Part shown: piece by piece, positions 1 through 64,000 of the stretch
Layout: each line of letters opens with the position of its first letter
How positions within the stretch are numbered: the first letter of the stretch is position 1
NCBI RefSeq assembly: GCF_019038595.1
Contig: NZ_JAHOPF010000004.1
Coordinates: 315,747-379,746, forward strand
Origin: Kaistella soli
GTDB lineage: Bacteria; Bacteroidota; Bacteroidia; Flavobacteriales; Weeksellaceae
Reading direction: 5' to 3'
DNA: 64,000 bases
Made by a program: the position numbers and the translations under genes
Notes under the pieces: model-generated
What the model saw: only the letters and a program-made list of their open reading frames with translations
What the model was told of the DNA's origin: nothing
The model's database searches: none

Positions 1-2
1 AG

Positions 3-407
3 CAAAATGACACCCAAAAAACAACTGCTCTTATTGAATCCTATTCTTCCGACCTTACCCAAATCTTCATCATCGGAAACGAGGAAAGCTTCTGGGAAAA
101 TTTAAATTCCAAAATAAAATCAGAAATACATCTTATTCTGCAGGAGCTTCTCGTCAATATGAAAAAACACAGCGCTGCAAAAAATGTGTCGATAAGGTTC
201 GAGAAAACTGCAGACAGACTAAATATATTATACTTTGATGACGGAATCGGGCTTCCGAAAAATGATTTTCAATATAAGAATGGTCTGAGGAATACGGAAA
301 ACCGTATTTTTTCCTGCAACGGTATTATTACTTTTGACAGAGAAACACAGAAAGGAACAAAAATAAAAATTGAGTTTCCTTTGGAAAAAAACTATAAATA
401 TGTTTAA
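3..407 (+). CDS. sensor histidine kinase, C-terminal fragment (cut by window edge)
   Basis: The frame is open from the window edge, so this is the last 134 residues of a longer protein. They form a HATPase_c ATP-binding domain: the N-box reads ELLVNMKKHS, the G1 box DDGIGL, and a G2-like GLRNTENR is followed by GTKIKIEFP. This is the NarX/LytS/DesK-like kind of kinase ATPase domain, which phosphorylates a partner response regulator. The stop overlaps the start of the downstream regulator by 8 nt, which implies translational coupling and a cognate pair. The sensing and dimerisation parts lie outside the window, so the signal is unknown. Confidence 0.85.
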   Translation, partial: QNDTQKTTALIESYSSDLTQIFIIGNEESFWENLNSKIKSEIHLILQELLVNMKKHSAAKNVSIRFEKTADRLNILYFDDGIGLPKNDFQYKNGLRNTENRIFSCNGIITFDRETQKGTKIKIEFPLEKNYKYV

Positions 408-1062
408 GAAAGTACTTATCGCAGAAGACCATGAAAGCGCAGGAATATCCGTCTTAAAAACTTTGGAGGAGCTAAAAATTACCGACACGCACTTTGTATA
501 TTACTGCGATGATCCACTGCAAAGGGCAAAAAAAAGTGCTGCTGACGGTGAACCTTTCGATCTCCTGATTACAGATCTGTCTTTCGATGAAGATCACCGC
601 GAACAGAGGATAAAAAACGGAGCCCAACTGATATCAGAAGTAAGACAGGTTTTACCTTCCATCAAATCCATTGTGTTCTCGATTGAGAAAAAGCCGACTA
701 AAATAGAGCTTCTTTTTAAGCAATATCACATCGATGGTTTTGTCCAGAAAGGCAGAGGAGACGCGCAGCAGATGAAAAAAGCCATTCTTACCGTCAGCGA
801 AAATAAAAAATTTATTTCCCCGGAACACAAACTGAGTCTGAGAAAAAACACGATCGAACTTACCGCGACAGAGCTCACCATTCTTCAGCTTCTTTCCAAA
901 GGTACCGTCCAGAAAAGCATCCCTTCCTATCTTCAGGATATGGGCTCGAAACGATACAGCCTCAGTTATGTTGAAAAAAACATCAACAATCTGAAAGATA
1001 CTTTTCAGGCGAATAATAATGCGCAGCTCATTGCTATCTGTAAAGATTTGGGCATTCTCTGA
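400..1062 (+). CDS. DNA-binding response regulator (receiver plus LuxR/NarL-type HTH)
   Basis: This 220-residue protein has an N-terminal receiver domain: acidic pocket in IAEDHE, a likely phospho-acceptor Asp in LLITDLSF, and a conserved Lys in FVQKG. The C-terminal helix-turn-helix begins at LTATELTILQLLSKG, the usual GerE/LuxR opening, but the recognition region is longer than normal (QDMGSKRYSLSYVEKNI). The ATG at 400 is preferred over an in-frame TTG at 370 because the receiver fold starts at MFKKVLIAEDHE. It overlaps the kinase gene, so the two should act as one phosphorelay. Its targets are unknown. An inverted repeat and a terminator follow it. Confidence 0.87.
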   Translation: MFKKVLIAEDHESAGISVLKTLEELKITDTHFVYYCDDPLQRAKKSAADGEPFDLLITDLSFDEDHREQRIKNGAQLISEVRQVLPSIKSIVFSIEKKPTKIELLFKQYHIDGFVQKGRGDAQQMKKAILTVSENKKFISPEHKLSLRKNTIELTATELTILQLLSKGTVQKSIPSYLQDMGSKRYSLSYVEKNINNLKDTFQANNNAQLIAICKDLGIL

Positions 1063-1172
1063 TACTTTTTTCAGAAATTTTTCAAAAAAAACAGTGTTTT
1101 TACGGTTTCCCGTAAGGTTATCTTACTAATACTGTGTAATTTCGGTTTGCTAAATAAAATTGGAGGAAGTCA

Positions 1173-1224
1173 TCCGGAAGAAGATCCCAACTAAAAACAC
1201 AAATCTTTATATTCTTCTTCCGGA
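1173..1224. repeat. perfect 12-bp inverted repeat in an intergenic region
   Basis: TCCGGAAGAAGA (1173-1184) is matched by TCTTCTTCCGGA (1213-1224) across a 28-nt loop. It lies between the response regulator and the terminator near 1300. No T-tract follows, so it is not a canonical intrinsic terminator. It could be an mRNA 3' stabiliser, a small RNA stem or a regulator site. No other gene is seen in 1063-1330. Confidence 0.7.
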
Positions 1225-1283
1225 CCTTCTATTAAACCTTTTATTTAAAACTATTCTCTTCACCTGAGCAACCAAACACAAAC

Positions 1284-1314
1284 AAAAAAAGCAACCGGTT
1301 TGGTTGCTTTTTTT
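1284..1314. terminator. bidirectional intrinsic terminator
   Basis: AGCAACC-GGTTT-GGTTGCT has an A-run on its left and a T-run on its right, so it can end transcription in both directions. It sits between the convergent response regulator (+) and yajC (-) genes. Confidence 0.85.
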
Positions 1315-1330
1315 GTTATATAAAGAATTA

Positions 1331-1663
1331 TTATTTCTTTTCTTCTACTGCTGTATCTGGAAATCTCTGTTGAGTAAACTCTCTTGAAATCGCAGCTTTT
1401 TCAAACTTCAGTTTTCCCGAAAGCGTCTCTATTACTACGCCGTCTTCCTGAATCTGAGCGATTCTTCCGTGCATTCCGGAAGTTGTTACTACTCTGCTTC
1501 CGACTTTCAGGGTTTCCTGGAAACTTTTTTCCTGCTTAGATTTTTTCATTTGAGGACGGATCATCAGAAAATAAAATCCGACGAACATTAAGCCCATCAT
1601 AATCATGGTCGGCATCATCGAACCTTCCGGTCCTGCAGCAGCCTGTAAAAATATTGCTATCAT
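1331..1663 (-). CDS. yajC: preprotein translocase subunit YajC
   Basis: The protein has 110 residues, the usual YajC length. One N-terminal transmembrane segment (about residues 16-36) ends in FYFLMIRPQMKKSKQ, the family hallmark, followed by a small soluble domain with VGSRVVTTSGMHGRI. YajC is an inner-membrane accessory of the Sec translocon, working with SecDF. It is the last gene of a minus-strand run nusB-DUF1573-yajC with 14- and 20-nt gaps, and it is followed by a strong terminator, so it is probably co-transcribed with them. Confidence 0.95.
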   Translation of the reverse strand: MIAIFLQAAAGPEGSMMPTMIMMGLMFVGFYFLMIRPQMKKSKQEKSFQETLKVGSRVVTTSGMHGRIAQIQEDGVVIETLSGKLKFEKAAISREFTQQRFPDTAVEEKK

Positions 1664-1683
1664 AATTGTTCTAAATTAAATAA

Positions 1684-2160
1684 TTAAGGTTGGATATCTG
1701 CAGAAAATGTAATCACGATAGGCGCTTTTTCAACGTTCGCATATACTTCTGCCTGCTTGTTAACCAATCCGTCGAAATTGGACGAATCGAATTTCAAAGT
1801 AATTTTTCCTTTCTGTCCTGGAAGGATCGGATCTTTTGTATAATCCGGCACCGTACATCCGCAGCCTGGTTTTACCTGAGAAATAATTAAAGGATTTGTT
1901 CCTGTATTGGTTACTTCGTACACATGCTCCACATGATCACCTTTTTTAAGTTTTCCGAATTCGAAATTAGATTCCGAAAGCGCAATGGTAGTTAAAGGTT
2001 TTGCCTGAGCTTCTTTTACCATTTCTTCAGGAGTAGCAACAGCAGGAGCCTCAACAGTGGTGTGTTCTTCGGTTACCAACTGATCAGCTTTCTGATCCTT
2101 CTTACATGCTACTAAACTTAGCGCAGCAACAAGCGGTAATATTTTTACTAAATTTTTCAT
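1684..2160 (-). CDS. DUF1573 lipoprotein
   Basis: A signal peptide ends in the lipobox LSLVAC, so the 158-residue protein is predicted to be a lipoprotein. Residues from about 60 form a DUF1573 Ig/ASH-like domain (FEFGKLKKGDHVEHVYEVTNTG, then PGCGCTVPDYTKDPILPGQKGKI). DUF1573 proteins are abundant in Bacteroidota; their biochemical role is not established. It lies between nusB and yajC in an apparent operon. Confidence 0.88.
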   Translation of the reverse strand: MKNLVKILPLVAALSLVACKKDQKADQLVTEEHTTVEAPAVATPEEMVKEAQAKPLTTIALSESNFEFGKLKKGDHVEHVYEVTNTGTNPLIISQVKPGCGCTVPDYTKDPILPGQKGKITLKFDSSNFDGLVNKQAEVYANVEKAPIVITFSADIQP

Positions 2161-2174
2161 AAATTTTTTCTTTA

Positions 2175-3080
2175 TTAATTTCTATTTAAATCTTTGGTGT
2201 ATTTATCTAAAATCCCATTGATAAATATGTTAGAACGGTCCGTTGAAAAAACTTTGGAAATTTCGATATACTCATTAATCACCACTCTGGCAGGGGTTAA
2301 CGGAAAATAATCGAGTTCGCTTATTGCGGTAATGAGGATAATTTTATCCAGTAAAGAAACTCTTTCAAGATCCCAGTTTTCAAGTCTTTCCTGTAATTTC
2401 TTTTCAGATTCGTCCCAATGATTAAGGGTTTGTTTCAGCAATCTCCGCGCAAACTCTCTGTCGTCTTCATCTTTAATCATTTTAATTAAAGTATGACTTG
2501 GTTCATCCTCTTTAAAAAACCCGATTGTTTTCTGAATCATTGAATTTGAAATGTGAAAATCATCAGCCCAGCTCATTTCCTTTTCTTCCAGATGGTCATG
2601 GAAATCTTCATTTTCCGCAACATATCTGAGGAATAATTTTCCGATAAACTTCTGGTCTTCTTCGAAAGAATAACCTTCCTCTTTCATGAAATCCTGATAT
2701 CTTTTTCCGGCAGTCATTCGCTGAAAAGTCTTTACCAGCAAGTCATCGTGAAGTTCCCATTTCAGTTCCTGATGTTTGGAGGTGAAGGAAAGTCTTTCTA
2801 CGTTTTCCTCCAGCTTATTCAGCACCTGGTTGTTGATGAATTTCTGGTTAGGGTTTACGTTATCGTCAGTCTTCAGATACTTATTCTTCCCGATTTCAAT
2901 TTGCTTTTCCGCTAAATGCTTCAGCGCGACCAAAAAATTAAGCTGATAAATGTACAGATGATATATCTTCTCGATTTCCGAAAACATATTTTTCTCTAAA
3001 ATATCAAATTTTATAGGGTTTTGATGGTAAGAATACACTGATTCTACTACTTTTTCACGGATTTGTCTTCTTCCTAACAT
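2175..3080 (-). CDS. nusB: transcription antitermination factor NusB (extended form)
   Basis: The all-helical NusB domain occupies roughly the last 130 residues (LERVSLLDKIILITAISELDYFP, PARVVINEYIEISKVFSTDRS, FINGILDKY). NusB binds the boxA RNA with NusE during rRNA antitermination. At 301 residues it is about twice the E. coli length; the extra N-terminal helical half is usual for Bacteroidota homologues. The ATG at 3080 follows a flavobacterial -7 box at 3103-3110. It is the first gene of the nusB-DUF1573-yajC run. Confidence 0.92.
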   Translation of the reverse strand: MLGRRQIREKVVESVYSYHQNPIKFDILEKNMFSEIEKIYHLYIYQLNFLVALKHLAEKQIEIGKNKYLKTDDNVNPNQKFINNQVLNKLEENVERLSFTSKHQELKWELHDDLLVKTFQRMTAGKRYQDFMKEEGYSFEEDQKFIGKLFLRYVAENEDFHDHLEEKEMSWADDFHISNSMIQKTIGFFKEDEPSHTLIKMIKDEDDREFARRLLKQTLNHWDESEKKLQERLENWDLERVSLLDKIILITAISELDYFPLTPARVVINEYIEISKVFSTDRSNIFINGILDKYTKDLNRN

Positions 3081-3102
3081 TTCAAAGAGCTTTTTATGGG
3101 TG

Positions 3103-3110
3103 CAAAGATA
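3103..3110 (-). promoter_or_regulatory. -7 promoter element of nusB
   Basis: The minus strand reads TATCTTTG, an exact match to the Bacteroidota -7 consensus TAnnTTTG, 22 nt before the nusB ATG. I see no convincing -33 TTTG at the right spacing. Confidence 0.55.
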
Positions 3111-3185
3111 GCATTTTTTTGCAAACTCGTCCGGGCATATCGCTTTCTCGCTTAATAAAATTCTTAAAATCAGTTTTCAATTTAT

Positions 3186-3193
3186 TACTTTTG
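3186..3193 (+). promoter_or_regulatory. -7 promoter element of the ABC exporter gene
   Basis: TACTTTTG matches TAnnTTTG and lies 45 nt before the ATG at 3239. It supports that start over the upstream in-frame TTG at 3119, which would lie before the promoter. Confidence 0.55.
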
Positions 3194-3238
3194 CATCTGA
3201 AGTCACGAAGGCCGAAAAACCAATGTAGAAAGCTCATT

Positions 3239-4906
3239 ATGAACGCACTTAAAACCTTAAACCCCTATTTCTGGAAACACAGAATCCTGTTGTTTTGGGG
3301 ATTCCTGTTTATTATTGCCAGCAATTTTTTCAGTATTTACAAGGTTCAGTTTGTAGGAAAATCAGTGGACGAAATCTCCAAAACCACCAATCTTGGCTTT
3401 AACAGACAGGTACTCATTTATGTCGGAATTATTGTAGCTTCCTCTTTACTGACAGGTTTTTTCACTTTCATGATGCGTCAAACCATTATTGTTGCCTCCA
3501 GAAGAATAGAGTACGAACTGAAAAATAAAATCTACAATCATTATCAGGAATTGTCTTTAACCGATTTCAAGAAAACGACCATCGGTGATCTGATGAATCG
3601 CCTTAGCGAAGATGTTGTTGCCGTAAGAATGTATCTCGGGCCCGGTGTAATGTATGTCGTGAATCTTTTAATCCTGTTGATTATTACGAGCATTTACATG
3701 CTGAAGACGGATACCTCAATGACCATCTGGTCTCTTTTACCGCTGCCAATTCTGTCATTTGTTATTTACAAAGTAAGCTCTATCATCAACCAGAAATCGA
3801 AAATAATGCAGAAAAGCCAGTCTGCAATTTCCACTTTTGTGCAGGACAGTTTCTCCGGAATTCGCGTGGTGAAGTTTTTTGCAAAGGAAAAATACATCGA
3901 AAAAAATTACGGAATCAAAGTTAAAGACTATCAGGACAAAGCCCTGGATCTGGCAAAAACCGAAGCCTATTTTTTCACCATCGTTCTCTTCGTTATCGGT
4001 TTACTGAATGTCGTCATTCTCCTCATCGGAGGACAAAAATACCTGAACAATGAGCTTACCGTAGGGAAAATTGCCGACTTCTTTCTTTACATCAATATTT
4101 TAATCTGGCCTTTTTCAATGGTGGGCTGGGTTACTTCGGTGAATCAGCGAGCGGAAGCTTCCATGGCGAGGATCAATGAGTTCCTTGATATGAAAACGGA
4201 CATCATCAATACCAATCATGAAATTTATCACATTAAAGGTGATATCGAGTTCCGAAACGTTTCATATGTGTATCCGAATACAGGAATTAAAGCTCTGGAC
4301 AATCTCAGTTTTACCATCGAAGCCGGAAAATCGCTGGCGATCATGGGAAAAACAGGAAGCGGAAAATCAACCATTGCACTTTTGCTCTGTCGATTAATTG
4401 ATCCCACTGAGGGCGAAATACTTATCGACGGAAAAAACCTTAAAGAACACAATCTGGAAAACTACCGCAAATTCATCGGTTACATTCCTCAGGAAAGCTT
4501 CCTGTTTTCTGATACGATTGAGAATAATATCGGATTTGCCGTTGATAACCCGTCTTTAAAACTGGTGGAAGAATTTGCGAAGAAAGCCGATGTTCATAAA
4601 AATATTGTAAAGTTCAAAGACCGTTACAAAACAATGGTTGGCGAAAGAGGCGTAATGCTTTCCGGCGGCCAGAAGCAAAGAATATGTATTGCCAGAGCGC
4701 TGATCAAGGAACCTAAGATTCTCATCTTTGACGATTCACTTTCTGCATTGGATACCGAAACAGAAGAAAACATCCTTCAGAATATCGAAAACGAGATTCA
4801 GAAGAGCAGTTCTATTATCATTACCCACCGGGAAAGCAGCGCAAAACGGGCCGATAAAATACTGAATCTCACCGAAATAGAAAAAACCGTTTCCGCATCA
4901 AATTGA
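3239..4906 (+). CDS. ABC transporter, fused permease and ATPase (exporter type)
   Basis: This 555-residue half-transporter has an N-terminal six-helix membrane domain (about residues 15-310) and a C-terminal nucleotide-binding domain. The Walker A is GKTGSGKST, the signature LSGGQ, and the Walker B ILIFDDSLSALD. It belongs to the MsbA/MdlB-like ABCB exporters and should act as a homo- or heterodimer in the inner membrane. The substrate cannot be told from sequence; lipid or drug export is typical. The start is the ATG giving MNALKTLNPYFWKHR, and upstream in-frame codons look non-coding. It is divergent from nusB. Confidence 0.9.
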   Translation: MNALKTLNPYFWKHRILLFWGFLFIIASNFFSIYKVQFVGKSVDEISKTTNLGFNRQVLIYVGIIVASSLLTGFFTFMMRQTIIVASRRIEYELKNKIYNHYQELSLTDFKKTTIGDLMNRLSEDVVAVRMYLGPGVMYVVNLLILLIITSIYMLKTDTSMTIWSLLPLPILSFVIYKVSSIINQKSKIMQKSQSAISTFVQDSFSGIRVVKFFAKEKYIEKNYGIKVKDYQDKALDLAKTEAYFFTIVLFVIGLLNVVILLIGGQKYLNNELTVGKIADFFLYINILIWPFSMVGWVTSVNQRAEASMARINEFLDMKTDIINTNHEIYHIKGDIEFRNVSYVYPNTGIKALDNLSFTIEAGKSLAIMGKTGSGKSTIALLLCRLIDPTEGEILIDGKNLKEHNLENYRKFIGYIPQESFLFSDTIENNIGFAVDNPSLKLVEEFAKKADVHKNIVKFKDRYKTMVGERGVMLSGGQKQRICIARALIKEPKILIFDDSLSALDTETEENILQNIENEIQKSSSIIITHRESSAKRADKILNLTEIEKTVSASN

Positions 4907-4956
4907 AGAATAGTTAGCGATAATTCAATTATCTTATCAAAAAATTAAAAATATAT

Positions 4957-4986
4957 TTTGCAATTAAAAGAAATCTTTTATATTTG
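4957..4986 (+). promoter_or_regulatory. full flavobacterial promoter of the PUR-family gene
   Basis: TTTG at 4957-4960 and TATATTTG at 4979-4986 are separated by 18 nt, an exact fit to the Bacteroidota TTTG-N(17-23)-TAnnTTTG promoter. The ATG of the downstream gene is at 5017. Confidence 0.75.
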
Positions 4987-5016
4987 TTATAATAAGATTT
5001 CAAAAAATATATACAA

Positions 5017-5352
5017 ATGAGTGATTACAAGGAACGCCACGAAAACGAAATTTTCACTAAGGTGTTGAAAGCAGGCAGAAGAACATATTTCTTTGATGTG
5101 CGGGAGACCAAAGCAGGAGATTATTATCTTACCATTACCGAAAGCAAAAAGAATTTCGGAGAAAACGGAGAAGCTACTTTCGAAAAGCATAAAATTTATC
5201 TTTATAAAGAAGATTTCAAGAGTTTCGAAGAGATGTTCAAAGAATCTACAGACTTTATCATCAACCAAAAAGGCGAAGATGTAATTTCTGAAAGACATGA
5301 CAAAGATTTCAAAAGCCGCACATTTACAATAGAATCAGACGACGAAGTTTAA
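5017..5352 (+). CDS. PUR family DNA/RNA-binding protein (DUF3276)
   Basis: The 111-residue protein has one PUR-like fold: EIFTKVLKAGRRTYFFDVRETKAGDYYLTITESKK, then KHKIYLYKEDFKSF. This is the DUF3276 family, which matches the Pur-alpha nucleic-acid-binding fold and is conserved in Bacteroidota and Borrelia. It probably binds single-stranded nucleic acid as a dimer; the cellular role is not established. It stands alone between a consensus promoter and an intrinsic terminator, so it should be a single-gene transcript. Confidence 0.9.
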   Translation: MSDYKERHENEIFTKVLKAGRRTYFFDVRETKAGDYYLTITESKKNFGENGEATFEKHKIYLYKEDFKSFEEMFKESTDFIINQKGEDVISERHDKDFKSRTFTIESDDEV

Positions 5353-5360
5353 AAAATATA

Positions 5361-5390
5361 AAAGCATTCAAAATTTGAATGCTTTTTTTT
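5361..5390 (+). terminator. intrinsic terminator of the PUR-family gene
   Basis: AAGCATTCAAA-TTTGAATGCTT forms a stem of about 11 bp followed by eight T residues. Confidence 0.88.
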
Positions 5391-5462
5391 GTTGGCTGCG
5401 ACAACATTAATAAAAGTTCAAACAGCGGTTTCGCTTTATTTTTAAATTTCTTGCGATGATCA

Positions 5463-5491
5463 CAAAAAAAACGCACTGATAATCAATGCGT
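5463..5491 (-). terminator. intrinsic terminator of tRNA-His
   Basis: On the minus strand ACGCATTGA-TTA-TCAGTGCGT (5491-5471) forms a 9-bp stem with one G-U pair, followed by a run of eight T residues. It starts about 10 nt after the tRNA 3' end. Confidence 0.85.
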
Positions 5492-5500
5492 TTTATAGTG

Positions 5501-5575
5501 GGTGAATGAGGGGTCTCGAACCCCCGACCTCCGGAACCACAATCCGGCGCTCTAACCAACTGAGCTACAATCACC
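5501..5575 (-). tRNA. tRNA-His (anticodon GTG)
   Basis: The minus-strand cloverleaf has D arm TAGCTCAGTTGGTTAGAGC, anticodon arm CCGGA-TTGTGGT-TCCGG with anticodon GTG, and a T arm with loop TTCGAGA. The extra 5' G (G-1) faces C73, the identity pair of tRNA-His. CCA is not encoded. The acceptor stem has one apparent U5-U68 mismatch. Confidence 0.93.
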
Positions 5576-5609
5576 GTTTGAGGTTGCAAATATAAAGCTT
5601 TTCGAGAAA

Positions 5610-6332
5610 TTACAAAATTATTCCGTCAAAATTTTTGAAAGCAAGTAATTTTTCTGTCGTAAAACCTTCTGCATAATCTACTCCCGAGAGTCTGCCCAGA
5701 TCCTGAGCGCGGTAAGTTAAGCTCTCCAGGAAATCTTTGGTCGCGATCGGAGTCATTGGTTCTGTGGAGTTTGGGTCGTAAAACTGGGTTTTATATGCCA
5801 GACATGCTTCAATCTTTTTTTCCATAAAATCAGAAATGTCTACGACGAAATCCGGGGTTATGTTTTTCCACTGAATGTAATTGAAAATATGTTTCGGACG
5901 CCAGGGTTTTTGGTTTTCGCCTTCGGAGACGGTTTCTATTTTCACCAATCCGGAAAGGAAGCATGCGTCAGAAACCAGCTTTGAAGCTTTTGCATGATCA
6001 GGATGACGGTCTGCTATCGCGTTTGAAAACACGATTTCCGGTTGATATTTTCGGATCATTTTTACAATCTGCATCTGATATTCTTCACTGTTGTTCAGAA
6101 AACCGTCTTTCATCTTCAGGTTTTGGCGTGCTGAAATTCCTAAAATTTTGGATGCTTCTGCTGCTTCTTCAGCTCTTGTAAAATTGGTGCCCCTTGTTCC
6201 GAGTTCGCCCTGCGTGAGATCGACAATAGCTACTGTTTTTCCTTCGGAAATTAATTTGGCTAAAGTTCCGCCACAACCCAACTCTACGTCGTCAGGATGC
6301 GCTCCTATTGCTAAAACATTTACTTTTATCAT
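5610..6332 (-). CDS. bshB1: bacillithiol biosynthesis deacetylase BshB1
   Basis: This 240-residue PIG-L/LmbE-family zinc deacetylase carries the metal motif GAHPDDVELGCGG near the N-terminus and DRHPDHAKAS in the middle. BshB1 removes acetate from GlcNAc-malate, the second step in making the thiol bacillithiol. Length and the TQGELGTRG segment match BshB1 closely. A -7 promoter box ends only 4 nt before the ATG, so its mRNA may be almost leaderless. Other bsh genes are not in the window. Confidence 0.92.
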   Translation of the reverse strand: MIKVNVLAIGAHPDDVELGCGGTLAKLISEGKTVAIVDLTQGELGTRGTNFTRAEEAAEASKILGISARQNLKMKDGFLNNSEEYQMQIVKMIRKYQPEIVFSNAIADRHPDHAKASKLVSDACFLSGLVKIETVSEGENQKPWRPKHIFNYIQWKNITPDFVVDISDFMEKKIEACLAYKTQFYDPNSTEPMTPIATKDFLESLTYRAQDLGRLSGVDYAEGFTTEKLLAFKNFDGIIL

Positions 6333-6336
6333 GATG

Positions 6337-6344
6337 CAAAGATA
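6337..6344 (-). promoter_or_regulatory. -7 promoter element abutting the bshB1 start
   Basis: The minus strand reads TATCTTTG (TAnnTTTG) with only CATC between it and the ATG. Transcription would begin at or very near the start codon. Confidence 0.55.
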
Positions 6345-6374
6345 CGAAAATTGAGATTTTAAAAATTATAGGAC

Positions 6375-6485
6375 CGCCAAACCTCGGAAAGATACAATTC
6401 CTTGCCTTTTAGCCCCGATTGCAGCGGCATCCTTTTACGGAACGGAGTGCAGTAAAAGATATAGCGGAAAGCGGGACCGTAATTC
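6375..6485. repeat. possible dispersed intergenic element with hairpin
   Basis: The gap between bshB1 and the upstream gene is GC-richer than neighbouring spacers. It contains AGCCCCGATTGCAGCGGCAT, then CTTTTAC (6432-6438) paired with GTAAAAG (6452-6458), then ATATAGCGGAAAGCGGGAC. From memory, this layout resembles a dispersed intergenic element of flavobacterial genomes. Only one copy lies in this window, so repetition cannot be shown here. A 75-codon ORF across it looks like chance. Confidence 0.45.
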
Positions 6486-6518
6486 CGGAGAAGCTGAAAT
6501 CCTGCTGCTCCTGATAAA

Positions 6519-7196
6519 TTATTCCCGAAACTGATAAATGGTGGTGAGAAACTCTGCGTAAGACCTTTCCAGTTTCGTAATATCACCGGATTTCAAATTG
6601 ATTCCGGCTGTTCCGTAGGGATTTGAATTGACCGAAAACGCCGAAAACTGAAAATACTGAACAGGCTGGTTTTCCTGCGCGGAAAGCTTGATGGAAGAAC
6701 CCAACAGTTTTTTTGTGGAAACGGTGTAAATTTCACCGGAACTAAGCTCTCTTTTAGTGTAAGTTCTTGGCTCGAAAATAATATTTTCTTTATTGATGGC
6801 GATTGTCTGCTTTCTGAAAGGCGATGCTATGAGGTAAACCGTATTATTTTCCTTCGGGAAATCATCCGGCGCAACGTAATACAGATTCAGTTTATAATGC
6901 ATGGCGTCAAATTTCTGCACGCCTCCGTCCACGGTTTCGAAAGGCTGATAAGAAAACGCATTGGCGCCAACTTCTTTGGCTTTTTTGTAAACCATGCCGA
7001 AGATCTTCACATCGTCATCGGAAAATCCCTGCACTTCAATTTCTGCAAGGTATTCGGAATTTACTGTTTCCGGATTGATTTTATATAAAATCCGGTCGGA
7101 ATTGGCGTGGGTTTTCACCACTTTATTGAGGACGACATTCTGGCCAAAAAAAATCTGACCTACAAACATCATCAATATAGCAACTGATATTCTCAT
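6519..7196 (-). CDS. secreted hypothetical protein
   Basis: This 225-residue protein starts with a signal peptide (RISVAILMMFVGQIFFGQ) and has no domain I recognise. The mature part is a mixed, polar sequence with no further membrane segment. The ATG at 7196 is chosen because it overlaps the rfbD stop as ATGA, a coupling signal; an in-frame ATG 24 nt upstream lies inside rfbD. It is the last gene of a thioesterase-rfbD-secreted protein run. A periplasmic or surface location is inferred. Confidence 0.75.
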   Translation of the reverse strand: MRISVAILMMFVGQIFFGQNVVLNKVVKTHANSDRILYKINPETVNSEYLAEIEVQGFSDDDVKIFGMVYKKAKEVGANAFSYQPFETVDGGVQKFDAMHYKLNLYYVAPDDFPKENNTVYLIASPFRKQTIAINKENIIFEPRTYTKRELSSGEIYTVSTKKLLGSSIKLSAQENQPVQYFQFSAFSVNSNPYGTAGINLKSGDITKLERSYAEFLTTIYQFRE

Positions 7197-8059
7197 TGTT
7201 TCTTTAAAATTTCTATGCATTCTTCAAGCGAATTTTCCCAGTGTTTGGGTTCAATTCCGTAGGTTTCCTCTATTTTATCCAAAGACATGGTACTCCGTTT
7301 GGGTCTTTTTGCCGGTGTAGGAAACCGTGCTGTCGCAATAGCGTTGAGTTTTATTTTTGACTCTGAAAACTGTGCAATTTTTTCTGCAAAGCCAAACCAG
7401 CTTGTTTCCGGATAATTTGAAAAATGGAAAATGCCGTAAGTTTTCGGTTCTGTTTCAATAATTTTCATTACTGCTTCCGCCAAATCATTCGCGTTGGTAG
7501 GCTGACCGAACTGATCAGATACAACGCCGAGCTCATCTTTAGAAGAGAATAAATTCAACATGGTTTTCACGAAATTTCTGTTGAATTCTGAATACAGCCA
7601 CGAAGTTCTGATCACCACTGTTTTCGGATTAAGACTTAGTGCAAGTTCTTCTCCTTTCAATTTTGAAGCTCCATAAACTCCCTGCGGGTTGGTGAAATTA
7701 TCTTCAGAATAAGAAATATTGGTATCGCCGTCAAAAACATAATCAGTGGAGATATGAATAAGAACTGTTTTATGCTCGTCGCATGCCGAGGCTAAATTAG
7801 CCACACCGTCTGCGTTGACGGCAAACGCTTTTTCGGATTCAGTTTCCGCCAGATCTACGGCTGTATATGCGGACGCATTGATGCAAAAATGCGGCTGGAA
7901 ATCATAAAAGAAATCAGAAACCTTTTCTGCCTCGGTGATATCAAGCGTTTCGGAATCAGTAAAATTAAATTCGAAACGGTTTTCAAATTCCGGAGCTAAT
8001 TTTCTGAAACAGTTGCCTAACTGTCCGTTTCCTCCAATGACCAATATTTTTTTTATCAT
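7193..8059 (-). CDS. rfbD: dTDP-4-dehydrorhamnose reductase
   Basis: The 288-residue extended SDR protein has the NAD(P)-binding motif GGNGQLG at residue 9, STDYVFDG, and the catalytic YGASK. RmlD reduces dTDP-4-keto-L-rhamnose to dTDP-L-rhamnose, a sugar donor for surface polysaccharide. The other three rml genes are not here, so the assignment rests on motifs and length. The ends overlap both neighbours by 4 nt (ATGA), which indicates tight coupling. It is 7 kb from the exopolysaccharide operon and could supply it. Confidence 0.9.
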   Translation of the reverse strand: MIKKILVIGGNGQLGNCFRKLAPEFENRFEFNFTDSETLDITEAEKVSDFFYDFQPHFCINASAYTAVDLAETESEKAFAVNADGVANLASACDEHKTVLIHISTDYVFDGDTNISYSEDNFTNPQGVYGASKLKGEELALSLNPKTVVIRTSWLYSEFNRNFVKTMLNLFSSKDELGVVSDQFGQPTNANDLAEAVMKIIETEPKTYGIFHFSNYPETSWFGFAEKIAQFSESKIKLNAIATARFPTPAKRPKRSTMSLDKIEETYGIEPKHWENSLEECIEILKKQ

Positions 8060-8544
8060 TTCGCTGCTGATTTATTCTGTTTTCTAAAGTAAGCGACTCT
8101 GCTCTGGAAATCTTTCTCTTCTAAATTTACCAAAAATTTCTGGAAGAGTTCTTTTGTTTCTTCGGGATGCGATTCTGATTTCCGGGTTTTCATGTTGAAG
8201 TAAATCACAGTGAGCCAAAGGATACTGTGAATCGTTTTTCCGTCCTCATCTTTCATTAAAATTTCTACTTTCGAAAGCCGGTCTCCCAGTTCAATGGTTT
8301 TGCTCGAGATAAGCACTTTTGAATTATAACGCACTTCTTTCAGATAAGCAATCTCGTTCTGTACCGTAACCCATGTGCAGCCCGTTTTTTTGGTAAATTC
8401 TTCATAGGTGAAACCGTAACCGCTTTCCACGTGATCTTCACGGGCATTGAGCATGTATTCAAGGTATTTCACATTATTAAGATGGCCGATAGGGTCGCAG
8501 TCGCTGAAACGTATTCTTGCTGTAGTTGAAAGTTCTTTTTCCAT
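8056..8544 (-). CDS. acyl-CoA thioesterase, hot-dog fold (4HBT family)
   Basis: The 162-residue protein has the 4HBT signature RIRFSDCDPIGHLNNVKYLEYM near its start, which contains the likely catalytic Asp, then the hot-dog sheet (EIAYLKEVRYNSKVLISSKTIELG). It should hydrolyse acyl-CoA thioesters in the cytoplasm; chain length is unknown. Its stop overlaps the rfbD start by 4 nt, so they are co-translated although their functions are not obviously linked. Confidence 0.85.
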   Translation of the reverse strand: MEKELSTTARIRFSDCDPIGHLNNVKYLEYMLNAREDHVESGYGFTYEEFTKKTGCTWVTVQNEIAYLKEVRYNSKVLISSKTIELGDRLSKVEILMKDEDGKTIHSILWLTVIYFNMKTRKSESHPEETKELFQKFLVNLEEKDFQSRVAYFRKQNKSAAK

Positions 8545-8553
8545 GTTACAAAA

Positions 8554-8584
8554 TTAAAAAACCATCCCGGATTTCGGGATGGTT
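8554..8584 (-). terminator. intrinsic terminator
   Basis: On the minus strand AAACCATCCCG-AAATC-CGGGATGGTTT is followed by TTTAATTT. It lies just downstream of the ompH gene and ends the bamA-ompH-ompH transcript. Confidence 0.9.
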
Positions 8585-8604
8585 TGGGTTATAGAAATAA
8601 AATC

Positions 8605-9099
8605 TTAAAGACCTAATTCTTTTTTTACCATTGGAGTCGCATCCGGACCACCTTTGTAGATCAACGCTGTAGAATCAATAATGAAATCGAAACCGTTTGC
8701 TTTAGCAACTTTAGCTACCGCGTTGTTTAATTTTTCAATGATTGGTTTTACTGCTGCATCTCTTCTTTGAGCTAAATCGTTTTGAGCAGTTTGCTGAAGC
8801 TGTTGCAAATTCTGTTGTTTTTTCTGCAATTCACCTTCTTTAGCTGTTCTTTGTGCTTCAGTCAATTTAGCACCTTCAGCCTGATACTGCTGCACTTCTT
8901 TCTGGAAAGATTCTGCCTGTTTGTTCAGTTCATCACCTTTAGTTTTGCTGAAAGTATCTAAATCTGTTGTCATTTTCTTAGTTTCAGGCATGGCAGACAA
9001 TACTGCTTCATAATCCATAGATGCAACTTTCTGCGCGCTTACAGCACCTGCTGTCATCAACATCATCACTGCTGCAAATAATACACTTAATTTTTTCAT
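8605..9099 (-). CDS. OmpH/Skp family periplasmic chaperone
   Basis: The 164-residue protein has a clear signal peptide ending AGAVSAQ, then a long coiled coil rich in Gln, Lys and Glu (about residues 40-110), and a C-terminal sheet strand with FDFIIDSTALIYKGG. Skp-like trimers hold unfolded outer-membrane proteins in the periplasm. It is the second of two Skp-like genes downstream of bamA, the standard Bacteroidota arrangement, and is followed by a strong terminator. Confidence 0.92.
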   Translation of the reverse strand: MKKLSVLFAAVMMLMTAGAVSAQKVASMDYEAVLSAMPETKKMTTDLDTFSKTKGDELNKQAESFQKEVQQYQAEGAKLTEAQRTAKEGELQKKQQNLQQLQQTAQNDLAQRRDAAVKPIIEKLNNAVAKVAKANGFDFIIDSTALIYKGGPDATPMVKKELGL

Positions 9100-9135
9100 A
9101 ATTGGGGTTGAATAATTTTATTGTTGTTTTAAAAT

Positions 9136-9777
9136 TTATTTGGACTTTCTCGACTGTTGCTCAACCGTTTCTTTACGGCCTTCAGTCATCATTTTTAATT
9201 TTTCTTTTTTCGCATCTGCGCTGCTGACACCTGTTTTTACCGGCGTTTCCGCATTTTTCATTCCTGAATTTTTCAAAAGCAAATCTAATACTTTATCCGT
9301 ATAATCGTATCTTTTTTCAAGGAAAATTACACTGATGTTATTGCTTTTATCAAGAATGATGCCTAAGCTGTTTTTCTCTGAAACCGTCTTGATTGCGTTC
9401 CATATCTGATCCTGAAAAGGCTTGGTAAGATTGGATCTTGCGTTGTTGATTTCTCCCAAAGAACCAAAACGGTTGTTGATCATGGTTTTAATCTTTTTAT
9501 CCAGATCATCAACTTCTTTCTGTCTCTGTTTTAACTGATCTCCAACCAAAAGCACTCTTTCATTCTCCAAAAGTGTTTTCTTTTTATCAAATTCAGACTG
9601 CAGGGTTTGTATCTCAGTCTGCCAATTTGCAATCTGCGAATTAAGCCGGTCTTCAGCATCTTTATACTGCGGCAGTTTACTCAGAATATAATTGGTATCC
9701 ACCACTCCTATTTTCTGCGCACTTAGTACACCTGAAAATATAACAAAAAGTACTGAAAATAATTTGATATGTTTCAT
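9136..9777 (-). CDS. OmpH/Skp family periplasmic chaperone
   Basis: Starting at the ATG at 9777, the protein has 213 residues, a signal peptide (KHIKLFSVLFVIFSGVLSAQ), a coiled coil (about 50-115) and the Skp end motif SLGIILDKSNNISVIFLEKRYDYTDKVL. A further upstream in-frame start at 9825 would overlap bamA and precede the signal peptide, so it is rejected. The C-terminus has a charged extension (KKEKLKMMTEGRKE) absent from its neighbour. It lies 11 nt after bamA. Confidence 0.9.
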   Translation of the reverse strand: MKHIKLFSVLFVIFSGVLSAQKIGVVDTNYILSKLPQYKDAEDRLNSQIANWQTEIQTLQSEFDKKKTLLENERVLLVGDQLKQRQKEVDDLDKKIKTMINNRFGSLGEINNARSNLTKPFQDQIWNAIKTVSEKNSLGIILDKSNNISVIFLEKRYDYTDKVLDLLLKNSGMKNAETPVKTGVSSADAKKEKLKMMTEGRKETVEQQSRKSK

Positions 9778-9788
9778 CTGTATTCCAT

Positions 9789-12326
9789 TTATAATGATTG
9801 GTTCATCAGGAAGTGTGTTTTCCATCCTGCTGGTTCTGTTCCCATGATTGTTTTATCAAATCCGTAAGCAAAATCGAATCCGATCAATCCGAAGGCGCCC
9901 ATATATACTCTAATACCAACTCCGGCAGAACGTTTCAGCTGGAATGGATTATAAGTTCCAAATGAATTCCATGCGTTACCTCCTTCCAAGAAAGACAGTG
10001 CATAAATTTTCGCTGTTTGGTTCATGGAAATCGGATATCTGAGTTCCATCGCAAATCTGTTGTAAATAGTCGCTCCTCCATAAGGTGTAATGTCTTCCAG
10101 TGCTCCTCCTGTGGAAGATGAGTTTTCATAACCTCTTAACGGAACCAATTCGCGTCCGTCATATCTTCCGCCTAAAAGTCCTGTTCCACCTACATAGAAT
10201 CTCTCGAATGGCGGTGCTCCCAGTTCTTTGTTGTAACCGTTAAGGAAGCCCATTTCTGCAGTACTTCTCAGTACCATTTTTCCAACTACGGTATTGTAAA
10301 CGTCCGCTTTTAATTTTACTTTATAAAATTCCAGCCATTTGTATTTTTCGATGGCAGACATATTCGTATAATCCTTGTTGCTGAACATTGAATATGGCGG
10401 AGTAAACTTCACAGATGCTTCCAAATTGGAACCCTGAGTCGGGAAAATAGGATCTAAACCTGCAGAGTTTCTGCTTAATCCAACATTGAAACTGAAATTT
10501 TTCGCCGAACCGTTATATTCTGTTGTATTCCCAAACTGGAAAGGATAATTGTTGAAATCATAGCTCTGATACTGAATTCCGGTATAGAGGGAGAAATAAT
10601 CATCAGGCCATCTCAATAATCTGTTCAAACCTGCACTTGCGGAGAAAATATTAAGCTTCTGTGTTGCTCCGTACTGATCGGAATATCTCACCAATGACTG
10701 ATTTACACCTATCGAAAGAGCAGTCGGTCTTGTACCGAACAACCATGGTTCTGTAAATGAAATACCGTAATTCTGGAAGTACTGGCCAGCCTGTGCCTGA
10801 ATAGAAAGCGTCTGACCGTCACCCTGAGGAACCGGTTTGAAATCTTTCAGCTTCAAAAAGTTTCTTAATGAGAAGTTATTGAAAGTAAGTCCTAAAGTTC
10901 CGATGAATGAACCGCCACCGTAACCAGCCTGAAGCTGAACCTGTGAAGATCCTTTCTCAACCAAAGTCCAGTGGATATCAACCGTGTTGTCCTGTGGATT
11001 TGGAGTTAGATTTTGTCCAACCTGCTGTGGATCGAAAAACTGCATCCCCGCCAGATCGAAATACGTTCTTTTGATATCGCTTTTAGCAAATAAGCTTCCA
11101 GGTTTTGTTCTTAATGAACGGAGAATTACGTGGTCATGAGTTGTTGTATTTCCACTCCATGTTACGCGGTTCCATGTTGCTTTTTCGCCTTCATTAATTC
11201 TGATTTCCAGATTAATGGAGTCTCCTTTCACCGATTTCTCTATCGGGGTAACGTTAGAGAAAAGATAACCGTTGTTCATGTAAATGGACTTGATATCGGA
11301 ATCGTCTTCCTTACCTCCGTCTTCCCCAACTTTCTTGTTGAAACCTACCGCATCATAAATATCGCCGGTTTTGTAACCCAGAACTTTCTGAAGATATTCA
11401 GTAGAAAAGGCGGTGTTTCCAAGGAAATTAACGTCACCGATATAATATTTCTTACCCTCATTAAGTTTTACGTTGATCTCGTACTGATTTTTAGGATTTC
11501 TCCATACAGAGTCTGATACGATCTGTGCATCACGGAATCCTAACGATCTATAATAGTTGACAAGATTTACTTTATCCTCGTCATACTTTTCCTGAATAAA
11601 TTTGGAAGGCTTCAGAATTCCTTTAATACCAAATCTTTTCTGTTTGGTGTCTTTAAAGGCTTTATTCCGAAGTTTACTGTCGGAAACACTTGTATTTCCT
11701 TCAAATTCGATGTGGCTGATTTTTACTTTCTTTCCTTTTTCTACATTAATAGTCCAGTCTACCAATTCAGGATCTTTAGCGTTCACTTTATCCTGTATGG
11801 TAACTCTTGCGTCTGCAAAACCTTTCTTAATGTATTCTTTGGGAATATTGGTTTTAAGGGTAGAAACTAAATTCTGGGTGATTTTTGTTCCCGGTTTCAG
11901 GCCGTTGTCTTTGGCGAGTTTTTCGCTTTTTGATTTTCCGATTCCTTTTCCGGTAAATTTCACTTCACCTAAATCTTTTAGATCCTGTAAATTAAACCTC
12001 AACACCACCTGTTCGCCTTCAATACTTTCAATATACACTTCCACCTCAGAGAAAGACTGTGTTTCCCAAAGTTTTTTAATGGCGTTACTGATTTTCTGGC
12101 CCGGGATTTCCACGCTTTCATTTTTATTAAGACCTGTGAATCTTAAAATCTGTGCGGGAGTATATTTTTTTACACCATCTACAACAATGTCTTTTAGGAT
12201 ATAAGTTCCTGCTTCGTTTTGAGCATGCACCGGGTTGTTGTCCTGCGTAGGCTTCTCGGGAGTAATTTGACCATAGAAATGTGCCGAAGCCACAAACATG
12301 ATGATGGGTAAGAATTTAAACTTCAT
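9789..12326 (-). CDS. bamA: outer membrane protein assembly factor BamA
   Basis: The 845-residue protein has a signal peptide, a POTRA array (about residues 45-420; first one begins VDGVKKYTPAQILRFTGL), and a C-terminal 16-strand Omp85 barrel with the lid-lock-like VGGTGLLGGRYDGRELVPLRGYE. BamA folds barrel proteins into the outer membrane. Two Skp-like genes follow and uppS and a DUF6089 protein precede it, the conserved envelope cluster of Bacteroidota. The protein ends GWKTHFLMNQSL, not in a canonical terminal Phe. Confidence 0.95.
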   Translation of the reverse strand: MKFKFLPIIMFVASAHFYGQITPEKPTQDNNPVHAQNEAGTYILKDIVVDGVKKYTPAQILRFTGLNKNESVEIPGQKISNAIKKLWETQSFSEVEVYIESIEGEQVVLRFNLQDLKDLGEVKFTGKGIGKSKSEKLAKDNGLKPGTKITQNLVSTLKTNIPKEYIKKGFADARVTIQDKVNAKDPELVDWTINVEKGKKVKISHIEFEGNTSVSDSKLRNKAFKDTKQKRFGIKGILKPSKFIQEKYDEDKVNLVNYYRSLGFRDAQIVSDSVWRNPKNQYEINVKLNEGKKYYIGDVNFLGNTAFSTEYLQKVLGYKTGDIYDAVGFNKKVGEDGGKEDDSDIKSIYMNNGYLFSNVTPIEKSVKGDSINLEIRINEGEKATWNRVTWSGNTTTHDHVILRSLRTKPGSLFAKSDIKRTYFDLAGMQFFDPQQVGQNLTPNPQDNTVDIHWTLVEKGSSQVQLQAGYGGGSFIGTLGLTFNNFSLRNFLKLKDFKPVPQGDGQTLSIQAQAGQYFQNYGISFTEPWLFGTRPTALSIGVNQSLVRYSDQYGATQKLNIFSASAGLNRLLRWPDDYFSLYTGIQYQSYDFNNYPFQFGNTTEYNGSAKNFSFNVGLSRNSAGLDPIFPTQGSNLEASVKFTPPYSMFSNKDYTNMSAIEKYKWLEFYKVKLKADVYNTVVGKMVLRSTAEMGFLNGYNKELGAPPFERFYVGGTGLLGGRYDGRELVPLRGYENSSSTGGALEDITPYGGATIYNRFAMELRYPISMNQTAKIYALSFLEGGNAWNSFGTYNPFQLKRSAGVGIRVYMGAFGLIGFDFAYGFDKTIMGTEPAGWKTHFLMNQSL

Positions 12327-12348
12327 TTTTTATCTTGCTAACTTTTCT

Positions 12349-13113
12349 TTATATATTTTCTTCAAGCTGCTCGCTTGTTTTGCCGAATCTTCTTTCTTTG
12401 TTCTGGTAATCATAAATGCACTTGAAGAAATCTTCTTTCCCGAAATCGGGCCAGAGAATATCCAAAAACTGCAATTCTGCATAAGCAATCTGCCAAAGCA
12501 GAAAGTTACTTATTCTTACTTCCCCGCTGGTTCTGATGAGTAAATCTACGGGCGGAAAATCTTTGGTATACAAGTGATTTTCAAATACTTTTTCCGTGAT
12601 TTGATCTTCAGTAAGTTCACCGGTTTTTACTTTATGGCTGATCTGTTTTACAGCACTGAGAATTTCATGCTGCGAGCCGTAACTCAAGGCCAAAATTAAG
12701 TTTCCTCTTTTATTATCCTTGGTAATATCCACTAAATGCATCATCTGCTCCTGCACCAGAGCAGGCAATTTTCCGATGTCACCAATGACGTGCATTCTTA
12801 AGCCTTTGGTGAAAATTTCTTCCGCTTCAAGCAATAAAGTTTCGGAAATCAGGCTCATCAAAGTATCCACTTCATCTTCGGGACGTTTCCAGTTTTCTGA
12901 GGAAAAGGTGTAAAGGGTAAGATAAGGAATCTCAATCTCATTACAGGCATTTACCACATCACGAACAGCTTTGATGGCATGTTTGTGACCGAAAGTACGT
13001 TTTTCGCCACGGGATTTCGCCCATCTACCGTTCCCATCCATAATAATGGCGACGTGCTGCGGGAGCTGCTCCCTATTTAATTTATCTTTAAACGACTGCA
13101 TTTTACTGTTCAC
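12349..13113 (-). CDS. uppS: isoprenyl transferase (undecaprenyl diphosphate synthase)
   Basis: The 254-residue protein carries IIMDGNGRWAKSRG (catalytic Asp and diphosphate-binding loop) and the C-terminal signature LLIRTSGEVRISNFLLWQ...YAEL. It condenses isopentenyl diphosphate in cis to make the C55 lipid carrier used for peptidoglycan and polysaccharide. The first ATG overlaps the DUF6089 stop by 11 nt; an ATG at 13101 lies just after that stop and is an alternative. It feeds the polyprenol-dependent polysaccharide pathway encoded upstream. Confidence 0.95.
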   Translation of the reverse strand: MNSKMQSFKDKLNREQLPQHVAIIMDGNGRWAKSRGEKRTFGHKHAIKAVRDVVNACNEIEIPYLTLYTFSSENWKRPEDEVDTLMSLISETLLLEAEEIFTKGLRMHVIGDIGKLPALVQEQMMHLVDITKDNKRGNLILALSYGSQHEILSAVKQISHKVKTGELTEDQITEKVFENHLYTKDFPPVDLLIRTSGEVRISNFLLWQIAYAELQFLDILWPDFGKEDFFKCIYDYQNKERRFGKTSEQLEENI

Positions 13114-14020
13114 AATAACAAGGTGGTCTGCCGAATGAATAGGTAAGTCCTACTGAAACGGTATTTACCCAATCTTTTGAATTAATATTCCCAATCTGCC
13201 TGTTCTGCAGAAATTCTGCTGCTCTCTGCTCTGCCACCTGAGCATAAGGCCCTTCCTGCAGAAGCGATTTGGTGGTTCCCGGTGCAAGAATGTCTTTATT
13301 ATAAGTCATTTTCACATCTTTATCATCAATTACACTGTAATCAACTGAATCTGAAAAGGTAGGGCGGAACATCAGTTCTCCCATCAGTGCCCAATTATAA
13401 TTGAATTTATATTTCACACCAATTCCAAATGGAATCGACATTGTCATTTTCTGTCCTGACTGGTAAGCAGGGTTGGTCTGGAAATCTGCACTGTTTTTCG
13501 GAGCAATTGCATTTCCACCGGCATCCCTGTTAAAATCATTTTCCAAAGTCACTTTCGTAGCGTTCATCAACATTCCGCCTACACCGCCGAAAACGTAAGG
13601 ACTTGCCATACTTTGCTGCTCGTTGTTCACCGGAAAAAAATTATACTCAAAAAGCAAATCCGCTTCCATAATTGAATTTGTTCCCCACAGCTTCCTGTTT
13701 CTTCTGTACTGTTCTTTTGCTAAAGCATCAATAAACTGGATATGGCTGTAACCGATGTTTAACCTTACCGTCTGATAAGGGTTAAAATTCATCCGGTATA
13801 AAATTCCGCCGTAAAACGGAATACCATAATCGCCAATATTACTGAGGACCGGTTTTTGTAAAAAATAGTTGGTTCTACCTATATCCCCAACCAAATTACT
13901 CATTCCCAACTGCACCCCGATTTCGTGACGCTGTCCCTTGTAGGAAACCGACATAAAAATTAAAGCGAAGAAGCAATAAACAATTTTTTTCTGCATGAAT
14001 GACTGAACATCAATTTTCAT
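13103..14020 (-). CDS. DUF6089 family outer-membrane protein
   Basis: The 305-residue protein has a signal peptide (KKIVYCFFALIFMSVSYKGQ) then strands of an OmpA/OmpW-like small barrel: HEIGVQLGMSNLVGDIGRTNYF, PYQTVRLNIGYSHIQ, SPYVFGGVGG, ending in SVGLTYSFGRPPCYCEQ. This is the DUF6089 family found beside uppS/bamA in Bacteroidota; function is unknown. An ATG at 13996 gives a better-proportioned signal peptide and may be the true start. It is the first gene of the envelope cluster. Confidence 0.85.
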   Translation of the reverse strand: MKIDVQSFMQKKIVYCFFALIFMSVSYKGQRHEIGVQLGMSNLVGDIGRTNYFLQKPVLSNIGDYGIPFYGGILYRMNFNPYQTVRLNIGYSHIQFIDALAKEQYRRNRKLWGTNSIMEADLLFEYNFFPVNNEQQSMASPYVFGGVGGMLMNATKVTLENDFNRDAGGNAIAPKNSADFQTNPAYQSGQKMTMSIPFGIGVKYKFNYNWALMGELMFRPTFSDSVDYSVIDDKDVKMTYNKDILAPGTTKSLLQEGPYAQVAEQRAAEFLQNRQIGNINSKDWVNTVSVGLTYSFGRPPCYCEQ

Positions 14021-14140
14021 AAATAATTTTGCAAATATAAAACATTTTTACATTAAGGAAATTCTTAATTTTAAGTTAAATAACCTCAATAAAGCATAAT
14101 TTTTAATTAAAAACGCCAAATAAATCATTTTATGATTTTC

Positions 14141-14168
14141 TTAAAATAAAACCCTCAGCTGCGAGGGT
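14141..14168 (-). terminator. intrinsic terminator of the polysaccharide operon
   Basis: On the minus strand ACCCTCGCAGCTGAGGGT (14168-14151) forms a 7-bp stem followed by TTTATTTT. It lies 8 nt after the Wzc-like gene, so it ends the long minus-strand operon. Confidence 0.82.
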
Positions 14169-14175
14169 CTTAAAG

Positions 14176-16668
14176 TTAAGTTCTTCCGAAAATCTTTCTG
14201 ACTTTATTTCTGATTCTAATTAAGGTAGGTTCCTGATAATTTTTGTCTTCATCAAAGTATCCGTAACCGTACCCGTATCCGTACCCATAACCATATCCGT
14301 ACCCGTAACCCTGTTTCAGCTGGAAATCATTATACACCAAACCGAGGTTCTGTACTTCATGATTATGGTATTTTTCCGTAATCATTTTCAGCATATACTT
14401 TTCTGTATATTCATGCCGAACCACATAAATACTGGCATCAGCATATTTCATCAGTTCAAAAGGATCTGCTACCAAACCGACAGGCGGCGAATCGATGATG
14501 ATAAAATCGTAGTGGTTTTTCAGCTCTTCAATAAATTTAATATTCCGGTCACTCATCAGAAGTTCTGAAGGATTAGGCGGAATAGGACCCGATGTCGCAA
14601 CATGAAGATTGGGAATCTTGGTTTGATTGATGATCTTATCCATTTCCACTTCACCGGTAAGATAGTTAGAAATTCCGTATTTATTGTCAATTTTAAAATC
14701 ACCGAAAATTTTTGGTTTTCTTAAATCCATTCCGAGCAATATGGTTTTCCTGCCGCTTAAACCAAGAACAGATGCGATATTTATCGATATATAAGTTTTT
14801 CCTTCACCTCCCACAGAAGAAGTTAAAAGAATGACCTTTGATTTACCGTCTTCCTTATGCAGAAATCTTAAATTGGCCCGAATTCCCCTGAAAGCTTCCG
14901 AAACAGAAGACCGCGGCTGCTCTAACACTGTAAGATTATTGTCGTGGGAATTTTTTCCGATAACACCCAAAAGCGGAATTTTTGTCGCCTGAAGCAATTC
15001 CTTAATATTCCTGATTCTGCTGTCCAGCGCTTCCGAGATTCCTAAAACCAACAATGGAAGCAAAAGCAAACCTCCAATAATGGAATATTTAGTTTTCTGA
15101 ACATCCGGCGCAATAGGTCCCTGACCAAGATTTTTAGCGGGATCGATTACAGTAATATCAGATTTATTGGTCGCAACTCTTATTTGGGTTTCATTCTGTT
15201 TGGAAAGCAGACTGTTATAAGTCGCTTCAATCATATTATAGCCGCGTTCCGCATCCAGATATCTTCTTTCTTTCTCCGGATAAGTTACTAAATCAACACT
15301 TTCGCCAGTAATCAGTCTGTCGATTTTCGAAATCTCATTCAGGTATGTTGTGTAGTAATTTCGGATGGATCCGTTCGAATTTCCTCTGGCTTCATTAATT
15401 AACCGGTTGATTTCCCGCATCGGCTCCGAATTGGGCGTATAGATAAGAGCCATTTCCCGTCTTTTCAGATAAAGCGCCCTAAGTTCCGAAACTGTTGCAC
15501 TGAAGCTTCCGTCTTCAATTCCTGCGGCATTCATGCTGATCATCCGGTCAAGATTTTGGGAAGACAAAGTGTTTTTAATACTGTTAAGGGAATTGATTTT
15601 AGTAATCAGATCTGCTTTTTTGCTTTCAAGATCTTTTATTCTCATCAAAGCCTTTTCGTCCCGGTCCTTGATATCGTACAAACCTTCCGAAACTTTCAGA
15701 TGATTAAGAACCGCCGCGCTGGAATCTAACTTTTTACGGATTTTGGACAGATTGTCAACCAGATAATTCTCTGTGTTTTTATCCACCGTGTTCCTGTCGA
15801 TCAGTCTTTTTTTCTGAAGCTCATCCACTGACGTATTCAGGAAATTCACCGTTCCGTTAAGATTATAGCCGCTTTTGCTGATAATCATGATGGTATTGAT
15901 TTCCTTGTCAAAATCGACTCCGATTGTTGAAACCAAGCTGTTTACGGTTTGGTTTACGGTGGAAAGCGTCAGAATAATATTTTCAAGTTCTATGGTAGTC
16001 GGCTGCGGATTTTTGACAAGTCTGAATTTTAAATTCGGGGAAACATACCATTCGTTAACGGAAATAATCTTATTCGCAGGCCGGCTGTAAGGGCGGATAT
16101 TGGTAAAACCTTCAGTAACGTAGGAATAAAGGGATGTAGTCTCTCCTTCATTGGGCAAAACCACTTCGTAACGGCTGGCTCCTCTAGGTATAAGTGTGAT
16201 GGCATAATTTACCTGTTGAGGATGAGATTTGTCGATTTCCAGAAAAACAGGAGAATCATATTTATCCAGATAAGTTTGCTTGATGAGTCCTTTGGTGGAA
16301 TAATTAATAAAAAGATCGAGCTGCTTCACCAGATATTCATTGTGAGAACGTGACAGGAGCATTTTTTTAAGATAAATTCCGTCCTGATTACCGTTTTGTC
16401 CCCAAATAAAATTGATAGACTGATTGGGCGTAAAATAGCTTGCCGTATTGTTGGAAATACTGAGCGAAAGGTTTGAAGCGTAGATCCGTTGGGCATAATA
16501 TTTACTGTACATCCACGAAATTCCGTAGCCTAATGCCGCCATCAACGCAAACCAATACCAGTTGCTGATAATTCTTCGGATAAAATTCTCGAAATCGAAA
16601 AAAGCAAAAGACCCGATTTTTTCGGTGCTTTCTGCGGCAGATTTTAGATTTTCTTTACCGGGAATCAT
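14176..16668 (-). CDS. polysaccharide biosynthesis tyrosine autokinase (Wzc type)
   Basis: The 830-residue protein has two membrane helices bracketing a Wzz-like periplasmic domain (first near 35-55, second near 535-555 in KYSIIGGLLLLPLLVLGI), long coiled coils between them, and a C-terminal BY-kinase domain: Walker A SSVGGEGKT, Walker A' LLGMDLRKPK, Walker B FIIIDSPPVG. It controls chain length and export with the adjacent Wza-like protein. The tail holds nine consecutive Gly-Tyr pairs, a likely autophosphorylation cluster, encoded by near-perfect 6-bp repeats. The gap to the exporter gene is 1 nt. Confidence 0.93.
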   Translation of the reverse strand: MIPGKENLKSAAESTEKIGSFAFFDFENFIRRIISNWYWFALMAALGYGISWMYSKYYAQRIYASNLSLSISNNTASYFTPNQSINFIWGQNGNQDGIYLKKMLLSRSHNEYLVKQLDLFINYSTKGLIKQTYLDKYDSPVFLEIDKSHPQQVNYAITLIPRGASRYEVVLPNEGETTSLYSYVTEGFTNIRPYSRPANKIISVNEWYVSPNLKFRLVKNPQPTTIELENIILTLSTVNQTVNSLVSTIGVDFDKEINTIMIISKSGYNLNGTVNFLNTSVDELQKKRLIDRNTVDKNTENYLVDNLSKIRKKLDSSAAVLNHLKVSEGLYDIKDRDEKALMRIKDLESKKADLITKINSLNSIKNTLSSQNLDRMISMNAAGIEDGSFSATVSELRALYLKRREMALIYTPNSEPMREINRLINEARGNSNGSIRNYYTTYLNEISKIDRLITGESVDLVTYPEKERRYLDAERGYNMIEATYNSLLSKQNETQIRVATNKSDITVIDPAKNLGQGPIAPDVQKTKYSIIGGLLLLPLLVLGISEALDSRIRNIKELLQATKIPLLGVIGKNSHDNNLTVLEQPRSSVSEAFRGIRANLRFLHKEDGKSKVILLTSSVGGEGKTYISINIASVLGLSGRKTILLGMDLRKPKIFGDFKIDNKYGISNYLTGEVEMDKIINQTKIPNLHVATSGPIPPNPSELLMSDRNIKFIEELKNHYDFIIIDSPPVGLVADPFELMKYADASIYVVRHEYTEKYMLKMITEKYHNHEVQNLGLVYNDFQLKQGYGYGYGYGYGYGYGYGYFDEDKNYQEPTLIRIRNKVRKIFGRT

Positions 16669-16669
16669 A

Positions 16670-17524
16670 CTAAAGTCTTGTAAGGATTAGATAAATAGAC
16701 ATCGCGGTAGTGATTACCGAAACTCCGGTGGTAAGGGTTTGTATAGGATCTTTGCCTAACCCGTTCAGATTTTTGGATCTTGTATTGAGAAAAATTTCAT
16801 CGCCGTTCTGCACCCAGTAATAGGGAGAATTCATCGCGTCTTCGCGGGTGAGATCTATTTTGGCGATTTTTATTCCTTCGGGTAATTTTCTGTGAATGAC
16901 GACATTGGTGCGGTCCACCGTTCTGTTCAATCCGCCGTTGATGGCGAGTGCCTCGGTAATGGTTAAAGTGTTTTTATGAACTTTCTTTTCACCGCTCATT
17001 TCTGTACTTTCGACGTCGCCAAGAATATAATAAGTAATTCCGTCCGTGTTGAGACGAACTTCCGACTTCCCTTCCACAAAATTTTCGTTCACTTTGGTCT
17101 GAATTTCCTGGGTAATATCTTCAACCGTTCTGCCTTCTGCCTTTACAAAACCGATTCCCATAATATTGATGTCTCCTTTGGAATCCACTTTTAATCCGTT
17201 AAAATAGAAATTTGAATTTCCGCCCTGTCCCGTTCCTGCATTTGAGTTTACCGAAGTGGAGGCCGTATTTGAAGAAGCGGAAGTAGGGGCATTCAAAGCA
17301 GAATAAAACTGTGCCGCATCACCTTTCGGAGTAGTAATGATATTCAGGTTCAGCATATCATTTTTAGTTACGCGGTAAACAGGGATGTTATAAGGAACCA
17401 GACCTTCCTCATTGATCACGAGGCTTTCGCTGGGCTGCAGATATCTTACGTCTTTTGTACTGATGCATGAAACCAGTAAATAAGGCAAAACTAAAAACAG
17501 AACACGTTGATAAATTTTCATCAT
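16670..17524 (-). CDS. polysaccharide export outer-membrane lipoprotein (Wza-like)
   Basis: The 284-residue protein has a lipobox (LPYLLVSC), a polysaccharide-export domain starting VYRVTKNDMLNLNIITT, an SLBB-like segment (YYILGDVESTEMSGEKKVHKNTLTITEALAINGGLNRTVDR), and a C-terminal hydrophobic helix (VSVITTAMSIYLIL). A Ser/Asn/Gly-rich insert near residues 80-105 interrupts the first domain. It should form the outer-membrane exit channel with the Wzc-like kinase. The second Met (17521) may be the real start. Confidence 0.9.
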   Translation of the reverse strand: MMKIYQRVLFLVLPYLLVSCISTKDVRYLQPSESLVINEEGLVPYNIPVYRVTKNDMLNLNIITTPKGDAAQFYSALNAPTSASSNTASTSVNSNAGTGQGGNSNFYFNGLKVDSKGDINIMGIGFVKAEGRTVEDITQEIQTKVNENFVEGKSEVRLNTDGITYYILGDVESTEMSGEKKVHKNTLTITEALAINGGLNRTVDRTNVVIHRKLPEGIKIAKIDLTREDAMNSPYYWVQNGDEIFLNTRSKNLNGLGKDPIQTLTTGVSVITTAMSIYLILTRL

Positions 17525-17556
17525 TCTAATATGTTGTTTACAAAAATAACAAATAA

Positions 17557-18675
17557 TTAATTACTTTTTTCTTTAATTAATAATATAACCTTGGGTAAAT
17601 ATGCTCCGGCAAATCCAAGCAGTATAATTAAAGCCAGTAAAAGGTTTACATTAAGATGCCTGCAGTAATAAGCCACGGCTACAATAAAAAGATAATACAG
17701 GACAATATAAAACGTTGACCGTCTGTGCGTTAAACCTAAATTCAAAAGAGAATGATGAATGTGGTTTTTATCTGCAGCGAAAGGGGATTTTCCGGCTGAC
17801 ATCCGTATCATAAACACATTGAGAGTATCAACGATGGGAAGAATAAGAATGGCCATTGCTACTGCAGGAGCGGACATCAGGTAATATCTCGGCACTTCCG
17901 GAAGTTTCTTGTCGATAAAAATATCAATAAAGCAAATCGCTGTAAATGCAAGTAAAAATCCTAAAATCATAGAGCCCGTATCGCCCATAAAAATTTTATT
18001 GTTCCGGTCGTTGGAAAGATTATAGAAGAGAAATCCTGTTACCGCGCCAATAATTACTCCCGAAAGCACCACCAACGGGTAGTTATACGCACCGAGCCGA
18101 AAATAACTGATTCCAAAAAAAGCACTGCAGATAATGGAATACCCGCCCGCTAAACCATCAATCCCGTCTATCAGATTGAAAGCATTGATCAGGACAATAA
18201 AAGTAAAAAGACTTATCGCAACACTGAAATAATAATTAAGCTCATAGATTCCGAAAAGTCCGAAAAAACTTCTGATCCTAACATCTGAACCGATCACCAT
18301 TAATGCCGTAACAACAACCTGGGCGAGAAGCTTTTTATAAGCGTGCATCACCACAATATCATCCATCACGCCAACGTAAAGCAAAATAACCAGCGACGCG
18401 AACAGAAATTTATAAAGATCGAAAAGTTCAAAGGCAAAAATAGAGGCGCAGACCGCCAAAGAATAAAACATGGCAATTCCGCCCAGATTGGGAATTTTTC
18501 TCAGGTGGGAGCTTCTTGCTCCGGGCTCATCCATTAAATTTTTCCGTTTCGAAATCTTCACAATGGTAGGGATAGAGTAAAAAGTAAGCAAGAACGAACA
18601 CAGGGTTCCCAATACCAGTTTCAGGTAGAAAATCGGAATTCCGGTTTGAGCGAGTAATTCTTTAATTTCATTCAT
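17557..18675 (-). CDS. undecaprenyl-phosphate sugar-1-phosphate transferase (TagO/WecA-like)
   Basis: This membrane protein of about 372 residues and some ten helices carries the family motifs VMDDIVVM, NLIDGIDGLAGG, NDRNNKIFMGDTGSM and DKNHIHHSLL. It transfers a sugar-1-phosphate, usually GlcNAc, from UDP-sugar to undecaprenyl phosphate, starting lipid-linked polysaccharide synthesis at the inner membrane. The ATG at 18675, 5 nt after the upstream stop, is preferred over a TTG at 18687 that overlaps it. It is the only priming enzyme seen in the operon. Confidence 0.9.
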   Translation of the reverse strand: MNEIKELLAQTGIPIFYLKLVLGTLCSFLLTFYSIPTIVKISKRKNLMDEPGARSSHLRKIPNLGGIAMFYSLAVCASIFAFELFDLYKFLFASLVILLYVGVMDDIVVMHAYKKLLAQVVVTALMVIGSDVRIRSFFGLFGIYELNYYFSVAISLFTFIVLINAFNLIDGIDGLAGGYSIICSAFFGISYFRLGAYNYPLVVLSGVIIGAVTGFLFYNLSNDRNNKIFMGDTGSMILGFLLAFTAICFIDIFIDKKLPEVPRYYLMSAPAVAMAILILPIVDTLNVFMIRMSAGKSPFAADKNHIHHSLLNLGLTHRRSTFYIVLYYLFIVAVAYYCRHLNVNLLLALIILLGFAGAYLPKVILLIKEKSN

Positions 18676-18680
18676 GATAT

Positions 18681-19811
18681 TTACCAAAGGGCGTTATTAT
18701 ATCTATCTACAGTGAATCCGCCACGGTGGCCGTTTCCGCTTCCAAAGTAGAAAAACATGGCAATAAAATAGGCCATAAAGCCTGCATAGAGAATCTGCCG
18801 CGTTCGGTCTTTCACCGCGTAAACCAGATTACTCAGGCAGAACATCGTCAGGAAAAACATATATGCTCCCGGAAGCCGCACCGCAAAAATCTCATTAGAC
18901 CGGAAAAAATAAAACAGCGCCAACCCAAAAACTGCAAGATTTCTCATGTATTCGTACCACCAAACCCGCTCGCATCCTTTTCTGTCATATTTAATTAAAA
19001 TTACAATAAAAATTAATTTCACAAGATCATTTAATCCGGTTTCTACCTGCGTTCCATAATATCTGTCATCCAGATAACCGGTATACGCGCCGGAAATATC
19101 CTGCGGGGCAAGCGAACCGAAAAATCCGGCCCCGAATCTGTACAATTCCAAAGGAGAGGAAAGAAGCGCAATAACAAGTACCCAGAATATTCTTTTACTG
19201 TTCATCGGGATTTTGACAATCCAGTAAGCGGGTAAAAAAACGATGGAGGTTTTATGAAATCCCAAAGCGATATAAATACAAAGCAGAAACATCGGTAAGT
19301 TTCTTTCCTTGATAAATTTGAATGAAGCGACACAAACCGCAATCCCCAACCCCTGCCTCATCTGTCCGGAATCTTCAAAAAACATAATCGGCATAAAATA
19401 AAACAACAGCGCCAAAGTGGGAAAAGCTGCATTCCTGTAAATCGCTGTAAACTTAAGGCTTACCGTAATCATCGCCATTACAAAAGTCACAATGTAAAAC
19501 GGCAGACCGAAATCAAAGACCAGTTTATTGATGAGCACAAAAATCCACTCAATTTCTTCAGAATTCTGGCGGAAAAGTGCTTTATCCACCACATCGCCAT
19601 AAGTTGTATACAAGGCAAATCCTGAGAAAAGCATTTTGTAAACCGGATAATCTGCGCCGACATTAATCCTGAATCCAATAGCAAGAACTACCAAAATACC
19701 GGTGATCCAAACGAAAACGCTCTGCTTTTTTTCCAGCCTGAAAATTTCCCAATAACTCGCCACCGCAAGAAACAGGAATATTATAATAAAAACAGGATGC
19801 AGGATGGGCAT
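18681..19811 (-). CDS. EpsG family polysaccharide polymerase
   Basis: The 376-residue protein has around ten hydrophobic helices and the EpsG-type features near the front: FRINVGADYPVYKMLF and, later, EEIEWIFVLINKLV. EpsG-like proteins polymerise lipid-linked repeat units in the periplasm, like Wzy. It is adjacent to the GT2 gene with no gap. I assign it from topology and the DYPVY motif; no catalytic residue is certain. Confidence 0.82.
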   Translation of the reverse strand: MPILHPVFIIIFLFLAVASYWEIFRLEKKQSVFVWITGILVVLAIGFRINVGADYPVYKMLFSGFALYTTYGDVVDKALFRQNSEEIEWIFVLINKLVFDFGLPFYIVTFVMAMITVSLKFTAIYRNAAFPTLALLFYFMPIMFFEDSGQMRQGLGIAVCVASFKFIKERNLPMFLLCIYIALGFHKTSIVFLPAYWIVKIPMNSKRIFWVLVIALLSSPLELYRFGAGFFGSLAPQDISGAYTGYLDDRYYGTQVETGLNDLVKLIFIVILIKYDRKGCERVWWYEYMRNLAVFGLALFYFFRSNEIFAVRLPGAYMFFLTMFCLSNLVYAVKDRTRQILYAGFMAYFIAMFFYFGSGNGHRGGFTVDRYNNALW

Positions 19812-20816
19812 TTAGGGAGTTGTGTTTTTTACCAATTTCCGAAGCAGCTTTTCCTGCCCTGAGAAATAAAGCGAATAATAAATTTTTTTCTTCAAAGACA
19901 AATATAGCAGATAATTTTTTCCAAACCGCTGATACTGTAAGATTTCTGAGACAGAAATATGCTTTTCTTTCATAAATTTTCTGAGAGCGAGAGACATTTT
20001 CTTGTACACCTCATCATCGTTTACAAAAGCCAGATATGCAAGGAAGGTATAAACCCCTTCAAGAATCTGAAAATTTCTTAGCTCTGCTTTTCGGCGGGAA
20101 AAACGTGACTGATTAAATGCGATTTCCACATCCTCAACGGCCTGAAGGACATCAAGTCCTTTCTCTGTATGAGTTTTCGTGATGGAATCGCTGCGCTCCA
20201 GATAATGATAATGGAAATTCTGAGTCTGAGCGATCACATTGCAGTCCAACAAAAGCTGCGGAATGAGCTGAATATCTTCAAAATGAATTCCTTTTTTAAA
20301 TCTTTTATTATCAAATAAATCTGCCCGGAAAATTTTATTACAGGCAAAATAACTCAGATCAGAAAACACGGAAAAATTATCATCCAAAACAATTTTTTCA
20401 GGCATATTAGGGATTTGAGTAAGTTTTTGCGTAACATTTCCGTGTTCATCTACTTTCTGAAGATTGCAGATCACCATTTCCGCAGAATATTTTTCGGCCA
20501 AAGCATACATTTCTTCAAACATCGTTTCCGAAACCTCATCATCACTGTCTACAAAACCGATAAATTCGCCGGTCGCGCTGTTTAATCCAAAATTTCTTGC
20601 GTCACTTAAACCGCCGTTTTCTTTAGTGAAAGATTTAATTTTTAAAGGAAATTTTTTCTGAAACTCTTCAATAATTTTTTGCGAACCGTCACTGCTGCCG
20701 TCATTGATGACTAAAATTTCAATTTCCTGCAAAGTTTGATTGACCAAAGAATGCAGACATTTCTTCAGGTATTTTTCAACATTGTAAACAGGAACAATCA
20801 CAGAAACTTTATACAT
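19812..20816 (-). CDS. glycosyltransferase family 2
   Basis: The 334-residue protein has a GT-A fold at the N-terminus: SVIVPVYNVEKYLKKCLHSLVNQTL, EILVINDGSSDGS, GLSDARNFGLNSATGEFIGFVDSDDEVS (DxD metal site). The C-terminal 130 residues are helical and variable. It should add one sugar to the lipid-linked repeat unit on the cytoplasmic side. It is the only conventional glycosyltransferase in the operon. Confidence 0.92.
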   Translation of the reverse strand: MYKVSVIVPVYNVEKYLKKCLHSLVNQTLQEIEILVINDGSSDGSQKIIEEFQKKFPLKIKSFTKENGGLSDARNFGLNSATGEFIGFVDSDDEVSETMFEEMYALAEKYSAEMVICNLQKVDEHGNVTQKLTQIPNMPEKIVLDDNFSVFSDLSYFACNKIFRADLFDNKRFKKGIHFEDIQLIPQLLLDCNVIAQTQNFHYHYLERSDSITKTHTEKGLDVLQAVEDVEIAFNQSRFSRRKAELRNFQILEGVYTFLAYLAFVNDDEVYKKMSLALRKFMKEKHISVSEILQYQRFGKNYLLYLSLKKKIYYSLYFSGQEKLLRKLVKNTTP

Positions 20817-20825
20817 ATCCGTTTT

Positions 20826-22358
20826 TTATTTTACCTTTCTGTACAGATAATAATCTTTTCCGATCGGTCTTATACCGTAAATCCGGCGGAGAATTTCCGG
20901 TGCATTCTGATGTATTTCCGCAATCGGATAACTTTTCACAAAAGCGTAATGCGAACCGAAATAGGCTTTGTCTTCCGGTTTCATTCTATAGTAACTTCTT
21001 CTGTCGCCGGGCTGATAAATGATGGTTAAAATATACTCAGGCTTATAATCCTTCACCGAGTTCATCCACCAGAATTTTTCATCGTTCAACATTTCATCCG
21101 TTATTTTTTTATTCACCAAACCCACCTCATCATAAGTATAAAGTCCGGTATAAAAAGGAATTTTCCCTGCAGGTTCCAAAAGAATGGATTTGCTGAGATC
21201 TGTTTTTCCGTAGCCAATATCTTTCGCAATCTGCATCCGCTGCGTTTCTTCCATATAGCCGATCGCGTAGGACTGAAGCATCTGAAAAACGCACATTCCT
21301 GAAAAAACAATAAAAACAGCAGGAATTAACAGCTGTTTTCTGAGTGGAATATAATTAAGCAGCCAATACAAGATTCCCGCAAAAAGGAAAACCCTCGGAA
21401 GCCAGTAATACCAGTCGAAATAAGCTTTAAAAAAGGCAAAAACGGTAATTTTCAACAAGGCAAATGCGAGTACTGAAAGCAGAATTGTTTTTGTTTTAGA
21501 GGAAATCCGCGTTTCATCTTTAAAGATTTCATAAATACAAAAGCCAAGAAAAATCAGGAATCCGATAAAAACAAGAAAAGTAAAAAGGGAATATTTTTTA
21601 ATAAGCCCGCCATAATAAGCCCATTGATAAAGAAAAAACTCAATACTGTTGTTCTGGGTTAAATTTTTATACGCAATTTTTTTAGCCGTAATCGTATGAT
21701 TCACCAACTCACCAAAATAAAATTCGTTGAATAAAACCACACTTACAGCTCCCAGAATTCCACCCAAAAGAAATGCATAATTAATTTTCTTTCTGATTAT
21801 TAAATCCGCCAAAAAGAAAACCCCGAGAAAAATAACAGCGTCAATTCTTGTCCACAGCACCAGAACCGGAAAAACTACGTACGCCCAGTTTTTACTTTTG
21901 TAAATTCCGAAATATATGAGTGCGTTGTAGAGAAAAAACAGAATTCCGTATTCCATTCCCAGACATGAAGCAGCAAGCGCGGGCGGAGTCATATTGAGGA
22001 AAATCACAAAAAATCCGCGTTTCAGAATATCTTTCCGAAACAGAATTTTCCCAAGCCACCACGAGCCTATCGCGAAAAGAACGGAACTGAAAACAAGTAT
22101 AGGACCGATAAATGAATCTCCAAAAATCAGCTGAAAAACTGCAGAAATAAAAACGTAAAGATGAGTTGTGGAAGCAGAAATTCTTTCTCCGCCGTTGAAA
22201 CCGATCACGCCATAATCGAGTAAATTTCTCGCGACGCGCCAGGTTATAAATGAATCTTCCTGAATGTGTTTGGTAAAAAACAATGGCAGCTTGATGATTA
22301 CGGTGATGATCATCAGCAAGTAAGGATTGGAGAAAATCCTGGATAGAGATTTACTCAT
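20826..22358 (-). CDS. GT-C-like multi-pass membrane protein
   Basis: The 510-residue protein has about 11 transmembrane helices. The first extracytoplasmic loop contains HIQEDSFITWRVARNLLDYGVIGFN, typical of the acidic motif in GT-C polyprenol-dependent glycosyltransferases (ArnT/AftB-like). The last 100 residues are a soluble domain. It probably transfers a sugar or modifies glycan in the periplasm, but donor and acceptor are unknown. It overlaps the FkbM gene by 8 nt. Confidence 0.75.
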   Translation of the reverse strand: MSKSLSRIFSNPYLLMIITVIIKLPLFFTKHIQEDSFITWRVARNLLDYGVIGFNGGERISASTTHLYVFISAVFQLIFGDSFIGPILVFSSVLFAIGSWWLGKILFRKDILKRGFFVIFLNMTPPALAASCLGMEYGILFFLYNALIYFGIYKSKNWAYVVFPVLVLWTRIDAVIFLGVFFLADLIIRKKINYAFLLGGILGAVSVVLFNEFYFGELVNHTITAKKIAYKNLTQNNSIEFFLYQWAYYGGLIKKYSLFTFLVFIGFLIFLGFCIYEIFKDETRISSKTKTILLSVLAFALLKITVFAFFKAYFDWYYWLPRVFLFAGILYWLLNYIPLRKQLLIPAVFIVFSGMCVFQMLQSYAIGYMEETQRMQIAKDIGYGKTDLSKSILLEPAGKIPFYTGLYTYDEVGLVNKKITDEMLNDEKFWWMNSVKDYKPEYILTIIYQPGDRRSYYRMKPEDKAYFGSHYAFVKSYPIAEIHQNAPEILRRIYGIRPIGKDYYLYRKVK

Positions 22359-23202
22359 ACCCGTAAGTTAACTGATAACGGTTGTAGCGCTCGTACATTT
22401 TGCTCATGCAGGCCGAATGTTTTTCTTCAACGAACCAAAAAATATGAAGTCTCTTATAACCCTGAGCTTTTAAAAACTCTACTAATTTGGGTGATTTTTC
22501 TGCCCACAATTCAATTACAAAAAGAGGTTTATGGGTTTTTACAAATCCGTGCATTCCTTCCAGAACCTGTTCCTCAAAACCTTCGACATCTACTTTTACA
22601 ATGCAGAAATCTTTGATCTGCAAATCTTCGAAAAGATCATCAAACCGGAGAATCTTAACCGAATCGCTGCTGCTGCCTTCCTTTTGACTTACCGAAGCTT
22701 CACCCAATTCGAGTTTATTGAAATAAATGGTTTGGTCTTCAGTTCTGTTTCCTAAACCAACATTGAAAATTGTGGCGTTTCCATCTACTTTATTCAGTTT
22801 CAGGTTGTTTTCCAGCGCTTTAAAATTGATGTTTAAAGGTTCAAAAGAAATAACGTTCCAGTTTTTCTTCGCCATCAGCGTACTGAAACGCCCGATATGA
22901 GCACCTACATCGATGAAAGTTCCCTGTTCTCCGTTTACATATTCGGTGAGAAAAAGGGTGAGATCCGGCTCATAACTTTCCAAAGTTGCCCAAAAATCAA
23001 TTGTATTGGGCCGTGTTTCAAGAACAACATCCTGATATTTAAACTGAGCTTTCGGAAATTTAATTATCCCGGGGAGCTTTAAAGCCTTGAAAATGTAATG
23101 GTTATAAAAAGCAGCAAGGAAATGTTTCTGCTCATAGCTCTTCCCAACAAATTGAGATTTGATACTGTGTACCGTTTTTCTTAAATGTTGTCTTTTTGTC
23201 AT
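22351..23202 (-). CDS. FkbM family methyltransferase
   Basis: The 283-residue protein has a Rossmann methyltransferase core: GTFIDVGAHIGRFSTLMAKK (SAM-binding motif I), VISFEPLNINFKALENNL (motif II), and DFCIVKVDVEGFEEQVLEGM (FkbM hallmark DVEG). FkbM enzymes O-methylate sugars and polyketides. It is the first gene of the polysaccharide operon, so it probably methylates a sugar of the repeat unit. No clear promoter box was found upstream. Confidence 0.9.
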   Translation of the reverse strand: MTKRQHLRKTVHSIKSQFVGKSYEQKHFLAAFYNHYIFKALKLPGIIKFPKAQFKYQDVVLETRPNTIDFWATLESYEPDLTLFLTEYVNGEQGTFIDVGAHIGRFSTLMAKKNWNVISFEPLNINFKALENNLKLNKVDGNATIFNVGLGNRTEDQTIYFNKLELGEASVSQKEGSSSDSVKILRFDDLFEDLQIKDFCIVKVDVEGFEEQVLEGMHGFVKTHKPLFVIELWAEKSPKLVEFLKAQGYKRLHIFWFVEEKHSACMSKMYERYNRYQLTYGYE

Positions 23203-23257
23203 CGGTGTTTATAAGTAACTAATATATAATATTTTAAAATATTATATTGAATTAATT

Positions 23258-24334
23258 TCAGGTTTTAAGAAAACGCCGGTCGAGCATGCCGCGTTTTGCA
23301 TCTTCATACTCAAGTCTCGAGCATGGAATAAGGTTCTGCACATTTTCGTCCTCGCCGAAATACCATAAGCCAGAGAAACTGTCCCGTTTAAAAGCAAACT
23401 GCTCATCGTCGATCATCACCCAGAACGTTTCGTACTGTCTTTCTGCCGGATGCGATTTCTGGATATTCATTCCTTCGATCAAATGCCAGATCATCTGCGC
23501 CAATAACTGGTGGTTCAGAAAAGTTTCAGAATGTGCATTGAAATTAAAAATGCCCACAGATTTCAGGTTTTCGCTTAATCCTATTTCTTTCATGTAAGCA
23601 CAGATTTCCCTTTTGTTCAAACCATTTACCTGCGGATTTACCGAAAACCCGTCGCCCATACTTTCCACCGCATCACAATTAAGCGTTACCAAATCTGCGC
23701 GCCGGAAAAAAGGTTCTGTTTTTTCTGTAGAATTCATCATTTCCGCAAGTCTTATCACTTCGAATTCCACTTCTTTCATCAGTTTCACAGAATCGAGTTC
23801 ATTGAGATGTTTCTGATAACCGAGATGGTGATAGTTTTTGATGGTGAAGGTTTTTGAACTTAAAATTTTGGACAGAAAATTCTTTTCGGAAATCTCTTCG
23901 CCTTCATTTGAGAGGGAAATTATATTGGAAATCTGCGTATAATTAATATTTTTCTGATGGAAATTCAAGGCTGAAAACAGAGAAAAAGCCAGATCATTAC
24001 TTCCGCCAACAATTACCGGAACGGCATTTTTGTAATGGCACATCGAAAGGATTTCCTGCAGAATATAGTGGGTATCCTGATGCGACCTCCCGGAAATTAA
24101 ATCTCCCAAATCGCAGACCGGAATCTCAAAATCGAGTTTTGAAAGGCGGTAAAGCTCTTTTCTTATGGTTTTAAAATCAAGAACTTCTGCTTCACCATTT
24201 TCCACGCCTCGATAATCTGAGCAGAAAACGAGAACGATCCCATTTTCCTTAATTTCATGTGAAATAATATTACCGAGCTGCCAGTTTTCAGTTTTAATTT
24301 CTTTGGCCGGAATAATGATGTCTTCGATATTCAT
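23258..24334 (-). CDS. arginase/formimidoylglutamase-fold protein with lost metal ligands
   Basis: The 358-residue protein aligns by eye with the ureohydrolase family (ITQISNIISL strand, GGSND loop at 110-114, RADLVTLNCDAVES at 213-225, NPQVNGLNKREICAYMKEIG). The Mn-binding residues of true arginases are not there: GGDH is GGSND, DxHxD is replaced by ISLSNEG, and SxDxD by LNCDAVE. Bacteroidota genomes commonly carry this variant annotated as formimidoylglutamase. I regard catalysis as doubtful. It is a monocistronic gene between the polysaccharide operon and the T9SS cargo gene. Confidence 0.75.
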   Translation of the reverse strand: MNIEDIIIPAKEIKTENWQLGNIISHEIKENGIVLVFCSDYRGVENGEAEVLDFKTIRKELYRLSKLDFEIPVCDLGDLISGRSHQDTHYILQEILSMCHYKNAVPVIVGGSNDLAFSLFSALNFHQKNINYTQISNIISLSNEGEEISEKNFLSKILSSKTFTIKNYHHLGYQKHLNELDSVKLMKEVEFEVIRLAEMMNSTEKTEPFFRRADLVTLNCDAVESMGDGFSVNPQVNGLNKREICAYMKEIGLSENLKSVGIFNFNAHSETFLNHQLLAQMIWHLIEGMNIQKSHPAERQYETFWVMIDDEQFAFKRDSFSGLWYFGEDENVQNLIPCSRLEYEDAKRGMLDRRFLKT

Positions 24335-24391
24335 TTTTATGATAAATTTAATGCTTCAGGATTTTATGAGGCTGATAACAAAAGTAACAAA

Positions 24392-24419
24392 AAAAGCACA
24401 ACCAAATGATTGTGCTTTT
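24392..24419 (-). terminator. intrinsic terminator of the T9SS cargo gene
   Basis: On the minus strand AAAAGCACAA-TCATTTGG-TTGTGCTTTT forms a 10-bp stem followed by TTTGTTAC. Confidence 0.88.
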
Positions 24420-24440
24420 CTCTAAAATTAAATAATTCAA

Positions 24441-27400
24441 TTATTGTTTAATCAGTTTTTTAGTGACTGCTGAGCCGTCTTCCATCATAATTTTAATAAT
24501 GTAATATCCGCTCTGCATTTTCGGCGAGGTTACTTTTCCGTATTCTACTTTTCCTTTGTTAATAAGTTTACCGCTGAAATCGTAGATCTCATAATCTTTC
24601 GCATTTGCACTGTTGATGTAAAATTCATCTTTAAAAGGATTGGGATACACCTGTAAATCTCTGTTCTGAGGTTTTGGGCTGTTATAATCACCTGTAGAAA
24701 GGGTGCCGCCGCTACTTTTAACAACCGGAACTCCCAGAAGTCTGTTTTCGTCCTTTGCACATCTCACACTCATTCCGGCTTGCGGATAAACCCCGGTCCC
24801 GGTCTGCACTTTATTTTGCTGAAACTGCATTGCCAAAGCAAAGCCGGTATTCATATCTGCTAAAGAAGCCGTCCAAACTCCTGATCTGTCCAAGGTTACT
24901 TTGTTAGCTCCCAACTCGCCTCTGATGCCGTCTTTAGGAAAATTGCCAATAAAGAATGAAGGAGATTCAAATTTCCAGCCGTTTCCGTCTACTGTGGCGC
25001 CGTAGAAAATACCTGCATCATGCCACTGATCCTGAATAACTCCTGGTTTTCCGTAAGCATCTGCATGCGAGCTGTTATACCATGGCGAATTTCCTTTGGA
25101 TCCTGTATAAAGGTTGGCAAGGGAAACATCGGGAACTCTCCATCCTTCAGGACAGGGATCGAAAGGAGATTTCTTATCGCCATGTCCCCAGCGGTTTTCC
25201 GCTTCTCCTCGCTGATCAGAAACCCAGTCGCGTAATTTGGTGAGATCGTTGGCATAGTGGTTTCCGCCATCATACAACGCGCCCATGGCTGAATGATACA
25301 TAAAGCGCATCGGATTCTGCACCGAGTATTTAATATTTTCTCTTACTTTTTTATGCCTAACAGGATTGGTGGACGCATAAACTTCGTACTTATCAGTGTA
25401 ATCCGTATCATAGTTCAATCCGGTAATGGTTTTCTGGGAAGTACCGCTGTCAACATATACCGTTTGGTTATTTGGAGAGGTAAAGGAAGGAATCGGATCT
25501 TTTCTGCCCCACTGGTAATGCAACCCGTTCGCTAATCCTGAATTCAAATCACTGTTTTCTGCACCTAAATTTCTATCCATAAACACCGTTTTTAACGGTG
25601 GTGTTTTGCTCGATGTAGGATTGATAAAATTATGGCTGACTGAAACCGGATCTTCGGTAATATATGTTACCGCATTTACTGTCGGATCGTCTTTGGTTGC
25701 CCATACATGCCAACTCCAAAGTGCGGGACCATCTTTACTCCCATTATGGAGAGACACTACAGCATTTCCTGTTTCTGCAGGATCCAGCTGAAGATTAATT
25801 ACTGAACTTTTTACATCGGCAGAATTTATATTAAGATTGATGCCTGTAATCAGCTTGGCATTAGTACTCCATAATACTTTGGCCACTAAGTTATCCGATG
25901 CAGGCATTTCATGATCTGAAAGCAACTGATTATGCACGGCAAAAGCCTTGCTTACCGGGATCTGCAAATCGCTTTTGTTGACAACGATATAAGAATTAGG
26001 ATTGTTTAATCCTATCTGATAATCTTCTTTCTGACTGATGAAATATTCTGTGGCAAAATTTCCTATTTTACCCATATTAGGATCTTTCATGCATTTCACT
26101 GCATTACCCGCTTTTGTGGGATTGGTCTGGTTATTATAAATTGCATGAAGCCCGACAGATGTATTTGTTCTGAAAGGATCAGAAATCATGGAGAATATTC
26201 TTGGGTCACCGCTTCCGTAAGTTGCACTCCATAATCCGCCGTTGGATCCGTTATCCTGAAAGGTTACGCCCACCGGCGCGTTGGGTGCAACTGAATTTGG
26301 ATAATAAACATACCCGCCCGAAACAGTTAACATTCCCAGATTTCTTGAGCCACCCTCTACATTAGTAAAATCCATCCCTAATCCCGGATATACTTTTATA
26401 CCCTGCAAATTAGGATTTACGGCATCAGGAAAAAGCTGGCGGTTAGCCACTACAGCGTCATCATTTTTATAATCTCTCTTTCCGAACATTGACAGATTAT
26501 TATCCATGGCTTCTCTTGAGTAGTAGGAAGGTACACGCCAACCGTTTGGACATGGATCCATTTCAGATTTCAATTCATATGATCTGCTTTCAGCTTTTAC
26601 AGCGGCATTACTGCTGTTTGCGTGGCTGTATCCGCCTTTTGCATTATCTGACCATAAATCCCAGGTTACCGTACTATAGGCATCGCCGGGAACTTTATAC
26701 TTTTTGTTTGAAAACCAGTTTCCCGCAGCATCAGTATTAATAATGTAATTAATAGGATTATTTACAGCGTACTGTATGTTTTTTTCAATTTCATCGAAAG
26801 GCCTTACCTGCACCGGAATGGTATTTACCGGATCAATCTGCTTGTGTTTTAAAACCCCTACTTCTCCGGAAATTTCGTAAAACTGAGAATCTTTATAAAC
26901 CAAAGGGGGGAACGGATCCTTTCTGCCCCATTCATACATCAGTCCACCGGATTTCTGCCATCCGCTTCCGAGAAAACTGTTGGAAACAGCACCTAAGTTC
27001 CGGTCCATGTACTCTACATTAACTGGCGTTCCATCAATATCAGTTTCATATCCCTGGGTATAAATTACTCCGTTAGCCGGATTATCGGTTACCCAGACAT
27101 GCCAGCTCCAGTAGATTTTGCCATTCACTTTGAATGCAATGACAGCGTTTCCTTTGCCCCTTCCTTTATTCACCTCAACTTTTAATTTAGAGGCAGAAGG
27201 ATCAGCGGATGGTAATACGCTTACATTTTCTATAAGTCCCGGGACATCTTCCCAATACAGAGAAGCTGTTTGAATACCGGCAGGAATCGGCGTAGAAATA
27301 CCGTTAGTTTTCAGATACTCATAATTGGCCCATATTTCATAGGCCTTTTTTACGGGGATTTCTATTCCGCCATAATTATGGGACTTTGCAAGTTCCAAAT

Positions 27401-27497
27401 CATAAATATAGCTGTTAGGAGCTTTGGAAAAATTCTGAGTCTGAGAATTTGCCAAACCGGCTAAACAACAAAACAGTATAAAATTAATTTTTATCAT
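24441..27497 (-). CDS. T9SS-secreted two-repeat surface protein
   Basis: The 1018-residue protein has a signal peptide and a C-terminal type A T9SS sorting domain (LQVYPNPFKDEFYINS, YEIYDFSGKLINKG, SGYYIIKI, ending in KKLIKQ). Between them two copies of a domain of about 450 residues follow each other. Both show WSWHVW, MDRNLGA, WGRKDP, NPxxYxxNT-like and DPCPxGWRVP motifs (first copy at 130-135, 164-170, 190-195). The domain resembles the FISUMP-like surface domain of Bacteroidota, which is of unknown function. The protein should be exported and anchored or released by the Por/Gld system. Confidence 0.88.
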   Translation of the reverse strand: MIKINFILFCCLAGLANSQTQNFSKAPNSYIYDLELAKSHNYGGIEIPVKKAYEIWANYEYLKTNGISTPIPAGIQTASLYWEDVPGLIENVSVLPSADPSASKLKVEVNKGRGKGNAVIAFKVNGKIYWSWHVWVTDNPANGVIYTQGYETDIDGTPVNVEYMDRNLGAVSNSFLGSGWQKSGGLMYEWGRKDPFPPLVYKDSQFYEISGEVGVLKHKQIDPVNTIPVQVRPFDEIEKNIQYAVNNPINYIINTDAAGNWFSNKKYKVPGDAYSTVTWDLWSDNAKGGYSHANSSNAAVKAESRSYELKSEMDPCPNGWRVPSYYSREAMDNNLSMFGKRDYKNDDAVVANRQLFPDAVNPNLQGIKVYPGLGMDFTNVEGGSRNLGMLTVSGGYVYYPNSVAPNAPVGVTFQDNGSNGGLWSATYGSGDPRIFSMISDPFRTNTSVGLHAIYNNQTNPTKAGNAVKCMKDPNMGKIGNFATEYFISQKEDYQIGLNNPNSYIVVNKSDLQIPVSKAFAVHNQLLSDHEMPASDNLVAKVLWSTNAKLITGINLNINSADVKSSVINLQLDPAETGNAVVSLHNGSKDGPALWSWHVWATKDDPTVNAVTYITEDPVSVSHNFINPTSSKTPPLKTVFMDRNLGAENSDLNSGLANGLHYQWGRKDPIPSFTSPNNQTVYVDSGTSQKTITGLNYDTDYTDKYEVYASTNPVRHKKVRENIKYSVQNPMRFMYHSAMGALYDGGNHYANDLTKLRDWVSDQRGEAENRWGHGDKKSPFDPCPEGWRVPDVSLANLYTGSKGNSPWYNSSHADAYGKPGVIQDQWHDAGIFYGATVDGNGWKFESPSFFIGNFPKDGIRGELGANKVTLDRSGVWTASLADMNTGFALAMQFQQNKVQTGTGVYPQAGMSVRCAKDENRLLGVPVVKSSGGTLSTGDYNSPKPQNRDLQVYPNPFKDEFYINSANAKDYEIYDFSGKLINKGKVEYGKVTSPKMQSGYYIIKIMMEDGSAVTKKLIKQ

Positions 27498-27864
27498 TGG
27501 TTAAATAATTTACAGGTGAGTGCAAATTTTTTAACATCGTTTGTGTAAATTTTTTTTTAAAACATTTTGGTTCAGTCATTTGTGCGTGGCAAATATATAA
27601 TAATTTTAACATAAAATACTTAAATTGTTAATATTCGAATAAAATTATTCAAAGATTAAAAATGATGAAATCACGTAAAAACACCATCTAATTAGTTAAA
27701 AATGAATGATAAAAGGCCATCCGGAAGGTACATCCAAAAAATTAATTAATAAAAATTATTAATATGAAGACCTCAATACAGCGAAAACAGTACATTTTAA
27801 CATAATCTGCATTATATTCAAAGAAAATTATCCGGTTTACTGAATTTTCATTTAAAACAAAAAA
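27498..27864. other. AT-rich intergenic region upstream of the T9SS cargo gene
   Basis: The spacer between the cargo gene and topA holds no ORF worth calling. On the minus strand TATATTTG (27597-27590) matches the -7 consensus and gives a 5' leader of about 90 nt. I see no second motif except the topA terminator at its right end. Confidence 0.5.
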
Positions 27865-27892
27865 AACTTGCCATTTAGAAAATGACAAGTTT
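27865..27892 (-). terminator. intrinsic terminator of topA
   Basis: On the minus strand AACTTGTCATTT-TCT-AAATGGCAAGTT, with one mismatch, is followed by TTTTTTGTTTT. Confidence 0.85.
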
Positions 27893-27915
27893 CGTATAAA
27901 TTATAAAATTTAACT

Positions 27916-30486
27916 TTATTTCTTAGCTGCAGGTTTTTTTGCCGCTGTTTTCTTTACAGGTGCTTTTTTTGCGGGAGCTTTCTTCGCGGGAGCCTTTTTT
28001 ACTTTTTCCTTAAATGCATTTTTGTCCTGCGCGGTGATCCATTTTTTCACCTCATCCAGCGAAACTTCAGCTAACTCTTCTGCGGTGAATTTTTCATCGT
28101 TTTTAGTTTTCGGGATTTTGAACATCGCTTTCCCGAATTTAACGAAAGGTCCCCAACGCCCATTTTCAATGGAAATCTTTTCTTTTTCCCATTGCTGGAT
28201 ATAACGGTTAGCCTCTTTCTCCAATTTTGCATCAATCAAATCGTTGATGTCGCTTTGGGACAGATTTTCAAAATCATAACGCTTCGGAACATTGATGAAA
28301 AGGGACTGATACTTAATAAAAGGACCAAATCTTCCCGTGCCTTTGGTCACCGGTTCTCCTTTGTAAGTTGCAATAGGAGCATCGGCAGCTTTCTTTTCGT
28401 TGATGATTTCCTCCGCTCTTTCCTGAGTTACTGAAAGCGGATCTTCTCCACGAGGAATACTGATGAACGCCTCTCCCCATTTCACATAAGGACCGAATCT
28501 GCCGACACCAACTGTTACCGTTTTTCCGTCGAAATCATTCAGATCAAACGGCACTTTGAAAAGCTCCAAAGCATCTTCCAGGGTAATGGTTGCAATATTC
28601 TGCGAAGGCATCAAGCTTGCAAAAATCGGTTTCTCTTCATCATCCTGTTCCCCAATCTGAACCATAGGACCGAATCTTCCGATTCTCGTGATGACATTTT
28701 TGCCGGATTTTGGATCTACTCCAAGTATCCTTTCTCCATTCGCACGATCCGCATTTTCTTCTACATCCTGAATCTTAGGATGGAAATCTTTATAGAAACC
28801 CTGCAGAACTTCTTTCCATTTTTCAGATCCGCTGGCAATATCATCAAAATCCTGCTCTACTTTTGCCGTAAATCCGTAATCAAGAATTTCTGCAAAATTC
28901 TGGGTAAGGAAATCATTAACCACTTCCCCAATATCGGTAGGAACAAATTTGTTTTTATCACCTCCGAATTTATCTGTCAGAATTTCCTTTTTGAGTTCGT
29001 TTTTACCCAAAGTCATTTTAAGAATTTCTCTTTCCTGAGGAAGAATTTCTCTTTTGTCAACATATTCGCGGTTCTGAATCGTCTGAATCGTCGGCGCATA
29101 AGTAGACGGCCTTCCGATACCAAGTTCCTCCAGTTTTTTTACCAAACCGGCTTCTGTATATCTTGCAGATGGTTTTGTAAACTTTTCGGTGGCTTCTATT
29201 TTTTTATAATCTAAAGCTTCTCCAACAGCAACTTTAGGTAATAATTTTTCGTTGTTTTCTTCCTCGTCGTCTTCCGTTTTTGTGATGCCGTAAACTTTTA
29301 AGAAACCGTCAAAAACAATCACTTCACCCTGAGCTTCAAAATGCTGGGAAAGTTTTGGATTGCCAATTTCAATTACCGTTTTTTCTATTTTGGCGTTGGT
29401 CATCTGACTTGCCAAAGTTCTTTTGTAGATTAACTGGTATAATTTATTAAGCTGTTCGTCCCCAATTTTTTTCACTGAGAAATCAGTCGGGCGGATTGCT
29501 TCGTGAGCTTCCTGCGCCGATGAAGATTTGGTGGTATAATTTCTTGGGTTGGAATACTGTTCGCCAAATTCAGAAACAATCTGAGATTTCGCTCCGTTAA
29601 TCGCTTCCTGCGAAAGATTCACGGAATCAGTTCTCATATAAGTGATAAACCCTTCCTCGTAAAGCCTTTGGGCAACGCGCATCGTGGCTGTAACGCCGTA
29701 TCCAAGACGGTTACTTGCTTCCTGCTGCAATGTTGATGTTGTAAACGGCGCAGATGCAGAGCGGGTTCCGGGCTTGGTTTCTACATTGAGAACCTTAAAT
29801 TCTGCATTTTGAGACTGCTTCAGAAAATCTTCAGCCTCACTTTCTTTCACAAAATCCTTTTTCAGTTTTGCTGAAATCTCCTGCTTATTATTATTGAGAA
29901 AAATCCCTTCAACTTTAAATGCAGATTTTGGCTGAAAACCTCTAATCTCAAGTTCTCTTTCCACAACCAAACGCACCGCTACAGACTGAACACGTCCTGC
30001 GGAAAGACCGGTTTTCACTTTTTTCCAAAGCACCGGCGACATTTCGAAACCTACGATACGGTCCAGAATTCTTCTCGCCTGTTGTGCGTTCACCAGATTC
30101 TGATCGATTTTACGTGGATTTTCAACTGCTTTTAGGATCGCGTTTTTGGTAATTTCATGAAAAACAATACGTTTTGTATTGTCGTCATTCAGTTTCAGTT
30201 CCTGTGCAAGATGCCATGCAATAGCCTCTCCTTCGCGGTCCTCATCGGAAGCAAGCCAAACCATGTCGGCCTTTTTCACAGCAGCTTTCAGTTCGGTTAC
30301 GAGTTTCTTTTTATCTGCAGAAACTTCATAATCCGGAGTGAAAGTGGCCAGATCAATCCCCATTCCTTTTTTGGGAAGATCACGGATGTGTCCGAAACTG
30401 GATTTCACTTCGAAATCCTTTCCCAAGTACTTCTGAATGGTTTTTGCTTTAGCCGGGGACTCTACGATTACTAGATTTTTTGACAT
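27916..30486 (-). CDS. topA: DNA topoisomerase I
   Basis: The 856-residue protein opens with the Toprim domain (LVIVESPAKAKTIQKYLG, ASDEDREGEAIAWHL) and has the active-site Tyr in GFITYMRTDSVNLS. The C-terminal part lacks zinc fingers but has four TopoI-CTD repeats recognisable as GRFGPMVQ, GRFGPYVK, GRFGPFIK and GRWGPFVK. The tail is Lys/Ala/Pro rich, with repeated KKAPAK units, resembling histone-H1-like DNA-binding tails. It relaxes negative supercoils. The -7 box at 30501 gives a 14-nt leader. Confidence 0.95.
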   Translation of the reverse strand: MSKNLVIVESPAKAKTIQKYLGKDFEVKSSFGHIRDLPKKGMGIDLATFTPDYEVSADKKKLVTELKAAVKKADMVWLASDEDREGEAIAWHLAQELKLNDDNTKRIVFHEITKNAILKAVENPRKIDQNLVNAQQARRILDRIVGFEMSPVLWKKVKTGLSAGRVQSVAVRLVVERELEIRGFQPKSAFKVEGIFLNNNKQEISAKLKKDFVKESEAEDFLKQSQNAEFKVLNVETKPGTRSASAPFTTSTLQQEASNRLGYGVTATMRVAQRLYEEGFITYMRTDSVNLSQEAINGAKSQIVSEFGEQYSNPRNYTTKSSSAQEAHEAIRPTDFSVKKIGDEQLNKLYQLIYKRTLASQMTNAKIEKTVIEIGNPKLSQHFEAQGEVIVFDGFLKVYGITKTEDDEEENNEKLLPKVAVGEALDYKKIEATEKFTKPSARYTEAGLVKKLEELGIGRPSTYAPTIQTIQNREYVDKREILPQEREILKMTLGKNELKKEILTDKFGGDKNKFVPTDIGEVVNDFLTQNFAEILDYGFTAKVEQDFDDIASGSEKWKEVLQGFYKDFHPKIQDVEENADRANGERILGVDPKSGKNVITRIGRFGPMVQIGEQDDEEKPIFASLMPSQNIATITLEDALELFKVPFDLNDFDGKTVTVGVGRFGPYVKWGEAFISIPRGEDPLSVTQERAEEIINEKKAADAPIATYKGEPVTKGTGRFGPFIKYQSLFINVPKRYDFENLSQSDINDLIDAKLEKEANRYIQQWEKEKISIENGRWGPFVKFGKAMFKIPKTKNDEKFTAEELAEVSLDEVKKWITAQDKNAFKEKVKKAPAKKAPAKKAPVKKTAAKKPAAKK

Positions 30487-30500
30487 CGAGAAAATTTTTG

Positions 30501-30508
30501 CAAAAGTA
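30501..30508 (-). promoter_or_regulatory. -7 promoter element of topA
   Basis: The minus strand reads TACTTTTG (TAnnTTTG), 14 nt before the topA ATG. No clear -33 box was seen. Confidence 0.5.
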
Positions 30509-30695
30509 GAAGTTTTTTTTTAATGAAAATTTCAACTCTGATTTTTTAGTCCGCAAAGTTTAAAATGATTTCCGGTTTAAAAGTCAATGTGCAATAAATC
30601 AGAAGCATAAACCAGTACTTACATTCATAAAAACACGCATTTATTATTAGAAGTATGATTTAAATACCTATTTTTGAATAAAAACCATCCTGTCC

Positions 30696-32177
30696 ATGTA
30701 TGATTCCCTAAGCTCAATTGTGGAGCGTGACGCCTACAACAGTATATTATATGTGGTATTGGGTGGATTATTACTGCTTTCGGTCTTTCATCTTGTGATG
30801 TTTTTCCAGAACAGAGACCGGGCATATCTGCTTTACAGCTCTTATACTTTTTTCTCGTTTGCCGCTTATATGCCGGTAGCAGAAAGCGGTTTTATCAAGA
30901 CCGTTTCAGACGATATCGGCTTTGATTATTTTACTAAAGTTTTCTTCACTATTGTTTTCAACTGTATTTATTTTTTCTTTTTCACCGAGTTTCTCAGTAT
31001 TAAAAAAATCAATGCCAAATGGTACCGGATTATCGTTCTTCCGGTTTTTGTGATGATTCTCACAGCATTTGTTAGTCTTTTGCTTCATTATTTCTATGCT
31101 TATGACGGGCTTTTCAATTCCTTTAAAAATGTTTTCACATACTTAATAACCATCCAAACGGTGATTTCTTTTTACATTCTTTCAAAGGTTAAGAACAATC
31201 TGAAATATTATGTAGTTTTTGGCGGTCTCATTTTATTTGCATGCTCCATGATAGGAGACAAAACGGTGAGGCAGCTTCCGTGGATCAACCTGAGCAGAAA
31301 AATGGGCGACTTCATATTTTTCTTCGGACTTTTTATCGAAAACATCGCTTTTTCTTTTGCATTAGGTCATAAACAGCGAATTAATTACCACGAGAAAGTT
31401 GCGTTTCAACAAAATTTCATTTCCCAGTTACAGAAAAATGAGATGCTCAAAGACGAAATGAACCGCGAGAACGAGAAAAGACTCATTATCGAAAATGAAA
31501 AAATAAAATATCTGCAGGAAATTTCAGATCTGAAACTTTCTGTACTCCAGAGCCAGATGAATCCGCATTTTATTTTCAATGCTTTAAATTCAATTAAATA
31601 TTATATCCTCGAAAATGACACCCAAAATGCGGTGGATTATCTGACCAAATTTTCAAAGATTATCAGAACCATTCTTTCAGCATCTACAGAAAAGGAGTTT
31701 ACACTTTCGCAGGAACTTCAAACGATACAGCTTTATGTCGATATCGAAAACCTGCGCTTTCATAATCACATTGATTTCTCTATTGACATCGCGCCCGAAA
31801 TCGATATGAACAGAGTAAACCTGCCGCCGATGGTTCTGCAGCCTTTCATCGAAAACGCTATCCTTCACGGCGTTGCTACAGTGGAAGACAAAAAGATTTC
31901 GATCGGTGTGTCGGTTAAAGACCATGCAGTTGAAATCTCTATTTCCGATAACGGAATCGGAAGAATGGAGGCCGGAAAAAGAAAATCGGTCATCAAAAAC
32001 AAAACCAAATCTCTGGGTACAGAAATAGCAGCGGAAATGCTCAAAAATTATTTTAATGACAAAAAGTATCAACTTCAGTATATTGATTTACACGAAAACG
32101 ATATCCCATCAGGAACCAAAGTGCTGATCGCCATCCCCAAGCCCCGATATTTACGAAATAAATACGCTAAAATTTAA
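30696..32177 (+). CDS. 7TM-DISM sensor histidine kinase, LytS type
   Basis: The 493-residue protein begins with seven hydrophobic helices (about residues 15-225) of the 7TMR-DISM kind, then a coiled coil (KNEMLKDEMNRENEKRLIIENEK). The His_kinase domain follows, with the phospho-acceptor motif QSQMNPHFIFNALNSIKYYI, and an HATPase domain (PPMVLQPFIENAILHGV, ISDNGIGRME). No extracellular DISM domain precedes the membrane part. LytS-type kinases normally pair with LytTR regulators; none is adjacent, so it is an orphan here. It is separate from the pair at the window start. Confidence 0.88.
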   Translation: MYDSLSSIVERDAYNSILYVVLGGLLLLSVFHLVMFFQNRDRAYLLYSSYTFFSFAAYMPVAESGFIKTVSDDIGFDYFTKVFFTIVFNCIYFFFFTEFLSIKKINAKWYRIIVLPVFVMILTAFVSLLLHYFYAYDGLFNSFKNVFTYLITIQTVISFYILSKVKNNLKYYVVFGGLILFACSMIGDKTVRQLPWINLSRKMGDFIFFFGLFIENIAFSFALGHKQRINYHEKVAFQQNFISQLQKNEMLKDEMNRENEKRLIIENEKIKYLQEISDLKLSVLQSQMNPHFIFNALNSIKYYILENDTQNAVDYLTKFSKIIRTILSASTEKEFTLSQELQTIQLYVDIENLRFHNHIDFSIDIAPEIDMNRVNLPPMVLQPFIENAILHGVATVEDKKISIGVSVKDHAVEISISDNGIGRMEAGKRKSVIKNKTKSLGTEIAAEMLKNYFNDKKYQLQYIDLHENDIPSGTKVLIAIPKPRYLRNKYAKI

Positions 32178-32239
32178 CTAAAATTTGCTATATTCGCAAA
32201 CTTAATTAATGAGGATAATTCCTTTTGAACTGACTGAAA

Positions 32240-35200
32240 ATGAAGAAGTTTAACGAATATAAAAATCTCGACTTAACCGCTGTTGCAGAGCAGGTTTCAG
32301 ATTTCTGGAACGGGCATCAGACTTTTAAAAAATCAGTGGAAATCCGTGCAGGAAAACCCGAATATGTTTTTTATGAAGGTCCGCCGTCCGCCAACGGAAT
32401 GCCCGGAATTCACCACGTTATGGCGCGGGCGCTGAAAGACATTTTCTGCCGTTACCAAACCCAGAACGGAAAACAGGTTTTCCGGAAAGCAGGTTGGGAC
32501 ACCCACGGTTTGCCAATAGAACTGGGAGTCGAAAAAGAACTTGGAATCACCAAAGAAGACATCGGAAAGAAAATTTCCGTTGAAGATTATAACCAGGCAT
32601 GTAGAAATGCAGTGATGCGCTACACCGATGTTTGGAATGATTTAACTGAAAAAATCGGCTATTGGGTAGATCTTGATGATCCGTATATCACTTACGAACC
32701 GAAATACATGGAAACCGTTTGGTGGCTTCTGAAGCAGCTTTACGACAAAAAATTATTATACAAAGGATATACAATTCAACCATATTCTCCTGCTGCAGGA
32801 ACCGGACTGAGCTCACATGAACTTAACCAGCCCGGAACTTACCGTGATGTTTCTGACACAACGGTGGTTGCGCAATTCAAGGTTAAGAAACTTTCAGAGG
32901 TTTTAACTGAAAAGCTGAATTTAAACAAATCCATTAGTTTAGAAAACGAAACTTGCGGCGGCGTTAATCATTGGGCAGAATTTGACAAGGAAAATGAGCA
33001 GAAAGCAGAAAATATAATTCCAATTTCGATACTTGCCTGGACGACCACTCCCTGGACTTTGCCTTCAAACACTGCTTTGGCCGTGGGCAGAGACATTGAA
33101 TATGTTTTGGTGAAAACCTTTAACCAATATACTTTTGAGCCGATAAATATTATCCTTGCCAATGTTCTTTTGCAGAAAAATTTCGGCAAGAAATATTTTG
33201 AAGGAAATGCCGAGGATTTTGCTAAGTACAAAGCTGAGGACAAAACAATTCCATACCAGATTTTAGCAGAATTCACAGGAGCAGATTTGGCAGGAACCGA
33301 ATACGAACAGTTAATTCCGTGGTTTTTACCTGCTGAAAATCCGGAAAATGCGTTTAAAGTAATCATCGGAGATTTCGTTACGACAGAAGACGGAACCGGA
33401 ATCGTACACATTGCGCCGACTTTCGGTGCGGATGATGCGCGTGTTGCAAAAGAAAGCGGCATTTCGCCAATGTTGGTTAAAGACGAAAATGATAATCTTG
33501 TCCCTTTAGTTGACCTTCAGGGAAAATTCATTTCCGGAGGAAACACTCCCGAACTTTTTGCAGGGAAATATATTAAAAACGAATATTACGACGAAGGAAC
33601 CGCTCCGGAAAAATCCTGGGATGTGGAACTTGCGATCCTTTTAAAAACAGAGAACAAAGCCTTTAAAGTCGAAAAATACGTTCACAGTTATCCGCACTGC
33701 TGGAGAACCGATAAACCTGTCCTTTATTATCCTTTGGATTCATGGTTTGTGAAAATGACTGCCGTAAAAAACCGTTTAGTAGAGCTGAATGAAACCATCA
33801 ACTGGAAACCGAAATCTACAGGAGAAGGACGTTTTGCGAATTGGCTCGAAAATGTAAACGACTGGAATCTTTCCCGATCAAGATACTGGGGAATTCCGTT
33901 GCCGATATGGAGAACTGAGGATCTGAAAGAAGAAATAATCATTGGTTCGGTTGAAGAACTGATGACAGAAATTGAGAAATCAATTGCTGCCGGCTTAATG
34001 TCTGAAAACCCTTTCGCAGGATTTGAAAACGGCAATATGTCTAAAGAAAATTATGCGAAAATTGATCTGCATAAAAATATAGTAGACGGAATTATCCTCG
34101 TTTCGGATTCAGGAAAAGCGATGAAGCGCGAGTCTGACCTGATTGATGTTTGGTTTGATTCCGGTTCGATGCCTTATGCACAGCTTCATTATCCGTTCGA
34201 AAACAAAGAACTGATTGATGAAAGAAACGCATTCCCGGCTGATTTTATCGCGGAAGGAGTTGATCAAACCCGAGGTTGGTTTTATACGCTTCATGCAATC
34301 GGGACAGCAGTTTTCGACTCTGTAGCTTATAAAAATGTAATGTCGAACGGTTTGGTTCTGGACAAAAACGGCCAGAAAATGTCCAAACGTCTCGGAAATG
34401 CTGTTGATCCGTTCACCACACTGAAAAAATACGGCCCGGATGCGACGCGTTGGTATATGATTGCAAATGCAAATCCTTGGGAAAATTTAAAATTCGATTT
34501 GGAAGGAATTGATGAGGTAAGGAGAAAATTCTTCGGAACTTTGTACAACACCTATTCTTTCTTTGCGCTTTATGCGAATGTTGACGGATTTAATTATTCG
34601 GAAAAAGAAATTGAAAACCGTCCGGAAATCGACAGATGGATTCTTTCAGAATTAAATCTTCTCGTAAAAGATGTAACTGAATTCTATAACGATTACGAAC
34701 CGACCAAAGTAGCAAGAGCGATCAATAATTTCGTGAATGACAACTTAAGCAACTGGTATGTAAGACTTTGCAGAAGACGCTTCTGGAAAGGTGAATATTC
34801 TCATGATAAAATTTCGGCTTATCAAACATTATATACCTGTCTGGAAACTATTGCGAAAATTTCTGCGCCAATTGCTCCGTTTTTTATGGATCAGCTGTAT
34901 CAGGATCTGAACGGTATTACCGGAAAAAATTCAGCAGAATCAGTTCATTTGACAGATTTCCCTGTAGCAGATGAAAGTCTGATCGATCAGGATTTGGTGG
35001 AGAAAACCCATCTTGCACAGCAGATTACTTCGATGGTTTTCTCTTTGAGAAAGAAAGAAAATATCAGAGTCCGTCAGCCGCTTCAGAAAGTGATGATTCC
35101 TGTTTTGGATGCAAAAACTGAATCTCAAATCCTTGCTGTTTCAGAATTAATCAAACAGGAAGTCAATGTAAAAGAACTGGTATTGATCAACGCTGACGAA

Positions 35201-35725
35201 GCTTCGCATCTCATTGTAAAACAGATCAAACCGAATTTCAAAACCTTAGGTTCGCGACTCGGAAAAGATATGAAAACCGTTGGTGCTGAAATTTCAAATT
35301 TAAATGCTGAGCAGATTTCCAGTCTTGAAAAAGAAGGAAAAATGGAAATCCAGGAACATGAAATTACAACAGCCGACGTTGAGATTTTCACAAAAGATAT
35401 TCCCGGATGGACGGTTGCGAACGAAGGAAGAATGACTGTGGCATTAGATTTGACGCTGACTGCCGAACTGAAAGCTGAAGGAATCGCAAGAGAGTTCATC
35501 AACAGAATTCAGAACCTGAGAAAAGACAAGGATTTTGATTTAACTGACAGAATTTCAATACAGTTGGAAGCAAATTCTCCTTTTGAAACAGAACTTATTA
35601 ACAATAGCGCATATATTTCGGAAGAAGTATTGTCAGATAGAATAGAAATTGTAAATTCACTATCGATTTTTGACGAAATAGAAATCGAGGAAGCGAAATT
35701 TAAAGTAAATATAAATAAAACATGA
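32240..35725 (+). CDS. ileS: isoleucyl-tRNA synthetase
   Basis: The 1161-residue class I synthetase has the HIGH box as PPSANGMPGIHHVMARALKD, the CP1 editing domain (TTPWTLPSNTALAVG), the KMSKR loop (GQKMSKRLGNAVDP) and the Ile-type WFYTLH segment. Length fits the long bacterial/eukaryotic-like IleS of Bacteroidota. It charges tRNA-Ile and edits valine. The C-terminus lacks an obvious zinc finger. It heads a plus-strand series with dksA-like, lspA and trpS. Confidence 0.95.
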   Translation: MKKFNEYKNLDLTAVAEQVSDFWNGHQTFKKSVEIRAGKPEYVFYEGPPSANGMPGIHHVMARALKDIFCRYQTQNGKQVFRKAGWDTHGLPIELGVEKELGITKEDIGKKISVEDYNQACRNAVMRYTDVWNDLTEKIGYWVDLDDPYITYEPKYMETVWWLLKQLYDKKLLYKGYTIQPYSPAAGTGLSSHELNQPGTYRDVSDTTVVAQFKVKKLSEVLTEKLNLNKSISLENETCGGVNHWAEFDKENEQKAENIIPISILAWTTTPWTLPSNTALAVGRDIEYVLVKTFNQYTFEPINIILANVLLQKNFGKKYFEGNAEDFAKYKAEDKTIPYQILAEFTGADLAGTEYEQLIPWFLPAENPENAFKVIIGDFVTTEDGTGIVHIAPTFGADDARVAKESGISPMLVKDENDNLVPLVDLQGKFISGGNTPELFAGKYIKNEYYDEGTAPEKSWDVELAILLKTENKAFKVEKYVHSYPHCWRTDKPVLYYPLDSWFVKMTAVKNRLVELNETINWKPKSTGEGRFANWLENVNDWNLSRSRYWGIPLPIWRTEDLKEEIIIGSVEELMTEIEKSIAAGLMSENPFAGFENGNMSKENYAKIDLHKNIVDGIILVSDSGKAMKRESDLIDVWFDSGSMPYAQLHYPFENKELIDERNAFPADFIAEGVDQTRGWFYTLHAIGTAVFDSVAYKNVMSNGLVLDKNGQKMSKRLGNAVDPFTTLKKYGPDATRWYMIANANPWENLKFDLEGIDEVRRKFFGTLYNTYSFFALYANVDGFNYSEKEIENRPEIDRWILSELNLLVKDVTEFYNDYEPTKVARAINNFVNDNLSNWYVRLCRRRFWKGEYSHDKISAYQTLYTCLETIAKISAPIAPFFMDQLYQDLNGITGKNSAESVHLTDFPVADESLIDQDLVEKTHLAQQITSMVFSLRKKENIRVRQPLQKVMIPVLDAKTESQILAVSELIKQEVNVKELVLINADEASHLIVKQIKPNFKTLGSRLGKDMKTVGAEISNLNAEQISSLEKEGKMEIQEHEITTADVEIFTKDIPGWTVANEGRMTVALDLTLTAELKAEGIAREFINRIQNLRKDKDFDLTDRISIQLEANSPFETELINNSAYISEEVLSDRIEIVNSLSIFDEIEIEEAKFKVNINKT

Positions 35726-35790
35726 GGATGTGATAATGTAATGATGCATTAATTGCCGCATTAGCACAGCTCCACAAAATACATTTAATT

Positions 35791-36171
35791 ATGGCAGACG
35801 AAAGACAACGTTACAGTGACGCAGATCTGAAAGAGTTCAAAGAACTTATTCAGTCAAAAATAGAAAAAGCAGAAAGAGATTTAATGCTGATCAGAGAAAG
35901 TTTCATCAACGACCAGAATAACGGAACTGATGATACTTCGCCCACCTTCAAAGCATTCGAAGAAGGTGCGGAGACTCTGAGCAAAGAGCAGAACGCCATT
36001 TTAGCCGGAAGACAGGAGAAGTTTGTCCGCGACCTTAAAAACGCGCTAATCCGTATTGAAAACAAAACCTACGGCATCTGCAGAGTGACCGGGAAATTAA
36101 TCGGAAAAGACCGTTTGAGAGCCGTTCCGCATGCAACGTTAAGTATTGAGGCAAAGAACCTGCAACGGTAA
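35791..36171 (+). CDS. TraR/DksA family transcriptional regulator
   Basis: The 126-residue protein has an N-terminal coiled coil (FKELIQSKIEKAERDLMLIRE, then GAETLSKEQNAILAGRQEKFVRDLKNALIRIENKTYG) and a zinc-finger region reading YGICRVTGKLIGKDRLRAVPHATLSIEAK. The zinc finger is degenerate: only one of four cysteines remains. That is usual for Bacteroidota members and suggests a metal-free fold. DksA proteins bind the RNA polymerase secondary channel and act with ppGpp; a similar role is inferred. Confidence 0.9.
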   Translation: MADERQRYSDADLKEFKELIQSKIEKAERDLMLIRESFINDQNNGTDDTSPTFKAFEEGAETLSKEQNAILAGRQEKFVRDLKNALIRIENKTYGICRVTGKLIGKDRLRAVPHATLSIEAKNLQR

Positions 36172-36203
36172 TTTTCTGCAGTTCAATTTAAAATTTTACC
36201 ATT

Positions 36204-36248
36204 TAGGTTTATAATGTGTTCAGTAAAAAATGACGCATTATAAACCTA
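36204..36248. repeat. 15-bp inverted repeat between two genes
   Basis: TAGGTTTATAATGTG (36204-36218) faces CGCATTATAAACCTA (36234-36248) over a 15-nt loop; 14 positions pair by Watson-Crick and one by G-U. No T-run follows on the plus strand, so it is not a standard terminator. It lies between the dksA-like gene and a small GTG-start gene and might attenuate or protect the mRNA. Confidence 0.75.
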
Positions 36249-36268
36249 TTTGAATTTAAAAAAATTCA

Positions 36269-36514
36269 GTGGCTTTGGAAGCGGTATTGATCATTTTGGC
36301 AATCGGTGTTATCATCTTTTTTTTCAGAAATTCGCTGAAAAAACCTTTTCTTCGGACTGAAGAGAAATATTACACCATTGATGACCAATATAATGCTGAC
36401 CGCCGAAACCGCGAAAAAGAAATTGACACGCTTTTAGGAAAAATGGGCAAAAACGGAGTGGATGATCTCTCCGAAAAAGACCGTAAACGCCTCGAAGAAC
36501 TTTCAAAAAAATAA
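36269..36514 (+). CDS. small membrane protein with DUF6576-like tail
   Basis: The 81-residue protein has one N-terminal membrane helix (LEAVLIILAIGVIIFFF) and a charged cytoplasmic tail REKEIDTLLGKMGKNGVDDLSEKDRKRLEELSKK. That tail resembles the C-terminal DUF6576-like motif found after rhomboid proteases in flavobacteria. GTG at 36269 must be the start: a TAA stop lies 12 nt upstream in frame and no ATG is available nearby. Function is unknown. It is 9 nt before the next small gene, then lspA, so the three are probably co-transcribed. Confidence 0.75.
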   Translation: MALEAVLIILAIGVIIFFFRNSLKKPFLRTEEKYYTIDDQYNADRRNREKEIDTLLGKMGKNGVDDLSEKDRKRLEELSKK

Positions 36515-36523
36515 AATTAAAAA

Positions 36524-36724
36524 ATGGAATCATTAATTGTTCATCCAAAAAACCAAATGGAACTCAACGCACTGAAAGGTGTGATGAAAGACATGGGAAT
36601 CAGATATGAAAAGTTTCACACCAGAAACGCAAAAGCACCTCAGAAATTCGAACCGAAAACTTCTGCGAAAAAAGAAACAAAACCTGCCCGAAATTTTAAA
36701 GACAAACCAAAGACGGACCTCTAA
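36524..36724 (+). CDS. small conserved hypothetical protein (DUF2683-like)
   Basis: The 66-residue protein begins MESLIVHPKNQMELNALKGVMKDMGIRYEKF, reminiscent of the DUF2683 family, then a basic tail (KAPQKFEPKTSAKKETKPAR). Function is unknown; the N-terminal half resembles half of a toxin-antitoxin antidote but no toxin gene follows. Its TAA stop overlaps the ATG of lspA (TAATG), so translation is probably coupled. Confidence 0.7.
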   Translation: MESLIVHPKNQMELNALKGVMKDMGIRYEKFHTRNAKAPQKFEPKTSAKKETKPARNFKDKPKTDL

Positions 36725-37362
36725 TGAAGAAAATAGCATTAATCACTTTTATTATTCTTTTAATTGATCAGGTTTCCAAGTTTTACATCAAAACCCATTT
36801 CCAGCTCGGCGAAAGCGTGGATGTACTTCCGGGGTTTAAACTGACTTTTGTGGAAAATCCGGGAATGGCTTACGGTTTTCATTTTGGCGGACTGATCGGT
36901 AAATATTTTCTCGTTATCGTAAGGATCTTTTTAATCGGCGGGATGATTTATCTCTTCAGAAAGTGGCTGAAAGAAGGCGCTTCCAATTATTTAATTATTC
37001 CGATGTCCATTATTTTTGCCGGAGCAATCGGAAATCTTATTGACGGAATGTTCTACGGAATGATCTTCGACAGCGGAACGGTTTTCGAAGAAAGTGTAGG
37101 ACGCTGGATTGATTATGGCGGGATTTCAAAGGTAGCACAGTTCGGGCACGGCTATTCTTCCTTTATGAAAGGCTGCGTGGTGGATATGCTTCATTTTCCG
37201 CTCGTTAACTGGAACGTACCGGAAAGCTGGCCTTTGATTGGCGGTAAGCATATTGAATTCTTTAAATACATCTTTAATGTTGCAGATTCTGCAATCACTG
37301 TTGGAGGTTTGCTGTTGCTGATTTTCAGAAAGAAAGCATTTCCGCACGGATTTGATTTTTAG
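36724..37362 (+). CDS. lspA: lipoprotein signal peptidase (signal peptidase II)
   Basis: The 212-residue membrane protein has four helices and the two catalytic Asp motifs, CVVDMLHFPLVNW and FNVADSAITVGG. LspA cleaves the signal peptide of diacylglyceryl-prolipoproteins; several predicted clients are in this window. An insert near residues 105-150 (DSGTVFEESVGRWIDYGGISKV) is longer than in E. coli and common in Bacteroidota. The ATG overlaps the preceding stop by 1 nt. Confidence 0.95.
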   Translation: MKKIALITFIILLIDQVSKFYIKTHFQLGESVDVLPGFKLTFVENPGMAYGFHFGGLIGKYFLVIVRIFLIGGMIYLFRKWLKEGASNYLIIPMSIIFAGAIGNLIDGMFYGMIFDSGTVFEESVGRWIDYGGISKVAQFGHGYSSFMKGCVVDMLHFPLVNWNVPESWPLIGGKHIEFFKYIFNVADSAITVGGLLLLIFRKKAFPHGFDF

Positions 37363-37494
37363 AAAAATCTATACTGCATCGATATTGAAACTTCAGCAAA
37401 TTGTCTGAAGTTTTTTATTTCCTTATTTTTGCTCAGCTTTTTGAGAAAATTATTCTCGAAAATTATAATTTTTGAACCTTGAATTAAATATATT

Positions 37495-38463
37495 ATGTCA
37501 AGAATCCTCACCGGAATACAGGCAACCGGAACACCGCACCTCGGAAATCTCTTGGGAGCCATTATTCCTGCCATCGAACTGTCTAAAAAATCGGATAACG
37601 AATCTTTTCTGTTCATTGCAAACATGCATTCGTTAACCCTGATTAAAAATGCCGAAGAACTCAGAAAAAACACTTACGAAATTGCAGCCGCCTGGCTTGC
37701 ATGCGGTCTCGATACTGAAAAAACATTTTTTTACAGACAAAGTGATATTCCTGAAGTTTGCGAACTTTCTTGGTATCTGTCGTGTTTTTTTCCTTACCAG
37801 AGATTAACGCTTGCGCATTCTTTCAAGGATAAAGCCGACCGTTTGGATGATGTGAATGCCGGACTTTTCACTTATCCCGTTCTGATGGCTGCAGATATCC
37901 TGCTGTATGCCGCAGAAGTGGTTCCGGTAGGAAAAGATCAGCTGCAGCATCTGGAAATGGCAAGAGACATGGGCGCAAGATTCAATCATCAGATGGGAGA
38001 AACATTTGTGCTTCCGCAGGCGGAACTGCAGGAAGACACCAAATATGTTCCCGGAACTGACGGACAGAAAATGTCGAAATCAAGAGGAAATATCATCAAT
38101 ATCTTTCTTCCGGAAAAAGAATTGAAAAAGCAGGTTATGGGAATTGAAACCGATTCCAAAACGCTGGAAGAACCGAAAGATCCTGCAACTGATAAAGTTT
38201 TTGCACTTTACGAACTCATTGCAAATGCTGAAGAAACGGAAGTTTTAAGACAGAAATATCTGGCAGGAAATTTCGGGTACGGACACGCAAAAACTGAACT
38301 TCTGAATTTGATCCTAACCAAATACGCTAAAGAAAGGGAACTTTTCAGCTATTATATGAACAACCTGAACGAACTTGAAGAAAAGCTGCAGGAAGGCGCT
38401 GAAAAGACCAGAAAAGTGGCAGCAGAGACTTTGAAAAAAGTCCGCGAAAGTCTGGGAATGTAA
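37495..38463 (+). CDS. trpS: tryptophanyl-tRNA synthetase
   Basis: The 322-residue class I synthetase has the HIGH-like box in TGIQATGTPHLGNLLGAI and the KMSKS loop DGQKMSKSRGNII, plus the Trp-type motif VPVGKDQLQHLEMARD. It charges tRNA-Trp as a dimer. Length is typical. It is followed by a bidirectional terminator and a convergent phosphatase gene. Confidence 0.95.
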   Translation: MSRILTGIQATGTPHLGNLLGAIIPAIELSKKSDNESFLFIANMHSLTLIKNAEELRKNTYEIAAAWLACGLDTEKTFFYRQSDIPEVCELSWYLSCFFPYQRLTLAHSFKDKADRLDDVNAGLFTYPVLMAADILLYAAEVVPVGKDQLQHLEMARDMGARFNHQMGETFVLPQAELQEDTKYVPGTDGQKMSKSRGNIINIFLPEKELKKQVMGIETDSKTLEEPKDPATDKVFALYELIANAEETEVLRQKYLAGNFGYGHAKTELLNLILTKYAKERELFSYYMNNLNELEEKLQEGAEKTRKVAAETLKKVRESLGM

Positions 38464-38490
38464 ATTGAGGCTTTGAATAAGACTTCAAGA

Positions 38491-38518
38491 AAAAACCTTT
38501 CATTGCTGAAAGGTTTTT
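38491..38518. terminator. bidirectional intrinsic terminator
   Basis: AAAAACCTTTCA-TTGC-TGAAAGGTTTTT forms a 12-bp stem and ends both trpS (+) and the convergent HAD phosphatase gene (-). Confidence 0.9.
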
Positions 38519-38522
38519 CTTT

Positions 38523-39218
38523 TTATAAATAATTTTTTATTTCTTCAAGTTTCTTTACCACGGCGACATCTTCTGCTTCATAATTATCGTTGAAAACATC
38601 GAAGAAGATAACTTTCATCCCGAAAGATTTTCCGCCTTCCACGTCGGCAATCCAGTCGTCACCGATCATTACTGATTCTTCTTTTTTTGCGCCTGCTTTA
38701 TTCAGTGCGTATTCGTAAACCTGAGGATGCGGTTTCCGGATATCTATTTCATCTGCGCTGGTGATGGTTTCAAAATAATTTTTAATCCCGGAAAGTTCAC
38801 ATTTCCGGTAAGTAACTTCCTTGAAACCGTTGGAAAGGATATGAAGCCTGTAGTTTTTTCCCGCCAGATACTCCAGCAGTTCAAAAGCACCTTCTACCAA
38901 GTCGTTATAATTCAGAATTTCATCCAGAAAGTTATGTTCAAAAATTTGGGCAAGTTCCCGATCATCAATCCCGAAAAACATAAAAGAATCATAGAAACGG
39001 TGTTCCCGGAGATAATCTTTATCTATTTCCCCGTCGCGGATCTGCGCCCAAAGTCTTTCGTTAATCGTGAAGTATTCTTTATGGAAGTCCTCAAAATCGA
39101 GGTTGTATCTGTCGCGGACGTTTTGTCTCTTAAAAATGTCCTTTAAAGTAAGATAAGCGTTTCTGCGGTGATCCCACAGGGTATTGTCTAGGTCAAAAAA
39201 AATGTGCTGAATTTTCAT
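38523..39218 (-). CDS. YjjG family noncanonical pyrimidine nucleotidase (HAD)
   Basis: The protein has 231 residues from the ATG at 39218. Motif I is FFDLDNTLWDH, motif II LHILSNGF, motif III KPHPQVYEYALNKAG (Lys), and motif IV MIGDDWIADVEGG. YjjG-like enzymes dephosphorylate noncanonical pyrimidine nucleotides and so protect DNA synthesis. The TTG at 39227 is rejected because it is part of the -7 promoter box; the ATG gives the normal start MKIQHIFFDLDNTLW. Only 6 nt separate the box from the ATG. Confidence 0.88.
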   Translation of the reverse strand: MKIQHIFFDLDNTLWDHRRNAYLTLKDIFKRQNVRDRYNLDFEDFHKEYFTINERLWAQIRDGEIDKDYLREHRFYDSFMFFGIDDRELAQIFEHNFLDEILNYNDLVEGAFELLEYLAGKNYRLHILSNGFKEVTYRKCELSGIKNYFETITSADEIDIRKPHPQVYEYALNKAGAKKEESVMIGDDWIADVEGGKSFGMKVIFFDVFNDNYEAEDVAVVKKLEEIKNYL

Positions 39219-39224
39219 ACGGCA

Positions 39225-39232
39225 CAAATTTA
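39225..39232 (-). promoter_or_regulatory. -7 promoter element abutting the YjjG-type gene
   Basis: The minus strand reads TAAATTTG (TAnnTTTG), 6 nt before the ATG at 39218. Transcription should begin at or next to the start codon. Confidence 0.55.
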
Positions 39233-39427
39233 AGTAATTTAAGATTAGTTCTTGGAAACAATTTGGTTTTTACTTTTGGTTTTCAAAACTGCTATGCTTT
39301 TGGAATAACTTAATAGAAAATCGATTGTTTGTTTTTTTGGCTTCAAAAGTTTTTCGTTTAAAATGTCATTTTTTTTCATAGGCGAAAAAGTTATTTCCCT
39401 AAAAACGAAACTTTTTTTAAAATAGTA

Positions 39428-40018
39428 TTAGCGGGTTAAAATAATATTGTGATCTTCCATGATTTTTCTCAGATTGATCAGCGCATACCGCACTCTTCCC
39501 AAAGTAGTATTGATACTCGTATCTGTGTGATCTGCAATTTCCTTGAAACTCAGGCCGTCAAAAAAGCGAAGCCTGATCACTTCCTGCTGGTTTTCAGGAA
39601 GATAAACCAACATCTTCATCAGATCAGCCTGAATCTGCTGACTGATCAGCCGTTCTTCAATGTTTTCCTCTTTGCCTGCAATCAGATCAAAGATTGAGAA
39701 TTCATCGTTTTCATAAGAAGTTTCCGAAACTTTAACATGTTTGGACTTCAGACGGAAATGATCGATAATTAAATTGTGTGCTATCCGTTTGGCCCAAAGT
39801 ATGAATTTTCCCTCTTCATTATAACGTCCTTCTTTAAGGGTTACAATGATCTTCATAAAAGTATCCTGAAAAATATCGTTGGCCAAATCTTCATCCATTA
39901 ATTTATAAAATATAAAGGAAAAAAGATCTTTTTGGTGTCTCTTGATAAGCACAGCGAGGGTTTTCTCGTTACCTTTGCGGTATTCTGAGATTAACCAGCT
40001 ATCTGTTTTTGTATTCAT
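39428..40018 (-). CDS. RNA polymerase sigma factor, ECF/sigma-70 family
   Basis: The 196-residue protein has region 2 (LFSFIFYKLMDEDLANDIFQDTFMKI, FILWAKRIAHNLIIDHFR) and region 4 (LPENQQEVIRLRFFDGLSFKEIADHTDTS...GRVRYALINLR). It redirects RNA polymerase to a specific promoter set. No anti-sigma gene is next to it, so its control is unclear. The following 200 bp is AT-rich and empty, without a good terminator. Confidence 0.92.
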   Translation of the reverse strand: MNTKTDSWLISEYRKGNEKTLAVLIKRHQKDLFSFIFYKLMDEDLANDIFQDTFMKIIVTLKEGRYNEEGKFILWAKRIAHNLIIDHFRLKSKHVKVSETSYENDEFSIFDLIAGKEENIEERLISQQIQADLMKMLVYLPENQQEVIRLRFFDGLSFKEIADHTDTSINTTLGRVRYALINLRKIMEDHNIILTR

Positions 40019-40197
40019 AACTCACTTCTGTTTTTAACCCGAATCATTTACCCTGACATTCTAAATCAGGCTTTGGTATGGTTCAGTCTATGGTAAGAAG
40101 TATAGTTTTGTCGATAGGATCTGGTTTGTGTTTGAGACTGTAAAAATAGTAAAAAAGTTAATACTCTGTTAAAAATTTTGAAAACTTTAAGAAAAAT

Positions 40198-40689
40198 TTA
40201 CTTTTTCGTTAAATCATGCAACATTACGAGCGGTAAATTGAGAGTAAAATTAAAATTAAGTCCCTTTAACTCTTTTCCGTTAATTCCGTCCTTATCGATG
40301 GGGAAGGCATAACCTCCTGTTACATCGACGATTCCGAATAACGTAGCGCCAATTTTCGGAGCAATATATTTGGTGGTCATTTCGGCACCGGCAAGAAAAT
40401 AATAGGCGTGATAAAAATCTACATTTCTTTCAAAATTAATCAGAATATCTCCCTGCACTTTCGGCATAACAGCAAATTTACTGTTTGCAACACCCATCAG
40501 CGCAGAAGCTCCCAGACGGTAAATTATATCATCATTATTTAAGAAAAGAAGCCGACCGCCTAATTCTCCAAAACTTTGGTTCTGATACACATAACCCGCG
40601 TGAATCATCTTATGCACCGTCATCTGCGCTTTCGACAAGCCAGATGAAAACATCATCATTACAATTGAAATAAACAGAATTCTCTTCAT
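40198..40689 (-). CDS. secreted hypothetical protein, probable outer-membrane beta-strand protein
   Basis: The 163-residue protein has a signal peptide (LFISIVMMMFSSGLSKAQ) and then alternating hydrophobic stretches ending in aromatic residues (HAGYVYQ, LGGRLLFL, FYHAYYFLAGAEMTTKY, GATLFGIVDVTGGYAF, LNFNFTLNLPLVML), as in small beta-barrels. I do not recognise a family. It follows metK on the same strand with its own start region and may be separate from the sigma factor. Confidence 0.65.
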   Translation of the reverse strand: MKRILFISIVMMMFSSGLSKAQMTVHKMIHAGYVYQNQSFGELGGRLLFLNNDDIIYRLGASALMGVANSKFAVMPKVQGDILINFERNVDFYHAYYFLAGAEMTTKYIAPKIGATLFGIVDVTGGYAFPIDKDGINGKELKGLNFNFTLNLPLVMLHDLTKK

Positions 40690-40722
40690 AAATAAGATTT
40701 ATCGCCGGGGTAAAGTTAAAAA

Positions 40723-40753
40723 AAACTGCCTTATCGTTCTGATAAAGCAGTTT
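40723..40753 (-). terminator. intrinsic terminator of metK
   Basis: On the minus strand AAACTGC-T-TTATC...GATAA-G-GCAGTTT forms a long stem followed by TTTTT. It lies 12 nt after the metK stop. Confidence 0.85.
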
Positions 40754-40765
40754 AATTATTTTAAA

Positions 40766-42049
40766 TTATATTCCAAATTCTTTTTTCACTTCTTCAACTT
40801 TGTCAAGCTTTTCCCAAGTGAAAAACTCAAGATTTTCGACAGTCAGCTCGTTGCTTTTTCCTTTGTTAAAGGTCTTGTTACCAACATAGTAATCTCTGCC
40901 CATATGTCCGTAAGAAGCTGTTTCCTGATAAATCGGATTTCTTAATTTTAAATTCTGTTCGATCGCATACGGTCTGAGATCAAATATTTTCTGAACCTTT
41001 TCGGCAATTTCCCCATCATGGAATTTCACTTTTGAAGTTCCGTAAGTATTGATATACAAACCGCAAGGTTCTGCAACACCGATGGCGTAGGAAACCTGTA
41101 CTAAAACCTCATCTGCAACACCGGCAGCTACAAGGTTTTTAGCGATGTGTCTTACTGCATACGCTGCACTTCTGTCCACTTTCGAAGGATCTTTTCCTGA
41201 AAAAGCACCACCACCGTGAGCACCTTTTCCACCGTAAGTATCCACGATAATTTTTCTTCCCGTTAAACCGGTGTCACCATGAGGACCGCCGATTACAAAT
41301 TTTCCTGTCGGGTTGATATGATATTTGATCTGATCATTGAAAAGCGCCTGAATTTCTAATTTCTGCGCAGCTTTAACTTTCGGTATCAGGATTTCAATGA
41401 TGTCTTTTTTAATTTTTGCAAGCATCGCTTCTTCGCTTCCGAAATCATCATGCTGAGTCGAAACCACGATCGAATCAATTCTGATCGGTTTGTGATCGTC
41501 AGAATATTCAATCGTAACCTGAGATTTTGCATCCGGACGAAGATACTGAATTGCATCATTTTCTCTTCTCAGTACAGAAAGCTCTTTAAGAATCGTGTGT
41601 GCAAGATCCAGTGCGAGCGGCATATAATTTTCGGTTTCGTTGGTCGCATAACCGAACATCATTCCCTGGTCACCTGCGCCCTGCATATTTGCTTTTGTTT
41701 CGAAATCTGCATCATCTTCCGTAGCTCTGTCAACACCCTGATTAATATCTGAAGACTGCTCATGAATCGCAGAAATAACGCCGCATGAATCTCCGTTGAA
41801 CATATACTCGCCTTTGGTGTAACCAATTTCGTTGATTACTTTTCTGGCGATGTCCTGTACATCAAGATAAGCTTTAGATTTTACTTCTCCTGCCAAAACA
41901 ACCTGCCCCGTAGTTACCAGCGTTTCGCATGCAACTTTAGAAGTGGGATCATAAGCCAAAAAATTATCGATAAGCGCATCGGAAATCTGATCGGCAACTT
42001 TATCAGGATGCCCCTCTGAAACTGATTCAGACGTGAATAAATATGACAT
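40766..42049 (-). CDS. metK: S-adenosylmethionine synthetase
   Basis: The 427-residue protein has the N-terminal [18 protein letters not shown], the ATP-loop [12 protein letters not shown], and the P-loop-like [19 protein letters not shown]. MetK makes SAM from methionine and ATP. It is slightly longer than E. coli MetK, with inserts typical of Bacteroidota. A consensus promoter and a SAM-II-like riboswitch lie just upstream, so its product probably represses it. Confidence 0.96.
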
Positions 42050-42118
42050 ATTTCTTTTGTTTTTTTAATTAAAAAATTAAGAAAAAAGGAATTGATTACA
42101 AAAGAAACTAAAATAGAA

Positions 42119-42175
42119 ATTCTGTTTTAGCATTTTTTATGGAGGTTGCAATCAGTTCAAATTTTTCCTCATGAA
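42119..42175 (-). ncRNA. SAM-II-type riboswitch upstream of metK
   Basis: On the minus strand ATGAGG (42172-42167) can pair with CCTCCAT (42145-42139) as P1 with one bulge. The loop ends in CTGATTGCA, and after an A-rich linker comes ATGCTAAAACAG (42133-42122), whose TGC and CAG can pair with loop GCA and CTG as the pseudoknot. The TTGCA-P1'-linker-TGCTAAAA layout matches the SAM-II aptamer, including the long-loop form reported in Bacteroidota. Its place before a SAM-forming enzyme fits feedback control. The exact Rfam class needs a covariance search. Confidence 0.72.
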
Positions 42176-42188
42176 ATTATTTCGTCTG

Positions 42189-42219
42189 CAAATTTAAAGA
42201 GTATTTGTTGAACCACAAA
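42189..42219 (-). promoter_or_regulatory. consensus promoter of metK
   Basis: On the minus strand TTTG (42219-42216), 19 nt spacer, then TAAATTTG (42196-42189): an exact Bacteroidota promoter. The riboswitch P1 begins 16 nt further on, so the aptamer is at the 5' end of the transcript. Confidence 0.75.
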
Positions 42220-42239
42220 ATTTATTTAGGTAATAAAAA

Positions 42240-43184
42240 TCACTGCGGTTTTACGCTCACAAATTCTTCAGGATTCTTATTATAACTGAGTTTTGTGTGC
42301 AGGGAATTCTGAATTGAAAGCGCCATTTCGTCTAAAATTTTCTGTTTGTAAGTCGGTTTGTAATAAATAAGACTTATTTCTCTGGTAGGAAACGGCTTTC
42401 TGAATCTTGAAATTTTATTTTTCTGGATATCAGACAATTGGGGAATTGCAAGTTCAGGAAGAATCGTGATTCCACCCACTTTGTCCACCATCTGTATCAA
42501 AGTATTGATATTGGAAGCCAGGAAATCGAGATTTTTCGGTTTCAGTGAATTCTCCTTTAAAGCACAGATATTTTCGAACTGGGTTCTGAGACAGTTGCCC
42601 TCTTCCAAAAGCCACACTTTATTGCTGTCAATCTCTTCAGGAACTACGAAGGAATCTTTCTTGATATCTTCTGAGGAATAAATCATCAGTTCTTCATTGA
42701 AAAGAAACTGCTGATAAAATTCGTTGGCCGCATCATAAGGAGTCGCAATAATTCCTGCATCCAGCTCGCCGGATTTCAGCGATTTGATAATGCTGTCCGT
42801 GGTCATTTCTTTCACATTAAGTTCAATTTTCGGATTTTCCTGTAAAAAATCAAAAATTTCTGAAGGCAAAATAAAACTTGAGACTGTAGGAATGATTCCA
42901 AGATTGAGTTTTCCGGCCAGCACATTATTCAGGAGGCTTGCTTTGTTTTTCAGCTCATTTACCGCATCAATCACCCGCTTGGCTTCTTCGATGATCTGAA
43001 TTCCGACATCGGTAGTACGGATAGGGTGAGTCGTCCTGTCAAAAACTTTCACATCCAGTTCTTCTTCAAACTTCTGTATCATCGCGCTTAATGTAGGCTG
43101 GGTTATAAAACACGCCTGAGCGGCTTTTCCGAAATGCTTGTATTTATCTACGGCGATAAGATATTCTAATTGCTGAATGTTCAT
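42240..43184 (-). CDS. oxyR: hydrogen peroxide-inducible regulator OxyR (LysR family)
   Basis: The 314-residue protein has an N-terminal winged helix (MNIQQLEYLIAVDKYKHFGKAA, then CFITQPTLSAMIQKFEEEL) and a LysR effector domain. The two redox cysteines sit at 198 and 207 in GNCLRTQFENIC, matching OxyR Cys199/Cys208. Oxidation by peroxide would switch it on. It is divergent from katA with 109 bp between, containing an inverted repeat TTGAT-N4-ATCAA, the expected target. A peroxide-responsive pair is inferred. Confidence 0.92.
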   Translation of the reverse strand: MNIQQLEYLIAVDKYKHFGKAAQACFITQPTLSAMIQKFEEELDVKVFDRTTHPIRTTDVGIQIIEEAKRVIDAVNELKNKASLLNNVLAGKLNLGIIPTVSSFILPSEIFDFLQENPKIELNVKEMTTDSIIKSLKSGELDAGIIATPYDAANEFYQQFLFNEELMIYSSEDIKKDSFVVPEEIDSNKVWLLEEGNCLRTQFENICALKENSLKPKNLDFLASNINTLIQMVDKVGGITILPELAIPQLSDIQKNKISRFRKPFPTREISLIYYKPTYKQKILDEMALSIQNSLHTKLSYNKNPEEFVSVKPQ

Positions 43185-43222
43185 CTGATTACTTTTATCT
43201 ATTACAAAGATACTATGTTTTC

Positions 43223-43236
43223 TTGATTTTAATCAA
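43223..43236. promoter_or_regulatory. candidate OxyR operator
   Basis: TTGAT-TTTA-ATCAA is an inverted repeat in the oxyR-katA intergenic region. OxyR targets are extended ATAG-type dyads, so this shorter dyad is a candidate, not a proven site. Confidence 0.4.
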
Positions 43237-43266
43237 ATTTAGGGGGATATTCAACCCTGAAATTCT

Positions 43267-43274
43267 TAAATTTG
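43267..43274 (+). promoter_or_regulatory. -7 promoter element of katA
   Basis: TAAATTTG matches TAnnTTTG and lies 19 nt before the katA ATG. The -33 position is poor, as expected for an activator-dependent promoter. Confidence 0.55.
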
Positions 43275-43293
43275 TTTCCATAAAAATATATCA

Positions 43294-44793
43294 ATGGATT
43301 CTAAGAAACTTACTTCCGGTTCCGGTGCACCTTACTTCGAACATGAAGATTCACAAACAGTTGGTGCAAGAGGTCCGGTTCTAATGCAGGATTTTATTTT
43401 ACAGGAAAATTTAGCCCATTTTGTACGGGAAAGAATCCCCGAAAGAATTGTACACGCCAAAGGAAGCGGTGCTTACGGCAAGTTTACCGTCACTCACGAT
43501 ATCTCAAAATACACGAAAGCCAAACTTTTTTCCAAGGTTGGCAATGAATGTAAAATGTTTGCCCGTTTCTCCACCGTAGGCGGTGAAAAAGGAAGCGCAG
43601 ATACAGAAAGAGACCCAAGAGGTTTTGCACTGAAATTTTATACCGAAGACGGAAACTGGGATTTGGTCGGAAACAATACGCCGGTTTTTTTCATTAAAGA
43701 CGCGAAAAAGTTCCCGGATTTTATTCACACGCAAAAAAGAGTTCCGAAAACCAATCTGAAAAGCGCCACGATGATGTGGGATTTCTGGAGCTTAAATCCT
43801 GAATCGCTTCATCAGGTTTTAATTTTAATGTCGGATCGCGGAACGCCTTACGGTTACAGACATATGCACGGTTTCGGATCACACACTTTTTCAATGATTA
43901 ATGCAGATCACGAAAGAGTTTGGGTGAAATTCCATTTCAAAACCCAACAGGAAATAAAAAACTTCACAAATGACGCTGCCGTAAAAATGAAAGGTGAAAA
44001 CCCGGATTTTGCCCAGGAAGACTTGGTGACTGCCATTGAAAACGGCGATTTCCCGAAATGGAAAATGTATATTCAGGTGATGACCGAAGAGCAGGCCAAC
44101 GAATTCCGCTGGAATCCGTTTGATGTAACGAAAGTGTGGTTTCAGAACGAGTTTCCGCTGATTGAAGTTGGAGAAATGGAACTCAACAAAATTCCGGATA
44201 ACTTCTTCGCCCACGTGGAACAGTCGACTTTTTCACCGAGCAATCTGATTAACGGCATCAGTTTTTCTCCCGATAAAATGCTGCAGGGAAGATTATTTTC
44301 CTATCCCGATGCGCACCGTTACAGAGTTGGCGTCAATGCAAACCAACTGGAAGTGAACCGCTGCCCTTTTTCGGTGAACAATTACCAGAGAGACGGTTTT
44401 ATGGCAGATTCAAGCAACTATAAAGATTCACCAAATTATTTCCCGAACAGTTTTGATGACATAAAACCAGATGCTGCTTACAGAAATCATGAGTACGATC
44501 TGGACAGTACAAGAGTCGCGCATTTCAAACGCAACGAAAATGACGATGATCATTATACCCAGCCCGGACTTCTCTATACAAAAGCAATGGATCAGGAAGC
44601 CCGCGAAAATCTTATATCCAATATTATCGGCTCCATGAACGGAATTTCGGGACCGAAAAGAGAGGAGATTATCAACCGCCAACTCTGTCATTTTTTCAGA
44701 GCCAACATCGAGCTCGGAATGAAAATAGCGATGGGACTGCAGGTAAACATCGATATGAATATGATGAACCATACAAAAACCAGTGAACCCTGA
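43294..44793 (+). CDS. katA: haem catalase
   Basis: The 499-residue clade-3-type small-subunit catalase has catalytic His54 (RIVHAKGSGA), the Asn in LVGNNTPVFF (127-128), and the proximal haem Tyr in RLFSYPDAHRYR (near 338). It disproportionates hydrogen peroxide to water and oxygen. The C-terminus ends soon after the catalase core. It is divergently transcribed from oxyR, which should activate it under peroxide stress. Confidence 0.96.
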   Translation: MDSKKLTSGSGAPYFEHEDSQTVGARGPVLMQDFILQENLAHFVRERIPERIVHAKGSGAYGKFTVTHDISKYTKAKLFSKVGNECKMFARFSTVGGEKGSADTERDPRGFALKFYTEDGNWDLVGNNTPVFFIKDAKKFPDFIHTQKRVPKTNLKSATMMWDFWSLNPESLHQVLILMSDRGTPYGYRHMHGFGSHTFSMINADHERVWVKFHFKTQQEIKNFTNDAAVKMKGENPDFAQEDLVTAIENGDFPKWKMYIQVMTEEQANEFRWNPFDVTKVWFQNEFPLIEVGEMELNKIPDNFFAHVEQSTFSPSNLINGISFSPDKMLQGRLFSYPDAHRYRVGVNANQLEVNRCPFSVNNYQRDGFMADSSNYKDSPNYFPNSFDDIKPDAAYRNHEYDLDSTRVAHFKRNENDDDHYTQPGLLYTKAMDQEARENLISNIIGSMNGISGPKREEIINRQLCHFFRANIELGMKIAMGLQVNIDMNMMNHTKTSEP

Positions 44794-44902
44794 ATTTAAT
44801 TCAACTTTATTTTATTGAAAACCCTCAGAATTTCACCTATTTCTTACTTCAAGAAAAAAATGCTAATTTGCACTTGCAGAAAAAATCTTTTTTATTAACA
44901 AT

Positions 44903-45670
44903 ATGATTTACAATAATATCATCCTGGAAACCGACGGAAAAATTGCAACCGTTACGATCAACCGGCCGGAAAGCCTTAATGCACTGAATTCGCAAACAAT
45001 TCAGGAGTTAAGTGATGCCTTCGGAAATTTAAATTCGGATAAGAATATCAGGGTGATTATTTTAACCGGAAGCGGAGAGAAATCTTTCGTCGCAGGAGCC
45101 GATATCAAAGAGTTTTCGGATTTTGGCACTTCCGCTGCAGAAGAATTATCGAGAAACGGCCAGCATATTCTGTTCAATAAAATCGAAAACCTTTCCAAAC
45201 CTGTCATTGCTGCTGTAAACGGTTTTGCTCTTGGCGGAGGTTTAGAACTTGCGATGGCGTGTCATATCCGATATGCATCAGAAAATGCAAAACTCGGCTT
45301 GCCGGAAGTTACATTAGGATTGATTCCGGGGTATGGAGGGACCCAAAGACTGCCAAAACTGGTAGGAAAAGGCCTGGCCAACGAACTTATTTTTTCAGCA
45401 AAAATGATTAATGCACAAAGAGCAAAAGAAATCGGGTTGGTGAACGAGGTTTTTAGTTTAGAAGAGCTTTTACCTAAAACGAATGAACTTGCAGCTTTGA
45501 TCTCTAAAAATTCTCCACTCGGAATTTCTAAAGCGATTGCTTCCGTTAATCAGTCAGATACTGAAAACGGTTTCGAAACCGAAATAAAATCTTTCGGTGA
45601 ATTATTTGAAATGGAAGACAAAAAAGAAGGTGTTGCCGCGTTTCTGGAAAAAAGAAAACCTTTATTCTAG
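44903..45670 (+). CDS. enoyl-CoA hydratase/isomerase family protein
   Basis: The 255-residue crotonase-fold protein has the oxyanion-hole segments FVAGADIKEF and GFALGGGLELAMACHIRYA, and the catalytic Glu region LGLPEVTLGLIPGYGGTQRL. Both Glu residues of hydratases are present, so it is likely a short-chain enoyl-CoA hydratase in fatty-acid breakdown. No other beta-oxidation gene is near. The next gene follows after 26 nt. Confidence 0.92.
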   Translation: MIYNNIILETDGKIATVTINRPESLNALNSQTIQELSDAFGNLNSDKNIRVIILTGSGEKSFVAGADIKEFSDFGTSAAEELSRNGQHILFNKIENLSKPVIAAVNGFALGGGLELAMACHIRYASENAKLGLPEVTLGLIPGYGGTQRLPKLVGKGLANELIFSAKMINAQRAKEIGLVNEVFSLEELLPKTNELAALISKNSPLGISKAIASVNQSDTENGFETEIKSFGELFEMEDKKEGVAAFLEKRKPLF

Positions 45671-45696
45671 ACTTTAGAAACTTAATACTTCATTTC

Positions 45697-46344
45697 ATGA
45701 AAATAATCCTCACCCTTTGTCTGCTGCAGTTTACCTTTTCTTTTGCCCAGAATAAAGAATATAAAGAATACTACGATAGCGGAAAATTAAAAATATCCAC
45801 TTACACTGACAAGGACGGAAAATTTGACGGTGAAGCAAAGTCGTATTATGAAAGCGGCAAGCTCATGGAAGAAGGCAAGTTCTCTCATGATCTTGAGGAC
45901 GGAGATTTTAAAACCTACTATGAGAACGGTAAGGTCGACACACAGGGGAAATGGAAAAACGGGTTGAAAACCGGCGTATGGAAACTGTACAAGGACGATG
46001 GCACCTTAGAAATCCTTCAGGATTGGCAGTCGGAAACCCAGTACACTGAAACTCAGTTTTACCCGAATGGAAAAAAACGTTCAATAGGTACAATCTACGT
46101 TCCCGACAATATTGTTTCGCAAGCCGTCAGCGGAAAAGAGGTAGAGAGAGGTGAATGGCAATTCTTTCATGAAAACGGAAATCTGAAAGCCTCCGGAAAT
46201 TACGAAAACGGCAAGAGGAACGGCGAGTGGAAATCTTATGATGAAAAAGGAACATTAAGGAGTATAACTCAGTATCTTAATGATGTCCCTTTTAAACTTA
46301 TTAAAAAATTTGACGAGAAAGGAAAAGCCCTGCCTGTCGATTAA
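45697..46344 (+). CDS. YwqK/MORN repeat protein, secreted
   Basis: The 215-residue protein has a signal peptide (ILTLCLLQFTFSFAQ) and about seven MORN-like repeats of 22-24 residues of the type YYESGKLMEEGKFSHDLEDGDFKTYYENGK. It belongs to the YwqK family, labelled as antitoxins in databases without solid evidence in Bacteroidota. A secreted copy cannot be a cytoplasmic antitoxin. Function is unknown; it may bind membrane or envelope partners. Confidence 0.8.
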   Translation: MKIILTLCLLQFTFSFAQNKEYKEYYDSGKLKISTYTDKDGKFDGEAKSYYESGKLMEEGKFSHDLEDGDFKTYYENGKVDTQGKWKNGLKTGVWKLYKDDGTLEILQDWQSETQYTETQFYPNGKKRSIGTIYVPDNIVSQAVSGKEVERGEWQFFHENGNLKASGNYENGKRNGEWKSYDEKGTLRSITQYLNDVPFKLIKKFDEKGKALPVD

Positions 46345-46434
46345 AAATAAAGCCGTCCGTAAAATATTTTTAATTAAACACTGAAAATAATTTACTTCGC
46401 TGCACAAAAAAAACAATTAGAAAATTAAATATTT

Positions 46435-46860
46435 TTGGAACCAACTAAATTCGATAAGGCATACTTGAAAATGGCAATGGAATGGGCAAAACTGTCTTAT
46501 TGTGAGAGAAAAAAAGTAGGTGCGCTGATTGTAAAAGACCGGATGATCATTTCCGACGGTTACAACGGAACGCCTTCAGGATTTGAAAACTGCTGCGAAG
46601 ACGGCGCCGGACAAACCCACTGGTTTGTTTTGCATGCTGAAGCCAACGCGATTTTAAAACTGGCCGGTTCCACACAGTCTGCCAAAGACGCGACGCTTTA
46701 TTTAACGCTGTCCCCGTGCAGAGAATGCAGCAAACTCGTTTTACAGTCCGGAATAAAAAAAGTCATTTTTATGGACGATTATTCTGATAATTCCGGGATT
46801 GAATTTTTAAAAAATCATGGCATTGAAGTTTTAAAAATTTCTAAAGAGAGTTTGGATTAA
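46435..46860 (+). CDS. dCMP deaminase family protein
   Basis: The 141-residue zinc deaminase has HAEANAIL (zinc His and catalytic Glu) and LSPCRECSKL (zinc Cys pair), with GYNGTPSGFENCCE between, as in dCMP deaminase/ComE. It would make dUMP for thymidylate synthesis. The start is TTG at 46435: a TAA lies 7-9 nt upstream in frame and the first ATG would delete FDKAYLK, which is conserved. The spacer before it is AT-rich. Confidence 0.9.
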   Translation: MEPTKFDKAYLKMAMEWAKLSYCERKKVGALIVKDRMIISDGYNGTPSGFENCCEDGAGQTHWFVLHAEANAILKLAGSTQSAKDATLYLTLSPCRECSKLVLQSGIKKVIFMDDYSDNSGIEFLKNHGIEVLKISKESLD

Positions 46861-46882
46861 AAAAAATTAAACACAATAACAG

Positions 46883-47791
46883 ATGATGACCTGGGATGAA
46901 AAATTAAAAGACTTTGAAAACTTCCTGAAATTTGAAAGAAATTTTTCCGACAATACGCTTGATGCTTATTTAAGAGACATTAGAAAACTCCGCGATTACT
47001 GCGAATTTGAACTTGATAATACCGGGCCTTTCGAAATTACGTATGAAAATATACAGGAATACCTGTTCCAGCTTTCCAAGAAAAAATTCAGTGAACGTTC
47101 ACAGGCAAGATGGATTTCGTCCATCAAAGCTTTTTTTAAATATATGCTGGATGACGAAGCCCGTGCTGATAATCCCGCAACCCTTCTGGAAGGACCTAAA
47201 TTAGGGCTTTATCTTCCCGACACCTTAAGTTTTGAAGACGTTAACCGGATTATAAAAGCGATTAATCTTTCTACCGATTTGGGAAGGAGAAACCAATGCA
47301 TGATTGAAGTTCTTTACGGCTGCGGCCTGCGTGTTTCGGAATTAATTGATCTGAAAATATCCAACATCAATTTCAAAGAATCTTATCTGAAGGTAGAAGG
47401 AAAAGGCGACAAATCCCGTTTTGTTCCGTTGGCAACCTACACGGCAAAACTGATCAAAGACTATATTCACGAAATCAGATCCAAATATAAGGTCAATAAA
47501 AAGTGTGAAGACATCCTGTTTCTCAACAGCCGCGGGTCTGCGATGTCTCGCGTCATTGTTTTCATCATCATCAAAGAACTCACCGAGAAAGCCGGAATCA
47601 ATAAAAAGATTTCACCTCATACTTTCCGCCACTCTTTTGCGACTCATTTGCTGCAGAACGGTGCAGATCTCCGTTATATTCAGGAAATGCTGGGACATTC
47701 CAGCATCACCACGACTGAAATTTACACCCATTTAAAAAATGAAGAACTCCGCGAGGTGATCCTCAATTATCATCCGAGAAATAAAGTCTAG
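46883..47791 (+). CDS. xerD: tyrosine recombinase XerD
   Basis: The 302-residue protein has the SAM-like N-terminal domain (FLKFERNFSDNTLDAYLRDIRKL) and the catalytic domain with Arg in YGCGLRVSELIDLK, Lys in VEGKGDKSRFVPL, HTFRHSFATHLL, GHSSITTTEIYTH and the Tyr nucleophile. XerD resolves chromosome dimers at dif with XerC or alone. It is core, not mobile: no att site or other integrase features are seen. Its stop directly abuts the NUDIX start. Confidence 0.93.
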   Translation: MMTWDEKLKDFENFLKFERNFSDNTLDAYLRDIRKLRDYCEFELDNTGPFEITYENIQEYLFQLSKKKFSERSQARWISSIKAFFKYMLDDEARADNPATLLEGPKLGLYLPDTLSFEDVNRIIKAINLSTDLGRRNQCMIEVLYGCGLRVSELIDLKISNINFKESYLKVEGKGDKSRFVPLATYTAKLIKDYIHEIRSKYKVNKKCEDILFLNSRGSAMSRVIVFIIIKELTEKAGINKKISPHTFRHSFATHLLQNGADLRYIQEMLGHSSITTTEIYTHLKNEELREVILNYHPRNKV

Positions 47792-48304
47792 ATGAACGAC
47801 CTTAAATTCTGCCCAAAATGCGGTAAACAGACGCTGCAGTGGGACGGCGAAAAGAAATGGAACTGTTCGGAATGTGATTACGTCCTTTACCATAATGTTG
47901 CAGGAGCGGTTGCCGTTTTGGTAAAATGCGGTGACGAAATTCTGCTGACCCGAAGAAACCAGGAACCTAAAAAAGGAAAGCTCGATTTAGCCGGCGGATT
48001 TGTAGATCCAAAAGAAAGCGCGGAAGAAACCTGCGTACGTGAACTTTTCGAAGAGATGAAAATTAAGGTTGATATTTCTAAGCTGAAATACCTCGCCAGT
48101 CTTCCGAACACGTACCAGTATAAAAATATCAGTTACAATACTTTAGACCTTTTCTACGAGTACGAAGTGGCGGAAAAATTTGATATCAGTCTCGAAATAT
48201 CTGAAATTTCCGAAACAGTTTGGCTCAGAAAAGAAGATATCAGACTTGAGGATATCGCTTTTGATTCCCAAAGAATATTTTTCGAAAAATATCAGAAGCA
48301 GTAA
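47792..48304 (+). CDS. NUDIX hydrolase with N-terminal zinc ribbon
   Basis: The 170-residue protein begins with a zinc ribbon (FCPKCGKQTL...WNCSECDYVLYHN) and then a Nudix domain with the box GGFVDPKESAEETCVRELFEEM. The ribbon resembles that of NADH pyrophosphatase NudC, but the protein is shorter and lacks the SQPWPFPxS tail motif. It hydrolyses a nucleoside diphosphate derivative; the substrate is unknown. It starts 1 nt after the xerD stop. Confidence 0.9.
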   Translation: MNDLKFCPKCGKQTLQWDGEKKWNCSECDYVLYHNVAGAVAVLVKCGDEILLTRRNQEPKKGKLDLAGGFVDPKESAEETCVRELFEEMKIKVDISKLKYLASLPNTYQYKNISYNTLDLFYEYEVAEKFDISLEISEISETVWLRKEDIRLEDIAFDSQRIFFEKYQKQ

Positions 48305-48359
48305 GATCCGAATTACCTGTCAGTAAAAACCTCCTGAAATATCTTTCTCTTTTTTATCG

Positions 48360-48367
48360 TAATTTTG
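48360..48367 (+). promoter_or_regulatory. -7 promoter element of the pseudouridine synthase gene
   Basis: TAATTTTG matches TAnnTTTG, 18 nt before the ATG at 48386. The upstream in-frame GTG at 48365 overlaps this box, so it is not the start. Confidence 0.55.
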
Positions 48368-48385
48368 TGTTTCGAAAACCCACTC

Positions 48386-49084
48386 ATGCACGAATCTCAA
48401 AACAATCTCGGTCAGCAAATCGTTTTTGAAGACAACCATCTTCTCATCATCAATAAAAAAGCCGGACAGCTCGTTCAGGGCGACAAAACCGGTGATGCTT
48501 CCCTCCTTGATCTGATTAAAGATTTCATCAAAAAAAGAGACAACAAACCTGGAAATGTTTTCCTTGGTCTGGTTCACAGAATCGACAGACCTACTTCGGG
48601 ATTGGTGATTTACGCAAAAACTTCCAAAGCTTTAAGCAGACTGACTCAAATGGTTAAAAACCGGGAAATCAAAAAGACTTACTGGGCAGTGGTGGCAAAA
48701 GAAATGATTCCGCAAAGCCAAAGGCTCGTTCATTATCTTCAGAAAAACGAAAAAACCAACAAGGCTACCGTTTTTATAAAACCTACGGAAAACGCCAAGG
48801 AATCGATTCTTAATTATCAGATCATTAAAACTCTGGATAATTTTCAGCTTTTGGAAATCGATCTGGAAACCGGCCGTCATCACCAGATCCGTGCGCAGCT
48901 TTCTAAAATCGGTGTTCCGATAAAAGGCGATTTAAAATACGGCGCAGCACGTTCCAATCCAGACGGCGGCATTCATCTTCACGCCAGAAAATTAGCATTT
49001 ATTCATCCGGTGACAAAGGAAAACTTAGAGGTTGTCGCACCGGTTCCGCAGAACGACCCGGTTTGGAAGGCCTGTGAACAGTAG
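48386..49084 (+). CDS. RluA family pseudouridine synthase
   Basis: The protein has about 232 residues. The catalytic Asp is in VHRIDRPTSGLVIYAKTSKAL, with the RluA motifs ETGRHHQIRAQL and GDLKYGA. It isomerises specific uridines in rRNA or tRNA. No N-terminal S4 domain is present; it starts nearly at the catalytic domain. Target positions cannot be given from sequence. The ATG at 48386 is chosen from the promoter position. Confidence 0.9.
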   Translation: MHESQNNLGQQIVFEDNHLLIINKKAGQLVQGDKTGDASLLDLIKDFIKKRDNKPGNVFLGLVHRIDRPTSGLVIYAKTSKALSRLTQMVKNREIKKTYWAVVAKEMIPQSQRLVHYLQKNEKTNKATVFIKPTENAKESILNYQIIKTLDNFQLLEIDLETGRHHQIRAQLSKIGVPIKGDLKYGAARSNPDGGIHLHARKLAFIHPVTKENLEVVAPVPQNDPVWKACEQ

Positions 49085-49213
49085 TGCCAATTTTCAGACT
49101 GTTTTTTTTAGATAATTCATTTTTACCCTTAATACATTGTTAATAAACCAGGTAATCAGCAAAATAAATGAATTATCAATAGCGGAAATGAATTAACAAT
49201 ATTGTTTTATCAT

Positions 49214-49339
49214 ATCTGCATTTTGTATTCCCATTTCCGCATGTTGTGGAGCTATTTCTGCATCTTGTTTTACCAATTCTCCACGTTGTTCTACGATTTG
49301 TGAAGTTCGTTTTACGGTTTCTGCAGGTTGTAGAATGAT
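49214..49339. repeat. six 21-bp tandem repeats encoding heptads on the minus strand
   Basis: Six diverged units of exactly 21 nt lie end to end (starts 49214, 49235, 49256, 49277, 49298, 49319), each like TTCTGCAT-TTGT-TAC. The minus strand reads through them as heptads of the pattern Ala-Glu-hydrophobic-x-x-Gln-x (AETVKRT, SQIVEQR, GELVKQD, AEIAPQH, AEMGIQN, ADMIKQY). That frame has no start codon other than a possible CTG. It fills most of the 340-bp gap between the rRNA-modification gene and the outer-membrane receptor. A decayed coiled-coil gene fragment or a minisatellite are the options. Confidence 0.75.
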
Positions 49340-49375
49340 TTCGCCTCCCAGTTTCCTTAAAAAACAAATAAAAAA

Positions 49376-49399
49376 AACCGCTCAGTTTCCTGAACGGTT
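49376..49399 (-). terminator. intrinsic terminator of the outer-membrane receptor gene
   Basis: The plus strand reads AACCGCTCAG-TTTC-CTGAACGGTT with one mismatch, and an A-run to its left serves as T-run on the minus strand. It is almost identical to the terminator at 51672-51695. Confidence 0.85.
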
Positions 49400-49425
49400 T
49401 TTTATCTTATTTAATAAAGGATTTT

Positions 49426-51588
49426 TTACTGTCCCTGATTCAGAATTCCTCCATCCTCTTTTTTCTCCTGATTCAGCATATTTGGTGCTTCTTTCGCCAG
49501 TTTATTTCTGGTCGGAATTTTATAATTAACGGAGAAACCGAAATTCCTGCTGTCGAATTTATTCATCAGAATCACATTAGGCTGCGCCGCAATGGAACGG
49601 AAAGACATCTGCTGCCCGTTCAGAATATCATTGGCAAACACCGAAACACTCAGTCTGTCTTTCATGAATTTCTTTGAAAGCGTAACATCCACATTGTTTC
49701 CGATAGGTTTTACCGCTTCAAAATAATAATAATTTCCTCTCGGCGGAATCACAAAATAATTCACTGCCAGTTTTATGTCTTTCGGCAGCAGAAACTGTGA
49801 GTTGATATTCAGCATCAGAAACCCTTTCGTATCGATATTGGGCAAAATATGCTTCTGGTATGCGGCATAAACGTAAATGAAATTGATTTTATCAGGATTG
49901 AAATTGAAACTCATGATTTCCTTTAAAGGTTTTGTAAAGATCACGAGTGGAATCGGCAATCCAATATTAAAATTCTGGATGGTGATTTCCTGGATGTTTT
50001 CCTGGCGGTTTCTGATGAAATCATTTTCCAGACCGCTTACCGGATCTGTGACTTTTTCGCGTGTAACGATCTGCATCACCTGATTTTTCGCATTGCTCAC
50101 ACTGTATCCTACAAACGCATAATCGAACATGGAAACCTTCACTTCGTAATTATCGAAAATGGTCGGCTGCAGATTTGGATTACCCGTGGTCACGGTATTT
50201 CCGTTCTGGTAAATATTGTTGTTAGGATTCAGCGCCGAAATACTTGGCAGCGTGATTTTTCTGTTATAATTAAGTGCGAGATACACTTTCGGCATAAAGT
50301 TGTACTGCATGCTCGCGTTCGGGAAGAATTTAAATTTATTGAAAGGAATCAAATCTTTCTCTACCAGATTTCCGTTGTCATCAGTAAATCTTGCAATTCC
50401 TGAAATATCATAATTCTCCGCTCTTGTTCCCAAAGTGAAATCAAACTTTTTAAGTTTTGCCTGAAGTTCAAGATAAGTCGCTGCATTCTGACGCTGATAA
50501 TCAAGATTGGTCACGCCCCGGCTTTCTGTATTGAAGTTCTGCAAATCGAACAATCCGCCGAAACTGATTTTACCTTCATCCAGAATCTTCATCGGCTGTG
50601 AATAATCCACTTTAAAAGTTGAAACATTCATTTCGGAATTATTCTGCAGAACGGCGGCATTCTGAATACGGTTGATCTGTTCGAAATCAGAAGTCGAATT
50701 GCTTAAGCTGTATTTGAAATCGAGTTTTTTATTTTTATCCGAAAACCGTTTCTGGTATGTTGCAACCGCTTCTTGGCGGATGTTAAAAGTATTTGCATCA
50801 TCTTCGGTCTGGAAAGGTGTTCCGTAATATTTTCCTGTACTGAAAGTGTAATTATCGTTATTATTATGGAAAATATCATAGTTCAGCAATAAACGGTCGG
50901 TACCGAGATCAAAATTCATTGCGGCTTTGGCAAAATACCCTCGGCGCTGACCGTCTGTCAGTGTGGTGGTAAGATCATCAATGGCAGCAGACATCAGGTT
51001 TTCGCGGTAATTCTGTCCGACATTCAGCTGCCAGCCGAAATATTTGTTCTTAGAATTTAAACTCAGTGAATTATTGGTGCGGCTTCTCCATTTGTCATAA
51101 TCGGTAAAGCTGTAATTCCCGGAATAGGTTGCAGTAAGATAATTCTTTGCGGTTTTGGAAGTGATGATGTTTAAAATGGCTCCGCCGGATGTTGCAGGAA
51201 ACTCGGCGCCCGGCTGGGTGATAATTTCAATTCTGTCCACTGAATTTGCAGGCATCCCTTCCAGAAAGCCGTTCAGGTCTGCAGAAGTGATGTTCATTGG
51301 TCTTCCGTCCATGAAAACAGCAAGAGGTTTTCCCTGATACATCATCCCTGCGATATCTGTAACCACTAAGCCCGGAAGTTTTTTAACGCCTTCCATCAGC
51401 GTGCCTGTATTAAGCTGAGGCTGTTCGGAAAAGTCGAAAATGGTACGGTCGGCCTTTTGTTCAACAGCTTTTTTAGCTTTCAGAACGGTAACACCTTCGA
51501 TATTGGTTTCTCTTTCATTTTTTGGTTTTTCCTGTGCGTAGGAATTTAGAAAGATGACAGTGGAAAGCACTGTAATTGTTTTTTTCAT
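49426..51588 (-). CDS. TonB-dependent receptor-like outer-membrane beta-barrel protein
   Basis: The 720-residue protein has a signal peptide, a plug domain (LMEGVKKLPGLVVTDIAGMMYQGKPLAVFMDGRPMN, GMPANSVDRIEIITQPGAEFPATSGGAILNII) and a long barrel of beta strands. It belongs to the outer membrane beta-barrel family close to TonB receptors. The substrate is unknown; no neighbouring transport or SusD-like gene gives a hint. The C-terminus has a short tail (NQEKKEDGGILNQGQ) past the barrel. Confidence 0.88.
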   Translation of the reverse strand: MKKTITVLSTVIFLNSYAQEKPKNERETNIEGVTVLKAKKAVEQKADRTIFDFSEQPQLNTGTLMEGVKKLPGLVVTDIAGMMYQGKPLAVFMDGRPMNITSADLNGFLEGMPANSVDRIEIITQPGAEFPATSGGAILNIITSKTAKNYLTATYSGNYSFTDYDKWRSRTNNSLSLNSKNKYFGWQLNVGQNYRENLMSAAIDDLTTTLTDGQRRGYFAKAAMNFDLGTDRLLLNYDIFHNNNDNYTFSTGKYYGTPFQTEDDANTFNIRQEAVATYQKRFSDKNKKLDFKYSLSNSTSDFEQINRIQNAAVLQNNSEMNVSTFKVDYSQPMKILDEGKISFGGLFDLQNFNTESRGVTNLDYQRQNAATYLELQAKLKKFDFTLGTRAENYDISGIARFTDDNGNLVEKDLIPFNKFKFFPNASMQYNFMPKVYLALNYNRKITLPSISALNPNNNIYQNGNTVTTGNPNLQPTIFDNYEVKVSMFDYAFVGYSVSNAKNQVMQIVTREKVTDPVSGLENDFIRNRQENIQEITIQNFNIGLPIPLVIFTKPLKEIMSFNFNPDKINFIYVYAAYQKHILPNIDTKGFLMLNINSQFLLPKDIKLAVNYFVIPPRGNYYYFEAVKPIGNNVDVTLSKKFMKDRLSVSVFANDILNGQQMSFRSIAAQPNVILMNKFDSRNFGFSVNYKIPTRNKLAKEAPNMLNQEKKEDGGILNQGQ

Positions 51589-51606
51589 AATTTAAATTTC
51601 AGCGGG

Positions 51607-51614
51607 CAAAAATA
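51607..51614 (-). promoter_or_regulatory. -7 promoter element of the receptor gene
   Basis: The minus strand reads TATTTTTG (TAnnTTTG), 18 nt before the receptor ATG. Confidence 0.5.
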
Positions 51615-51671
51615 GTTTAATTAATTAATTAGACCGCCAAATACAGTATTTGTTACAGCTACCCACAAAAA

Positions 51672-51695
51672 AACCGTTCAGTTTCCTGAACGGTT
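51672..51695 (-). terminator. intrinsic terminator of aconitase
   Basis: AACCGTTCAG-TTTC-CTGAACGGTT is a perfect 10-bp stem, with seven T residues on the minus strand. It lies 21 nt after the aconitase stop. Confidence 0.9.
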
Positions 51696-51715
51696 CATTT
51701 ATAATTCAAAAAGAA

Positions 51716-53992
51716 TTATGCATTCTTTCTCGCTTCTTCTGCGATAAGATTCAAAGCAGAACCTGCTTTAAACCAACCGATCTGCTGTTCGTTATACGTA
51801 TGATTTACTAGGATTAAATCTTTAGTTCCATCGGAATGCACAAACTCCAACTGTAAAGGATGAGCTGGTGCGAACTGATCTAAATCTAAGAAGTTTACGG
51901 TATCATCCTCACGGATTTTATCGTATTCTTCAGGGTTTACGAAGGTTAAACCAAGCATTCCCTGTTTTTTAAGATTCGTTTCGTGGATTCTTGCGAAAGA
52001 TTTTACCAAAACCGCTCTTACGCCAAGATGTCTCGGCTCCATTGCAGCATGTTCTCTGGAAGAACCTTCACCGTAATTCTGGTCACCCACAACGATGGTA
52101 GGAACGCCTGCAGCTTTGTAAGCTCTTGCCACAGCAGGAACTTCACCGTATTCTCCGGTTAATTCGTTCTTCACTTTGTTGGTTTCCATGTTGTAAGCGT
52201 TTACCGCGCCGATCAACATATTGTTTGAAATGTTATCCAAATGACCTCTGTATTTCAACCAAGGTCCTGCCATAGAAATATGGTCAGTGGTACATTTTCC
52301 GAATGCTTTGATCAAAACTTTCGCACCGGTAATATTTTGTCCGTCCCAAGGCTGAAAAGGCTCCAATAACTGAAGTCTGTCCGACGTAGGGCTCACATTT
52401 ACCTGAACAGAAGAACCGTCTTCTGAAGGCGCCTGATAACCGTTGTCATCAACGGCAAAACCTTTTTCAGGAAGTTCAAGACCTTTTGGTTCGTCCAGCT
52501 TAATCTGCTCGCCGTTTTGGTTGGTTAAAGTATCAGTGATTGGGTTAAAATCAAGTCTGCCAGAAATTGCCACAGCAGCTACCATTTCAGGAGAAGCTAC
52601 GAAAGCGTGGGTATTTGGGTTTCCGTCGGCTCTTTTCGCAAAGTTTCTGTTGAATGAGTGAATGATTGAGTTTTTCTCCCCTTTTTCAGAACCTTCTCTG
52701 TCCCACTGTCCGATACAAGGGCCGCAGGCATTTGTAAATATTCTTGCTGACTCAAATTTTCTGAAAGAATCAAGGAAACCGTCTCTTTCAGCAGTAAATT
52801 TAACCTGCTCAGATCCCGGGTTGATTCCTAAAATTGCTTTTGGCTTCACCCCTTTTGCAACCGCATCTTCAACGATAGAAGCTGCTCTTGATAAATCTTC
52901 GTAAGATGAATTTGTACATGAACCGATCAAAGCCCATTCTACATCCAGCGGCCAGCCGTTTGCTTCTGCTTTCGCTCTGAATTCAGAAACCGGTGTTGCC
53001 AAATCCGGAGTGAAAGGACCGTTTAAGTGCGGTGCCAATTCATCCAAATTAATTTCAATAACCTGATCGAAATACAATTCAGGATTTGCATATACTTCTG
53101 CATCACCTGTTAAATGATCTGCAATTTTATCTGCTGCATCTACAACATCCTGTCTTCCGGTTGCAGCAAGATATCTTCTCATTGAGTCATCGTATCCGAA
53201 AGTTGAAGTTGTAGCTCCAATCTCAGCACCCATGTTACAGATGGTTCCTTTTCCTGTAGCAGAAAGATTTTTTGCTCCTTCGCCGAAATATTCAACGATG
53301 CATCCTGTTCCTCCTTTTACGGTTAGGATTCCAGCAACTTTTAAGATCACATCTTTTGCAGAGGTCCATCCGTTCAGTTTACCGGTTAATTTTACACCGA
53401 TTAATTTTGGCATTTTAAGTTCCCATGCCATTCCTGCCATTACATCTACTGCGTCAGCACCACCAACACCAATCGCAACCATTCCTAAACCACCTGCGTT
53501 AACGGTGTGAGAATCGGTTCCGATCATCATTCCTCCCGGAAAAGCGTAATTTTCCAAAACCACCTGGTGAATAATACCTGCACCCGGCTTCCAGAAACCA
53601 ATTCCGTACTTATCACAAACTGAACTTAAGAAATTGAAAACTTCTGAGTTTTTATTGATACCTTCCTGCAAATCTGGCTCCGCGCCTACTCTTGCCTGAA
53701 TAAGGTGATCGGCGTGAGCGGTGGAAGGAACAGCAACTTTGGCCTTACCGGCCTGCATGAACTGCAAAAGCGCCATCTGTGCCGTTGCATCCTGCATTGC
53801 TACCCTGTCCGGAGCGAAATCTACATAAGAGTTTCCGCGCTCGTAACTTTGGGTTGCGTTGCCTTCCCAAAGGTGAGTATAAAGGATTTTCTCTGATAAT
53901 GTAAGAGGTTTACCTACCACTTCACGTGCTTTCGCAACTCTTTCAGGGTAACGCTCATACACTTTTCTGATCATATCAATGTCAAATGTCAT
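51716..53992 (-). CDS. aconitate hydratase
   Basis: The 758-residue protein has the [4Fe-4S] cysteines in [11 protein letters not shown] and [14 protein letters not shown], the substrate segment [15 protein letters not shown], and the C-terminal swivel domain with [18 protein letters not shown]. It isomerises citrate to isocitrate in the TCA cycle. Architecture matches the mitochondrial-type aconitase common in Bacteroidota. It is monocistronic, with a terminator and a long empty upstream region. Confidence 0.94.
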
Positions 53993-54592
53993 ATCTGTAT
54001 ATTTTTATTGAAATTTTAAGGAGCTCAAAATTACAAAATTTTACGCGTATTAATGATTAAATTCATTTAGATTTAATATAAATATTATGCTGACTGTCTA
54101 TTTTTCACTATTTTTAAAAAATGATGTGAAAGCTTTAAATTAAACTTTGGAAACCGATCGCTATTAAAAACGTCGCTTTCTTTAATTCTGCAAAAAAACC
54201 ACATTTCTAACAGAAAAAAGAAAATCTCCATTTTCTGCTGCTGATACAGGTTCAGCTTTATTTGCAAATCATAAATATTGTCTTAAGCATCGAACCACCA
54301 CCCTTTTTCATTAAAATTTGGTATAACGGTTTGCGTAGATATTGGTTACTATACCTCCAAACGCAGAAGATTTTTTTACTGAATAATATCAATACCGTAG
54401 CAGGCTCGCCTGATCTCCAATTTAAAAACATTATAAAAGCATTATTACTCCAATAGTTTATTGGACTTTTATTGGACCTATATTGGAGGTATATTGGGTC
54501 TGAGACGAAGGAAACTCGTATATGTCTACGAGGAGCGTGGCAGCATCGCGCAGGTTATCCGCGTTCGAATTTTACTGTAGCTTCATTTTTTT
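53993..54592. other. 600-bp intergenic region without a conventional gene
   Basis: The left part is AT-rich; the minus-strand box TAATTTTG (54033-54026) may be the aconitase -7 element. Two ORFs of about 60 codons show no protein-like composition and are treated as chance. The right part carries an 11-bp repeat array (54450-54499) and a GC-richer stretch (54500-54580) with hairpin CTCGTA-TATGTC-TACGAG at 54515-54532. Origin unknown; a relic of an inserted element is possible. Confidence 0.5.
54450..54499. repeat. 11-bp phased ATTGG repeat array with palindrome
   Basis: ATTGGAC, ATTGGAC, ATTGGAG and ATTGGGT begin at 54460, 54471, 54482 and 54493, exactly 11 bp apart. The first copy is also the right arm of the palindrome CCAATA-GTT-TATTGG (54450-54464). 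Spacing near one helical turn places every copy on the same DNA face, like iterons or cooperative operator sites. Confidence 0.7.
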
Positions 54593-54748
54593 GTGGAAAA
54601 ATTAGGGAGTTTAAGCAAATCCCACTCTCATATCCTTAAAACAGGAGCGAAATTAATATTTTACAATCATGCGCAAGGATTTTTATTTTTAGGAATTTCC
54701 TTAGTTTTGTTTGCAACCGTATTTTATATTTGGTATTTATTGGCTTAA
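54593..54748 (+). CDS. small single-helix membrane protein (candidate)
   Basis: An open frame of 51 residues begins at GTG (54593) and ends at TAA (54746-54748). It reads MEKLGSLSKSHSHILKTG at the front, then a strongly hydrophobic helix FLFLGISLVLFATVFYIWYLLA to the end. The composition, amphipathic front and positively charged N-side suggest a real inner-membrane microprotein. No ATG is present and I recognise no family. It precedes the DUF2752 gene by 105 nt on the same strand. Confidence 0.5.
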   Translation: MEKLGSLSKSHSHILKTGAKLIFYNHAQGFLFLGISLVLFATVFYIWYLLA

Positions 54749-54853
54749 AATTGATGAAAACCAAGATTTCCTTGAGTAATTTATTTTAGGTGAAAGATAT
54801 GAAAGCAAGTTGACGGAATCTCCAGAAGCTTCTCTGCAGGATGCCGATGACTA

Positions 54854-55312
54854 ATGCAGTTGCCTTTTTTTAAATTCGACATCCAAAGCAGTTTTCTAAA
54901 AGAATATACCTTTGTAATATTCAATATAAATTCAATCACCATCAAAAAAGAATTCATTTTACTGATCGCTGTTGCATTGACACTTATTTTGGGGGGCATT
55001 TATTTCAGCTACAGCCCGGCGAACAATGCATTTTTCCCAAAATGTCCCGTGAAATTCCTGACCGGATTCAGCTGTCCCGGATGTGGTTCACAGCGGGCGG
55101 TTCACGAGCTTCTGCATCTTAATTTTAAAAAAGCATTTGAGTACAATGCGCTTCTTATGGTTTCCATTCCCTATCTGTTGACAGGAATTGCTTTCCGTTC
55201 TGATAAAGTAAAAACAAGATATCCTAAAACGGAAAATTTCCTCTTCGGTCACAAAGCACTCCTTATCATCTTAGGTGTTCTGGTCATATTCACCGTTTTC
55301 AGAAATATTTAA
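54854..55312 (+). CDS. DUF2752 membrane protein
   Basis: The 152-residue protein has two or three membrane helices (about 34-52, 98-112, 132-150). The family motif CPVKFLTGFSCPGCGSQRAVHELLHL starts at Cys64, with a cysteine pair in CPGCG at 74-78, suggesting metal or redox chemistry. DUF2752 has no assigned function. The first 30 residues are outside the family core, so the true start may be internal, but no later ATG fits. Confidence 0.82.
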   Translation: MQLPFFKFDIQSSFLKEYTFVIFNINSITIKKEFILLIAVALTLILGGIYFSYSPANNAFFPKCPVKFLTGFSCPGCGSQRAVHELLHLNFKKAFEYNALLMVSIPYLLTGIAFRSDKVKTRYPKTENFLFGHKALLIILGVLVIFTVFRNI

Positions 55313-55350
55313 AAACCTATTTTTGGCAATACGTTTGCAAAAATAAAATC

Positions 55351-56094
55351 ATGACGAAAGTTTTAAGTTTGTTTCTCCTCAGCTTTGCTCTTATTTCAGC
55401 TGCCCAAAAACAGAATGCTGCCAAAAAATTACCGGTAAAAAAAACGGTTGCCGCAAAGCCAAACGCGGACCTCATCAAAATTAATGACTCTATTCCTGCT
55501 TTGATTCCACAAAAGACTGAGGGCAAATTTGGCTTTATCAGCCAAAAAGGGAAAGTGATCATTCCTCATCTGTACAGCAACGCCGGATTTTTTACGGAAG
55601 ACTGCAACCTTCTGAACTCGCCTAATGAAATAGCAAGGAAATACGGCTCAGACCAATATGCATCGGTGCGGATTGATGGTGAAGATTTCAGGATTGATAT
55701 GAAGGGAAAACGGGTGTACCGGTTCAGAACCAGTGATTTGGGAAAATGTGCTAGTGCATTTAAATCCCAGCTTTTTCACGCGTATGTAATGAATCATGCC
55801 TACGGAATTATTGAAGATTCGAAATTCGAAAACCCCGGCGATTACCGACAGTTCACGATTTACCCGCAATACGATTATCTTCATATCATGGAAGGTGATG
55901 ATCTGAAAAACCCGATGATCATTGCGGCTCAGCATAACAGATTCGGGGTGATTGACGTCAACAACAGGGTCATCATCCCCTTTGAATACAGCGACATCAA
56001 AAGAAATTTCAGCTGGAAACTCGCCAGGCTTTTCGAAGTGACGAAAGACGGAAAAAATTATTATTACATCGATATCAACAATAAAGCATATTAA
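55351..56094 (+). CDS. WG-repeat protein, secreted
   Basis: The 247-residue protein has a signal peptide (VLSLFLLSFALISAAQ) and WG-type repeats: KFGFISQKGKVIIPHLYSNAG, HAYGIIEDSKF, and RFGVIDVNNRVIIPFEYSDIKR. WG repeats form beta-rich surfaces in Bacteroidota secreted proteins; function is unknown. It is followed by the TPP riboswitch, so it is not in the same transcript as the receptor. Confidence 0.82.
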   Translation: MTKVLSLFLLSFALISAAQKQNAAKKLPVKKTVAAKPNADLIKINDSIPALIPQKTEGKFGFISQKGKVIIPHLYSNAGFFTEDCNLLNSPNEIARKYGSDQYASVRIDGEDFRIDMKGKRVYRFRTSDLGKCASAFKSQLFHAYVMNHAYGIIEDSKFENPGDYRQFTIYPQYDYLHIMEGDDLKNPMIIAAQHNRFGVIDVNNRVIIPFEYSDIKRNFSWKLARLFEVTKDGKNYYYIDINNKAY

Positions 56095-56124
56095 GTAAAT
56101 ATTTTGTACTTTCGTGCTGAAATT

Positions 56125-56195
56125 AAAGGGGTGCTGTGAAAAGCTGAGATTATACCCAATGAACCTGGAACAGGTAATGCTGTTTAGGGAGAAGT
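56125..56195 (+). ncRNA. TPP riboswitch (THI element)
   Basis: The conserved blocks occur in order: GGGGTGCTG, CTGAGATTATACCC, GAACCTGGAACAGGTAATGC, then TAGGGAGAAG. GGG pairs with ACCC (P2) and CCTG with CAGG (P4). TPP riboswitches repress thiamine genes when thiamine pyrophosphate is plentiful. A small hairpin AAGTC-TCCG-GACTT then a T-rich stretch follow and may be the expression platform. The regulated gene is the TonB receptor at 56265. Confidence 0.93.
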
Positions 56196-56264
56196 CTCCG
56201 GACTTGTTTATTGTATAATTTTTTTTCGTCCCCTTTTATTCAATTAATCTTAAAAATTAAAAGA

Positions 56265-58376
56265 ATGAAAGGATTTGTTATTTTAGGGCTGTTCGCAGGC
56301 CCGTTCTATCTTGCACAAACTTCGCAGGACAGTTTAAAAATTCACAACATTGAAAGTGTGAATTTCACAAAAAGATTACCGGTTTCCAAAGAAATCATCA
56401 GCGTTGAAAGAGATCTGGGAAACAAAAACCTTGGTCAGGATCTGCCGATTTTATTAAAGAATCAGACTTCCGTCATTTCCACTTCAGATGCCGGAAATGG
56501 CGTCGGTTATACAGGTTTCAGAATCCGCGGCGTGGGGGGAAACGGAATCAACGTGATGATGAACGGCGTTCCTTATAATGATTCTGAATCTCAGGGAACG
56601 TTTTTCGTAGATGTTCCCGATCTTGCAAGTTCAGCTTCGCAGATTATTATTCAGCGCGGCGTAGGAACTTCCTCAAATGGCGTTTCTGCTTTCGGCGCAA
56701 GCGTGAATGTGATTTCCAAAAACCCTGAAGAAAAGTTTTATCTAAAATCTGATAATACCTACGGTTCATTCAACACCTATAAATATTCGGCAGAGACGGG
56801 ATCAGGAAAATTCTGGGATAACAGGCTTTCCGTGATGGGACGCTACACCAAAATTCACTCAGACGGATATATTGACCGGGCTTTTTCGGATCTGGACTCC
56901 TACAATCTCACCGCACTTTTTGAAGAAAACAAAACCAAAATCCGGCTGATGGCTTTCGGCGGAAAAGAAAAAACCTATCAGGCGTGGAACGGAATTGATA
57001 AAGCAACCTGGGAAAGCAATCCAAAGTTTAATTATTCCGGCGCGATTTACGATGAAAACTGGGAAAACATTGTTGGTTTTTATGACAACGAAACCGACAA
57101 TTACAGACAGAATCATTACCAGCTTTTGTGGGAACAGAACCTGAATGATTACTGGAATTTAGAAACCACTTTTCATTACACCAAAGGAAAAGGTTATTAC
57201 GAAAATTACAAACAGGACGCGAAATTTTCAAAATATAATCTTCCCAATCTGTCTGCAAACGGAAACGAGATCAAAAAGACCGATTTTATCCGAAAAAAAT
57301 GGCTCGATAACGATTTCTACGGAGCAGTTTCCACGCTGTACGGAAAGTTTGAAAACCTTGACCTCAATTTCGGAATTGTGGGAAATCAATATGACGGGAA
57401 ACATTTCGGAAACGTAACCGGGGTTTATTTTCCTCAGATCAGTGAGCACGAATATTACCGAAACCATTCTCTGAAAAGTGAAATCGCTGGTTTTGCAAAA
57501 GCTATCTTTACTTTAAACCGGTTTGAATTTTTCGGGGATCTTCAGCTCAGAAAAATCAATTATGACACCGAGATTCTGCAGCAAGGTGATGACGAAGGCG
57601 CCAATCTTAATAAAAAATGGACATTTTTCAATCCGAAAGCCGGAATCAATTATAAAATCCCGTCAGGAAAAGTCTTCCTCTCGGCAGCCGTTGCGCACCG
57701 GGAACCCAACCGTGACGATCTTTTTGCCAATCCGGAAACCGAAGCTGAAAAGCTATATGATTTCGAGGCCGGAATTGAAAAAACATTCGGAAACATTGTT
57801 TTTACCGGAAACCTTTATTATATGAACTACGTGAATCAGCTGGTTCTGAACGGGCAGATCAATAATATCGGCGAGTTTATCCGCGTGAATTCAGGGGAAA
57901 GTTACAGAATGGGGATTGAACTCGGCGCAGCAGCAAAAATTTCCGATCAATGGAACGCATCAGGAAATTTAACGCTCAGCAAAAACGAAAACCGCGATTT
58001 CAAAAACGAAAGCTCTGCCGGAATCGAGATGCTCGGAAATACCCCAATTTCTTTTTCACCGGATGTGATTGCAAACGTTTTACTTAGTTTCAATCCGTCA
58101 AAGAAATTCAGTTTAGGGATTCAAAATCAATATGTTGGAAGCCAGTTTTTAGACAATACGAACAATGAAAGCCTGAAACTTGCCGATTATTTCCTTACCG
58201 ATTTCAATGCAAAATATACTTTAAATCTCAAAAGAACCGAGGTTGATTTTAAACTTTTGCTCAATAACATTTTCGATAAAAAATACGTGAACAACGGCTA
58301 TGTCTATGACGGACCGGTTTATTTTTCTCAGGCCGGCATTAATTTTATGTTTGGGATGAGTTTAAAATTCCAATAA
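56265..58376 (+). CDS. TonB-dependent receptor under TPP control
   Basis: The 703-residue protein from ATG 56265 has a signal peptide, plug domain (LPILLKNQTSVISTSDAGNGVGYTG, FRIRGVGGNGINVMMNGVPYND, VPDLASSASQIIIQRGVGTSSNG) and a barrel ending in FMFGMSLKFQ with a terminal aromatic-rich strand. The riboswitch in its leader implies the ligand is thiamine or a precursor, as proposed for Bacteroidota thiamine receptors. No thi gene is beside it. The upstream in-frame start at 56211 lies in the leader and is rejected. Confidence 0.9.
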   Translation: MKGFVILGLFAGPFYLAQTSQDSLKIHNIESVNFTKRLPVSKEIISVERDLGNKNLGQDLPILLKNQTSVISTSDAGNGVGYTGFRIRGVGGNGINVMMNGVPYNDSESQGTFFVDVPDLASSASQIIIQRGVGTSSNGVSAFGASVNVISKNPEEKFYLKSDNTYGSFNTYKYSAETGSGKFWDNRLSVMGRYTKIHSDGYIDRAFSDLDSYNLTALFEENKTKIRLMAFGGKEKTYQAWNGIDKATWESNPKFNYSGAIYDENWENIVGFYDNETDNYRQNHYQLLWEQNLNDYWNLETTFHYTKGKGYYENYKQDAKFSKYNLPNLSANGNEIKKTDFIRKKWLDNDFYGAVSTLYGKFENLDLNFGIVGNQYDGKHFGNVTGVYFPQISEHEYYRNHSLKSEIAGFAKAIFTLNRFEFFGDLQLRKINYDTEILQQGDDEGANLNKKWTFFNPKAGINYKIPSGKVFLSAAVAHREPNRDDLFANPETEAEKLYDFEAGIEKTFGNIVFTGNLYYMNYVNQLVLNGQINNIGEFIRVNSGESYRMGIELGAAAKISDQWNASGNLTLSKNENRDFKNESSAGIEMLGNTPISFSPDVIANVLLSFNPSKKFSLGIQNQYVGSQFLDNTNNESLKLADYFLTDFNAKYTLNLKRTEVDFKLLLNNIFDKKYVNNGYVYDGPVYFSQAGINFMFGMSLKFQ

Positions 58377-58410
58377 GCTCACCTGTGACTTATCAAATTA
58401 ATTCCCTTTC

Positions 58411-58439
58411 AAAGACTGCTCTTTTCGCAGTCTTTTTTT
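58411..58439 (+). terminator. intrinsic terminator of the TonB receptor
   Basis: AAAGACTGC-TCTTTTC-GCAGTCTTT is followed by a T-run of seven. It lies 35 nt after the receptor stop. Confidence 0.88.
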
Positions 58440-58444
58440 ATTTT

Positions 58445-58475
58445 TTGATTAAACCGCACAAAAAACATAAATTTG
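58445..58475 (+). promoter_or_regulatory. consensus promoter abutting the HU-CCDC81-type gene start
   Basis: TTG (58445-58447), 20-nt spacer, TAAATTTG (58468-58475), then the ATG at 58482 only 6 nt later. The transcript should start at or just before the start codon. Confidence 0.72.
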
Positions 58476-58481
58476 CGCCAT

Positions 58482-59255
58482 ATGAATTTCTCCTCACTCC
58501 TTCTTGAATTTCTGAATAAACACGGCAGTGTCAGCATTGCGGGTTTCGGAACTTTTACCCTGAAAAACATCAATGCAGCGATGGATAAGGAGAGCGGAAG
58601 TATTTTGCCTCCCGGAAAAGAAGTCGCTTTCAGGACTGATTTTGAAGGAAATGAAAACAACAATTTCGCAGAATTTATCGCAGGGCAAAGAAATGTTCCG
58701 CTCATAGACGCGGAAATCGAAATAAAAAAACAGGTTAATTTCTGGAATTCCACTCTTGAAAAAGAAGAAAAAGTTTCAGTAGAAAATATCGGGGATTTTT
58801 ATCTCGACGACAGCAAAATTCATTTTACAGGAAACAGGACCGAAAACCTTTCACCTGATTTTTACGGACTTGAAGAAATTAACCTTTCAGAAATCAAGCA
58901 TTCCAAAATTTCAGGAGATTCCGAAAAGGCATACCGATTCAGCAAAACCGCATACTGGATTATTCCTTTATTAGCAGGAATTGCCGCCATTACCTATTTT
59001 GGAATTACCCAGCCCGAGACCATTTTCGGCAAAAAATCTTTCGCGAACGGTTTTGAAAAAAAACAGGTTCAGAAAATTAAAAAGGATTCAGTAAAAACTG
59101 ATTCAGCCGCAGCTGTACATCCGATCCTGGATTCAGTAAAAGCAGATTCTATAAAGGCTGCTGCAACGGCACTAACAACTCCGGTAAAAAAATGGAGTTC
59201 TAAAAATCATTCAAATTCTCAATGGAAAAAAGCAAAAAAGCGTCAGAATCATTAA
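58482..59255 (+). CDS. HU-CCDC81-type domain protein with membrane helix
   Basis: The 257-residue protein begins with an HU/IHF-like domain seen in bacterial CCDC81-like proteins (FSSLLLEFLNKHGSVSIAGFGTFTLKN), then a second half-domain (FWNSTLEKEEKVSVENIGDFYL), one membrane helix (about 162-180, TAYWIIPLLAGIAAITYFGI) and a basic Lys/Ser-rich tail. Family members often carry a C-terminal SPOR domain for peptidoglycan binding; none is seen here. The TTG at 58473 is in the promoter and is rejected. The end overlaps the next gene by 34 nt. Confidence 0.82.
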   Translation: MNFSSLLLEFLNKHGSVSIAGFGTFTLKNINAAMDKESGSILPPGKEVAFRTDFEGNENNNFAEFIAGQRNVPLIDAEIEIKKQVNFWNSTLEKEEKVSVENIGDFYLDDSKIHFTGNRTENLSPDFYGLEEINLSEIKHSKISGDSEKAYRFSKTAYWIIPLLAGIAAITYFGITQPETIFGKKSFANGFEKKQVQKIKKDSVKTDSAAAVHPILDSVKADSIKAAATALTTPVKKWSSKNHSNSQWKKAKKRQNH

Positions 59256-59737
59256 CAATCATGACGAATATCGTTTTACCGAACGAAACCAATTCTTTAA
59301 GAAATCTTTTCGGCGGAGAACTGCTCGCCAAAATGGACCGTTGTGCTTCCATATCAGCAGCAAGACATTGCGAAAGACGCGTAGTAACCGCTTCGGTAAA
59401 CCACGTTTCTTTCAACCATCCCATTCCGGAAGGCGGAATTGTGGTTTTGGAATCCAAGGTTTCCAGAGCATTTTCAACATCGATGGAAATTTATGTTGAT
59501 GTTTGGCTGGATGATCCTATTAATCAGAAGAAAATTCACACGAATGAAGGAATCTACACTTTTGTAGCAGTAGACGAATTCAACCGTCCTATCCCCATCC
59601 CCAAAATGGAGCCTGAAACAGAAGAGGAAAAACTGAGATTTGATGCCGCTTTGAGACGAAAAGAACTTTCATTAATCCTTTCAGGAAGAATGAAAGCCGC
59701 AGATTCTATAGAACTGAAAAAACTGTTTTCCGTTTAA
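59222..59737 (+). CDS. acyl-CoA thioesterase, YciA/BACH hot-dog type
   Basis: The 171-residue protein has the hot-dog helix motif ETNSLRNLFGGELLAKMDRCASISA with the catalytic Asp, then RRVVTASVNHVSFNHPIPEGGIVVLESKVSRAF. It hydrolyses acyl-CoA, probably medium or long chain. The first ATG lies inside the preceding gene in another frame (34-nt overlap); an ATG at 59261 giving MTNIVLPNETNSLR is an alternative start just past that gene's stop. Confidence 0.9.
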   Translation: MEKSKKASESLTIMTNIVLPNETNSLRNLFGGELLAKMDRCASISAARHCERRVVTASVNHVSFNHPIPEGGIVVLESKVSRAFSTSMEIYVDVWLDDPINQKKIHTNEGIYTFVAVDEFNRPIPIPKMEPETEEEKLRFDAALRRKELSLILSGRMKAADSIELKKLFSV

Positions 59738-59739
59738 AA

Positions 59740-60669
59740 ATGAAGATTCTTCAGCTCGATAAAAACCATCCTTTAATTACAGAACAGCTTTCTGCAAAGG
59801 GTTTTTTATTTGAGGAAGATTATACTTCCACTTATACGGAAGTTCTGGAAAAAATAGATCAGTACGACGGCATTATCATCCGGAGCAGAATCCCGATTGA
59901 TGAGAATTTCATCCGACATGGTAAAAACCTGAAATTCATCGCCAGAGTAGGTGCCGGAATGGAAAATATCAATGTTGAATTTGCTGCAAAATCCGGAATT
60001 AAATTAATCAGTTCACCGGAAGGAAACCGCGATTCAGTAGCAGAACACGTTTTAGGGATGCTTTTAATTCTGATGAATAGGCTTTTCATCGCGTCGGATG
60101 AAGTGAAAAACGGCATCTGGAAACGCGAAGAAAACCGCGGTGACGAACTGCTGGGAAAAACTTTCGGAATTATCGGTTACGGAAATATGGGGAAGGCAGT
60201 GGCTAAAAGGCTTTCCGGTTTCGGTGTAAAAGTGATTTTTCATGATATTCTTCCCAACCTATCTGATGATTTTGCAACGCAGGTTTCTCTGGAAACTTTA
60301 CAGAACGAAGCAGATATCCTGAGTTTACACATTCCGATCACTGCGGAAACGCAGTATCTGATTGATTCAGAGTTTATCTCCGAGATGAAGAAAAACTTTT
60401 ATTTCATCAACACGGCAAGAGGTGAAAATGTGAAAACGAAAGATTTAGTTGAAGCATTGAAATCCGGTAAAATTAAAGGCGCCTGTCTCGATGTTCTCGA
60501 ATTTGAAAAACCTTCTTTCGAAAATCTGGACATCAAAAATGAAGATTTAGAATATCTTCTGCAGTCGGAAAAAGCAATCGTAACGCCTCATATCGCAGGA
60601 TGGACTGTCCAAAGCAAAGAAAAACTGGCGCAAGTGATTGTAGATAAGATTCTTGCCTCTTTCTCTTAA
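59740..60669 (+). CDS. D-isomer-specific 2-hydroxyacid dehydrogenase
   Basis: The 309-residue protein has substrate Arg in IARVGAGMENINV, the NAD fold GIIGYGNMGKAVAKRL, the catalytic Arg/Glu region FINTARGENVKTKDLVEAL and the catalytic His in VTPHIAGWT. It resembles phosphoglycerate dehydrogenase without the ACT domain. It might act in serine synthesis or on another 2-ketoacid; no serC or serB is beside it. It starts 2 nt after the preceding stop. Confidence 0.9.
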   Translation: MKILQLDKNHPLITEQLSAKGFLFEEDYTSTYTEVLEKIDQYDGIIIRSRIPIDENFIRHGKNLKFIARVGAGMENINVEFAAKSGIKLISSPEGNRDSVAEHVLGMLLILMNRLFIASDEVKNGIWKREENRGDELLGKTFGIIGYGNMGKAVAKRLSGFGVKVIFHDILPNLSDDFATQVSLETLQNEADILSLHIPITAETQYLIDSEFISEMKKNFYFINTARGENVKTKDLVEALKSGKIKGACLDVLEFEKPSFENLDIKNEDLEYLLQSEKAIVTPHIAGWTVQSKEKLAQVIVDKILASFS

Positions 60670-60759
60670 ATCTTAACAAATCTTTATGACTGGAGCCATA
60701 AAAGGTTATCCTTAAATTCCCTTATCTTGCGGAGATTTTTTTAGCATAAAAACTTTTAA

Positions 60760-62040
60760 ATGAAATTATTCCGCCACCTTTTTTTCCTCCTTCTTTTTGG
60801 CCTTGCTTTTACTTCCTGCAAAAAAGATAACAAGACTGACGACCATCCAGAAACTTCACTGCCCAATTACGGAAACATTAAACTTGACGATGTTTTCAAA
60901 GGAAAAGACAATACCCTCAAAAATAAAGATTCCATCGTTTCCGTCATCGACAGCTACTATAAAAAAGTATGGGAAAAAGGTGATCTGTGGGGAGGTTTTC
61001 TGGTGGCAAAAGGTGACCAGATCCTCTACGAAAGCTACCGAGGTTATGCTCAGGACAACAAGCAGGTTCCGATCAGTGACACGGTTGCTCTTCATGTTGC
61101 CTCCATTTCCAAATCCGTTACTGCAATGGCAGCGATGAAATTAATTGAAGCCGGAAAACTGAAAATGGAAGATCCGCTAACTAAGTTCTTTCCCGATTTC
61201 CCGTATCCGAAAGTGACGGTTTTCACCCTTTTGTCCCAAAGGAGCGGTCTTCCGAAATATGAACATTTCGTTGATAAAATTCAGCCGCAGCCTGCAGAAC
61301 TTTCAAAAAAATATCTCACCAATCAGGATGTTCTGAATCTTCTGGTCCGCTACAAACCAGAACTTGCCAGAGCGACCGATACCGGATTCATGTACTGCAA
61401 CACGAATTATGCACTGATGGCTTTAATCATCGAAAAAGTAACGAAAACCCCTTTTCCCGAAGCGATGCAGCAAATTGTTTTCCGGCCGCTGCACATGAAA
61501 CATACGTATATTCTTCAGGAAAAAGACATGGAAAAAGCATCGAAATCTTTTTATCAGCGCGGCCCAAAGGTTTATCCTTACGACCGGCTAGATCTGATTT
61601 ACGGCGACAAAAACGTCTTTACCACACCGAAAGATCTGCTTAATTTCTCTAAAGCGATATTCGCGGAAAACTTCCTTCATGAAGATCTGAAAAAACAGAT
61701 TTTCGAACCTTACAGCAACGAAAGACCGGGCATCAATAATTACGGAATAGGTTTTCGGATGAAGGTTTTCGATAACGGTGAAAAACTCACTTATCATAAC
61801 GGATGGTGGCACGGCACCAATTCGGTTTTTGCGCATTTGCTGAAATCCAACGTTACCATTATCGCGATCGGAAACAAATATTCGAACCGGGTTTATACCG
61901 CTTTGGCGCTTTCGGGTCTTTTTGAAAACTTCCCTTTCGAGAAGGATAAAATTCAGAAAGTAATCCATGATACTGAAACTGCGAAAAATCCGAACAGAAC
62001 AGATTCTCTAAATGGCAGCAATGAGTCATACAGTGAATAA
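60760..62040 (+). CDS. serine hydrolase, beta-lactamase/DD-peptidase fold, lipoprotein
   Basis: The 426-residue protein has a lipobox (LLLFGLAFTSC) and the class C/penicillin-binding fold: catalytic SxxK in HVASISKSVTAMAAM, YxN in FMYCNTNYALMAL, and HxG in LTYHNGWWHG. Family members hydrolyse D-Ala peptides, esters or beta-lactams; substrate is unknown. Membrane-anchored and periplasmic by prediction. The next gene follows after 28 nt. Confidence 0.9.
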   Translation: MKLFRHLFFLLLFGLAFTSCKKDNKTDDHPETSLPNYGNIKLDDVFKGKDNTLKNKDSIVSVIDSYYKKVWEKGDLWGGFLVAKGDQILYESYRGYAQDNKQVPISDTVALHVASISKSVTAMAAMKLIEAGKLKMEDPLTKFFPDFPYPKVTVFTLLSQRSGLPKYEHFVDKIQPQPAELSKKYLTNQDVLNLLVRYKPELARATDTGFMYCNTNYALMALIIEKVTKTPFPEAMQQIVFRPLHMKHTYILQEKDMEKASKSFYQRGPKVYPYDRLDLIYGDKNVFTTPKDLLNFSKAIFAENFLHEDLKKQIFEPYSNERPGINNYGIGFRMKVFDNGEKLTYHNGWWHGTNSVFAHLLKSNVTIIAIGNKYSNRVYTALALSGLFENFPFEKDKIQKVIHDTETAKNPNRTDSLNGSNESYSE

Positions 62041-62046
62041 TTTTCT

Positions 62047-62054
62047 TAATTTTG
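62047..62054 (+). promoter_or_regulatory. -7 promoter element of the Ig-like lipoprotein gene
   Basis: TAATTTTG (TAnnTTTG) lies 14 nt before the ATG at 62069, so the gene may have its own promoter in addition to read-through. Confidence 0.5.
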
Positions 62055-62068
62055 TTCAAAATATTTCA

Positions 62069-63757
62069 ATGAAGAAATTGATTTTTCTGTTCATCTTCAG
62101 TTTAATTCTGCTTTCCTGCGCAAGAGTTGGTTCGCCTGTGGGAGGTTCTAAAGATACCATTCCTCCAAAAGTAATCAGCTCCAATATTGATACATCACGG
62201 GTGAATGTGCCGAGAGATATCAAGGAGCTGCGGATTGATTTTGATGAATATATCACGCTGAAAGAAATCAATAAAAATTTAATTATTTCGCCGCCGCTGA
62301 AAAAAATGACCAAGGTTCTTCCTTCCGGAATGGCCAATAAATATCTGCTGATCAAATGGGACGATACCCTGCAGGCAAATACCACTTACAACTTCAATTT
62401 CGGGAACTCAATAGTTGACAATAATGAAGGAAATGCGCTCCGTTACTATAATTTTGCATTTTCTACCGGCGATAAAATCGACGACCTTTACATCAGCGGA
62501 GATCTGAAAAGCCTTATCGGCGATCAGGATAAAAACACTGAAGAATCCAATCTGGTGGTAGGTCTTTATCAGGATAAAGATTCCATGGATTACCGCCAGA
62601 AACCGTATTATATCACTAAAGCCGATCCCGACGGTTATTTTGAACTTAATTATTTATCACCGGGAAATTACAGAATTGTTGCTTTTGAAGACACCAATTC
62701 GAATTCGGTTTATGATGCAGGAAAGGAAAAAATCGGTTTTCTTAAAGATAAAGTTGTTCTCGACAAAAGTATTTCGGATTTAAAGATCAATCTCTATCCT
62801 TCCAGAAAAGCCAGGAAATATGTCGAAATGAAAGAAAATCCCGGAGGAATTTTAATGACTTTCGAAGGCAATCCGGAAAAGGTGAAAGTGCTTTCCCTTA
62901 ATGAGAAACTTCAGGATTATAAAGTGACGCAGCTGCCCAAATCAGATTCCATCAATATCTGGTTTGATGCGAAAAAACAAAATGTAGGAATTGCCAACAG
63001 CGAAAACCTGAAGTTCAGTTACGATGACGGCGTAAAACAGGATACCGTTTCGGTTTTTTACCGCTACAACGCGAAAAACGAAATGACGGTTTCTAATGCA
63101 AAAGGAAACCTATTGGCCCCAAACCAGGATTTCGTCATTACTTCCAATTATTTTATCGATAAAATTCAGCCGGAAAAATGGTCTTTGGTTTCTGACAGTA
63201 TCAAACAGGAATTCACAGCGTCAGTTTCCGAAAAAAATCCTTTTGAGATCCATATTAAATCCAACTTTAAAGAAGGTAAAAAATATTCATTAACCGTTCC
63301 TAAAGAAACTGTTTCTTCATTTTACGACACCCTTATCAAATCATACCGTTTTGATTTTGAAGCCGATAAAACCGAAAACTACGGAACGCTTGTATTAACC
63401 ATTCAGAATGCGCCAGCAGAAAAATTCTGGCTTCAGTTGCTCGCAGAAAACGGTTCGGTTTCTTACTCCAGATACGGAAAGGAAAGCCAGCAGACTTTCA
63501 GTTCGCTGAAACCCGGAAAATACAAACTCAGAATTCTTGTGGATAATAACGAGAACGGAATTTGGGATTCTGCCGATTTCGCCACTTTAGAATTTGCTGA
63601 GGATGTTTTTGTTCTGGACAAAACGGTTGAAATACGTCCGCTTTGGGAAATCCGTGAAACGTGGAATCTTAAGACTGCTGATGCAACTGTTCCGGCGGCG
63701 GAACCTTCAACACCAGCAACTGTTCCCTCAACTCTAAATCCGCCTAAAAAACCTTAA
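62069..63757 (+). CDS. Big_5/Ig-like domain lipoprotein
   Basis: From ATG 62069 the protein has 562 residues. It opens with a lipobox (IFSLILLSCARVGSPVGGSKD) and a bacterial Ig-like domain (TIPPKVISSNIDTSRVN, LRIDFDEYITLKEINKNLIISP), followed by further beta-rich domains (YLSPGNYRIVAFEDTNSNSVYDAGKEKIG; a matching LKPGKYKLRILVDNNENGIWDSADF near the end). The Pro/Ala/Thr tail is low complexity. Surface or periplasmic role unknown. The upstream start at 62012 overlaps the previous gene and lacks a signal peptide. Confidence 0.88.
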   Translation: MKKLIFLFIFSLILLSCARVGSPVGGSKDTIPPKVISSNIDTSRVNVPRDIKELRIDFDEYITLKEINKNLIISPPLKKMTKVLPSGMANKYLLIKWDDTLQANTTYNFNFGNSIVDNNEGNALRYYNFAFSTGDKIDDLYISGDLKSLIGDQDKNTEESNLVVGLYQDKDSMDYRQKPYYITKADPDGYFELNYLSPGNYRIVAFEDTNSNSVYDAGKEKIGFLKDKVVLDKSISDLKINLYPSRKARKYVEMKENPGGILMTFEGNPEKVKVLSLNEKLQDYKVTQLPKSDSINIWFDAKKQNVGIANSENLKFSYDDGVKQDTVSVFYRYNAKNEMTVSNAKGNLLAPNQDFVITSNYFIDKIQPEKWSLVSDSIKQEFTASVSEKNPFEIHIKSNFKEGKKYSLTVPKETVSSFYDTLIKSYRFDFEADKTENYGTLVLTIQNAPAEKFWLQLLAENGSVSYSRYGKESQQTFSSLKPGKYKLRILVDNNENGIWDSADFATLEFAEDVFVLDKTVEIRPLWEIRETWNLKTADATVPAAEPSTPATVPSTLNPPKKP

Positions 63758-64000
63758 TGAAAACCTTTAAAAAAATTATTTACTGGTCTTTAATTGTTAT
63801 CGCTTTAATTCAGTTTATTCCCGTAGATAGAACGAATAAGCCGGTGGATCAGAAGGTGAATTTTGTTACGGTTTTCAATACGCCGAATAACGTTCAGCAA
63901 GTCCTGAAAAAAGCCTGCTACGACTGTCACAGCAACGAAACTGTTTATCCTGATTATGCTTATATAGCACCAATTTCCTGGTCAATTAAACATCACATCA
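63757..64000 (+). CDS. haem-binding domain protein, 5' part (cut by window edge)
   Basis: Only the first 81 residues are visible. They have one N-terminal membrane helix (IIYWSLIVIALIQFIPV) and a single CxxCH haem site (KKACYDCHSNETVYPDYAYIAPISW), typical of the small haem-binding domain (PF14376-like). The ATG overlaps the preceding stop (TAATG). It is probably a membrane-anchored periplasmic cytochrome; the rest lies beyond the window. Confidence 0.85.
   Translation, partial: MKTFKKIIYWSLIVIALIQFIPVDRTNKPVDQKVNFVTVFNTPNNVQQVLKKACYDCHSNETVYPDYAYIAPISWSIKHHI

Follow-up and report, generated by a model that had tools for sequence, protein, structure and literature searches.

The window (the whole stretch of 64,000 nt of Kaistella soli DNA that was analysed) carries on its minus strand a metK gene, identified by a match to TIGR01034 at 509 bits against a cut-off of 309. 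Its leader has a simple order on that strand, consisting of a promoter, the aptamer (42176-42117), 67 nt rich in U and A, and then metK. The features of the leader and its flanking genes are listed in Table 1. An all-Rfam scan gave three matches above the gathering score in the window, one of them being the aptamer. Another, well away from metK at 6407-6482 on the plus strand, is Flavo-1 RNA (RF01705, 66.6 bits against a cut-off of 42), an RNA motif of Bacteroidota that is not known to have a function.

Table 1. Features of the metK leader and its flanking genes (positions in the window).
Feature	Position	Strand	Basis
LysR-type regulator gene, 5′ neighbour of the metK leader	43184-42240	-	NCBIfam OxyR best, below cut-off
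Bacteroidota sigma-A type promoter, TTTG-N19-TAAATTTG	42189..42219	-	Sequence, relatives and analogy with F. psychrophilum
SAM-II long-loop aptamer, RF01726	42117..42176	-	63.5 bits, model positions 1-60 of 60
Anti-pseudoknot hairpin (likely), GCTAAAA 42131-42125 / TTTTAGT 42113-42107	42107..42131	-	Minimum free energy fold, A-U/G-C exchange, RNAalifold
Start sequestor, left arm GTTTCTTTTGT	42098..42108	-	Folding and pair counts in relatives
Anti-aptamer strand TTGTAATCAATTCCTTTTTTCTT	42079..42101	-	Duplex energy, cognate tests
Start sequestor, right arm ACAAAAGAAAT, A-rich initiation region	42050..42060	-	Helix of 11 pairs, openness, pair counts
metK, methionine adenosyltransferase (SAM synthetase), 427 aa	40766..42049	-	TIGR01034

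The match to the SAM-II long-loop model RF01726 is over its full length and well above the curated gathering score (63.5 bits against 44, E 7e-10), so it is not due to chance, and it lies before a SAM/methionine gene of a member of the Bacteroidota, namely metK. P1 is formed by GAGG/CCTC (42170-42167 / 42145-42142), the outermost P1 pair of the model being non-standard here, and the pseudoknot by P2b (42155-42153/42124-42122) and P2a (42149-42147/42132-42130). A TTGCA is found within the aptamer core GATTGCAACC (42153-42144), for which TGCTAAAACAG (42132-42122) is the potential pseudoknot partner. The identification as a SAM-II long-loop aptamer, taken on its own, is almost certain, and the element is typical of an established family.

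A first-pass annotation of this DNA had described a minus-strand TTTG-N19-TAAATTTG promoter leading after 16 nt into a SAM-II-like element with P1, TTGCA and a downstream segment able to form the pseudoknot, upstream of metK. Every one of these parts was located, with the promoter at 42219-42189, and the spacing is about right (12 nt from the box to the Rfam match, 18 nt from the box to P1). The interpretation is supported overall, and the covariance-model search that it proposed does return a match, to RF01726. The models that it named fit less well. For RF00521 no match was returned from this genome, and none over the cut-off from the window, and it was rejected for that reason, although 14 control genomes are equally matchless and its absence is therefore weak evidence. 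RF01826 (SAM-V) is not among the three matches above the gathering score in the window. The coupling between aptamer and gene, discussed below, had been missed.

The promoter boxes are TTTG at 42219-42216 and TAAATTTG at 42196-42189, with a spacer of 19 nt. A TAnnTTTG (-7) box precedes the aptamer in 36 of 36 leaders from the window's genus and in 169 of 171 leaders overall, where mononucleotide shuffles would give 1.7 and 8.9, and the complete two-box promoter is present in 32 of the 36 and 95 of the 171. The TAnnTTTG box of F. psychrophilum is reported to sit at -12 to -5 (PMC9723704), and on this basis the metK transcription start is predicted to be near 42184.

This genome has one copy of RF01726. 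The model matches all 36 genomes searched in the window's genus, 234 of 246 searched in its family (29 of 33 genera), and 64 of 394 sampled genomes of the phylum, 58 of them above the cut-off. As judged by motif, a metK start lies downstream at 172 of the first 175 match loci fetched; the three without one are L114, which is at a contig end, L115, which has ffh, and L169, which has a different gene. Being so widespread and so regularly followed by metK, the element counts as a conserved riboswitch of metK in Bacteroidota and not as an oddity. Its position strongly implies control of metK, and the feedback of SAM on its own synthetase is what we infer from the sequence.

There is apparent loss of the riboswitch within the family. 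RF01726 is absent from nine of nine genomes of genus g17 (for example G051), and G042 and G050 have no match either. The metK gene was found in all six of these genomes in which it was searched for (G042, G050, G051, G075, G103 and G126), and three of the four g17 leaders read have a TAAATTTG box near the start. No other known SAM riboswitch was detected before metK up to E 0.5 in 10 genomes lacking RF01726, nor before metK of G399; metK of G040 was not located. A SAM-I match at L196 was rejected as a metK riboswitch because it is on the opposite strand to metK. Second RF01726 matches in seven genomes (L115 and L182-L187, 30.9-31.8 bits) were rejected as chance matches below threshold; all seven fall inside closely similar reading frames, and that of L182 is ffh by match. 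At L169, from another class of the phylum, a SAM-I/IV match (580-678, minus strand, 58.8 bits) is followed by a SAM-II-like match below the cut-off (475-530, minus strand, 31.9 bits) and then by a terminator-like hairpin of -17.4 kcal/mol, the tandem preceding an O-acetylhomoserine sulfhydrylase-like gene. Two examples of this order, SAM-I/IV then SAM-II, are given in PMC9481103.

Leaders from relatives were compared in two sets. The first comprises 171 leaders, which are the 175 loci minus the three without a metK start and minus L132, which contains N's; L133, L134 and L174, with variant cores, were added to the 171 by a separate rule, and L176-L187, fetched later, are outside every count. 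For the second, named set, 44 of 80 metK loci were used, the 36 exclusions being 28 in which the core pattern was missing (by pattern only) and eight in which the start pattern was missing. Several leaders per genus are possible in the named set, as is overlap of species with the first set (L200 and L111 are alike). The L111 leader (genus g23 of the window's family) resembles a Planobacterium leader, and leaders of genus g34, in a family designated f2, resemble the named Flavobacterium leaders.

The first-pass annotation had looked to conservation of P1 and the pseudoknot among relatives, and both are indeed preserved in the 171 leaders. Each P1 pair is standard in 165-167 of them, with A-U changed to U-A in nine, the P1 5′ strand having been positioned by best pairing and hence biased towards pairs. 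The pseudoknot, CTG...GCA with TGC...CAG, has standard pairs in 171, 171 and 164 leaders for P2a, and in 151, 145 and 161 for P2b. The non-standard P2b pairs (10 to 26 of 171 leaders per pair), which include a CAG replaced by CCG in some species within the window's genus, are what might be cited for an element that has lost SAM control, or that senses another ligand, and is conserved for a different reason. Such an element is very improbable in view of the full-length match well above the cut-off and the metK start downstream at nearly every locus.

Two kinds of variation were seen in the aptamers. Insertions of up to about 60 nt occur between the P1 3′ strand and the A-rich stretch preceding GCTAAA, several of them hairpin-like by eye. 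Carriers in g34 are for example L137, L138, L140-L147, L149, L150 and L152-L155, and further carriers are L072, L086, L151, L156, L160 and L162. The insertions are a peripheral extension of the SAM-II aptamer. Separately, the core is GGTTGCAACC in L098, L103, L104, L107, L110, L112 and L113 (genera g19 and g29), and in five of these seven aptamers GCTAATACG replaces GCTAAAACAG. Judged by its letters, this is a concerted pseudoknot variant of SAM-II that g19 and g29 share.

Downstream of P1, the window leader is predicted to form further pairings. The first is the anti-pseudoknot hairpin, which consumes the pseudoknot 3′ strand. There are 94 of 171 leaders with GCTAAA and NTTTAG, and in these the A of GCTAAAA is opposite U in 68, and the G of GCTAAAG is opposite C in 24, U in one and G in one, giving 68 A-U, 24 G-C and one G-U pair and one mismatch. 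The exchange largely tracks two families, and may therefore represent few events. We retain the hairpin as likely because of it.

The anti-aptamer strand TTGTAATCAATTCCTTTTTTCTT is complementary, with gaps, to the aptamer 5′ arm and core (42171-42146), the duplex having a calculated energy of -18.6 kcal/mol (z -3.2). The left arm of the start sequestor, GTTTCTTTTGT, shares its final four bases with the anti-aptamer strand, and can form 11 pairs with the right arm ACAAAAGAAAT, which abuts the AUG at 42049. In the predicted fold of the free leader, the aptamer 5′ arm and core pair with UUGUAAUCAAUUCCUUUUUUCUU, enclosing the GCUAAAA/UUUUAGU hairpin. Locking the aptamer leaves GUUUCUUUUGU:ACAAAAGAAAU as the most favourable structure, which reaches to the AUG and has an energy of -9.3 kcal/mol. 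The anti-aptamer and sequestor structures have bases in common, and the model thus contains two mutually exclusive pairings, one of which would close the start. Pseudoknot energy was excluded from the folding, and the complete 150-nt leader is only slightly more stable than its shuffles (z -1.4, 17 of 200).

In single leaders the strength of both pairings is modest. Against dinucleotide shuffles, p<0.05 was obtained for the anti-aptamer pairing in 108 of 168 leaders (168 of 169 were scored) and for the sequestor in 39 of 171, of which 26 are in the window's genus. The predicted openness of the window's start, from -18 to +3, falls from 0.62 in the free leader to 0.20 with the aptamer locked, with p 0.10 against 30 shuffles. 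The mean fall in the 36 leaders of the genus is 0.34, compared to 0.11 with shuffled middles. Over 51 genera it is 0.095 against 0.033 (Wilcoxon p 0.0024), exceeding the shuffles in 31 of the 51; within family f2 the fall has p 0.30.

An alignment was made of 49 close leaders, 36 from the genus and 13 from other genera of the family. For the aptamer and sequestor together, the share of paired cells (88.9%), the count of cells with two-sided change (12) and the covariation score each exceed all 500 shuffles; 13 of 500 shuffles reach as many pairs with two-sided change, and 66 of 500 as many pair types. Versions slid along the alignment are 40-54% paired. The anti-aptamer pairing together with the anti-pseudoknot hairpin is 86.5% paired, which 17 of 500 shuffles reach, compared to 50-59% for slid versions, and the corresponding counts out of 500 are 10 for cells and 63 for pairs with two-sided change, 391 for pair types and 99 for the covariation score. 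RNAalifold, run on the same 49 leaders aligned with MAFFT, returned P1 and the anti-pseudoknot hairpin only, with no two-sided change. Little covariation is seen on the aptamer side because it is nearly invariant among close relatives.

The argument is therefore carried by a cross-genus test. Each of 51 genera was represented by the leader with the lowest locus number, a choice that leans towards matches with high scores, and duplex energies were calculated for every combination of arm and downstream region. Row and column means were subtracted, which removes the effects of composition, and true partners were compared with 20000 permutations. The mean residual for the anti-aptamer pairing is -2.70 kcal/mol (Z -7.5, 0 of 20000; negative in 43 of 51 genera) and for the start sequestor -1.12 kcal/mol (Z -4.7, 0 of 20000; negative in 33 of 51), for regions that were picked after reading the first 86 leaders and in tests that are non-independent because the genera are related. 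Control segments were null, with 3202 and 8183 of 20000 on the promoter side and 18125 and 18238 in the metK codons. The anti-pseudoknot hairpin was not significant over the 51 genera (Z -1.6, 1355 of 20000), and was rejected as a separately proven helix. Swapping in the last member of each genus gave Z -7.6 for the anti-aptamer pairing and -5.9 for the sequestor (0 of 20000 each). In the 44 named leaders the anti-aptamer pairing has Z -5.9 (0 of 20000; negative in 34) and the sequestor, at 143 of 20000 with a negative residual in 25 of 44, is weaker, the control giving 1846 of 20000.

The two pairings differ in their range. Within the window's family (29 genera) the counts out of 20000 are 0 for the anti-aptamer pairing, 4 for the sequestor and 12863 for the control, and the sequestor gives 94 when the three genera with the window's arms are removed. 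For the 15 genera of f2 the anti-aptamer pairing gives 145 and the control 18978, and the sequestor is unsupported at 7016. Support for the start helix thus comes from the window's family and is lacking in f2, while the anti-aptamer pairing extends more widely, and the sequestor was rejected as a phylum-wide trait. The sequestor arms vary in their letters and still pair, as in g5 (GTGTGTTTT:AAAACACAC), g9 (TTCCTTTTT:AAAAAGGAA) and g12 (TTTCTTGT:ACAAGAAA). The sequence shows a promoter, an aptamer and two conserved downstream pairings with shared bases, followed by metK.

These results bear on the suggestion that the anti-aptamer pairing is real and merely aids resetting of the aptamer, that the start helix arises incidentally because the leader is rich in U and the start rich in A, and that repression acts via the pseudoknot or mRNA stability. 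The confinement of sequestor support to part of the window's family, with none in f2, would be in keeping with this, and SAM-II riboswitches of S. meliloti are reported to alter mRNA stability also (PMC9373788). We nevertheless regard it as unlikely, given that the sequestor outdoes all 20000 permutations once composition has been removed and the control segments fail to, that its pairing persists as the letters of its arms differ among genera, and that 72 nt lie between the end of the pseudoknot and the AUG in the window.

We consider it probable that in the window's family the SAM-II long-loop riboswitch represses translation of metK at high SAM, by the mechanism set out here as a whole; our confidence is slightly lowered because the sequestor is weaker in the named set and because the regions were picked after partial reading. 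SAM binding, and the direction and level of control, are what we infer. Without SAM, the strand at 42101-42079 would pair with the aptamer 5′ arm and enclose the hairpin that contains the pseudoknot 3′ strand. The last bases of the left sequestor arm would then be occupied, and the A-rich region before the AUG would be largely free (ON). On binding to the nascent aptamer, SAM would fix P1 and the pseudoknot and so free the anti-aptamer strand, whereupon GUUUCUUUUGU would pair with ACAAAAGAAAU beside the AUG and block loading of the 30S subunit (OFF). Translation of metK would fall as SAM rises, and a Shine-Dalgarno sequence would not be involved. In F. johnsoniae, A at -3, -6, -12 and -13 is reported to promote initiation, and structure around the start to impede it (PMC6847099). 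The right arm ACAAAAGAAAU spans -11 to -1, so that A at -3 and -6 would lie in the helix.

The same aptamer might instead control transcription, with SAM deciding whether transcription terminates or reads through ahead of metK, as may be suggested by the many alphaproteobacterial SAM-II RNAs with putative intrinsic terminators (Corbino 2005, PMC1273637; Barrick and Breaker 2007, PMC2258182). A simple terminator scan of the 171 and 44 leaders found none and missed the positive control as well, and a folding-based scan was therefore adopted. Nine of 215 leaders then showed a hairpin of -8 kcal/mol or lower before a T run. Five of the nine (L080, L116, L149, L154 and L158) are the anti-pseudoknot hairpin, which as a terminator would be prevented from forming by SAM, and this would be the wrong sign for feedback on metK. 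The window leader has no terminator-like site, its best hairpin before a T run being -4.8 kcal/mol with 24% G+C, compared to -17.4 kcal/mol for the positive control, L169. On this search for intrinsic terminators, transcriptional control is improbable, and translational repression is the reading that we prefer.

The mechanism is not general as stated, because the sequestor is unsupported in f2, where a second kind of output is therefore predicted. A broader proposal is that Bacteroidota have a translational SAM-II platform of their own, in which an anti-aptamer strand opposes the aptamer in most sampled lineages, and in the window's family overlaps a lid on the A-rich start, with f2 using the second output. 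This could be a general route to riboswitches where, as in this phylum, Shine-Dalgarno sequences are seldom used, and we judge it evenly balanced between holding and failing. If it is true, both arms of the lid would be free to drift and covary, because there is no Shine-Dalgarno sequence to keep.

The aptamer is already known, and the expression platform is apparently new within the literature searched. SAM-II long loops (RF01726) were described from Bacteroidetes and marine taxa by Weinberg et al. 2010 (PMC2864571), with the same aptamer sequence, structure and phylum as here; the passages on the motif in that account give no expression platform or gene for it. Neither an expression platform for RF01726 nor control of metK by SAM-II in Bacteroidota was found among titles and abstract openings, mostly of non-subscription papers, and the search gave no worked-out mechanism for SAM feedback on SAM synthetase in this phylum. 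Alphaproteobacterial SAM-II (RF00521), found before metA and metZ in Agrobacterium and Sinorhizobium, belongs to the same class, with a single P1 and a pseudoknot P2, and the platforms reported there, as for SAM-II in Proteobacteria, are terminators or masking of the Shine-Dalgarno sequence (PMC1273637, PMC2258182, PMC9373788). The window element differs in its putative anti-aptamer strand, in a putative start helix without a Shine-Dalgarno sequence, and in standing before metK. The SAM/SAH riboswitch of Rhodobacterales (RF01727) is likewise a SAM sensor directly 5′ of metK (PMC2864571). It is a different aptamer, and has no match in the window in the all-Rfam scan. SAM/SAH riboswitches act on the Shine-Dalgarno region, and the thiM TPP and btuB AdoCbl riboswitches are translational switches with a sequestor and anti-sequestor that mask the Shine-Dalgarno sequence. 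The logic proposed here is shared with thiM and btuB, in that the ligand would free a strand which then shuts the ribosome-binding region. Unlike in those systems, the region masked in the window is A-rich, and its letters vary among genera.

Translation in Bacteroidota proceeds mostly without Shine-Dalgarno sequences (PMC6847099), and the manner in which a riboswitch shuts off translation there is therefore a testable question. SAM synthetase is a central enzyme, and its leader provides a concrete model that is simple to mutate, in which two helices compete and the arms of both show natural variation among genera. What is added to the known aptamer is a candidate mechanism for coupling it to metK, backed by complementarity across genera, through which SAM may regulate its own synthesis in this family.
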